Notes under the pieces: model-generated
Database searches by the model: none
The model's input: the letters and a program-made list of their open reading frames with translations, nothing else
What the model was told of the DNA's origin: nothing
In this document: positions 1-34,780 of the stretch, piece after piece
Layout: each line of letters starts with the position of its first letter
Numbering within the stretch: position 1 is the first letter of the stretch
Position numbers and translations under genes: made by a program
IMG/VR virus record: IMGVR_UViG_3300020162_001145
Span: 1-34,780 of that record
Direction: 5' to 3' (one strand)
DNA length: 34,780 nt
Source of the DNA: a virus

Positions 1-99
1 CTCTCGGCGGCTGGCCTTGGCGGTGTAGAAGAAGCGGGACGGCTCTCCGAGCATCGACGCCGCCGCCTCGTCCAGCGCGACGTTGGCGGGCCAGCGGCC
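1..99. repeat. Left copy of 99-bp terminal direct repeat
   Basis: Bases 1-99 are identical to 34682-34780 at the other end of the window. The repeat lies inside the amino-methyltransferase gene, whose reading frame continues correctly across the join. The unique circular length is therefore 34681 bp. A length of 99 is what an assembler using a 99-base k-mer leaves on a circular contig, so an assembly overlap is the simplest reading; a real short terminal repeat cannot be excluded. Confidence 0.97.
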
Positions 100-852
100 A
101 GCGTCTGCATGCACGACGGAGTGCCCTGTGCGCGCCCATGATGCGCTTCGATCCTCTTTGCCGTCAGCCGTCAATGGGTAGGCCGCTTGTCCGCTGCGCT
201 TGGTCGCCCCATGCGTTCCGATCCGGCACGCATCCACGTTGATCGCCCCCGTTCCATGCGCGAGCACGTTCGCGGCGACGGTGCCGATGAGGGGCTTCCT
301 CGCGAGGATGACAGGCTCCCACGCTGGCTTGAGAGCGGTGCCCCAGCCTTGCCATTGACGAGCGGCGTCGGTCGCGGGGGCGGTGAGCGGAGACATCTTT
401 ACTGCTCCGACGGAGGTTCCACCAGATGCAGCCACGGAAGCGCGTCCGGTATCTCCTCCGATTGCGGCCGTTCCTGTCAGTCGCTGATATCCCACCACAT
501 CGCGTTCTGCTCCCGCTGCCTTGTCGAGCGCCTTGCTCACGTCGAGCGACTTCGGGAATCCCGAACCGTAAAGCCACGATAGACAGTCGCGCACCTCCCA
601 GCCTGCGTCCTCGACGGCGCACGCGAGCCTGTGGAAGGTGCGAGTGCCACCGAAGGCGACGAGGTGCGCTCCGGGCTTCGCGACGCGTAGAGCCTCGCGC
701 CAAAACTCGACACCGGGCACGCCGTGATCCCATTCGCGACCCATGAACGACAGCCCGTAAGGAGGGTCCGTCACGATGGCGTCAACGCTATCGGCCTCCA
801 TCGTGCGCATCGCGTCTCGACAGTCCGCATGATGCAGCGTCCAGCGCGTCAT
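1..852 (-). CDS. DNA amino-methyltransferase (N6-adenine or N4-cytosine), N-terminal part; gene runs off window start
   Basis: This is the first 284 codons of a gene that continues at 34681-34445 when the circle is closed, giving 362 residues in all. It should transfer a methyl group from S-adenosylmethionine to an exocyclic amino group in DNA. Catalytic motif IV, DPPY, is at about residues 29-32. The SAM-binding motif (DPFNGSGSTG, about 316-325) comes late, so the order is catalytic then SAM-binding, as in beta-class enzymes. The middle (about 120-260) is low in known motifs and probably holds target recognition. The ATG at 852 overlaps the stop of the upstream small-terminase candidate as ATGA, which suggests coupled translation. 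No restriction enzyme lies nearby, so it looks like an orphan phage enzyme. Base specificity (A or C) cannot be decided by eye. Confidence 0.9.
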   Translation of the reverse strand, partial: MTRWTLHHADCRDAMRTMEADSVDAIVTDPPYGLSFMGREWDHGVPGVEFWREALRVAKPGAHLVAFGGTRTFHRLACAVEDAGWEVRDCLSWLYGSGFPKSLDVSKALDKAAGAERDVVGYQRLTGTAAIGGDTGRASVAASGGTSVGAVKMSPLTAPATDAARQWQGWGTALKPAWEPVILARKPLIGTVAANVLAHGTGAINVDACRIGTHGATKRSGQAAYPLTADGKEDRSASWARTGHSVVHADAGRWPANVALDEAAASMLGEPSRFFYTAKASRRE

Positions 853-1340
853 TCGTTGCCCCCTAGCAGCGTCTTCGCCGCTGCGGACAACTCCTCGTGA
901 CTCATCCGGTCAACCGCATCGACGGCAGCAAGCTGGACCGGACCACCTCCAGGCCCGCTCACTTCCTTGCGCTCCTTCGGTGGCGCCCATTCGTCTGGCG
1001 CTCGACGCTCAAGCCACCATGCGGACGCCTTCCAGTCGTCGGCAACCGCGACCTTGGCGACGTGGCGAGCTTCGGCCGATGCCCTGGCATCATCGACCCA
1101 ATCGCGCAACTCGAGGTCAACGGCCATCTTCTCCCGGAGGCTCGTCTCAGGGATGCGCAGCGCAGCGCAGGAGGCACGGAGTGGGATGCCTTGCTCCAAC
1201 AGGGCTATCAGAGCGGCGATTCGCTCTTCGGACTGCCACGCTCCGCGCGCGCGAGACAACGTTGGGCGGGATGAATTTCCATCATCTCCAGCACGCTCTA
1301 CCGCAGCAGCCTCATCCGGCGCCGTCTTCCTCTTTCGCAT
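849..1340 (-). CDS. Candidate terminase small subunit
   Basis: A 163-residue protein likely to recognise phage DNA for packaging and recruit the large terminase. The N-terminus is basic (KRK) and low in complexity. Residues about 36-75 could form a helix-turn-helix (ALLEQGIPLRASCAALRIPE, then TSLREK). The C-terminal half has the spacing WWLERRAPDEW, then a charged stretch and GPGGGPV, which I know from many phage small terminases and homeodomain-like packaging proteins. The large terminase lies two genes downstream in the same operon, which supports the call. The start at 1340 has AGGAG about six bases upstream. It overlaps the methyltransferase start by ATGA. The alternative is a generic DNA-binding protein of the late operon. 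Confidence 0.65.
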   Translation of the reverse strand: MRKRKTAPDEAAAVERAGDDGNSSRPTLSRARGAWQSEERIAALIALLEQGIPLRASCAALRIPETSLREKMAVDLELRDWVDDARASAEARHVAKVAVADDWKASAWWLERRAPDEWAPPKERKEVSGPGGGPVQLAAVDAVDRMSHEELSAAAKTLLGGNE

Positions 1341-1397
1341 CTCGTCTCCTGAGCATGCAGGGAATACACACCCCTGCGTCTAGTGCTCGATTGCATT

Positions 1398-1417
1398 CCG
1401 ACGCTCCGCAGCGTCGG
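1398..1417 (-). terminator. 8-bp perfect hairpin after the first late gene (attenuator or weak terminator)
   Basis: CCGACGCT (1398-1405) and AGCGTCGG (1410-1417) are exact reverse complements around a four-base loop. The hairpin lies 12 bases past the stop of the 119-residue gene and before the terminase gene, in an 89-bp gap that is otherwise rare in this compact genome. No U-run follows on the minus strand, so it is not a classical intrinsic terminator. It could be an attenuator, a processing site or an mRNA end-stabiliser. Confidence 0.35.
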
Positions 1418-1429
1418 CACCGTTCGCGC

Positions 1430-1789
1430 TCATGTTGGCACCGAATAGCACAGCAGAGCAACCCAGAATCGCTCTGGATTGGCTGCCAGTCCGGCAGGAC
1501 TCCAGCCGCTGCTGCGGGCCTCTGGCGAGTTCGCCCACCTCGTCGCAAGCGTGGCGCAGATGGAATCCGCTCTACCGCCCCCCAAGCCCCGGCAGGCCAT
1601 CCCTTCGCACCATGCTCCGAGCCGTCCCCAGCCATGCCAGTCGCCATCCTCTAGCAGCCCGTGGGGCGCTCCCTCAGCCTCGTCAACCGCTACCCGACAC
1701 CACTCCCTAACCAGCTCTGGCATGGAGGGTGCTACGCGTGCGCGCGCCTGCGCGCGCTTTCTTATTCTCTTCTCTTCTATAAGACTCAT
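1430..1789 (-). CDS. Hypothetical protein, first gene of the late unit
   Basis: A 119-residue protein that I do not recognise. It opens with a basic patch (EEKRIRKRAQARAR) and is rich in Trp, Cys and Gly in the middle. Reasons to believe it: it is in line with the late unit, its ATG at 1789 has GAGG nine bases upstream, and it fills the gap between the AT-rich control region and the small terminase. Longer plus-strand frames overlap it but have no start signal and oppose the transcription direction. As the first product of the late unit, next to the terminase, it might act in packaging or late control, but nothing in the sequence proves this. The codons for the basic patch form part of a GCGCGC tract at 1738-1757. 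Confidence 0.6.
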   Translation of the reverse strand: MSLIEEKRIRKRAQARARVAPSMPELVREWCRVAVDEAEGAPHGLLEDGDWHGWGRLGAWCEGMACRGLGGGRADSICATLATRWANSPEARSSGWSPAGLAANPERFWVALLCYSVPT

Positions 1790-2165
1790 CTAATCTAGCC
1801 TCTATCAGTCTTTCTAGTTTGGTTGTTAGGTATACGCTTAATCCTCGCTTATGGAGGTTCTCTCTCCTAGTAGGGTTTCATCATCGGAGAGGCTTTCTAG
1901 TAGGAGCGAGATTTATGAGAACAACTAAACACACAAACTAAAAACCTCTTAGAGGCTAGCTTAGAAGCTCTCATAGTAGCTTCTACGGAGAAGCGCGGGC
2001 GCGCGCGCGAGGGTCGTCTTGGTCGCTGGCCGGTTGGCCCGTCCGGCAGCGTGGCCGGTTGCAGCGCCTGGGATGCCGCTAGAAGCTCTCCAAACCGTCA
2101 GGACGGCCGCAGGTAGCGTCCGGGCCTGCTGCGGGCTTCCTGGTGGCTTCTAGGGGCTGCTCCAG
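1790..2165 (-). promoter_or_regulatory. AT-rich, repeat-filled intergenic region: probable late promoter, possible origin or packaging site
   Basis: This is the only gap of more than 300 bp. Bases about 1760-1990 are much richer in A+T than the rest and are bounded by GCGCGC tracts (about 1738-1757 and 1992-2009). Repeats seen: TAGAAGCTCTC at 1962-1972 and 2080-2090; CTTTCTAGT at 1810-1818 and 1893-1901; CTAGTAGG at 1867-1874 and 1897-1904, 30 bp apart; TGGCCGGTTG at 2027-2036 and 2052-2061; CTAGCCTCT at 1795-1803 inverted as AGAGGCTAG at 1951-1959. All late genes start to its left, so a leftward promoter is expected here. Only weak -10-like hexamers (CATAAA, TATACC on the minus strand) are visible, without good -35 partners. 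No open reading frame of interest is present. Confidence 0.6.
1963..1984. other. 7-bp inverted repeat (AGAAGCT / AGCTTCT)
   Basis: AGAAGCT (1963-1969) pairs perfectly with AGCTTCT (1978-1984) around an eight-base spacer. The half-site AGAAGC or its complement recurs at 2081-2086 and 2146-2151. This looks like a protein-binding site or iteron-like motif at the edge of the AT-rich island rather than a terminator, because no T-run follows on either strand. Confidence 0.45.
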
Positions 2166-3155
2166 TTATCCAGCCGGATGGGATAGCTGGACCGTCTGGA
2201 TACGCTCGCCAAGCCAGCGCATAACGGGGACGGCCATGGAGTTTCCGAGTGCTCGAAACCTTGCAGCGTCTAGCCTCGACTCCGGTTCCCATTGGATTTT
2301 CGTATAGTCATCGGGGAACCCAAAGCACCGCTCGACCTCGCGAGGGGTGAGCCTGCGGATTCTCGATGGTCCTGCATCGCATGAGCAGTCCGCATCGAGG
2401 TCGCATTCCACCGCGTGGGAGGTCTGCTCGAGGACGCGAATCCCTCTTTCTGTGGACTCTCCAAGCGACACAGACGTCAGCCCCGAGGCGACGTCTGTCG
2501 GTACGGTTTGCAGCCTGGAACCCTGTCCGCTTAGAGGGGTCACGGAGTAGCAGCGGCTGCTAGAGCGTACATCCATTCCTCCGGAGCTTTGTCCGTCCTC
2601 GCAAGCAATCCAGCGCACGCTCGAGGGCTCAAATAGTACCTCTGCGGCACGGGCTCCGCTTCCAAGATGTCCGACAAGGAACACGCGACGACGTCGCTGG
2701 GGAACTCCGAAGTGCTGAGCGTCCAGCACTCGCCACGCGAGGCTGTACCCGCATTCGACCAGCGCCCCGACGATGGAACCAAAGTCCCGTCCGTCGCCTG
2801 CTGACAGAACACCGGGGACGTTTTCCCAGATGACCCATCGAGGCCTGAGCCTGCGAGCCATTCGCGCATAGACCAGCGCGAGGTTTCCGCGCTCGTCCTC
2901 GATTCCTCCGCGAAGTCCGGCGATTGAGAAGCTCTGGCATGGTGTCCCTCCCACGAGAACGTCAATTGACCCTGGTTCGATGTTCCACGCTTCATGCTTC
3001 TCGAGGTCTCCAAGGTTTGGAACTTGCGGGAATCGCGCTGCCAGCACGGCAGATGCGAAGGGGTCAATCTCCGAGAACGCCACCGGCTCCCATCCAAGCG
3101 GCTCCCACGCCACGGAAGCCGCCTCGATGCCGCTGCATACCGATAGGTATCTCAT
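2166..3155 (-). CDS. dcm-like: DNA cytosine-5 methyltransferase
   Basis: A 329-residue enzyme that methylates carbon 5 of cytosine in DNA. Family motifs appear in the usual order: SAM-binding start (SVCSGIEAASVAW, 5-17), the catalytic PCQ with Cys73, ENV at 111-113, QRRRR at 153-157, a variable target-recognition stretch of about 165-260, then RRLTPREVERCFGFP and GNS at 304-306. The length is normal for a single-domain member. I start it at the ATG at 3155, not at the longer open frame, because motif I begins right after it. GGGAGG lies six bases upstream, and the ATG overlaps the helicase stop as TGATG. It is last in the early leftward operon. No cognate nuclease is visible, so it probably protects phage DNA from host restriction or marks it. 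Confidence 0.93.
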   Translation of the reverse strand: MRYLSVCSGIEAASVAWEPLGWEPVAFSEIDPFASAVLAARFPQVPNLGDLEKHEAWNIEPGSIDVLVGGTPCQSFSIAGLRGGIEDERGNLALVYARMARRLRPRWVIWENVPGVLSAGDGRDFGSIVGALVECGYSLAWRVLDAQHFGVPQRRRRVFLVGHLGSGARAAEVLFEPSSVRWIACEDGQSSGGMDVRSSSRCYSVTPLSGQGSRLQTVPTDVASGLTSVSLGESTERGIRVLEQTSHAVECDLDADCSCDAGPSRIRRLTPREVERCFGFPDDYTKIQWEPESRLDAARFRALGNSMAVPVMRWLGERIQTVQLSHPAG

Positions 3156-4453
3156 CACCAGCCTCCCTTGGCCTTCTTCGGCGCTGGGCCACCCTGTTCT
3201 TGGAGCAGCCCGTATGCGTCTCGGCGCATCCAGAATCTGCGGCCTGCGCTGGCGCGCTTGACCTTGGCGACCTTGCCGAAAACGCAGCCGAATCGCGGGT
3301 CCGATTCCTCGTCGGTCTCTCGCCAAAGCAGCACGATTGCTTGCGCGCTGTTCTCGATGTCGCCGCTTTCCTTGAGGTCGCCGTCCCCTGGTTCCTGATA
3401 CTTCCCTCCCTCGCCAGCCCTTCGGAGTTGGCTAGCCAACACGAGGACTGCGCCGAGTTGTGCCGCAGCAGCCATGAGCGTGGCCAAGCTATCGTTGACC
3501 TTTTCTCGCGTCGATGAGCCGACGTCCCGGTGCCGAATGGCCTGGAGGTAATCGATGAGGAGAACCTTGCAGCCACGGACTCGGACCATGTAGGCCATCC
3601 TCGACACCACGCCCTCGATACTGCGTGACCTGATTTTCGCGAATGAAATCGGCAGGTTAGCCTCTCGATCGATGCCTGCTGAGATTGGCTGGGAGTGTTC
3701 CGCGCGTAATCCAGTCGCCCACATCGCCGAGGCATCGACGCCGGAGATGGCTGCAAGTCCCTTAGAACCGAAATCCTCGGCGCCGTCCTCGATTGAGATG
3801 ATTCCGACCGGGGTGCCTGCCCTGGCCATGCCCATCGCCCAAGTCCAAAGAAGCGTGGATTTCCCCACGTTTGTCGCTGCGCCGAGCACTACTAGGTCGC
3901 CCGGACCAGCGCGGAAACAATCGTCTAGGCTGGGCGTGCCAAGTCGAACGAACCGCTTGGTTTTCGAGGCTTCGGAGAGTGCTGACACGGACTCGGTCAA
4001 TAGCTCCCGGAAGGTCAAGACGGGGTCCTCGGAAACGTCCTCGGAGAACGCGACCGCGGCCAATGCGCTCCGGGCCTCCAGCAGCGCGCCACGCTCTGCT
4101 AGCGCAGCGGCATGGAGGCTAGCGTCCCGGAGCGTCCTGCCCTGGGAAAGCTCTCGGAGCCGCTTGCTGCAGGCATGGGGGTCAAGCTCAAGGGTCGATT
4201 CGAGTTGTAGAAGCCGGTCCTCCCCGACCTGGGTTAGCCTGCCCTGTCTGTCCAGTTCCAGCCGAAGCGAGGACGGGGTCACTTCCTCGCGCCGAGCACG
4301 GATGGCCACTAGCGCCGACCAGAGCGCTTGATGCGCTGGGGAAGTGAGGTCCGAGTGCGAGACTGGAGCCTGCTCCAGCGCTTCGGCGCGATGCAGCACC
4401 GAGGCGAGGTAGCGCAATTCCAGCGCAGGGTCCGCGCAGGTCAGAGACGCCAC
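3155..4453 (-). CDS. dnaB-like: DnaB-family replicative DNA helicase
   Basis: A 432-residue ring helicase expected to unwind DNA at the phage replication fork using ATP. Residues about 8-95 resemble the DnaB N-terminal domain. The RecA-like core follows: Walker A GAATNVGKS (191-199), Walker B VLLIDYLQ (297-304), the sensor-like LASQLRR (339-345), and ESGDIENSA (362-370), which matches the conserved ESG-IE segment near the DnaB C-terminus. The start is GTG at 4453, with GGAGG just upstream and a 13-bp overlap with the previous gene. No primase, helicase loader or DNA polymerase is seen nearby, so host DnaG and polymerase III are the likely partners. RadA-like or KaiC-like ATPases share the core, but the N-terminal domain and the ESG segment favour DnaB. 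Confidence 0.93.
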   Translation of the reverse strand: MASLTCADPALELRYLASVLHRAEALEQAPVSHSDLTSPAHQALWSALVAIRARREEVTPSSLRLELDRQGRLTQVGEDRLLQLESTLELDPHACSKRLRELSQGRTLRDASLHAAALAERGALLEARSALAAVAFSEDVSEDPVLTFRELLTESVSALSEASKTKRFVRLGTPSLDDCFRAGPGDLVVLGAATNVGKSTLLWTWAMGMARAGTPVGIISIEDGAEDFGSKGLAAISGVDASAMWATGLRAEHSQPISAGIDREANLPISFAKIRSRSIEGVVSRMAYMVRVRGCKVLLIDYLQAIRHRDVGSSTREKVNDSLATLMAAAAQLGAVLVLASQLRRAGEGGKYQEPGDGDLKESGDIENSAQAIVLLWRETDEESDPRFGCVFGKVAKVKRASAGRRFWMRRDAYGLLQEQGGPAPKKAKGGW

Positions 4454-4653
4454 AGCGCCTCCGCATACTCCGATACGGTCATCTCGCCACGGAGAAGCCG
4501 CTGCATGGCCTCCGCAGCCGCTGCTGTCTGCTCTGGAGACAGGCTAGGACGTGGACCTAGCTCGACGCATGGAAGCCTGCGCTGCCGCTCTGCCGCTCGA
4601 GCTGCCTTGCCGCTATTGGCTAGATGCACCCACCTTGCCCATCCGCCACTCAT
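4441..4653 (-). CDS. Hypothetical 70-residue protein
   Basis: Not recognised. It is a small protein with a Trp-rich start (GGWARWVHLANSG), a basic middle and a C-terminal stretch (SLSPEQTAAAAEAMQRLLRG) likely to be helical. It sits directly before the helicase and overlaps it by 13 bp. Its ATG overlaps the stop of the 35-residue gene as ATGA. Position alone would suit a helicase accessory role, but the sequence offers no proof of that. Confidence 0.6.
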   Translation of the reverse strand: MSGGWARWVHLANSGKAARAAERQRRLPCVELGPRPSLSPEQTAAAAEAMQRLLRGEMTVSEYAEALWRL

Positions 4654-4757
4654 ACGCCAAGCCTCTCTGCGCCCATCAAGCGCATCTCCATTCGAGCCAA
4701 TAGAACCGCCGCACGTCGAGCGGCACGGCCTGCGATGCGAACCAGCGCAAGCCTCAT
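4650..4757 (-). CDS. Hypothetical 35-residue basic mini-protein
   Basis: A very short, Arg/Ala/Leu-rich frame (starts MRLALVRIAGRAARRAAV). It is supported mainly by position: its ATG overlaps the regulator stop as ATGA, and its own stop overlaps the next start as ATGA, so translation can pass through without a gap. It could be a short amphipathic helix. It may equally be a translated spacer that keeps ribosomes moving to the next gene. Confidence 0.4.
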   Translation of the reverse strand: MRLALVRIAGRAARRAAVLLARMEMRLMGAERLGV

Positions 4758-4972
4758 CGGCGTTCTCCAGGGGTCAACCGAAGCAGGTCCGCAACGGACA
4801 GCCCGGTGGCCCTCGAGATGGCCCTGGCGACTCGCATCCCAGGGATTTCGCTGGGGGTTGCCGCTGCGTATGCCGCCAGCGTGGGGCGCGAGATGCCTGC
4901 CGCTCTGATTACGCGCTCCGAAGCGCCTCGCCCTTCCTGCTCCAGCCAACGCTCCAGCCTGCTCTTCGCCAT
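4754..4972 (-). CDS. XRE/Cro-CI-type helix-turn-helix regulator
   Basis: A 72-residue DNA-binding protein, probably an early transcription regulator. Residues about 14-60 fit a Cro/CI helix-turn-helix: SERVIRAAGISRPTLAAYAA forms the core, followed by ARAISRATGLSVADLLRL, the usual last helices of the XRE fold. It has no C-terminal oligomerisation or protease domain, so it is Cro-like in size. The ATG at 4972 has GGGAGG seven bases upstream; the longer open frame into the control region lacks such a signal. It is the first gene of the leftward early unit and faces a palindrome at 5045-5060, its most likely operator. No integrase is present, so it need not be a lysogeny repressor. Confidence 0.8.
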   Translation of the reverse strand: MAKSRLERWLEQEGRGASERVIRAAGISRPTLAAYAAATPSEIPGMRVARAISRATGLSVADLLRLTPGERR

Positions 4973-5044
4973 GCTCCATCCTCCCGCGCACAGATGCGCT
5001 TGGAGCCAATACCAGCGCGGGGCTTGCAAGGCAAGAAACCTAAG

Positions 5045-5060
5045 CGAAAAACTTTTTTCG
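5045..5060. promoter_or_regulatory. Candidate operator: CGAAAAA-N2-TTTTTCG palindrome
   Basis: CGAAAAA (5045-5051) and TTTTTCG (5054-5060) form a perfect dyad around two bases. A third half-site, GCGAAAAA, is repeated in direct orientation at 5044-5051 and 5069-5076. The site lies between the divergent early units, 70-90 bp in front of the HTH gene. It is therefore a natural binding site for that regulator, though the A/T tracts could also act as bent DNA or an UP element. Confidence 0.55.
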
Positions 5061-5080
5061 ACTCCAATGCGAAAAAGAAC

Positions 5081-5109
5081 TTGAGGATTCACGGAGCGTC
5101 GTTCATAAC
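5081..5109 (+). promoter_or_regulatory. Candidate rightward early promoter
   Basis: TTGAGG (5081-5086) and CATAAC (5104-5109) are separated by 17 bases and each match four of six positions of the housekeeping -35 and -10 consensus. The A-rich GCGAAAAA lies just upstream. It would start transcription about 40 bases before the first rightward gene at 5159. I could not place an equally good leftward promoter in 4973-5075. Confidence 0.5.
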
Positions 5110-5158
5110 CCCTGAGTGGTCGCCGATGACGGTGGCCGAGAGAAAAGGACGAAAGAAA

Positions 5159-5428
5159 ATGACCTACACGATTCGAGACGCTGGGAGCCACTCCGTGACC
5201 TTCTCCAATCTGAGCATGTTCCGACCGTACACCTCGCGCGGTTGGCTGCTGGATTCGGTTGCTCCGCTGCTCCGCATCGACATCGCGGAAGCGGTCTGGG
5301 TGAAGGGTTACGAGTGGGAGGACGGCGACTTCAACCCCTGCACCGACTGGTACCTGTACGCTTGCCAGAGCGATGCGGACAACGACAGCGACGGGTCCGC
5401 GGCCCTGCTTGTGGCGGTGGCATCGTGA
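5159..5428 (+). CDS. Hypothetical early protein, 89 residues
   Basis: The first gene of the rightward early unit; not recognised. It is acidic and aromatic, with no membrane segment, and the C-terminal half has an Asp-rich patch (SDADNDSDGS). The open frame extends far upstream through the opposite-strand helicase operon. I start at the ATG at 5159, which has AAGGA nine bases upstream and lies just after the candidate promoter. It ends in VAS with the stop overlapping the next start as GTGA. First early genes often encode host-takeover proteins, but this is position only. Confidence 0.65.
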   Translation: MTYTIRDAGSHSVTFSNLSMFRPYTSRGWLLDSVAPLLRIDIAEAVWVKGYEWEDGDFNPCTDWYLYACQSDADNDSDGSAALLVAVAS

Positions 5429-5706
5429 ACGCCCAGACCTACTACGCCGCGGCCTCGCAATCGCTGGAGGCCGACGTTGCTGACTCCATGATGGCGCTCG
5501 ATTGCGCCGAGATTGACCGGCTGGAACTCTCCGACGTCGTCGCCTCCCAAGCGGCAGACGGAACGCTCGATTGCGAGTGGAGTGACCGGGACATCGCGAC
5601 GATGCTGCGCGATGTCGGTGCGTCCGACGACGACGCGGCCATCGCCAAGGTCAGACGCATCTACGTCCGGCGCATGTGCTGCGAGTTCCTGGAGGTGGCA
5701 TCGTGA
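5425..5706 (+). CDS. Hypothetical acidic early protein, 93 residues
   Basis: Not recognised. It is a strongly acidic protein (many Asp/Glu between residues 18 and 75), followed by a short basic stretch (KVRRIYVRRM), and ends EVAS. It starts at GTG 5425 inside the previous stop codon. The same GGTGGCATCGTGA string is found at its start and at its end, see findings. An acidic early protein could be a DNA mimic or a partner of a host protein, but there is no motif to support either. Confidence 0.65.
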   Translation: MNAQTYYAAASQSLEADVADSMMALDCAEIDRLELSDVVASQAADGTLDCEWSDRDIATMLRDVGASDDDAAIAKVRRIYVRRMCCEFLEVAS

Positions 5707-6041
5707 GCCGCTTTTCCATGCGAATCGTGCGCGGTTGCCGCGCTCTTGGCTACGGAGTGACCTCGGTCGCCACTCGTGATGGAGGCATCGCAGAACCGGT
5801 CAGGCAGCACGTCCGGCTCACTCCGCGCACGCTGCTGGCGCTCCGCGACGGCGAGGTCCGAGCAGTCGGAGGCAGCCCCAGCGGTGGCGCTGGCTGCCGA
5901 TACCGGGAAGCCGTCTACGTCGGAGCGGCCCGCGTCGTTTTCGGAGACGATGAGGATATGTCGTCGCTGCTCTGGGACCTCGCGTCGCTTCGGGATGGCG
6001 ACGTGGATAGCGTCACCGTGACGTGCGAGGTGGAATCGTGA
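5703..6041 (+). CDS. Hypothetical early protein, 112 residues
   Basis: Not recognised. It starts at GTG 5703 in a GTGA overlap, with GGAGG about eight bases upstream. The N-terminus is basic and the C-terminus acidic (FGDDEDMSSLLWDL). It ends EVES, close to the endings of the two genes before it. No cysteines are arranged as metal ligands and no membrane segment is seen. Confidence 0.62.
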   Translation: MSRFSMRIVRGCRALGYGVTSVATRDGGIAEPVRQHVRLTPRTLLALRDGEVRAVGGSPSGGAGCRYREAVYVGAARVVFGDDEDMSSLLWDLASLRDGDVDSVTVTCEVES

Positions 6042-6208
6042 GGCGCCGTCATACCCCGTGGGTGCCATCAGCGGTCCCGCCAGAGCGTCGGAATCGACGC
6101 GTCAAGCCTGCGCCCATGTTCCGCGCTGGCGACGTCTTGGAGGCTCTGGCGTGGCTCGCCACGGCTGCGCTGGCGCTTGTTTGTTCAATGCTGTGGATGC
6201 TGATGTGA
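6038..6208 (+). CDS. Small single-pass membrane protein, 56 residues
   Basis: Arg/Pro-rich N-terminal half (about residues 1-28), followed by one hydrophobic segment to the very end (WLATAALALVCSMLWMLM). By the positive-inside rule the N-terminus should face the cytoplasm. It starts at GTG 6038, overlapping the previous stop as GTGA, and ends in a TGATG overlap. Early single-pass phage proteins can act in superinfection exclusion or membrane takeover; no family is recognised. Confidence 0.6.
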   Translation: MRRRHTPWVPSAVPPERRNRRVKPAPMFRAGDVLEALAWLATAALALVCSMLWMLM

Positions 6209-6402
6209 TGGAGGCGATGATGGACTACGACGACGACAGCATGTGCCACGCCTGCGACGGTAGCGGAGGTGGCGACTACCCTTGCGCGTGTCTTAGCTGC
6301 CGAGGCAGCGGACGGGCGCGCCAGCGCAGCGGCTATGATTTCGGCGACTTCGAGGGACGCGATTACACAGACGAACCGTGCGACGCGGAGGTGTGTTGGT
6401 GA
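6208..6402 (+). CDS. DnaJ-type zinc-finger mini-protein
   Basis: A 64-residue acidic protein with two CxxCxGxG units (CHACDGSG and CLSCRGSG) about 15 residues apart, the arrangement of a DnaJ cysteine-rich zinc module. The remainder is acidic and aromatic, with no J domain. The ATG at 6208 gives a TGATG overlap; the ATG at 6220, five bases after GGAGG, is an alternative that removes four residues. A single four-Cys site suggests one zinc ion. It could hold a partner protein or nucleic acid; the true function is unknown. Confidence 0.7.
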   Translation: MEAMMDYDDDSMCHACDGSGGGDYPCACLSCRGSGRARQRSGYDFGDFEGRDYTDEPCDAEVCW

Positions 6403-7076
6403 CGCGCGCGGCATGGCTTGCGCGTCGAGCGCACGCCTGGGGCTGCTCCGAGCTGCCTGCGCTCTGGCTGGCTGCGGACCCGGAGCTTGAGGCGCCTGCC
6501 TATCTACGGCAGCGCATCGGCAAACCGCGGGGGCATCAAAGGATGCGCTTTGTCCTCGAAAAGGCGGGCATCGTTGAAGCGCGCTCCGCTGGAGGCGCAG
6601 CAGCGCGCGGAACGGAGCGCGAACGCGAGTTGCTGGAGCAGTACGTCGAGCAACTCCGGCGCGGAATTGTCCGCGGTATTGACCCGGAGAGCGTGCGCCA
6701 CGCCGACTCGATGCCGTCGGAGTGGCTGCCGATTATCGACCGGCATCAACCGCGTTTGGCATGCACCCCGGACGCCTGGGGGCGAGATAGCTTCGGCATC
6801 CTGCATGCGCTGGAGTTGAAGTGCTCCGTCACGGAGCGGACGGCGCTCCCTTGGTATTGGTCGCTCCAAGTCCAGGGTGAAATGTCCTGCATGGGCGCCG
6901 ATGGAGGCTACGTCATCTGCGGAGAACATTGGGCAGCGCACCACGGACAGGACGGCCCCATTCGGGTTTGGGAGGTAGAGAGAGACGAGAAGACCATCCA
7001 ACGCGCGCGCCAATTGTGCGCGGATTTCTGGGAAGCTGTGGAGTTTGTGAGACAGGAGAGCAGAGACAATGACTAA
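6399..7076 (+). CDS. YqaJ-like phage exonuclease
   Basis: A 225-residue nuclease expected to resect double-stranded DNA ends and leave single strands for annealing. It fits the YqaJ / lambda-exonuclease fold by motif order: an N-terminal part with RGTERERELLEQY (70-82), TPDAW with catalytic Asp125, LELK (138-141) with the Glu-x-Lys pair, then QVQGEM (157-162) and a C-terminal segment with FW. It starts at GTG 6399 in a GTGA overlap with the zinc-finger gene. The RecT-like gene follows with an 8-bp overlap, the standard exonuclease plus annealing-protein pairing, and this strongly supports the call. Cas4/RecB-type nucleases are more distant relatives. Confidence 0.85.
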   Translation: MTRAAWLARRAHAWGCSELPALWLAADPELEAPAYLRQRIGKPRGHQRMRFVLEKAGIVEARSAGGAAARGTERERELLEQYVEQLRRGIVRGIDPESVRHADSMPSEWLPIIDRHQPRLACTPDAWGRDSFGILHALELKCSVTERTALPWYWSLQVQGEMSCMGADGGYVICGEHWAAHHGQDGPIRVWEVERDEKTIQRARQLCADFWEAVEFVRQESRDND

Positions 7077-7821
7077 CGCGCTCGCACTAGTTCCGGCCTC
7101 GGTTCCCGAGGTTTTCCGCTTGGCCGAAAGCCTCGCTACCTCCAAGGGCTTCGTTCCGGCGCAGTATCTGGGCGCGCCCAACGCAATCGCAGCCTGCATC
7201 CTGACGGGTGCGGAGCTTGGGATGGGTCCGATGGAATCTCTTCGCGAAATTCACGTCGTCCAAGGCCGTCCCACGCTCAGCGCTGGCGCAATGCTAGCGC
7301 GCGCCATCCGTGCCGGTGTACGCGTCGAGTGGGTCTGCTCGACGTCAACGGAGGCCACGCTGCGCTTGAGCCGGGATGGCTCGTCCTACGAGCAACGCTG
7401 GGACATCGACATGGCCAAGCGTGCGGGGCTGCTGGGCAAGACGGGACCGTGGCAGACCTATCCCGATGCGATGCTTCGGAGTCGGTGCATCAGCGCAGCC
7501 GTGCGCGCTTTTTGCCCCGACGCCATCGGCGGCGGTGGCCTGTACGCGCCCGAGGAAGCGGAGAGCATCCCGCAGCGAGTCGAGGTCGTCTCGACCTCGC
7601 CAGCAGCCGCTATCCCAGCAGAGTCCGCGATAATCCCGCGGAGTCTTGCAGACTGCAGGACCGAGCCGCAACTCCGGGGATGGATTGGCGAGAACTCCAG
7701 CGCGCTGGAGTCGTTGACCGGCGCGAAGCGCTCAGCCGCTCGCGAGCGTCTGGCGCAGGCATGCGAAAGCATGCAGGTCGAAGCGGGGCCGATTCTGGCC
7801 CTTGCTGGTTTGGTAGAGTGA
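7069..7821 (+). CDS. recT-like: RecT-family single-strand annealing protein
   Basis: A 250-residue protein that should coat single-stranded DNA made by the adjacent exonuclease and anneal it to a complementary strand. Residues about 26-82 fit the family: ILTGAELGMGPMESLREIHV followed by GRPTLSAGAMLA. Residues about 116-160 contain MAKRAGLLGKTGPWQTYP, then MLRSRCISAAVRAFCPDAIGG, a very typical RecT-like core. The C-terminal third is variable, as usual. The ATG at 7069 has AGGAG about ten bases upstream. It acts with the exonuclease and, probably, the SSB-like protein that follows. Confidence 0.9.
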   Translation: MTNALALVPASVPEVFRLAESLATSKGFVPAQYLGAPNAIAACILTGAELGMGPMESLREIHVVQGRPTLSAGAMLARAIRAGVRVEWVCSTSTEATLRLSRDGSSYEQRWDIDMAKRAGLLGKTGPWQTYPDAMLRSRCISAAVRAFCPDAIGGGGLYAPEEAESIPQRVEVVSTSPAAAIPAESAIIPRSLADCRTEPQLRGWIGENSSALESLTGAKRSAARERLAQACESMQVEAGPILALAGLVE

Positions 7822-7838
7822 CTGGAAGGAAATAGAAC

Positions 7839-8138
7839 ATGGCAGACAAGCCCCGAATCAAGGTCAGCCTCAAGCATAAGGATGGAGGCGAAAGCCTCAG
7901 CATCTTCGCAGCCTGGGACAAGGAAGACGGCAAGCTCTCCGCGACGCTCGACAAGCGTATTTCGCAGATTGCTATCAAGATGGAGGACGGCACCGTCCAT
8001 CGTGTCACTAGGGATGACAGCGGGAAGCCGTCGCATTGGGTCAACATCTACGATGACGGTCCGACCGGGGCGCGTCCTGCGCAGCGCAGTAGCTACTCCG
8101 CACCGCGTCGCGGCAGCGACGATGACCTCCCGTTCTGA
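7839..8138 (+). CDS. Small SSB-like protein with acidic DDDLPF tail
   Basis: A 99-residue protein. Its first 70 residues look like alternating beta strands (RIKVSLKHKD, SLSIFAAWD, KLSATLD, QIAIKMED). A short, basic, Ser/Arg-rich linker follows, and it ends in GSDDDLPF, almost identical to the acidic tip (DDDIPF) by which bacterial SSB recruits DNA-repair partners. The body is shorter than a full SSB OB domain (about 110 residues) and has none of the usual aromatic SSB motifs, so it is a divergent or convergent SSB. AAGGA lies eight bases before the ATG. It sits between the annealing protein and the resolvase, exactly where a phage SSB would be. Confidence 0.72.
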   Translation: MADKPRIKVSLKHKDGGESLSIFAAWDKEDGKLSATLDKRISQIAIKMEDGTVHRVTRDDSGKPSHWVNIYDDGPTGARPAQRSSYSAPRRGSDDDLPF

Positions 8139-8482
8139 TGGCCATCAGCGGCAAAGGTAGGCGCGACAAGGGCGCAGCGTTTGAGCGAGAGGTCGCCGAA
8201 CTGCTGCGCCCTGTGTGGCCAGCCGCGCGCCGGAATCTGAGTCAGACACGGACGGCGAAAGTGGAAGGAGGCGACGTGCAACACACTCATCCATTCCATA
8301 TCGAGTGCAAGCGCGGAGCGGCAACCATCCAAAGCGCTATCCGTCAAGCGGTCCGAGATTGCGCCGACTCCTGCTACCCGGTGGTCGTCTCGCGTCAGGA
8401 CCGCGGGGATACGCTCGTGACCATGCTTGCGGCCGATTGGATGCGCCTCGTCTCGGCTGCTTATGGGGAGCGCGAAGAGTGA
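8138..8482 (+). CDS. PDDEXK nuclease, Holliday-junction-resolvase-like
   Basis: A 114-residue nuclease. Motifs: KGAAFEREVAELL with Glu16/Glu18 (N-terminal helix), VEGGDV with Asp46, and HIECKRG with Glu56-x-Lys58. Together these make the PDDEXK active site in the compact form found in archaeal-type Hjc and phage resolvases. The C-terminus has RQDRGDTLVTMLAADW, where such enzymes have a final strand and helix. It starts in a TGATG overlap with the SSB-like gene and completes the recombination module. Cutting branched intermediates before packaging is the likely job; a VRR-NUC-type nuclease is the alternative. Confidence 0.8.
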   Translation: MAISGKGRRDKGAAFEREVAELLRPVWPAARRNLSQTRTAKVEGGDVQHTHPFHIECKRGAATIQSAIRQAVRDCADSCYPVVVSRQDRGDTLVTMLAADWMRLVSAAYGEREE

Positions 8483-8696
8483 GCTAGTAGCGCTGCTGGC
8501 GCTGCGTCGTGGTGGAGATTTCGCCTCGGCGCAGCGCATAGCGGCAGCGTGCGACGACAGGATAGAGGCTACCAGGGTGCGCAAGTTTGCCGCGCATCAA
8601 GCCATCGTATACGCCCATCATCGATGGGACAGAGACACCGCAGCGGAGCTTGAGTTGGTCCGCTGCTTAGAGACTAGGAGACGCGTCAATGGATAG
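8463..8696 (+). CDS. Hypothetical 77-residue protein
   Basis: Not recognised. Mostly helical in appearance, rich in Ala and Arg (SELVALLALRRGGDFASAQ). It overlaps the resolvase by 20 bp. The ATG at 8463 has no good ribosome-binding site, so its start is uncertain and coupling to the upstream gene is likely. The next gene starts just before its stop. Confidence 0.5.
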   Translation: MGSAKSELVALLALRRGGDFASAQRIAAACDDRIEATRVRKFAAHQAIVYAHHRWDRDTAAELELVRCLETRRRVNG

Positions 8697-9096
8697 TTTT
8701 GAGCGCATGTGGAACGAGATTGCCAGCCTGAAAACACGGTTGCTGCTGGCGGAGGGAAGGCTTGGAGAGTGCCAAATCGAGCGCGATGAAGCGCAGCGCG
8801 TGGCACGCCGAAGCACACCGCTGGTAGATGACATCCACGTCCGATTCTCGATGCGCCAACGCATGGAGGCAGAGCGCGAGCTTGCGGAGACGTATGCGCT
8901 CCTCAACGAGACGCGCGCAACGATGCACGCTGCCCATCGGGCACTTGCTGGCGCTCTAGCGTGGGCATCGGCAGGCGTGGCGCCTCCCGATAGCAGCGCC
9001 ATCCTGCGCGCTTCGGAGGCCGTGACGGCATCGGTGGATGCAGCGGACCAACGCTACTCCGCTCACGTTTTCAGGGGGTCCAATGGCGATTCTTGA
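8689..9096 (+). CDS. Hypothetical helical/coiled-coil protein, 135 residues
   Basis: Not recognised. Residues 1-45 and 52-85 have heptad-like patterns (SFERMWNEIASLKTRLLLAE and AERELAETYALLNETRATMH), so a coiled coil is likely. AGGAG lies eight bases before the ATG at 8689. It overlaps the next gene by 14 bp. No catalytic motif is seen. Confidence 0.6.
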   Translation: MDSFERMWNEIASLKTRLLLAEGRLGECQIERDEAQRVARRSTPLVDDIHVRFSMRQRMEAERELAETYALLNETRATMHAAHRALAGALAWASAGVAPPDSSAILRASEAVTASVDAADQRYSAHVFRGSNGDS

Positions 9097-9319
9097 GCGT
9101 GACCAAGTCCGCTATTTGCTGATGACACTCGAGGGCGAGGCCAAGCGACTATCGAGGCTGGCAGACGCTGCGGACGAGGAAGCATCGGCGCAGCCAGACG
9201 AGGAACGGCGGCAGGTCATCTGGGCGCAGGGTGCGCGCTATCGGCAGCACCTGCGGATGGCGAGGACAACGCATGCAGCCATCAAAGCGGCTGGGAGGTG
9301 GCGAGATGCGGAGGAGTAG
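9083..9319 (+). CDS. Hypothetical helical protein, 78 residues
   Basis: Not recognised. Charged and all-helical in appearance (LEGEAKRLSRLADAADEEAS). I start at the ATG at 9083, preceded by GGGGG five bases upstream, rather than at an earlier in-frame start inside the previous gene. It overlaps the LacI-HTH gene by 14 bp. Confidence 0.55.
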   Translation: MAILERDQVRYLLMTLEGEAKRLSRLADAADEEASAQPDEERRQVIWAQGARYRQHLRMARTTHAAIKAAGRWRDAEE

Positions 9320-9659
9320 GCCTAGGACCACAGAGGAGGCGCTCCGGGACGTCGATACGATGCTCGACTTGATGCGACGTCTACACGCCAAGGGGTGGAC
9401 GTTCTACGAGATGCGCAGGCGGTTCTCGCCTTTGTATGTCCCTCGGAGCGAAGCTATCGATGGAGCGCGGAGGATGCTTGAGGACACCGAATCCGGCGCG
9501 ATTGCTCCATACGTTCCAGCGCCAACGGTTGGTCAGGTAGCGGCAGCGTGCGGGCTTAGCCTCAAAACGGTTGGGCTCGCCATGAAAGACCCGTGGAGGG
9601 TCTCAGCGGCTACCAGGGCAACGGTGGTTGCAACGTATCGGAACCTTGCCAATGCATAG
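9306..9659 (+). CDS. Protein with C-terminal LacI-type helix-turn-helix
   Basis: A 117-residue protein. Residues about 74-117 fit the LacI/PurR DNA-binding head: TVGQVAAACGLSLKTVGLAM is the helix-turn-helix, and the PWRVSAATRATVVATYRNLA that follows corresponds to helix 3 and the approach to the hinge. In LacI proteins this head is N-terminal and followed by a sugar-binding domain; here it is C-terminal and nothing follows. The N-terminal 70 residues (TTEEALRDVDTMLDLMRRLH) may mediate dimerisation. GGGAGG is eight bases before the ATG at 9306. As the best DNA-binding protein at the end of the early operon, it is a candidate switch for late transcription. That is inference. Confidence 0.7.
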   Translation: MRRSRPRTTEEALRDVDTMLDLMRRLHAKGWTFYEMRRRFSPLYVPRSEAIDGARRMLEDTESGAIAPYVPAPTVGQVAAACGLSLKTVGLAMKDPWRVSAATRATVVATYRNLANA

Positions 9660-9852
9660 CCCCTGCGGGATTCATGAGTATCCAACGCCGACCAGGCGGT
9701 GCGCGCTATGCGCTCGACTTATGGCAGAACTGCGGGAACTGCCAACTGCTAGGCCGCTCACAGCAGAGGAGCGCGCAGCACGGAAGAGAGCAAACGCGAG
9801 AATGAAAAAGCGCGAACGCGCCAAGGTGTACCGAAGGAGACGGCCAGCATGA
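9652..9852 (+). CDS. Small basic protein with possible zinc site, 66 residues
   Basis: CGIH followed after eight residues by CALC gives a C-x2-H...C-x2-C pattern that could hold one zinc ion. The C-terminal half is highly basic (KRANARMKKRERAKVYRRRR), suggesting nucleic-acid contact. The ATG at 9652 overlaps the previous gene by eight bases, and the stop overlaps the next start as ATGA. Family not recognised. Confidence 0.6.
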   Translation: MHSPCGIHEYPTPTRRCALCARLMAELRELPTARPLTAEERAARKRANARMKKRERAKVYRRRRPA

Positions 9853-10208
9853 ATCAGCGAGATATCTACGCCATGATCGACGTTTACGCTGAGCGCGACC
9901 GGCAGCGCTCGCTAGGTCACCTCGACTCCCACGATTACAACGACGGGACCGGGAGGCATCTAGACAAAGCGATTCCGCTGCCGTCAGCAGCCTCGGTGCG
10001 CGCTCGCGCTGAGGCAGCGTTCGCGGTGCCTTGGTCGCTGGTACTGCTCGAGGAGGTCTTAGAGGCTTTGGAAGAGGACAACGAAGAGCGGCTGCGCGCC
10101 GAACTGGTGCAGGTTGCAGCGGTCGCAGTTCGATGGGTTGGCGCGATTGACGTGAGGCTAATGGAGACCGAATGGGACGAGCGGACCAAGAGGTCGTGGC
10201 GACCATGA
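9849..10208 (+). CDS. MazG-like (all-alpha NTP pyrophosphatase fold) protein
   Basis: A 119-residue protein whose centre fits the MazG helical pattern. LLEEVLEALEE gives EExxE at residues 68-72, and ELVQVAAVAVRW gives ExxQ at 85-88 where classical enzymes have ExxD. The start (RDIYAMIDVYAERDRQRSLGH) is also typical of phage members. Such proteins hydrolyse nucleoside triphosphates, possibly (d)NTPs or ppGpp. The Asp-to-Gln change at a metal ligand raises doubt about activity, though I recall related phage proteins with the same Gln. It is coupled to its neighbours by ATGA overlaps on both sides. Confidence 0.65.
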   Translation: MNQRDIYAMIDVYAERDRQRSLGHLDSHDYNDGTGRHLDKAIPLPSAASVRARAEAAFAVPWSLVLLEEVLEALEEDNEERLRAELVQVAAVAVRWVGAIDVRLMETEWDERTKRSWRP

Positions 10209-10435
10209 GCACCAAGCGGACGCTTGTGGAGGTCATCGACTCCGACCATTGCTCAGCGCTAAGAGTGCCAACCAGCGCACGCTTTGGGACGGTATCGATA
10301 GAGCTAGAGCTATGGGAGGTCGAGCCGATAGACGGCAGAGTCAGAGCGAGGCTAGAGCTAGACGCAGCGCACGCCCACGCGCTAGCAAACGCGCTGCGCT
10401 TGGCCGCTGCTAGCGCTGCCCAAATCGAAGACTAG
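10205..10435 (+). CDS. Hypothetical 76-residue protein, last rightward gene
   Basis: Not recognised. It is a beta-rich first half (TVSIELELWEVEP, VRARLEL) followed by an Ala/His-rich helix (DAAHAHALANALRLAAAS). The ATG at 10205 overlaps the previous stop as ATGA. Its last 26 bases are antisense to the end of the leftward late unit. Its DNA is unusually rich in CTAG. Confidence 0.6.
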   Translation: MSTKRTLVEVIDSDHCSALRVPTSARFGTVSIELELWEVEPIDGRVRARLELDAAHAHALANALRLAAASAAQIED

Positions 10436-10604
10436 CCTCTAGCTCAGCGTGCGCGCGCCTCGCGCTAGTCAGTAGCTCCCCGGAGAGGACCTCCCGCACG
10501 CGCGCCGGGTCCTCTCCGCGGGAGGCCTCATCTACCGCCCGGATGACCTCGAGCAGAGCCCCGACGACGTCGAGCGCCAGCCGTGCAATCTCACTCGGAG
10601 TCAT
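10410..10604 (-). CDS. Hypothetical 64-residue helical protein, last late gene
   Basis: Not recognised. It is all helical in appearance (SEIARLALDVVGALLEVIRA, then VREVLSGELLTSARRAHAEL). I start at ATG 10604; it overlaps the lipoprotein gene by 14 bp. It ends inside the convergent zone, 26 bp into the opposite gene, and contains the 10481-10518 hairpin. It has the length and helix content of an anti-holin or holin accessory but no clear membrane segment. Confidence 0.5.
   Translation of the reverse strand: MTPSEIARLALDVVGALLEVIRAVDEASRGEDPARVREVLSGELLTSARRAHAELEASLRFGQR
10481..10518. terminator. 11-bp perfect hairpin at the point where the two units meet
   Basis: CGGAGAGGACC (10481-10491) pairs exactly with GGTCCTCTCCG (10508-10518) around a 16-base loop. 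An alternative pairing, CCTCCCG (10490-10496) with CGGGAGG (10519-10525), overlaps it. No T-run follows on either side. It lies about 45 bases past the stop of the last rightward gene and inside the last leftward gene. A bidirectional block to transcription or an mRNA-end stabiliser fits best. Confidence 0.5.
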
Positions 10605-11028
10605 GGCACGTCCCCGCGTAGCTCGACAGGGCGCCCAGCGCGCCCGATAGAGGCCCGAGGCCAACGCCGACGACCGCCAGCGCCTCCGCGAGCCTGGAGA
10701 GCGTCTGGAGGGCGCATGGGGCTGCTGTCAGGAACGAGCGTCCGGCATCGGTCCACGCATCGGCTAGAGACTCCAGCGACAGCAGCGCCAGCAGCGCGGC
10801 CCGCTCCGCGCTCTCAGCGGCGTTCCAGTCGCTCATGGCTGCATCGTACTCCGCGCGCGTCTGGGAGCTCCCCATGGCCTCGCTAGAGGCCTCCGCGTAG
10901 CGAGGCGCGAGCGCCTCGTCCGTCTCACGGAGCGCTACCGCAGCAACCGCCAGCGAGTGGCGCGCGGTCTGCTGCGCCGAGACGCAGCCGGAGGCGAGTA
11001 GCGCCAGCAGTAGCGCAGCCGTCCTCAC
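10591..11028 (-). CDS. Outer-membrane lipoprotein, candidate outer spanin
   Basis: A 145-residue protein with a lipoprotein signal peptide: MRTAALLLALLASGC, in which LASGC is a lipobox and Cys15 the lipidated residue. The mature part is long, Ala-rich and helical, with a hydrophobic Gly/Leu stretch near the C-terminus (LAVVGVGLGPLSGALGALSS). It starts at GTG 11028 in a GTGA overlap with the membrane/coiled-coil gene, the same order as an Rz/Rz1 pair, so it probably acts in outer-membrane disruption at lysis. It is larger than classical Rz1 (about 60 residues in lambda). The alternative is a lipoprotein for superinfection exclusion. Confidence 0.65.
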   Translation of the reverse strand: MRTAALLLALLASGCVSAQQTARHSLAVAAVALRETDEALAPRYAEASSEAMGSSQTRAEYDAAMSDWNAAESAERAALLALLSLESLADAWTDAGRSFLTAAPCALQTLSRLAEALAVVGVGLGPLSGALGALSSYAGTCHDSE

Positions 11029-11303
11029 AGCGGACCCGGAGCGATGGAGCGCGCGCGGAGCACATCGAGGTCGGCCCGGAGTTCCCGGTAGCGCCGTTCG
11101 CAATCGGCGTTCTGACGCTCGCACTCCTCGTGACGCTCTTCTGAGCGGGTCAATCGGCGCTCCATTGACTCGATGGTCTTGGCCGCTGTCTGGGCATGCT
11201 GCAACTCCGCAAGTTGCTTGCCTTTCCAGCCTCCGACGAGGCTGGCAACTACGCCGGACGATGCAATACCGCCGACTGTGATAAGCGTGTCTGTCCAGGC
11301 CAC
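11025..11303 (-). CDS. Membrane-anchored coiled-coil protein, candidate inner spanin
   Basis: A 92-residue protein. An N-terminal hydrophobic segment (DTLITVGGIASSGVVASLVG, about 4-23) is followed by a charged coiled coil (SMERRLTRSEERHEECERQ, then DCERRYRELRADLDVL), the topology of lambda Rz. The open frame is much longer upstream, but the hydrophobic start, a GGGAG motif and the stop of the previous gene all point to GTG 11303. With the lipoprotein that follows it would span the periplasm and fuse the membranes at the end of infection. Confidence 0.65.
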   Translation of the reverse strand: MAWTDTLITVGGIASSGVVASLVGGWKGKQLAELQHAQTAAKTIESMERRLTRSEERHEECERQNADCERRYRELRADLDVLRARSIAPGPL

Positions 11304-11305
11304 GG

Positions 11306-11869
11306 CTACTCCCGAGATGCGATGAGGGATGGGCGCAGGTAAAACCGATTGCGCGTCACTCCGCAGTCTACGGGGACAAGCCCGATACGGGTAGCCCTTG
11401 CAGCGTCCATCGAGCCTCCCCAGTCGTGCGGAGGCTCGACGCAACTCGAAGCCACCTCGCCAGCGAGTAGCCCTCGAGCGTGAGCTAGCAGCGCCATCCA
11501 TTGCGCTCGATAGCCGCTCCAGGGTGGGTGCGCCGAGGCGCGCGCCGAGCCGTCTCGCTGGACTACGTAGCGCGTGCGCGGCCACCCCGCGGGCTCCGCG
11601 CCGTCTTCTCGTAGCGCGGCCATCCACGGCCGCGACGTCTGCCCCCGGAGCGCTCTGCCGCTGTAGGCGTAGGCGTAAGCCCGGAGCGTCATCCCGTGCC
11701 GCTCAGCGCCTCCGCGGAGAACCTCGTAGATAGCCGAGCAATCGGAGAGCGATTCCCATCCGGCCTCGTGCGCACAGACACGAGCCAGAACGAGCGCGTC
11801 GGAGTCTCTGCGCTGAGCGGCCGCAGGCGTGGCCGTCAGCATCAGGACGGCAAGTAGGTATCTGGTCAT
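11306..11869 (-). CDS. Secreted cell-wall hydrolase, SleB-like
   Basis: A 187-residue protein with a cleavable signal peptide (MTRYLLAVLMLTATPAAAQ, cut after AAA or AQ). The mature start, LARVCAHEAGWESLSDCSAI, resembles the N-terminal catalytic helix of SleB/CwlJ-type hydrolases (ARV...EA.GE), with Glu35 as the probable catalytic acid. The C-terminal DCGVTRNRFYL resembles the GNHVFY-type ending of the same family. Four or more cysteines suggest disulfide bonds outside the cytoplasm. It would cut peptidoglycan glycan strands alongside the amidase. The similarity is by eye and moderate; a lysozyme-like exported virion or lysis factor is the alternative. The start sits right behind a palindrome. 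Confidence 0.6.
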   Translation of the reverse strand: MTRYLLAVLMLTATPAAAQRRDSDALVLARVCAHEAGWESLSDCSAIYEVLRGGAERHGMTLRAYAYAYSGRALRGQTSRPWMAALREDGAEPAGWPRTRYVVQRDGSARASAHPPWSGYRAQWMALLAHARGLLAGEVASSCVEPPHDWGGSMDAARATRIGLVPVDCGVTRNRFYLRPSLIASRE

Positions 11870-11887
11870 CGCTGCTAGATAGCAGCG
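11870..11887 (-). promoter_or_regulatory. 18-bp palindrome covering the ribosome-binding region of the SleB-like gene
   Basis: CGCTGCTA (11870-11877) and TAGCAGCG (11880-11887) are exact reverse complements with a two-base centre. They fill the 21-bp gap between the endolysin stop and the ATG at 11869, where a Shine-Dalgarno sequence should be; none is visible. In mRNA the hairpin would abut the start codon and could hold back translation, or the site could bind a protein. Confidence 0.6.
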
Positions 11888-11890
11888 TGA

Positions 11891-12541
11891 CTAGTACGAG
11901 GCGAACGCGTCGGGGTCCCACACCGTTGGGATGGGCTTGCCGTCTCCGACGGTCTCCCGAACGCGAGTCTTGAGTCCGAGCACAGGGACGGCATAGCCGA
12001 GAACGACATCCCGCCAGATTTCAAAGCCTGGGTCGCTTGGCTTCTGTCCGTTCGATTGCCGGTGTGCATACACCCACTCCAGCGGCATGCCCATCGCGCG
12101 ACCCTCTTCGACAAGCCTCAAGAGCGCTGCGCACGCGGCCTCTACCGTCAGCGCATCGAGCGGAGTCGGAGGACTCTTGCCCCAGACTGGCCCACCGGGA
12201 CGACCGGGATAGATGCCCTCTATCTCAAGCCCCAGCGTGCGTCCGTTGAGTTCGTTGCCGTGATAGAGATACCAATCAAGCGGAGCTGGTAGCGCGACCA
12301 CGCCATCCCGAAACGCCACCGCGTGCGCAGGGATTCCCAGCGCTCTCCGATAGGCCTTCTCCCGGTCTGCACTAGGACCGAAAACGCAGGCCGTCTGGTG
12401 AACCACGATGCCAGTCACGTCGATGGCTCGACGTCGCTGCGTCTTACCGTCTCGGCCGTGCCTCGACTGCGGTTTGGGTGGCGTACCCTTGGCTGGAAAC
12501 GGGTCTACCTGCTCCGCACGGAGGTCAAGAAACCGCGTCAC
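11891..12541 (-). CDS. Endolysin: N-acetylmuramoyl-L-alanine amidase
   Basis: A 216-residue Amidase_2/PGRP-type lysis enzyme that cleaves the bond between muramic acid and the peptide stem. TGIVVHQTA (about 43-51) gives the first zinc His; a GRTLGLEIEG core strand follows; WVYAHRQSNGQKPSDPG supplies the second His and the Lys/Asp-Pro-Gly end. There is no signal peptide, so it needs a holin. I start it at GTG 12541, which overlaps the stop of the holin-like gene as GTGA; a longer TTG-started frame exists. It lies in the lysis cassette before the SleB-like enzyme and the spanin pair. The last 30 residues follow the catalytic domain and may be a wall-contact tail. Confidence 0.88.
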   Translation of the reverse strand: MTRFLDLRAEQVDPFPAKGTPPKPQSRHGRDGKTQRRRAIDVTGIVVHQTACVFGPSADREKAYRRALGIPAHAVAFRDGVVALPAPLDWYLYHGNELNGRTLGLEIEGIYPGRPGGPVWGKSPPTPLDALTVEAACAALLRLVEEGRAMGMPLEWVYAHRQSNGQKPSDPGFEIWRDVVLGYAVPVLGLKTRVRETVGDGKPIPTVWDPDAFASY

Positions 12542-12702
12542 GGGTCCTGCCTGCTGGCTGGCGAGCGAAGGATGCCTGCCGAGGCGGTAATCAACGCAGC
12601 GATTGGAGCACGAAGGTCTGCGGGAGCGAACAGACAAACCGCGGCAACCGCGACAACCAAAGCGACCACCACAGCCGCTTGGGGCCAGTCGAGTCTAGGC
12701 AA
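12538..12702 (-). CDS. Candidate holin: small two-segment membrane protein with TTG start
   Basis: A 54-residue frame that would be missed by usual length and start-codon cut-offs. After MPRLDWPQ come two hydrophobic segments, AAVVVALVVAVAAVCLFA (9-26) and APIAALITASAGIL (32-45), with a short PADLR turn and a polar tail, a class II holin layout. TTG at 12702 is preceded by GAGG six bases upstream. It overlaps the previous gene by eight bases, and its TGA shares bases with the endolysin GTG (GTGA), the usual junction style here. A holin directly before the amidase is the standard order. No ATG or GTG start exists in this frame before the upstream stop. Confidence 0.72.
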   Translation of the reverse strand: MPRLDWPQAAVVVALVVAVAAVCLFAPADLRAPIAALITASAGILRSPASRQDP

Positions 12703-12889
12703 GGGACACCTCTTCGAACTGCATTTGGGAGCCGGATTCTAAGAAGCACGCGAGGCTAATGGCCTGCGCCAGAGGCAACACAAGCGCCTCCTCTGCATCG
12801 TCGCAAAGGTACGCTGTCCCGTCTTGGCGAGCGGCCTCGAGCCAAGCTCGCTCGCCGTCGAGCGTGGCAAGCATCCTGTATCGCTTCAC
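12695..12889 (-). CDS. Hypothetical 64-residue protein before the holin
   Basis: Not recognised. It is acidic and compact, beginning like a beta strand (MKRYRMLATLDGE) and with helical Ala/Leu stretches later (ALVLPLAQAISLACFLES). That stretch is too short and polar-flanked for a sure membrane segment. The ATG at 12889 overlaps the previous gene as ATGA; its end overlaps the holin-like gene by eight bases. It may regulate lysis, on position only. Confidence 0.55.
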   Translation of the reverse strand: MKRYRMLATLDGERAWLEAARQDGTAYLCDDAEEALVLPLAQAISLACFLESGSQMQFEEVSLA

Positions 12890-13266
12890 CGAGCAAACCC
12901 GCCAGAATACTCCACCGGAGAGCAGGGATACTGCGTGACCAGCAAATCCCGCACTAGCTCACAGAGCCCGGTGGTCTGCGTCTCGACGCTACCCCCGTCG
13001 AGAAACGTCGGTGACGCGACGACGTACTCCAGCACCTCGGTCCCGTCGCCTGCGTCGGTGGCGACGACGTCGAGGACCACCGAGTAAATGGCCGTCGCAT
13101 TGGCTTGCATCTGCTGACCCGCTGTCGAGTCGAAGAGCGCGACCAAATCGACCTTCGGAGCGTCTAGCGACGTCGTCGCGGTGTGCCGGATGTATTCGTC
13201 TCCAGGCTGGTAGCCGGGAGGAGTCTCTAGGTAGAGCACGCGGAATGCGCTGATGGTCTCCATCAT
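12886..13266 (-). CDS. Hypothetical protein, 126 residues, between tailspike and lysis genes
   Basis: Not recognised. It looks beta-rich with an acidic centre (VSVVLDVVATDAGDGTEVLE is close to the pattern seen), which could be a small virion or baseplate-type protein. Two starts are possible, ATG 13266 and ATG 13263; GAGG lies four and seven bases upstream respectively, so 13263 has the better spacing. It follows the tailspike gene after six bases, and so may be a tailspike chaperone or minor structural protein. Confidence 0.6.
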   Translation of the reverse strand: MMETISAFRVLYLETPPGYQPGDEYIRHTATTSLDAPKVDLVALFDSTAGQQMQANATAIYSVVLDVVATDAGDGTEVLEYVVASPTFLDGGSVETQTTGLCELVRDLLVTQYPCSPVEYSGGFAR

Positions 13267-13272
13267 GTGGCC

Positions 13273-15126
13273 TCAGTAGTGATTGAACCGGCTCTTGAGG
13301 TACGCCTCAACCTGCGCAGCTTCCGAAGCCGTCAGGACGCGCGAATAGCATAGGAACTCTGCCCAAGTCCCTCCCGTCCAAGTTCCTGTGTCCGACATCA
13401 GACGCAGCGTCCCGGAGGCAAGCGCACCAGGGTCGTTCGCGGTGCCGCTCGACAGGGCTACCGCGACTCCGTTTGCCCACAGCGCGTGGGTCGCGTGGGT
13501 GCCTCCGTACTGCACTCGAAGCGTGATTGGATTAGCGGTCACGCCCCAGTTTGTCGCGTTGGTTTTGTAGCTAGCAACAAGCGCATTGTTGCGGACGAAA
13601 ATGGCGTCGGTCCGATGGCCGCAGTAGTCGATCTCGTTCCCAGCGCTCTGGCGACGGTAAAATGGCCTGTACCCTGCGGCTCCAGCGGAGCGGCATACCT
13701 GAAAAATCGTGTGGTTCGTGTAGTTGACGCCAGACGCTGAGACGGTGTCGTCGGTGCCGTCAAACGCGAGGCTGGGACGGCCTCCGTAGGCAGCATCAGA
13801 GGCCGTGTAAGCGGGTCGTGCGGAGCCGCTCGACGTCGCGTTGATGCCGCTGGCGCTCTGGTCCGTCAAAGCGTCAACCACGCCTCCCGTCACGGTCGCT
13901 GCGTCACTCCGATACCAGAGCAGCAGCGACGGCACTAGCAGCGGGTCGAACGTCGAAGCCGAGCCGAGAAGCGGGTTTGTGGCGTAGTAGTGCGCCGACA
14001 AGCAGCCGACCAAGGCAGAGTTGGAACTGCAGTTTGTCCAGCCTGCTCCGATGGGCGTCGAGCGTGTGTTATTGCGAGCGTAGAACGTGCCGGGGCTGCC
14101 GGTAGGGCGAAGCACCGCGGGAGCGGACTCGGCGTTTTTGTCCACCGCAAACAAGCCGATTTCGGTCGATGTCGAGGCGCCTTGAGTGTTGCCGTCAAGG
14201 ATGAGAGACGAGAAAAACGAAAGCGGGTCTAGACCTTCAACAGCATCGTTGACGATGCGACAGATTCCGCCGTTCGCCCATGTAGGGATGGTGTTGTTGG
14301 TGAGGTAAAACTCCAGCGCATTTGCCACCGGGACGGGAGCCGCTCCGGGAGGAGTAACAGACAGAATCCAGTAGAAATGCGACAGCGAAACTGACGCGTT
14401 GAGCGTGATGGTATTGTCCCGAACTACCAGCGTCCCGCTGTGCCCGGAGTAGAATCCTCCGACAAGATTCTTTGCTTGGTAAACGCACGTCACCCGCGCG
14501 TTTTCGGCCGTCGAGTGCCAGTTATTAGAAGCGACATAACAAGTGCCGGCGCTTCCGTAGTTAACTACAGGATAAATTGCCTGTCCCGGCGTCGTGGTGT
14601 TGCACTTGAACGTGCATCCGTTGATGACCCATCCGTCGGCTGCGATGTACGCGCCGACGTGTGGATACGTCACGGTCAACCCGGACATGCGCAGCCCGGT
14701 CGAGCCGTTGGGTACGGAAGCCGTCTGGGTCAGAGCGGTAATGCAGCTCGCAAACGAGGCGGGACCGTTGGTGTTCTCGACCTCAAAATCATGCAGATAA
14801 ACGTCATTGACGCCTGCATTGACCGTGAGAGTCGTAACAAAAGCGTTGGAAGAGAGCTTTTTTGCAGACGTCGAGAAGATTTCGATGGACTTATCGACCG
14901 TCACAACGTCGCTGATGTTGATGTCCAGCCGAATGCGGTCTCCAGCGCTCGACGCTGCTAGCGCTGCCGTGATTGATGAGTACGTCGTCCCGTCAACCAC
15001 CCGGAGCGTCCCGGAAAACGTGGGTGCGACTGGGACGCTAGGCGTAACCGGAAACGCAGCGCCACCAGCGCCCGAAACGAATCGGGCGCCGTTGCGCCGA
15101 GTCATCAAGATGACTCGGCCTCTCAT
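13273..15126 (-). CDS. Tailspike / receptor-binding protein: beta-helix plus LamG-like domain
   Basis: A 617-residue protein. A Gly/Pro-rich N-terminus (about 1-40) probably attaches to the tail. TYSSITAALAASSAGDRIRL (about 48-67) is the usual opening of a right-handed beta-helix (pectate-lyase-like), and the repeated short strands with Asn/Thr/Gly turns up to about residue 400 fit that fold. From about 405 the sequence changes to a concanavalin-like LamG pattern (LLLWYRSDAATVTGG, then SLAFDGTDDTVSASG) and ends TASEAAQVEAYLKSRF. It should bind, and perhaps cleave, a host surface glycan. The ATG at 15126 overlaps the previous stop as ATGA; an internal ATG eight codons later is possible. Catalytic residues cannot be assigned by eye. 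Confidence 0.85.
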   Translation of the reverse strand: MRGRVILMTRRNGARFVSGAGGAAFPVTPSVPVAPTFSGTLRVVDGTTYSSITAALAASSAGDRIRLDINISDVVTVDKSIEIFSTSAKKLSSNAFVTTLTVNAGVNDVYLHDFEVENTNGPASFASCITALTQTASVPNGSTGLRMSGLTVTYPHVGAYIAADGWVINGCTFKCNTTTPGQAIYPVVNYGSAGTCYVASNNWHSTAENARVTCVYQAKNLVGGFYSGHSGTLVVRDNTITLNASVSLSHFYWILSVTPPGAAPVPVANALEFYLTNNTIPTWANGGICRIVNDAVEGLDPLSFFSSLILDGNTQGASTSTEIGLFAVDKNAESAPAVLRPTGSPGTFYARNNTRSTPIGAGWTNCSSNSALVGCLSAHYYATNPLLGSASTFDPLLVPSLLLWYRSDAATVTGGVVDALTDQSASGINATSSGSARPAYTASDAAYGGRPSLAFDGTDDTVSASGVNYTNHTIFQVCRSAGAAGYRPFYRRQSAGNEIDYCGHRTDAIFVRNNALVASYKTNATNWGVTANPITLRVQYGGTHATHALWANGVAVALSSGTANDPGALASGTLRLMSDTGTWTGGTWAEFLCYSRVLTASEAAQVEAYLKSRFNHY

Positions 15127-15521
15127 GCCCGATGGACCTTGCAGTCAACGGTCCCGGTGTGGCTGCGGATGAGGAGAAACACCTTACCGGTCACGGTGCT
15201 CCCGGTCCCGGAGTTGCTCGAAATCGGCACCGAGACTTGCTTGGGCACGCTGTTGCCGGTCAGTCCAGGCACGCCAGCGTTAGCCGATGCGGCCGACGTG
15301 ACTCCGGTAATCGTCGGGTCAATCGTCGCGCTGGAGGACTCGGCAAACAGATACCAGCCGAATCCGTTGTGCGTCACGATTTCGATAAGCTGTCCTTGCC
15401 ACGCAGAGACATCGAACGCGGTGGCGGTCGTCCCGACGTTGGTAACGCTCAGACCTCCGAAACCCGCACCGCGGATGGTGTTGGACGCTCCGTCCGAGAC
15501 CGCTGCATTCTGTAGAGCCAT
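15123..15521 (-). CDS. Small structural protein, 132 residues, upstream of tailspike
   Basis: A beta-rich Ser/Thr/Gly/Val protein (GGLSVTNVGTTATAFDVSAW, then GFGWYLFAESSSATID), typical of small virion surface or tail proteins. The ATG at 15521 has GGAGG nine bases upstream. It lies between the ejection protein and the tailspike, so an adaptor or minor tail component is likely. No family recognised. Confidence 0.6.
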   Translation of the reverse strand: MALQNAAVSDGASNTIRGAGFGGLSVTNVGTTATAFDVSAWQGQLIEIVTHNGFGWYLFAESSSATIDPTITGVTSAASANAGVPGLTGNSVPKQVSVPISSNSGTGSTVTGKVFLLIRSHTGTVDCKVHRA

Positions 15522-15527
15522 GAATCA

Positions 15528-18284
15528 TCACCTCCGCGCTGCAATGCGCTCTGTTCCGGTAGCAAGTTGCGAGGCCACGCGCGGGGCTTGCTGTGTCCTC
15601 TGCGGACTAGGCTGCTCCGTCGTCTGCTGGTAAGTCGCCTGCAGAGTAGCAAGCGTCTCCGGGTCTAGCGAGGGGTCGCTAGTAATCCCAAGGAGGATGC
15701 CAATGCGAATCCGGTCCTGATAGGACAGAGGCGCTCCCGCATCCATGATTTGACGCGTCGCCTCCTCGACAATGCGAGCGTGGAGCGCGGGATAGACCGT
15801 GCGGAGCGTCTCGACCTCCTCCCGACTAATCGTGCCTCGGCGCAGCGAGTCGAGCACGGTCAACGGGTCGTCAACCACATCCGCTCGACGCATCCAAGCG
15901 CGCATCTGCTCCGGGGACGGCTGCGGCTGCGTGCGTGCGCCAAATAGCTGCCCCGCGAGTCGCCTGCCCTGCGGGAGCGTCTCCGCTAGATGATGCTGAC
16001 CTCGAGCGGCTGCGGCGTGAACCTCGGCTGCCACGGACGGCGCAGCGCGCTCTAGCTCCCGCGTGGACGCCGCTAGACGCTCAGAGGCTGCCACGGGGTC
16101 CGCTAGGTCACGCTCGATTCGCCTGGACCGCGCTAGGTACCGGCGCCGGGAGTCCTCAGAGCGAGCGGCAGCGGTGGCCGCTGTGCCAACTCGAGCGGCC
16201 ACCCTGGCGCCTGCGCTGGTGGCCTCAGAACCGCTGCGCAGAAACCTGCGGATTGACCCGGAGATGTCGGTGCCGGTACGGACCGTCGCGCGCTCGACGC
16301 TGCCGAGCATGGTCGCCACGCGTCCCGGATTGGAAATGGCGCTAATGCCTGCGGAGGCGAGCGCCAGCGGAGCGAATGCGACACCGGAGCCGAGCACGGC
16401 AGACGTTGCCGCGGCACCTCCGAGAATGCCTCCGAGTCCGCTGGATGCGGAACTGTTGAGTTCAGACCATTGGTTGATGATCGATGCCTTGCGCGAAAAC
16501 TCCGCATGAGTTCCGCGGAGTCTTGAGATGGCACCACGCAGCCTATCGATTGACTCGCTAGCCTTTGGAGTAACCGAGAAACTTTCTCCGATGCTTTCGG
16601 TCAACTCATCAGCAGCGCGCAGCCAGTCGTTGAAAATCTGCTCTCTCGATTCGTTGCCAGCAGTACCGATGCGCTGGAGGTAGGCCTCCACCTTTGCAGA
16701 GTCTTCGCGACGAATGCGCCGGAACTCATCGGCGTCACCTTTGCGGAGCATCTGGGTGGTAAAGTCACCATCCCAGTTGATGAACTGATGCCACCGCGCG
16801 TTGGTGCGTGTTTGGATTCCGGTAATTGCGTCTCCCCAGATTTCAGCGTTTTCAAGGGGTCGCATCATGTTGTCGAAGTAGAGATTCCGCAGGTAGTCCT
16901 GCGCCTCCCTGTGCTGCGCATAGCGCCTCTCCTGACCAACGCGTCGCTTCAAATCGTCAACGATGTTGAAGATTTCTGCTGAGCGTCTGGCGGCGTCCTC
17001 GTTCGCCATTGCAGAGGCAAGCCTAATGCGAGCGGCCTCGGCGACGTCTGAAAGCCTGCGACCAGCTCCAACCGCTTGATATTGAACCTGACCAAGCGTT
17101 GACAGGAGTTCTTCGGAAGCTCTCTGCGTTTGGTCAATCGCATTCTGCGCAATCTGGTTCTGGTCGGGCAGCGTGTCTGTGCGGACAGTAGCCGCGATGT
17201 CCTCGACCTTGCGCGCTCCGGTTGCCTCGTAGAAGACGGGGTCAAGGTTGCGCGTCACCTCGTGAATGTCGGCCCCGATTCGACGCGTTCCAGCGTCCAG
17301 CAGAGAAGCCGCTCCCTCTTGCACGATCTGTCGGGCTTCTCGGCCCTCTGGCGAAAGCGACGTGAACCTTGCAACCTCGTCCGCGCTTCGGCCCGACGCT
17401 ATCGACGCAGCGCGAGCATAGGTGTCCGCAAGCAAGTCCGCGACTCCCGGAGCGGCATCTCGACCGAGTCTGGACCGGATAGACCTCGAGAGTCGCTCCG
17501 CGCTAGCGGCTGCCGCTCGCGCCCCGACGCCACCGATAGCGAGCCCGCCACCGAGTAGCGCACCGAGTGACCCGCCCTCGAGCCCAGCCGTCCCGATGCG
17601 CGCTAGGATGCTCTCAGCGGTCAACGCGGGAGGCTCCCGGAGCGTCTGCTCTGAAAGGATGCCGCCAGCCTCGTAGGCTGCGGACTCGATAGCTCCCTCG
17701 GTCGCCAGCGCAGCAGCCCCGGCGCCGACCCTAGCGAGCGCTCCAGCGCCTTCGCCAGCGATGCGCCGACCTACGGCAGCCCCAGCGGCCTCGGAGATGC
17801 CTAGAAGCGCTCTGGCTGGCGCCGTGACGGCCCTGGTGGCACCGAGCGCAGCGCGGCCCGCTAGACCCGCCCTAGCGGCCCGAGCGGCTAGCCCGACCTC
17901 GCCAGCCCCGTACAGCATCGACCCGGCAACGCCGAGCGCTTCACCACTCAGAGCGGCGCCGGGGTTGGCCTCGCGGTAGGCGCGCTCTGCCTCTCCGAGG
18001 CCGAGCAGACCGGCCGCTCCGCTGGAGAGTCCGACCGTAGCGCCTCGAAGTGCTCCGAGGCCTGCAGCGATGTACGGAGAACCTCCATACTCCGAAGCAA
18101 GTTCGCGCTCGCGTTGAAGCTCCGGCGTGTCGAGCCCGACGACGGCGTCAGGGTTGGCAGACATGAACGCCTGCGCGTTCTCGGCGCTATCGAAATCGGC
18201 CAACCGGCCATCCCGGAGAACGACGGTAGCCGCTACCGCTGGAGGCTGCGGGGTAGCGGCTGCAACGGCCTCTTCCGGGTTCAT
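15528..18284 (-). CDS. Candidate internal virion (DNA-ejection) protein, 918 residues
   Basis: A large Ala/Gly-rich protein. The first 260 residues contain several long, mildly hydrophobic Gly/Ala helices (GLSSGAAGLLGLGEAERAYR, GSLGALLGGGLAIGGVGARA) able to insert into membranes. The middle (about 280-600) is charged and helical, another Gly-rich hydrophobic stretch is at about 610-660, and the end is charged. This fits podovirus internal core proteins that are expelled into the cell envelope before the genome. A tape measure is unlikely because no long-tail genes are present. It starts in a TGATG overlap with the next long gene. No transglycosylase motif is evident. Confidence 0.65.
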   Translation of the reverse strand: MNPEEAVAAATPQPPAVAATVVLRDGRLADFDSAENAQAFMSANPDAVVGLDTPELQRERELASEYGGSPYIAAGLGALRGATVGLSSGAAGLLGLGEAERAYREANPGAALSGEALGVAGSMLYGAGEVGLAARAARAGLAGRAALGATRAVTAPARALLGISEAAGAAVGRRIAGEGAGALARVGAGAAALATEGAIESAAYEAGGILSEQTLREPPALTAESILARIGTAGLEGGSLGALLGGGLAIGGVGARAAAASAERLSRSIRSRLGRDAAPGVADLLADTYARAASIASGRSADEVARFTSLSPEGREARQIVQEGAASLLDAGTRRIGADIHEVTRNLDPVFYEATGARKVEDIAATVRTDTLPDQNQIAQNAIDQTQRASEELLSTLGQVQYQAVGAGRRLSDVAEAARIRLASAMANEDAARRSAEIFNIVDDLKRRVGQERRYAQHREAQDYLRNLYFDNMMRPLENAEIWGDAITGIQTRTNARWHQFINWDGDFTTQMLRKGDADEFRRIRREDSAKVEAYLQRIGTAGNESREQIFNDWLRAADELTESIGESFSVTPKASESIDRLRGAISRLRGTHAEFSRKASIINQWSELNSSASSGLGGILGGAAATSAVLGSGVAFAPLALASAGISAISNPGRVATMLGSVERATVRTGTDISGSIRRFLRSGSEATSAGARVAARVGTAATAAARSEDSRRRYLARSRRIERDLADPVAASERLAASTRELERAAPSVAAEVHAAAARGQHHLAETLPQGRRLAGQLFGARTQPQPSPEQMRAWMRRADVVDDPLTVLDSLRRGTISREEVETLRTVYPALHARIVEEATRQIMDAGAPLSYQDRIRIGILLGITSDPSLDPETLATLQATYQQTTEQPSPQRTQQAPRVASQLATGTERIAARR

Positions 18285-20737
18285 CAGCGAACTCCCTGGA
18301 GACCCTGAACGGAACCCGTCAGGGCTGCGCCCACAGGCTCCGAGGTGGAGCCTCTAGCGGCTGCGTTTCGATACGCTCTGATTTCAGCCTCGGCCATCCT
18401 GATACCGCGCCGGAACTCCTCCTGCGTAGCGCCAGCGTGGAGCCCAAAAGAGCGCGCGGTTGCAGCCGTTTCTTCGTCTCTGGCGCCAGCCCCGGAGCGG
18501 AGATAGGTCATCTCCACCGCGAGATTGTCGGCGAACTGACGAATCGCGCTAGCTTGGTCCTGTCCAAGTCTGGACAGGGTGGTTGCGCCCATTTGGCCAG
18601 CAACGGTTCCAATCCCAGGCACGTCCGCATCAGGAATGACGTTTCCGTCGCGGTCTCTTGGGAGGTAGCTGCGGAGCGTTGCGAGCGCTGCCTCTGCGGT
18701 TGCCACGCGCCCAGCGGTTTCAGCGGATGGGGTAGTGGCGAACGAACCGCCAGCGGGCTCCGGTAGCGCCGTCGGCATGCCTGACGTAGCAAGCGCCTGC
18801 TGATGCGGCACGCCGGAAGCGCGGAGCCGGTTGTACGCCTCCATTGCGGTCCCGGTAACCGCGCGCGGAGTCTCCTCCGCTGCGCCCTCTACGAATCGAC
18901 CACCGGCCAGCGCACCAGCGACCGACAGCGGGATGCCGCTCGCCTCGGAGGCAATGCGCACGCGCTCTTCCATCGGGAGCCGCGTGTCGAGACTGTCAAA
19001 CGTTGTGTTGTAGACGCGGGCCTGCGGAGCCGTCGTGGGGCGCGCGCGACCGGGACCCTGGAGCCGTCGAGCGGTTCCGACGTTGGCAAGCTCAGCACGC
19101 TGGACACGAGCCTCGAGCAGCCTGCGCTGTAGCTGAGCTTCGGCCTCCTGCGCCTGCGCTGCCGCGGCTGCGGCTGCGCTTTCGTCGCGGAGTTGCTGAA
19201 CCATCTGGTCACCACGGAGCTGTGCCGTGCGGTTGTCGAGGCCAGCCGTTACGCGCTGCGCCTGCGCAGCGGCAGCGGATAGCATCGCCGACCTTGCCGC
19301 GGTCTCGGCTGCGGTCTGGTCGCTGAACTCTTGACGCATGAGACCGAGCACGGAGCGCTGAGCCTCCGCAGCCGTTCCGGCCGTCTGGATGTCCGTCCGC
19401 TGCGCAGCGATGTCCCGGTCAATGTTGCGCTGGACGATGGCCAAAGCGGTGTTTTCACCGCCTCCAGCCAGCGCAGCACCGGCAGCGCCGAGGCCGATAG
19501 CGATAGCGGCAGAGACTCCACCGGCAGCGCTACGGAGCAGCCGTGCCGGGTCCTCTCGCATCGCTCCCAAAGCGTCCACGGAGCGCTGGAAGCGCTGCTG
19601 CGCATCGGACATAGCGGAGCGTCTGTCCCGCTCGATTTCGAGCGCTCTAGAGGCGCTGGCGTCGATGGCGTCGCGCTCCGCTTCGGCAGCGGCTGCGGCA
19701 GCGTCTGCACGCTGAGCCAGCAAGTCCGCTTCGCGCCCGATAAGCGCTTCACGCCGGTCCATCGAACGTGCGCCCGGAGTGCCTCCAGCAAGCTCATCGA
19801 TGAGCCCCGGAGAGTAGCCCTGCGGCACCATCAGCGCGTCAAGCGAGGGCTGCGGAGCGCGCACGCGAATCGGCTGGCCCGGAGCCTGCGCTTGCGCCGA
19901 TGTAGCTCCAACCGGAGCAGCGGCAACAGCAGCGGGAGGCGCCGTCATCTGCTGGAACTGCGCAGCCGTCGGAGTTGGCTGCGCGAACGCCTGGGACATC
20001 CCAGCGATGTCATACGGAGTCGGGGTCCCGACAAAGCGCGGAGGGGGCGCAGGCTGCGCAGGCTGCGGTCCCTGGAACGCGGGCATCATCTGCGCGAACG
20101 CGTACTGGCGCCGAAGCTCATCAGGAGTCTGCGGAGGAGGCGCAGCGGGAGGCGGAGGCATCTCGTCGGGCTGCGTCACCGAAGCGCGCCACGGCATGTC
20201 CTGCGCGTATCGGCTTGGCTGGACAACCGCGGGAGGCTCCGACGACGGGGTGAACGGAACGATTTCAGAGGACGTGCGAGGCGCCGGAGGGAGCCTGAGA
20301 ATGCGCCGCCCCATATCGTCTCGCCTCTCTTGCATTGTCGGGAGGCCTTGCGAGATTGCCTCCGCGTCTCGCTGATAGACTGAACCGAGGAATCTCCTAT
20401 AAACTCCCTCCCTGCGTGCGGCTGGACTGTCATCCATGGCGGCGGGATCGATTTCCACCGGAGACCAATCGGGCGCAGCCTGCCGGGACATCGGCCCCTC
20501 GTCAGCAAGCGACATCGGCCCCGGGGCAGGCGTCGGAGGCGGAGGAGGCAACGCCGGAGCGTCTAGCGCCTGACCCTGCGCGCTGCGCTCGACAAGCGCA
20601 CGCGCTGCAATCTGGCGAGCGTAGGGCGATTGACGCAAATCGACCGAAACGCGAGACCCATCGGGAGTCTGGAAATAACCGATGTCGCCTTCCTGCCGAA
20701 GGAAGTCCGCGGGGCTGAGGTTCTCATCCGGGAACAT
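18284..20737 (-). CDS. Candidate internal virion (DNA-ejection) protein, 817 residues
   Basis: The N-terminal 330 residues are low-complexity, rich in Pro, Ala and Gln (LPPPPPTPAPGPMS). A long helical region of about 330-560 includes a Gly/Ala segment (AIGLGAAGAALAGGGENTAL) next to IVQRNIDRDIAAQRTDIQ. I know this combination from internal or core proteins of small podoviruses. The C-terminal part is helical and ends SVQGLQGVR. I start at ATG 20737, which overlaps the previous stop as TGATG and removes nine codons of the longer frame. With its neighbours it forms a likely three-protein ejection set. Confidence 0.65.
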   Translation of the reverse strand: MFPDENLSPADFLRQEGDIGYFQTPDGSRVSVDLRQSPYARQIAARALVERSAQGQALDAPALPPPPPTPAPGPMSLADEGPMSRQAAPDWSPVEIDPAAMDDSPAARREGVYRRFLGSVYQRDAEAISQGLPTMQERRDDMGRRILRLPPAPRTSSEIVPFTPSSEPPAVVQPSRYAQDMPWRASVTQPDEMPPPPAAPPPQTPDELRRQYAFAQMMPAFQGPQPAQPAPPPRFVGTPTPYDIAGMSQAFAQPTPTAAQFQQMTAPPAAVAAAPVGATSAQAQAPGQPIRVRAPQPSLDALMVPQGYSPGLIDELAGGTPGARSMDRREALIGREADLLAQRADAAAAAAEAERDAIDASASRALEIERDRRSAMSDAQQRFQRSVDALGAMREDPARLLRSAAGGVSAAIAIGLGAAGAALAGGGENTALAIVQRNIDRDIAAQRTDIQTAGTAAEAQRSVLGLMRQEFSDQTAAETAARSAMLSAAAAQAQRVTAGLDNRTAQLRGDQMVQQLRDESAAAAAAAQAQEAEAQLQRRLLEARVQRAELANVGTARRLQGPGRARPTTAPQARVYNTTFDSLDTRLPMEERVRIASEASGIPLSVAGALAGGRFVEGAAEETPRAVTGTAMEAYNRLRASGVPHQQALATSGMPTALPEPAGGSFATTPSAETAGRVATAEAALATLRSYLPRDRDGNVIPDADVPGIGTVAGQMGATTLSRLGQDQASAIRQFADNLAVEMTYLRSGAGARDEETAATARSFGLHAGATQEEFRRGIRMAEAEIRAYRNAAARGSTSEPVGAALTGSVQGLQGVR

Positions 20738-21261
20738 CAGTAGCCTCCGCGCTGAGCGGCCCACGGGTCGATGAGTTCCGAACCCATTCGGCCTCCGATG
20801 GCTCCGGGGCGCCTGCGCCGAGCCTGCTCCGGCTGCTCCGCTCCACCGCCCATCGGCTGGCCTCCGATGGCTTGCCCCGCTGCGCTGGCGAGGCCTCCAA
20901 CGGGAGCGAACGCGGGCATGATGGTCCCGAGAATCTGGCCACCAGCCGAAAGCAGCGAACCTCCCAGACGCTGCTGCGCCGTGCGTTCCTGCTCTTGGAT
21001 AGCGCGCTCCCGTTCCTGCTCGACCTGCGTAGCCCTCGAGACCGCTGCCGCCTGCTGAGCAAGGAACGGCTCTCTCGCTGCCGACGCAGCGCGCACCGCT
21101 CGACGCGTGGCGAGGAGCGGATTGACGGTGCCAGAAACTGCGCCCATCAGCGCGGTAGAGCGTGCCTCTGATGCAGCCTGCTGAGCGGCACGGCTGTAGG
21201 GCTGTGCCTGCTCTAGGACTCGCTGCCTAGCCTGCATGGTGCGGTCATATGCGTTCGCCAT
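20737..21261 (-). CDS. Small candidate internal virion protein, 174 residues
   Basis: An Ala/Gln/Arg-rich helical protein with one mildly hydrophobic Gly-rich segment (GGSLLSAGGQILGTIMPAFA) and a flexible Gly/Arg C-terminus. Three in-frame starts compete: GTG 21270, ATG 21267 (TGATG overlap) and ATG 21261. I chose 21261 because AGAGG lies eight bases upstream. It comes first in the ejection-protein block, the place of T7 gp14-type proteins. Confidence 0.6.
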   Translation of the reverse strand: MANAYDRTMQARQRVLEQAQPYSRAAQQAASEARSTALMGAVSGTVNPLLATRRAVRAASAAREPFLAQQAAAVSRATQVEQERERAIQEQERTAQQRLGGSLLSAGGQILGTIMPAFAPVGGLASAAGQAIGGQPMGGGAEQPEQARRRRPGAIGGRMGSELIDPWAAQRGGY

Positions 21262-21266
21262 TCTCA

Positions 21267-24200
21267 TCACCTCTTAGCAGCAGCGACCAATTGCTTGTAG
21301 CCCCCGCGCTTGATTCCGGCCTCTAGTTGGATTGCCACCCACTCGAATCCCTGTCCGGTATCGCTTGCGCCTTCGGGCTGCGCGACTGTAGCGCGCTCCG
21401 TGATTCGGAGTCGGAATGACTCGATCTTCTGCTCACTCGGAGCAATGCGGACTTGCAGCCGCTGGCCACGCGTCAAGAAGCTCGTGAGTTCCGTGGCGGT
21501 CCATTGGCGGGACTCTTTCCACGCGTCCTCGTAGTTGTAGCCGATTTCGACTTTTAACCATCCCGTATACCACCGGCCGATGAGCAGGATACGCCACAGG
21601 CGCATAAAGCCCTGGAGGCCTCCGGGACGAATCCACGCGGTGGTCAAGACGCTGTTGGCGGTGTCCGCTGCCGTCCACGTTCCAGGCGTCTCGATGTACG
21701 GCAGCCCGTTGGCGCCGAATCGCGCAAAGTCGCCATTCCAAACCGTGGCGCATGACGTCGGAAACGCGGAGTAAGAGTGCCACGTGTTGTGCTTGTAGTT
21801 CCAAACGACCGCGGTGCCGGTGCCCAGCGAATAGCCGTTGGAATCGAGCGTCCACCGCACCTCGGTCTCGCCTGGAACGAGCGTTCCAGACGTCACCACA
21901 AGCCCGCTGGTGGACTCTAGTACGCGCTCGCCAATGGGCGTCAACGCAAGCCCTCGGTCTAAAAGCATGATGCCTCTAGCGCTGTTGAAGCAGACTCCAA
22001 ACGGACCCTCGACAACGCTGGCAGGAGAGTCGGCGCCGACGTCTGACGAGATGAGTCGCGCAGGCTGTAGCGACGACTGCGAACCGTCTGCAAGCCCTGG
22101 GTCACCGAAGAGGACGAAGATGCGGCTTTGCTTGAAAACGATAACCTTGTCATCGAGCGCAGCGATAGCCACGCACGGTCCACCATCGGCCGGAATGGTG
22201 GTCACAAGGTCGGCCGAGAACTCTGGAGCAATGCCCGCAACAAGCGGCTTCGACGGCCACACCTGATAGCGGTTTTCTGCGCTCAGCGCCCATAGCCTGG
22301 ACTGAGTCGAGCACATGTCGAGCAACGCGGGCGCGCGCGACGGTTCAAGCTCTCCGGTGGTCCCGTAGTAGAGCGGCAGACCTAGCGTTTCGATGGGCGC
22401 AGGAGTGGAGAATCCATCTCCGTCGTGCGTCCACACCGAATAGGAAACCAGAGTATCGAAACCGGCCGCATCCCAGCAAATGGCAATGTAGTCAGTACGG
22501 CTGTCCAGTTCCTTCGGCTCACAAGTCCCGAGCAGATAGAGGATGGACGTATCGAACGGATTTCCGGCGTAGACCTCGACCTCTAGCAGCGTCGTGCGGT
22601 CTCCGTTGAGCGCGTTGAAGCGCGGCTTTTCAAGGAAGATGCGCGGAGGGTAGTACGGAGAACCGGCCGAAAAGAGCACCCCTCCGAACTGGCGCCCCGA
22701 ACCATGTTCCTGCTCGACAACCACATCGGCGCTAGGAGGCGAGCGGTGCTTATTGCCGCGGCCGTCTGTCCAGACGTACATCAGGACATAGCGCATGGTC
22801 TTGGGTGCTAGCGGGTTTGATGGGTCTTTGTATCCCAAAGGCCAGACGGTCCCACCGTGGCTAAGCGAAGTGTCCGCACCCTGCATAACCCCGCCAGCCA
22901 ACGGCATCGGAGGCATTAGCTCCGCATGCTGCTGGGAGTCGAGGCAGGTTACTCCGCAGCCGCTGGCGGTTAGGCTAATTCCGTTTGCGGTGGCCGATGT
23001 GAGCGTGCCCGGGACGATGTAGCTGGACCGGACCGCATCAATCTGGAGCTTGTAAATCCCGTCCGTCGAAGCGGAGCGAATGCCGGTCGCTACCGGGACC
23101 ACGTTCCACGCCTGGCGCCCTACGAACGGAGAGCTTGACAGATGCCGCAGGCTGTAGACGGGGACCGGCGTCGAGAAGGTCTCGTCATAGTGGTAGACCG
23201 AGTCGGTCAGGCACGCTGAGCGGTGCCCGAGCGTTAGCTCTGACAAGGCGTTCTGAGCCGGGAACATCGCGCCGACCGTTGCCCCTGGGGCACTCGACCG
23301 AAGCCCGGTGATGGTCTCCGACGTCGTCCCGGTACACAGGCAGACGCATTCCTCTACTCCGGTCGAAGCGTAAAGGTAGGACGCCTTCGCGATTGGTTCG
23401 TAGTTGTGCGTGCCTTCGGACGTCTTGACGTAGCTCGAAGAGATGCGGACGACGTCATAATCCGAGAACAGGACCATGCGCCCATCTTGCTGCTCAACGG
23501 AGATGGTGACGGCCTCGGAGTCGGTGCCGGTAGGGGTGTGCAGACTGGAAAGCGTCGGAGCCGCTGAGTAGTCAGCGGGCATCCTGGCGAGCTTTCCGGC
23601 GTACAGAAACCCCGGCGAGAAAAGCCCCGGCATGACAAGCGAGTTCAGCGGAGCGTTGTAGCTGATGCTCCGGGCATAGAACCCAGTTGCCGTCTGCGTG
23701 GCGACCACGGTGCCAGTCGGACCGATGTCGTTGATGATGGTGTTCCCGTTGTTGGGAAAGCACACCGTGAAATTGCCCGCCGTTGCAGACTCGCAAACGT
23801 CGTGCATGACGCTGCCGATGATGCTGGGATGGTTGTAACTGCCAACCGAGACCGGCGCCGGAAACGTGTAGTTGCCAACCGAGACTTGATAGATGGAGCA
23901 ATAGACTCCGGTGTTGACTCGGTTTGTCCCAACGATGGCAAAGCGTCGAGCGACTCCACCGGACGGGTCAAAGGCGATGAGTCGAGGCCAGTAGTCTAGA
24001 TTCGTTGACACCAGCTTTGTGGGACCCGCGATGGTCGCCAACGTCTCAGCGTCGAAAAACGCATAGAAAAGGCAGGACGCTTCATCGTCGTACCAGACCG
24101 AACAGACAAGCGAACCGGCCACCGCAACATCGCAGAATCGAAGCGAGTTGTTGGTGCGTACCAGCGAGTCAACGAGAACCTTGCTGACGCGTGGCGCTAG

Positions 24201-24506
24201 CTCGTTCGTCTTGCGCCAATTGCTCCGGGTTTCGTCAAGCTGGTAGGTGCCCTCTGCGTGGTGCATCGCCAGCGACCCACCCTGGTCAATCACGCAAACC
24301 GGAGGCGTGCCGGTAGCGGTGGGGAGTCCAGACGTAGCGCCGAGTTGCGCGCCGTTCCGCTTGCCGATGGCTCCATCATGCGCAACCCGCGTGTTGTCGC
24401 TTCCCAAAAGCGAGGGCGCATCAACGAGGAACGGCTCGTTGTGTTGGTCGAGACCGCCTCCGATGCGCACTTCCAACGTCTGCTTTTGGAGACCTTCGTA
24501 GCCCAT
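21267..24506 (-). CDS. Tail nozzle-like protein (tail tubular protein B type)
   Basis: A 1079-residue, beta-rich protein. The start (RIGGGLDQHNEPFLV) and long middle resemble podovirus nozzle proteins that make the tip of the short tail. The stretch SRLWALSAENRYQVWPSKPL, followed by ALDDKVIVFKQSRIFVLFGD and VGADSPASVVEGPFGVCF, is the propeller-like segment I associate with that family. It is longer than T7 gp12 (about 790 residues). Unusually many cysteines are present for a virion protein. It lies between a set of small virion proteins and the ejection block, as expected. P22-like stabilisation or tail-needle-region proteins are the alternative. Confidence 0.75.
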   Translation of the reverse strand: MGYEGLQKQTLEVRIGGGLDQHNEPFLVDAPSLLGSDNTRVAHDGAIGKRNGAQLGATSGLPTATGTPPVCVIDQGGSLAMHHAEGTYQLDETRSNWRKTNELAPRVSKVLVDSLVRTNNSLRFCDVAVAGSLVCSVWYDDEASCLFYAFFDAETLATIAGPTKLVSTNLDYWPRLIAFDPSGGVARRFAIVGTNRVNTGVYCSIYQVSVGNYTFPAPVSVGSYNHPSIIGSVMHDVCESATAGNFTVCFPNNGNTIINDIGPTGTVVATQTATGFYARSISYNAPLNSLVMPGLFSPGFLYAGKLARMPADYSAAPTLSSLHTPTGTDSEAVTISVEQQDGRMVLFSDYDVVRISSSYVKTSEGTHNYEPIAKASYLYASTGVEECVCLCTGTTSETITGLRSSAPGATVGAMFPAQNALSELTLGHRSACLTDSVYHYDETFSTPVPVYSLRHLSSSPFVGRQAWNVVPVATGIRSASTDGIYKLQIDAVRSSYIVPGTLTSATANGISLTASGCGVTCLDSQQHAELMPPMPLAGGVMQGADTSLSHGGTVWPLGYKDPSNPLAPKTMRYVLMYVWTDGRGNKHRSPPSADVVVEQEHGSGRQFGGVLFSAGSPYYPPRIFLEKPRFNALNGDRTTLLEVEVYAGNPFDTSILYLLGTCEPKELDSRTDYIAICWDAAGFDTLVSYSVWTHDGDGFSTPAPIETLGLPLYYGTTGELEPSRAPALLDMCSTQSRLWALSAENRYQVWPSKPLVAGIAPEFSADLVTTIPADGGPCVAIAALDDKVIVFKQSRIFVLFGDPGLADGSQSSLQPARLISSDVGADSPASVVEGPFGVCFNSARGIMLLDRGLALTPIGERVLESTSGLVVTSGTLVPGETEVRWTLDSNGYSLGTGTAVVWNYKHNTWHSYSAFPTSCATVWNGDFARFGANGLPYIETPGTWTAADTANSVLTTAWIRPGGLQGFMRLWRILLIGRWYTGWLKVEIGYNYEDAWKESRQWTATELTSFLTRGQRLQVRIAPSEQKIESFRLRITERATVAQPEGASDTGQGFEWVAIQLEAGIKRGGYKQLVAAAKR

Positions 24507-24514
24507 CGAGACTC

Positions 24515-25609
24515 CTACGCAGCGAGATAGAGACCGCGGACGAACGTCGAGCTTCCAACGTCGGGCGCAAGCAACTGCACATCATACCAGCCAGCAGCCA
24601 GGAACACAGGCGCCGACAGAGGCACATCTGCGAACGCAGCAGCCCCAAACGTCGTGGAGAAACTCGCCACGGCAGAGCCACCCACCGGGACGATGTCCAG
24701 TTGCACCGAATACGCGCCATTGGCGCCGAGGTAGGCCCTAGAGGCTACCGAAACGGCGCGTCCGGCTGGCAGGTAGAACGAGCCCACGGTCTGGACGTAG
24801 CTGTAGGACGTGGACGCGCTGAGAATCATCCGAATAGGCGCCGAGTCGGAGGCCGTGGCGACGTAGTCCCAAACGGTCTGCTTGGTTGCTAGGTCCGTCG
24901 AGCGCTGAGCGATTCGGATAGCCGCTGCCGCTGCGCTCGAGGTCCCCGCAGCCGTCCCGACGATGCCGACCGTTCCAAGCCCGATGCCGAATGCGGTAGC
25001 AGCCGAGGTACCGCTCGACGTCGCCACCGCGGAGAGCACCGCGGTAAACGACCCGACCGCGGAGGCCGTCGAGGTACCGTCAGCGACCGCAACCGCTGGC
25101 GAGACCGTAATGGCTGCGCCGGTTGCCGCTGCCGTCGATGTGCCCGCGCTGGCGCCCTCTACGGCAGCCGTAGCGGCCGAGACCGCGCTAGCGGTGGCGC
25201 TGCCTGCGCTGGAGCCGTCAGACGCTGCCGTGGAGCTCCCATAGGCTGCCGCGGTGGATGTGCCGTCAGACGTCGCGACGGCTGAAACGGTGGTCCCGGT
25301 GGTCGATCCAACCGCGGAAGCAGTCGAGGTGCCTGCGCTCGACGCTACGGCAGCGGCTACGGCTGCGCCGGTCCCGGAGGCGGTAGCGATTCCTGCAGCG
25401 CTGGCGACTGACGCAGCGGTGGCGGTGGCGGTGGCTGCAGCGGTGGCAGTTCCAGCGCTCGACGCCACCGCAGCAGCGCCGAGGTGGATGCTCAGCGCTA
25501 CCGGCTTGGAAGCGCTCCCGGCGTTCTTTCCGACCAGGTTGACGGTCGGCCGAACGCGCCTGAAAGAGCGCTTGCGAGTGACTACCGGAAAGCGTCTGAG
25601 GTAGCCCAA
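24515..25609 (-). CDS. Structural protein with degenerate Ala/Ser/Gly/Thr repeats, 364 residues
   Basis: After a basic N-terminus (LRRFPVVTRKRSFRRVRP), residues about 40-230 consist of roughly ten degenerate repeats of 17-24 residues built on AGTSTASAVG-like cores. A non-repetitive C-terminal domain (about 235-364, beta-rich, ending VRGLYLAA) follows. Such repeats suggest an extended virion fibre or decoration protein. The frame has only a TTG start at 25609, four bases past the previous stop, with no strong ribosome-binding site; the start is therefore uncertain. It sits between a virion protein and the nozzle. Confidence 0.65.
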   Translation of the reverse strand: MGYLRRFPVVTRKRSFRRVRPTVNLVGKNAGSASKPVALSIHLGAAAVASSAGTATAAATATATAASVASAAGIATASGTGAAVAAAVASSAGTSTASAVGSTTGTTVSAVATSDGTSTAAAYGSSTAASDGSSAGSATASAVSAATAAVEGASAGTSTAAATGAAITVSPAVAVADGTSTASAVGSFTAVLSAVATSSGTSAATAFGIGLGTVGIVGTAAGTSSAAAAAIRIAQRSTDLATKQTVWDYVATASDSAPIRMILSASTSYSYVQTVGSFYLPAGRAVSVASRAYLGANGAYSVQLDIVPVGGSAVASFSTTFGAAAFADVPLSAPVFLAAGWYDVQLLAPDVGSSTFVRGLYLAA

Positions 25610-25613
25610 CGCG

Positions 25614-26426
25614 TCACCCGTTGATGACGGTTGCCACTACTTCAGGAACGCCGGACGACGTCGAATCGGCCTCGACAACGACCCAAAAAGCGGAAGTGTC
25701 GAAAACGACCGGAAGGCCAGTAGCGTCGAACGCGTCCACCCCGCCGTCATTGGCAATCTTGGCCCGGTTGCTCCAAAGCCGCCGAGCAACAACCACATTA
25801 ACGCTGCCGGTAGCCGCAGCCGTGCCGCCGACGATGACGGATTCGATTTTCTGCACGCCAGAGTCACCAGCCTGCAACGGCATCGGGAGAAGGCGCCGAG
25901 TGGTGAAACCGGACAGGGACGCGCTAGCGCCGGTCGTGCGGCCGGTGGTCCCGGATTCGTTGGTATAGGTTATAGTGATTGTCACGGCCGTAGCCGGAAC
26001 CACCACGTTAATTTCAAGGAAAAGCTCCGTATTGGTGTAGTCCGTTCCTCCGGGCATCCTGCCAGAATAGGACGGCTGAGACGCTAGGGTGGTCGTCCCG
26101 GTCGGCGTCAACGCGTGCGAACCGGAGTGAAACACTCGGTCATAAAGCGTGATGCGACCCGCCACCGAGGAGCCAAAATCAACCGCCTGTAGGTAGCCGG
26201 TAGCGCCACCGCCGAACGCGTTGAGCAGCGGGAATCCCGCGGTTGCATCGGTAGGCACTAGTCCGTTGGCGGTGTTACCAACGGTCAGAGAACCGGCGCC
26301 GGGATACCCCGCAAGGTCAAGCGTAGTAAACGGCAGACCGGTAATGGTGGTCGCGGTGGCCGTCTTGATGATGCGGACTTGCTGCTTCGCAGATGCGATG
26401 AGTCCGTCAAGCGTAGTGATGGCCAC
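25614..26426 (-). CDS. Beta-rich virion protein, 270 residues
   Basis: It opens AITTLDGLIASAKQQVRI, a start I have seen in neck- and tail-region structural proteins of other phages. The rest is Thr/Gly/Val-rich beta (YTNESGTTGRTTGASASLSG). The GTG at 26426 lies two bases past the previous stop. Probably a tail or head surface component; the exact role is unknown. Confidence 0.65.
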   Translation of the reverse strand: MAITTLDGLIASAKQQVRIIKTATATTITGLPFTTLDLAGYPGAGSLTVGNTANGLVPTDATAGFPLLNAFGGGATGYLQAVDFGSSVAGRITLYDRVFHSGSHALTPTGTTTLASQPSYSGRMPGGTDYTNTELFLEINVVVPATAVTITITYTNESGTTGRTTGASASLSGFTTRRLLPMPLQAGDSGVQKIESVIVGGTAAATGSVNVVVARRLWSNRAKIANDGGVDAFDATGLPVVFDTSAFWVVVEADSTSSGVPEVVATVING

Positions 26427-26428
26427 GC

Positions 26429-26863
26429 TCAGTCCTCGGTGATGGTGCTAGCGGTCGTGAGCCGAGCCGTTACGCCAGAGGCAACGGCAATATTCGGGGT
26501 GACCGCACCCTTGTAGAGCAGCTTCCCAGCGCCGGTCGAAGACGTGCCCACGCCAAAATGCGTGATGGTATTCGTTCCACCGGTACACGCTGGGAAGTCG
26601 ATGCTGGCAGTAGGAACAACCGCATTTGCTGCGACCGTCCACGCTGCGCCCCGCGCAACCGCCACGCGAGCATAGCCGGTGAAAGTGGCCTCTGAGGTAG
26701 TCTGAGTGCCAGCCTCTCCGGGGTCAGCCGTATGCAGCGAAACGTAGAGCGAACCCGCGGTGGTCGAACCACGCAGCCCCGTAGCGTCTCCGATGAGGCT
26801 TGCGTCGGTGTTGTTGAACACCAGCAGCAGCAAGTCATTTTCCCACGTATTGGTCTTCGACAT
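26429..26863 (-). CDS. Beta-rich virion protein, 144 residues
   Basis: The stretch SLYVSLHTADPGEAGTQ, followed by FTGYARVAVARG and ITHFGVGTSSTGAGKLLYKG, is a common set of signatures in a phage tail-fibre-associated or hypothetical structural family. It is likely an all-beta domain on the virion. The ATG is at 26863. It lies between the adaptor pair and the 270-residue virion protein. Confidence 0.7.
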   Translation of the reverse strand: MSKTNTWENDLLLLVFNNTDASLIGDATGLRGSTTAGSLYVSLHTADPGEAGTQTTSEATFTGYARVAVARGAAWTVAANAVVPTASIDFPACTGGTNTITHFGVGTSSTGAGKLLYKGAVTPNIAVASGVTARLTTASTITED

Positions 26864-26887
26864 ATCGACTCCGGACTCCCCTACAGA

Positions 26888-27112
26888 CTACGGCCCAAGC
26901 CCGCTAGATGCTAGACGGGCAGCGATTCTATCAAGCGCTTCCTGCAACGTCTTAGGCGGTCCCGCAGCGGGGTCCCAACTCGCAACCGCTCCGGGCGCAT
27001 AACCCTCGACATCGGTGGCGAGTCGCTGTAGCTGGCGCTGAACGGAGCCCCATTGATGCTGTGAGGCTGCGTCCTGCGCGGCAGGCTGCTCGAGTTGGTA
27101 GCGGCGAGTCAC
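26888..27112 (-). CDS. Hypothetical 74-residue protein after the adaptor
   Basis: Gln/Ala-rich N-terminal half (YQLEQPAAQDAASQHQW) and a C-terminal helix (TLQEALDRIAARLASSG). I start at GTG 27112 because it overlaps the adaptor stop as GTGA; a longer frame starting at GTG 27127 is possible. It is probably a small neck or assembly protein, but no family is recognised. Confidence 0.6.
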   Translation of the reverse strand: MTRRYQLEQPAAQDAASQHQWGSVQRQLQRLATDVEGYAPGAVASWDPAAGPPKTLQEALDRIAARLASSGLGP

Positions 27113-27795
27113 TCCCAAAGCCCCCACGGCGCCCAGCGCGAGCGCTCGACGTCCTGAACTCGGTCCGTGTCCGCAAGGTCCTTGGAGGCTGCCTGCTCCA
27201 TGATTTCTCGGCGCAGCGTTTCACGCTCAGCGGCAAACACGCTGGCGTCACCCTCTTCCTTGGTGATGCACTTGATAACGCAATCCAAGACGACAAACTC
27301 TTCCCAGCCGTTGCGGCCGTCGAATTTGTCCGAGCCGAGGGTCATCTCAGGAGAGGCAGGGATGTACCAGACATCGACGCTATACACGCCATCCGGGACC
27401 GGCAGAAACGAGATTTGGTCCGCAGCCATGAGCCGGTAATACACCGGCCGCGCGGTAGTCCAGCCTCGGACGGGGTCCAGCAGCGAAGCGCGGTCCCTGG
27501 TGCTCCAGCGTCGGAGGTCTGAACGCCTGCCGCTGATGTCGGTGATGGGCGGGATGGATGCCAGTCTCCAGAACGTGGCGGGCATAGAGTAGGACTCGGT
27601 CCCCGCTGCCGTCGTGATGGTCGTCTTGACGGCGTAGTCACCCTCGCAACGCTGGGAAATCTCGCCATACAGCCGAGCGGTGCTCTGGTTGAGCATTCTC
27701 GTGATTTCGGCGTCGGTGATGTGCGTCGAGTTCTCGATGTCGGCCCGCTGGCGCACCTCTAGGATAAGCTCTGTCAAGGTGCGCTGGCGTGCCAT
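27109..27795 (-). CDS. Head-tail adaptor (gatekeeper / tail tubular protein A type)
   Basis: A 228-residue protein, helical at both ends with a beta core. ITRMLNQSTARLYGEI and YSMPATFWRLASIPP, then VDVWYIPASPEMTL and FVVLDCVIKCITKEEGD, match the pattern of podovirus adaptor proteins that bind below the portal and join it to the nozzle. Position after the capsid cluster and before the nozzle agrees. The ATG is at 27795, three bases past the previous stop. Confidence 0.75.
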   Translation of the reverse strand: MARQRTLTELILEVRQRADIENSTHITDAEITRMLNQSTARLYGEISQRCEGDYAVKTTITTAAGTESYSMPATFWRLASIPPITDISGRRSDLRRWSTRDRASLLDPVRGWTTARPVYYRLMAADQISFLPVPDGVYSVDVWYIPASPEMTLGSDKFDGRNGWEEFVVLDCVIKCITKEEGDASVFAAERETLRREIMEQAASKDLADTDRVQDVERSRWAPWGLWE

Positions 27796-27798
27796 TGG

Positions 27799-28056
27799 TC
27801 AGTCCTCTTCCTCGTGCATGGAATAGCACGCCGAGAAGGCGGCTTGCAGGGCTTCAGCCACCGCAGGCTTGTCCTTCTTAGCGATGGCGTCAATCAACTC
27901 CGACGCAGCAGCGCTGAGCGCCTCTGCACCGAGGTCTTCGCCCTCGTCCTCTGATTCCGCCTCGCCACCCATTCGGCCCATCCCCCGGCCGCTTCCGGCC
28001 GGGGTGATGATTCCGAGGATAGCCCTAGCGGCTTCGCCGGGGCTGCGCTTCATCAT
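27799..28056 (-). CDS. Small acidic head-region protein, 85 residues
   Basis: A Gly/Met-rich, acidic protein (EAESEDEGEDLGAEAL) followed by a helical C-terminus (SELIDAIAKKDKPAVAEALQ). I know such proteins as the small open frame between capsid and adaptor in many phages; its role is not established. It starts at ATG 28056 in an ATGA overlap with the gene before it. Confidence 0.6.
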   Translation of the reverse strand: MMKRSPGEAARAILGIITPAGSGRGMGRMGGEAESEDEGEDLGAEALSAAASELIDAIAKKDKPAVAEALQAAFSACYSMHEEED

Positions 28057-28436
28057 CCGCCACCCTTGCGCGCAAGCGCGGAGTTGCGGAGATGGATGGT
28101 GACGTAAAGCCGCTGTCCGGTGAGCGCGTTTGCAGCCGCTCCAGCCGTAAGGAACTGAAACTGAAACGTATTTCCGGAGGCGAAGTCCGACGAGAGTTGG
28201 ATAGCGCTATTCGCTGCCGTTCCGGCGTTAAAAAGCGTGGCGTCCACTCCGAGGAGCGCACCGTACTTGTCATCCAACGCCACGGTGTAGAGGCCAGTCC
28301 CGGCAGGCTTGGTCACGGTAAAACCGTTGGCCGAGACCGACGAGACGGCGCCCGAGGCTCCGAAGGTGACAGCCCCGTACAGGACTTTCACTTCGGAGTC
28401 TAGACTCTGCATCTCCTTAAAAAGTCGATTTGCCAT
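28053..28436 (-). CDS. Candidate head decoration or minor capsid protein, 127 residues
   Basis: ANRLFKEMQSLDSEVKVLYG opens a short helix, followed by a beta-rich body (GFTVTKPAGTGLYTVALDDK, then LYVTIHLRNSALA). It lies directly after the major capsid gene, where decoration proteins are common. I start at ATG 28436; the longer frame continues into the capsid gap without signals. It ends in an ATGA overlap. Confidence 0.6.
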   Translation of the reverse strand: MANRLFKEMQSLDSEVKVLYGAVTFGASGAVSSVSANGFTVTKPAGTGLYTVALDDKYGALLGVDATLFNAGTAANSAIQLSSDFASGNTFQFQFLTAGAAANALTGQRLYVTIHLRNSALARKGGG

Positions 28437-28447
28437 GATTGCGCCTA

Positions 28448-29662
28448 TCAGATGACGAATCGGCCGTTGTGGCCGGGGGCGAAGCAACCAAGCTGCGGAC
28501 GCGAGACCACGCGAATTTCGACGCCGTCCTGATCGTACTGACGCAGGTAGGGCATACCGTCGTCATCGAGCAGTCGGACGAGGTCGCCCATCGAGTAGAG
28601 CTTCCAAGTGTCCATCGAAAGCGTCCACATCACATTGGACTGAGCGTCCGGGTCAGCGACGATGTCCACGTCGCCAGCAGGCCCCATGACCTTAAGTGCG
28701 CGGAAGCCGATTTCGCCCTCGTAGGCGCTGCGCTCCGAATAGACGACCTTGGAGCCCATGAGCTTCGCGAGGTTCATCCAATTGTTGGAGCTGAGCACGA
28801 TCACGTCAGGCGTTCCGCCCTCGTCCGAGACGATTCGGAGAGCTTCCTGAACGCCCTCATCAAGCGGAAGTGACGAAAGGTCCGCACGCTGACCGCCGAG
28901 ACGGGTCGCATCCACCGAGCGGTCAACGCCAAAGAAAGCCGTCGCGCCCGGAGCACTCGAGGGAATCCACGCGTCGAGACCCGACATCATAAGCCCGAAG
29001 TCGCCCTGGACAAAGACATAGTCCGAGGTAACCGCGGCAGCGATTCCGGCCGTGACGTTGGTGGTAAAAGTAACGACGCCAGTCGCACGGTTGACAGCCG
29101 AAACCGTCAGCGTGCCAGCGCGAACCGCGCCCGAGGTGCCGTCAGTCGCGCTGAACTGCACAACCTGCTGGACCTCGAAATAGCGCACATCGCGCACGTT
29201 GGTGAGCGTGATCGTATTGGTCGAGATGGCCGAAACCTGACCAATCGCTCCACCGCTATTCCGGAAGACGTTGTGCGTCAATCGGCGGCCAACCTGACGC
29301 ATGATTCCGTCCATCTGCGACTTCACGCCACGGACGAAGCTGCCACGGTCGTTCTTCGACTTGTCGATAGCGCGGCCCGTGATCGTGGCCACGCCATACT
29401 GATCGACCGTATCCAACTTGAAGGCGCTGTACTTCGAGCCGCTGGAGTTGGTCCGGGCGGTGCCGAAAGCGGCAGAGGTGCCCTGCGGGTCACTCCACAG
29501 AATCGGGCACTTGATGGTGTCGCCATAAGCCTCATCGGTGCTCTTCGGCACCATCGCGAGGAAAGGCGACTTGGCATACAGCACATCCTTGGGGACCCCC
29601 GTGGGGTAAAGCTCCTTGAGGACGGCAATCAAATCAGCGGAAATTGCACCAAAGGCGGCCAT
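28448..29662 (-). CDS. Major capsid protein (HK97 fold)
   Basis: A 404-residue shell protein. The N-terminal arm (LKELYPTGVPKDVLYAKSPF) is followed by GDTIKCPILW, then a long helix with NDRGSFVRGVKSQMDGIMRQ and RRLTHNVFRNSGG, typical of the HK97-fold spine. The C-terminal part (ADPDAQSNVMWTLSMDTWKL, then RVVSRPQLGCFAPGHNG) fits the late strands of the family. The scaffold gene is directly upstream and the decoration candidate downstream. There is no sign of a fused protease or delta domain. Confidence 0.88.
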   Translation of the reverse strand: MAAFGAISADLIAVLKELYPTGVPKDVLYAKSPFLAMVPKSTDEAYGDTIKCPILWSDPQGTSAAFGTARTNSSGSKYSAFKLDTVDQYGVATITGRAIDKSKNDRGSFVRGVKSQMDGIMRQVGRRLTHNVFRNSGGAIGQVSAISTNTITLTNVRDVRYFEVQQVVQFSATDGTSGAVRAGTLTVSAVNRATGVVTFTTNVTAGIAAAVTSDYVFVQGDFGLMMSGLDAWIPSSAPGATAFFGVDRSVDATRLGGQRADLSSLPLDEGVQEALRIVSDEGGTPDVIVLSSNNWMNLAKLMGSKVVYSERSAYEGEIGFRALKVMGPAGDVDIVADPDAQSNVMWTLSMDTWKLYSMGDLVRLLDDDGMPYLRQYDQDGVEIRVVSRPQLGCFAPGHNGRFVI

Positions 29663-29677
29663 GACTGAGACTCCTAA

Positions 29678-30586
29678 TCAGCGGGACATTGCATCAATAG
29701 CGCGTCGAATCCGGTCCTTTTCCTGCTGCTCACGCTCTACCGCGTTGCGCGGAGTAGAGGGCGTGGCGAGCTTCGACCGTTCCGACGTGGATGCGTTGGT
29801 TAGACGTCGAGGACCGTCCTTGACGCCATTCTGTCCCGCTGAGTCTCTGGGACGCGTTGCAGTTGCCGTTGTCTTATCTTGCGCATTGTTCTGCGCGGTA
29901 GTCTGAGAGTCAATAGCAGGCTTGATGCGCCCGTATCGGCGCTCCGTCTGCTGGCGCAGATAGGACTCGAAAGCTTGGACGGCCTGCAGATACGTCATCT
30001 GCGGGTTTTGCTCGACCATCGCCTTGACGGTCTCGTGAACGAACGAGGGGTCATCCTCCAGTTCGCCAGCGACCAAGGGCGCAGCGCTCGAGGGGTCCTG
30101 CGCCACCGAGGCGAACGTGGACAAGCGCTCATCCCAAGCGGACTTTAGAGAGGCTTCCTGCGCCTGCTTCTCCCGCTCCGAAAGCTGCGCCTTCAACTCG
30201 CCAAGCTCGCGCTTGACCTCTTCGGCAGGGTCAACGCGACCACCCGTGAGCTTCCAGCGCGTCAAGTCATCGTAGCTAATGCCGTTGGCCTCTAGAAGCG
30301 CCTCGCGGGCCTTCCAGTCGCCTGCCTTGGCGCGGGCTTGAAGCTCCCGGTCAGCAGCCACGGAGCGCAGCGTCTCTTCGGCCTCGCGCGACTTGGCCTC
30401 GGCTGCTTTGACCTGCGCCCTGGTTCTCTGCTCCGTCGCCTTGATGCGGGCCAGCAACTTGGCCGAAACCCGCTCCTCTGTAGCCTCTGCGGTGGCCTCT
30501 ACGGGCTCCGTGGAGGCTGCTACGGGCTCCGGGGTAGCCTCTGCTGCGGGGCTCGTGTTCTCTGCGCTCGTGTTCTCTGCGCTCAT
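29678..30586 (-). CDS. Scaffolding protein
   Basis: A 302-residue, highly charged helical protein that probably guides procapsid assembly and is later removed. The first 40 residues are Glu/Ala/Pro/Thr-rich and disordered, with a perfect SAENT repeat. Residues about 43-160 form coiled coil (LLARIKATEQRTRAQVKAAE, then EVKRELGELKAQLSEREKQA), and the basic C-terminus (EREQQEKDRIRRAIDAMSR) is the usual capsid-binding end. It lies between portal and capsid. No protease domain is seen. The ATG at 30586 overlaps the portal stop as ATGA. Confidence 0.85.
   Translation of the reverse strand: MSAENTSAENTSPAAEATPEPVAASTEPVEATAEATEERVSAKLLARIKATEQRTRAQVKAAEAKSREAEETLRSVAADRELQARAKAGDWKAREALLEANGISYDDLTRWKLTGGRVDPAEEVKRELGELKAQLSEREKQAQEASLKSAWDERLSTFASVAQDPSSAAPLVAGELEDDPSFVHETVKAMVEQNPQMTYLQAVQAFESYLRQQTERRYGRIKPAIDSQTTAQNNAQDKTTATATRPRDSAGQNGVKDGPRRLTNASTSERSKLATPSTPRNAVEREQQEKDRIRRAIDAMSR
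30551..30580. repeat. 15-bp perfect tandem repeat in the scaffold gene start
   Basis: GCTCGTGTTCTCTGC occurs twice in tandem (30551-30565 and 30566-30580) and a third partial copy follows at the start codon. It encodes the SAENT SAENT repeat in the disordered N-terminus of the scaffold. It is probably a recent slippage event, tolerated because this part is not folded. Confidence 0.9.
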
Positions 30587-32406
30587 GCCATCTCCAGGCC
30601 AGTAGGCGCGCCGGGAATCGGCGCAGCCTCTGGGGTAGTCTCAGCGGGCGGCCGCATCATGTCGGCAGCCAGCATCAGATACTGACGCAGGGCCTCTAGC
30701 CGCTCTTCTGGGGCGCCTGCGGTGCGTTCCTGCAGATAGGTGGCCTGCCCTAGCTGGAGGATGGCCCGGAGGTCGTCTAGCGCCTCTGGGACCGGCGCAG
30801 GCATACCATCGAGGATGCTCGCAATCTGCGACCGTGCCGCATTCTGGCCAGCCAGTAGCCTGCCGCGCGATTCGTCCAAGTCCGGGATGTCAAGAAGCTC
30901 GAGGGCTTGCTCGCGAGGAACAAGTCCGCTCGAGATAAGTTCCTGCACCTTTTCGACGCGTCCCGAAGGCTGCGCAGGCAGCAACGCAGCCGGGAAACAT
31001 TGGAGGAAGTAGGCATCGTCCTCCAGCGAGACCGAAGCCCAATCAACGCGTTCCTTGGTCGAGCGGTTGGGCACATCGACGCTAAACCCATCAAGCTCGC
31101 GGGCCTCATCAAGGCAAAGCCGGACGACGTCAAGGAACCACTCTTCCCTGCGCTTGCCTTGGGTAAGGAATCGCTCGGAACCGATGTCCGAATACTCTCG
31201 GAGAGACGCTCCGCTATTGAGCCCAGCGGGCTTGCGTGCGCTGCTGTCGAGCGCAGAGACGCCCACCTCCTCAAACGCCTGCGCGCGCAACGTCATCAAG
31301 TGCGAATAGACATCCGGAGGCATCGTTGGGGGAGCGTGGACCTTGATGGGGTCTCCGGGATGCGAGCTAACGAGGACCGCAGCAATCTCGTTGGTGATGT
31401 GTGTTTTCGGGATTCCGCTCGTCTCATCGAGGACAACGATTGGGCGCCCCAGCAGATGGTGGGCGCGCTGGATGCGCATCAACAGCTTGTTGATTTCAAG
31501 CTGGATGCCTGTCAGCCGCTCCGAGATTCCGATACCCCAGAAACCCACCACGGGGTCAACGTAGCGCCGGAAAGCAAACGGGAACCGGTCGCGTTCCCAC
31601 GGTTCATCGAAGAGCGTGGCGCCCTGGACGGCGATGACGTGTCGCCCATCGCTGGCGCTCTGGGAGCTTCGCAGGTGCCACGCCTCCCAGACCTCGACTT
31701 GGTCTGATAGCGTGTCCCGTCCCGTCAACTCTCTCGAGGGCTCTGGAGCGCGTTCGATAGCTCGACGCCGCTCCGCTGCTTCTTCGGAGTCGCCTGCACC
31801 GTAGAGTTCCGCCAGCACAGAGCGGTCAACAAACTTGCGCCTAATGAGCTGTCGCGGTTCTCCATACATCGCCTCGACATCATCGACCAGAATCTCCCAC
31901 GGGTAGACACGCTCAGAACAGATGCGCCCAGTCTCTGCGTCGGAGTAAACATGGAGGCAGCCAGTCCCGAAAATAGCCGCGTCCCGCTCGATGGTAGGAG
32001 CATGCTTATAGGCGTTGCTTTGGAATAGGCAGCCCTTACCAAACTTGTTCAGTTTGTCTGCCTTGCGCCTGACGTCGTAGTCCGCTCCGTTGGTCAGGAA
32101 CATCGGCGCAGGAGTGCTGCGGACCATCTTGGCGACGTAGGTATCGGCGCACGCCTGAACGACGTTCCAGGCCACTCGGAGGTCAGTCGGAAGGACCTTG
32201 GAATAGCTACCGGGGAACAGACCGAAATACTCTGCGCCTCCGTACAAGCGAAGATGACGCCGGTCCATCTCGTGACGGCCTCGGCTGCGCTCAGCGAGAA
32301 ACGCAGCAACGCCCACCAACGCATGGTGGGACTTGCCCTCGTCCTGCAACCACCATCGACGGTCAGAAACCCGCCCGCCCGCAAAATGCCTGAGATCGAC
32401 GGCCAT
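30583..32406 (-). CDS. Portal protein
   Basis: A 607-residue portal expected to form the 12-subunit ring at one capsid vertex. The core segments fit phage portals: RVAWNVVQACADTYVAKMVR, FPFAFRRYVDPVVGFWGIGI, SERLTGIQLEINKLLMRIQR and, later, EEVGVSALDSSARKPAGLNS with SGASLREYSDIGSERF. These last segments lie in the stem and wing region. The C-terminal 100 residues form helices and a Pro-rich tail. It is the gene after the small frame that follows the large terminase. The ATG is at 32406. Confidence 0.88.
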   Translation of the reverse strand: MAVDLRHFAGGRVSDRRWWLQDEGKSHHALVGVAAFLAERSRGRHEMDRRHLRLYGGAEYFGLFPGSYSKVLPTDLRVAWNVVQACADTYVAKMVRSTPAPMFLTNGADYDVRRKADKLNKFGKGCLFQSNAYKHAPTIERDAAIFGTGCLHVYSDAETGRICSERVYPWEILVDDVEAMYGEPRQLIRRKFVDRSVLAELYGAGDSEEAAERRRAIERAPEPSRELTGRDTLSDQVEVWEAWHLRSSQSASDGRHVIAVQGATLFDEPWERDRFPFAFRRYVDPVVGFWGIGISERLTGIQLEINKLLMRIQRAHHLLGRPIVVLDETSGIPKTHITNEIAAVLVSSHPGDPIKVHAPPTMPPDVYSHLMTLRAQAFEEVGVSALDSSARKPAGLNSGASLREYSDIGSERFLTQGKRREEWFLDVVRLCLDEARELDGFSVDVPNRSTKERVDWASVSLEDDAYFLQCFPAALLPAQPSGRVEKVQELISSGLVPREQALELLDIPDLDESRGRLLAGQNAARSQIASILDGMPAPVPEALDDLRAILQLGQATYLQERTAGAPEERLEALRQYLMLAADMMRPPAETTPEAAPIPGAPTGLEMA

Positions 32407-32410
32407 TTAG

Positions 32411-32605
32411 TCACCCACTCGCTGCAAACAGTAGTGATTCTTCGTCGTCCCTGGCGCGCGTTTGGCGCTCCTCAAGCGACACAGGACGGTCAGCCTCAAC
32501 GACTCGAGACGGAGGCGCAGCCCATTGCACTTCGACATCACCGACACGGACCCGGACGGCACCAGAGGCTCGGAGATGCTCGATGAGCGCAGCGAGTTCG
32601 CTCAC
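32411..32605 (-). CDS. Small protein between large terminase and portal, 64 residues
   Basis: A helix (SELAALIEHLRASGAV) followed by two strands (VRVRVGDVEVQWAAPP) and an acidic end. I start it at GTG 32605, which forms a GTGA overlap with the terminase stop and has GGAGG just upstream; a longer frame from ATG 32644 lies inside the terminase gene. Small genes at this place are common in podoviruses, but their role is not known. Confidence 0.65.
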   Translation of the reverse strand: MSELAALIEHLRASGAVRVRVGDVEVQWAAPPSRVVEADRPVSLEERQTRARDDEESLLFAASG

Positions 32606-34026
32606 CAATCCTCCCCCGGCGCTGAGTCCTGTTTCCGTTGCCATGCCGTCCGCTCGCGTTCTCGCCATTCTCTAGCCTGCTGTGCTGAGTGCTCTGGAGT
32701 CCCGTGCGCTGGAGCCGTCGCTGGAGTCTGGCTCGCATAGGAGCGTGCCATTCGCCAGCCATAGAGTAGCGCGTCGGAGATATGGTCCGCTAGTCCCGGT
32801 GCCGCATCTGTCCCCGCGGGGTTCCAAAGCAGGTTGTCAAGTTCGCTGATTAGCTCCCTACAGGAGTCCGCACGGAGCTTGATTCTGCCGTCACGGAATG
32901 CGCCGTTGAGGAGCTTTCGATAGCCGAGCTTGTCCCGCTTCTCCGCTGCCCTAGCAGCGATTCCATGACGAGCGCGCATTTCATTTCCGTAACCGCGTCC
33001 GAGCGCGCCCTCATCGAGGATGGTTCCATCCCAGACGCAGCCGGATTCCCGGTAGCGAGACTCGGTGGCCTTGATGCGCTCTGCTAGCGAAGACGGGGTC
33101 AAGCCTGCCTCCTTCCAGGCCTCGGCGATGTAGGTCGTTTCGTCGTGAGGATGCCAGAGCGCAACGACAAAACCCGATGTGGGTTCGCGCTCCGATGCGC
33201 CTAGGTCAACTGCTAGGATTACGCGCCAGTCCTCCCGCTCCGGGATGGCCTCGCAGGCGTTGCGCTCTGCTTCGTATCGGTAGATGCGCCCAGCCTCGTC
33301 TTGGAGCCAGAGACCGCGCTCGAGTTGGTCCCTGGTAGTGTCATCGAGAAGGCTCAGCGCTCGACGGTACTCCGCACGGTCAAGGTGCGGATTGTCATCG
33401 ATTCGCGCCGGGATGAACGGCCTGGAGGCGTCCGATGGCTCGATGAACCTCGACTTGACCCAGCTGTGTCCCACACCTCCGGGATTCGTTGCCGCTCGCA
33501 TTCCTAGCGGAACGCTCACGCCAGCAACACGCCGAATCCGGCCAAGGAGGTAGCGATACGGCCGCTCCTCCCATTGCGTTAGCTCATCGACGCCGATGCG
33601 ATGCAGTTCGCTGCCCTGGTAGCGGAATACGTCGGCAGGAGACTCGCAATAGCCGAATGACAACGAAGCCCCGCTGGGAAACGTCCAGCGCTTCTCCCGG
33701 TCGTTCCAGCTAGCTCCGGTGCCATGCCACCACGCTCGCGCGCGGTCCATCAGCGCTCCGGGCAGCGAAAGGTCCGTGTAAGTACGCCTAAGCAGGAGTC
33801 CCGCATACCCCGGCACGTCGAAGAAGCGTGCATGGTCCATCAGCAACGCGTCCGACTTGCCCCCTCCCGCTGCGCCTCCGTAGAGCGACTCAAAAGCCTC
33901 CGAAGCAAGAAACGCTAGCTGGCGCTCCGTTGGCAGATGCGGACACCATCTAGCGAGGCTGGCGAGGCCTCTACGGTCTAACTCCAGCCGGACGAATCGC
34001 TGGAGGATGGCGCGTTCGACGCTCAC
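32602..34026 (-). CDS. terL: Terminase large subunit
   Basis: A 474-residue packaging motor with ATPase and nuclease parts. ATPase: Walker A GGAAGGGKS (50-58), Walker B RIGVDE (143-148), coupling motif ATNPGG (179-184). Nuclease (RNase H-like): LAVDLG with Asp274, LDEG with Asp338, and DHISDAL with Asp414/Asp418. The C-terminal 45 residues are charged and low-complexity. I start at GTG 34026, overlapping the upstream stop as GTGA. It is separated from the small terminase by a DNA methyltransferase and a GNAT-like gene, an unusual arrangement. Confidence 0.94.
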   Translation of the reverse strand: MSVERAILQRFVRLELDRRGLASLARWCPHLPTERQLAFLASEAFESLYGGAAGGGKSDALLMDHARFFDVPGYAGLLLRRTYTDLSLPGALMDRARAWWHGTGASWNDREKRWTFPSGASLSFGYCESPADVFRYQGSELHRIGVDELTQWEERPYRYLLGRIRRVAGVSVPLGMRAATNPGGVGHSWVKSRFIEPSDASRPFIPARIDDNPHLDRAEYRRALSLLDDTTRDQLERGLWLQDEAGRIYRYEAERNACEAIPEREDWRVILAVDLGASEREPTSGFVVALWHPHDETTYIAEAWKEAGLTPSSLAERIKATESRYRESGCVWDGTILDEGALGRGYGNEMRARHGIAARAAEKRDKLGYRKLLNGAFRDGRIKLRADSCRELISELDNLLWNPAGTDAAPGLADHISDALLYGWRMARSYASQTPATAPAHGTPEHSAQQAREWRERERTAWQRKQDSAPGEDW

Positions 34027-34445
34027 AGGTGCCAGAGGGAGCAAGGATTGAAGCGCAGCGTCCGGCTATCCTCCAGCCTCATCCACCGGTCTGTCCGATG
34101 CGAGTAGGACTCGAGTTGACCGGCGCGGTCTGCCTCGTCCAGCAGCGCTCCCATGAGTCCGCATGAGCGTCGAAGCTGCGTCGCGTAAACGTAATGGAGA
34201 GTCGGCCCGGACCAGCAGACCCAGCCGAGCAGGTGGTCCCGGTCGTCGGGGTCGCACGCTACCAGCGTGGAGGCAGCCGCTAGGATGCGCTCGACGCGTC
34301 GGAACATCGGGACGCGGTAATGGCCGATGCGTACCCCGCGGACGTCCCTGGAACCGCGGTAATATGATTCGACCCATGAGTGAGCAACCAAGCCAGTATC
34401 GGACGGCTCAGCAGCGCGGATGAGGCAGGGCCACGGGAGGGTCAT
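34023..34445 (-). CDS. GNAT-like acyltransferase-fold protein, 140 residues
   Basis: IRAAEPSDTGLVAHSWVESY (about 9-28) fits the first strand and helix of a GNAT domain. LLGWVCWSGPTLHYVYATQL (about 72-91) fits strands 4 and 5. RRSCGLMGALL follows where GNAT enzymes have the acetyl-CoA loop R-x-x-G-x-G/A; here the last position is Met, so cofactor binding may be altered. I know similar small GNAT-like proteins near terminase genes of other podoviruses. It starts in a TGATG overlap with the methyltransferase, so the two are probably made together. The substrate is unknown. Confidence 0.68.
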   Translation of the reverse strand: MTLPWPCLIRAAEPSDTGLVAHSWVESYYRGSRDVRGVRIGHYRVPMFRRVERILAAASTLVACDPDDRDHLLGWVCWSGPTLHYVYATQLRRSCGLMGALLDEADRAGQLESYSHRTDRWMRLEDSRTLRFNPCSLWHL

Positions 34446-34780
34446 CACAGCAACTCCATCTGCGCATGCGACGACTCTAGACGGCGCCGAGCAATCTCGA
34501 TGTATTCGGCCTCGCGCTCGCATCCGACGTAGCGCGCACCTTCGGCAAGCGCAGCAACGCCGGTTGAGCCGGACCCGTTGAACGGGTCGAGCACGAGGCC
34601 ATTCGGTGGAGTCACGAGACGCACGAGCCAGCGCATGAGCGCAAGCGGCTTCACGGTTGGGTGCGTGTTGCCCTCGCCGCGCTCTCGGCGGCTGGCCTTG
34701 GCGGTGTAGAAGAAGCGGGACGGCTCTCCGAGCATCGACGCCGCCGCCTCGTCCAGCGCGACGTTGGCGGGCCAGCGGCC
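34445..34780 (-). CDS. DNA amino-methyltransferase, C-terminal part; gene enters from window start
   Basis: This is the remainder of the gene listed at 1-852; the 99 bases 34682-34780 duplicate 1-99. It contains HPTVKP (full-length residues about 291-296), the SAM-binding LDPFNGSGSTG (about 315-325) and the final GCEREAEYIEIARRRL, all typical of beta-class N4/N6 methyltransferases. The stop at 34445 shares bases with the GNAT-like start (TGATG). Confidence 0.92.
   Translation of the reverse strand, partial: GRWPANVALDEAAASMLGEPSRFFYTAKASRRERGEGNTHPTVKPLALMRWLVRLVTPPNGLVLDPFNGSGSTGVAALAEGARYVGCEREAEYIEIARRRLESSHAQMELL
34682..34780. repeat. Right copy of 99-bp terminal direct repeat
   Basis: Identical to 1-99; see the left copy. 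Both lie in the methyltransferase gene in the same frame, so joining them restores one continuous open frame of 363 codons including the stop. That is the best internal evidence that the molecule is closed or permuted and not truncated. Confidence 0.97.

Follow-up and report, generated by a model that had tools for sequence, protein, structure and literature searches.

The DNA analyzed is IMG/VR virus record IMGVR_UViG_3300020162_001145, positions 1 to 34,780, and this whole stretch is called the window. The contig is a phage of 63% GC that circularizes via a 99-bp exact repeat at its ends. The minus strand encodes the terminase large subunit, portal, major capsid and head proteins, with a small HTH protein near 4970. 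The plus strand encodes RecE-like, RecT-like and RusA-like proteins and a probable SSB, assigned from its C-terminal DDDLPF sequence. The minus-strand order is HTH, dnaB, C5-MTase, the noncoding region 2165-1790, ORF119, terS, a second methyltransferase, and terL with the late genes. The location given in the original prediction is borne out. The region is noncoding and conserved, and it separates the DnaB helicase gene (with its inserted methyltransferase) from the ORF119-small terminase pair, ahead of the late genes; all of these lie on the minus strand. A regulatory role for such a region is plausible. The features considered are as follows.

849-1340, minus strand: terminase small subunit (phrog_4102, E 1e-14).
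1430-1789, minus strand: ORF119, a conserved small protein with an Arg-rich N terminus (in-frame gap, third-position excess).
1738-1757, minus strand: left GCGCGC tract, probably coding as part of the ORF119 Arg-rich N terminus; possible 3' side of a GC clamp.
1793-1961, minus strand: giant imperfect hairpin (inverted-repeat scan, shuffles, folds); the same hairpin was located by the scan at 3045-3222 in L002 and 8484-8664 in L003.
1799-1802, minus strand: ORF119 Shine-Dalgarno GAGG, 9 nt before the ATG at 1789-1787 and within the basal 3' arm.
1951-1959, minus strand: basal 5' arm CTAGCCTCT, invariant in the window, L002 and L003, paired in folds and complementary to the ORF119 Shine-Dalgarno region.
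1992-2009, minus strand: right GCGCGC tract, noncoding, 5' side of the GC clamp (CCCTCGCGCGCGCGCC, identical in all three phages).
1999-2191, minus strand: GC-rich segment upstream of the hairpin, conserved by its identity to L002 and L003 and folding strongly on either strand.
2166-3326, minus strand: C5 cytosine methyltransferase between dnaB and the leader (Pfam DNA_methylase; a gap in L002 and L003).
3155-4453, minus strand: DnaB-like helicase (phrog_19, E 1e-41; Pfam DnaB_C).

Three sequences were compared: the window, L002 (IMGVR 3300037493_003348, TerL 98% identical to that of the window) and L003 (3300027746_000066, TerL 95% identical). Viral contigs queried with ORF119, TerS, DnaB, TerL and two DNA patterns yielded no further carrier of the element. 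Bacterial genomes queried with ORF119 and TerL yielded no carrier either; the one match there was a distantly related TerL in an Actinomycetospora. Both methyltransferase genes are missing in L002 and L003, where dnaB directly precedes the leader region and its hairpin. The second of these genes spans the circle junction (34445-34780 joined to 1-about 852), and the pair brackets the hairpin-ORF119-terS block of the window. Their absence from both relatives suggests recent insertion as cargo. In L003 (8210-8275) and L002 (about 2750-2810), additional GCGCGC hairpins such as GTATGCGCGCGCATAC lie between dnaB and the leader; the window has the C5-MTase at that place and lacks them.

The original prediction described an AT-rich island bracketed by GCGCGC tracts and accompanied by short repeats, and the island is real. 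GC content is 0.397 across 1758-1991 compared to 0.634 contig-wide, and the lowest-GC 230-bp window of the contig sits exactly at this place, with the next lowest at 0.513. The tracts were found at 1738-1757 and 1992-2009 as described. The right tract is noncoding, and the left tract falls inside the probable gene ORF119. GCGCGC is not enriched across the contig (72 observed versus 80 expected). Every repeat was present in its predicted position: the 11-bp direct repeat TAGAAGCTCTC (1962 and 2080), the 9-bp direct repeat CTTTCTAGT (1810 and 1893), the 8-bp repeat CTAGTAGG (1867 and 1897) and the 9-bp inverted repeat CTAGCCTCT/AGAGGCTAG (1795/1951). The AGAAGC motif, put at four copies over both orientations, has five: three read AGAAGC and two read GCTTCT. 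Segment-wise dinucleotide shuffles were used to judge these repeats. The 8-9 bp direct repeats exceed chance modestly (P = 0.01 and 0.006), the 11-bp repeat does so only marginally when taken by itself (0.066), and exact short inverted repeats are unremarkable.

The feature missed by the original prediction is a long imperfect inverted repeat at 1793-1961. The AT-rich island is the upper part of this one giant imperfect hairpin; most of the repeats listed above are its arms, and the 9-bp inverted repeat is its base. The arms are ~70 nt long with scattered mismatches and contain 51-55 Watson-Crick pairs, and the GCGCGC tracts can extend the structure at the base (GC-clamp arms 1737-1753/1993-2009 are 88% complementary). 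The window hairpin scores 60 compared to a mean of 25 and a maximum of 42 in dinucleotide shuffles. The hairpins of L002 and L003 score 88 and 91; shuffle maxima are 42-48 over the three sequences, and 0/1000 shuffles reach the score in each. The inverted-repeat scan detects one repeat above threshold per contig, at the same place in all three phages. Among 19 other phage loci scanned, above-threshold inverted repeats occur in one contig only, L005, and the main one is a tandem-repeat array. This more distant TerL relative was considered as a homologous hairpin and rejected, its AT-rich array being unrelated; the array of GAGTATTCT repeats occupies positions 1-360, about 2 kb before TerL, and forms strong hairpins. 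Telomere resolution or a similar perfect palindrome was also rejected, given the imperfect arms and a tip that consists of a large loop or a second hairpin. An Rfam 15 covariance-model search returned no match up to an E of 5.

One long hairpin spans the island, with the same strength whichever strand is folded. G-U pairs (coding strand/other strand) number 3/3 in the window, 3/3 in L002 and 6/1 in L003. These wobble counts give the coding strand no clear preference and do not decide between RNA and DNA. The symmetry is what a DNA-level element could use, namely a replication origin or single-strand initiation site beside dnaB in which the AT-rich part melts and the hairpin extrudes as a cruciform. 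This reading also draws on the island being the AT-richest place in the genome and on its position directly after dnaB in the relatives. The rest of the evidence renders it unlikely. With one mismatch allowed, DnaA-like boxes are absent around the island (contig total of 5 versus 13 expected), so that a DnaA-dependent origin, which calls for a box cluster, is not supported. The cumulative GC-skew minimum is near 5000 and tracks gene direction; the skew shows no turn at the island, and a bidirectional origin marked by a turning point is not supported either. The GC clamp at the hairpin base is no help to melting. An iteron-type origin requires several conserved direct repeats, and iterons are unlikely because the 8- and 9-bp repeats are absent from L003. 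The AT-rich island near a helicase gene is reminiscent of phage origins with iterons plus an AT-rich stretch (lambda ori type), but those conserved iterons, a recognized initiator gene and a skew turn at the site are missing here. The origin proposed in the original prediction is thus weakened. Lack of repeat conservation in relatives was to count against that prediction, and the outcome is divided: the direct repeats are lost, but the inverted repeat is kept and is stronger in the relatives.

Repeats GCGAAAAACTTTTTTCG and GCGAAAAAG and the GC-skew minimum occur at 5040-5110 of the window, in the intergenic region from which the HTH gene and the rightward genes diverge. As a candidate site for operators, this region is preferable to the island.

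Conservation divides the hairpin into zones. The basal arms are conserved (1961-1937 and about 1829-1793) and the tip between them changes fast. Alignment identity of the hairpin to the window is 84% in L002 and 64% in L003, and the basal arms GCTAGCCTCTAAGNGGTTTTT and CCTAACAACCAAANTAGAAAGAC...TAGAGGCTAGA hardly differ among the three phages. The similarity of the L003 tip to the window tip is not significant (19/500 shuffles score equally high), and the L003 tip forms its own hairpin (63 versus a null maximum of 36). Conserved basal arm sequence with a free tip is as expected if only double-strandedness matters at the tip. Between the window and L002, no pair shows changes on both sides, and one-sided changes break 11-12 pairs.

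Stems can arise and be repaired by template switching without selection (PMC8794818). The hairpin may accordingly be an old inverted repeat that is a template-switch hot spot during DNA replication, where one arm is repeatedly recopied to complement its partner and the tip lacks a selected function. The clustering of window-L002 changes mostly in one arm, the 3' arm, suggests such events, as do the additional near-tandem copies within the arms of L002 and L003 and the known creation and repair of hairpins by this route (PMC8794818). Such an origin does not readily account for a single inverted repeat of this size per genome, fixed at one place, or for basal arms that are almost unchanged despite fourfold sites in dnaB and terL that are only about 50% identical to L003. 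Template switching is considered somewhat unlikely on balance, and the same low probability attaches to its corollary that selection acts only on the ribosome site and neighboring sequence.

The GC-rich leader upstream of the hairpin is 92% identical to the window in L002 and 85% identical in L003 by alignment; in the window, the first about 26 nt of 1999-2191 encode the end of the inserted C5-MTase. The L003 value indicates strong constraint by the dnaB/terL fourfold yardstick. It is not clearly above the value for the fourfold sites of ORF119 itself (76% over 54 sites), and the conservation may instead reflect local mosaicism. Alifold analysis of 1999-2191 detected 0 two-sided changes and no covariation support. 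The conserved segment and the neighborhood of terS, the gene after ORF119, are compatible with a packaging start (pac or cos) that the small terminase recognizes, and the 11-bp repeat and AGAAGC motifs are putative binding sites. However, the 11-bp repeat is damaged in both L002 and L003, and circular closure by the 99-bp overlap provides no physical end. To our knowledge, a giant hairpin is not required at known pac or cos sites. A packaging start is improbable on this evidence. Late-transcription control, either by a leader with a late promoter or by a put/nut-kind RNA antitermination element on the late operon, would suit the position ahead of the late genes and the strongly folding segments of the sense strand. 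A sigma-70-like site was not found, which does not refute a late promoter; the leader has no Rfam match, the GC-rich part lacks covariation and the terminator-like minus-strand CCTCTAAGAGG-TTTTT is disrupted in L003. Late-transcription control is considered unlikely. An intrinsic terminator, which calls for a conserved stem plus T run, was rejected because of the same disruption.

ORF119 directly precedes the small terminase gene and is 84-92% identical among the relatives. The frame is identical in all three phages, a gap of 18 nt stays in-frame, and 21/39 substitutions relative to L003 fall at third positions. This substitution pattern identifies ORF119 as protein-coding. Searches returned no family, structure or phage match, and the AlphaFold model has a mean pLDDT of 58, which is too low for a fold search. 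The accessibility of its Shine-Dalgarno was calculated by partition-function folding of about 570-600 nt. The unpaired probability of GAGG is about 0 in the window and L002, and that of GG is ≤0.08 in L003. The ORF119 site is the least accessible among 24 gene starts of this phage (0.00; the next is 0.08). In L003, three tandem 12-nt copies of TAGAGGCTAGRN occupy 8633-8671 just before ORF119, and every copy contains a Shine-Dalgarno-like core. With three copies present, it is uncertain what the true L003 site pairs with.

These calculations suggest that the hairpin probably folds in the mRNA and hides the start signal of ORF119. The best explanation for the element, offered tentatively, is a long hairpin in an RNA leader, located between the replication and packaging genes and masking the ribosome site of ORF119. 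Minus-strand transcription from the regulator/dnaB side would run through the GC-rich leader into the hairpin as one leader. The basal arm CTAGCCTCT would then pair with AGAGGCTAG, which holds the ORF119 ribosome-binding site. Translation of ORF119, and perhaps of a coupled terminase, would stay low until the stem is opened or cut, with RNase III, a phage protein or translation as candidate agents of release. The downstream Shine-Dalgarno lies inside the stem in the window and L002, as such a leader demands, and its partner in L003 is ambiguous. Equal folding on both strands, the lack of two-sided pair changes and the lack of an Rfam match argue against the leader hairpin. A fuller version, in which a ~380-nt leader with a free-tip giant hairpin is autoregulated by the Arg-rich ORF119 protein as a replication-to-packaging switch, is improbable. 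If the hairpin does control ORF119/terminase translation, it would constitute a structural replication-packaging switch for the uncultivated phages of this group, and a reporter assay would suffice to test such a switch, with no need for the phage itself. The locus is also a natural case of a long hairpin kept while its tip is replaced, which bears on selection versus template switching.

Two known systems are closest to the element. In template-switch-maintained hairpins (Monttinen and Loytynoja 2022, PMC8794818), one arm is likewise rewritten as the complement of the other and pairing is retained without stepwise compensation. Those hairpins were described for RNA genes such as rRNA (PMC8794818), whereas the hairpin here is in a phage intergenic leader, with a presumed mechanism of the same kind. 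The second system is the RNase III-controlled leaders, which the element resembles on paper; membership is not claimed. Ribosome sites hidden until RNase III cleavage are documented for adhE and lambda cIII, and the minimum RNase III target is 22 nt (PMC5371410). The stem reaches this length of at least about 22 nt, strongly in L002 and L003, where runs of >20 nearly uninterrupted pairs fit the minimum target, and with more interruption in the window. The lambda N/cIII leader RNAs and adhE share with the phage element a long stem before a gene and a ribosome site within the structure (PMC5371410), and the phage stem is long enough for RNase III. Unlike those leaders, the hairpin here is about 170 nt with a tip sequence that is not conserved, and the next genes are ORF119 and terminase.
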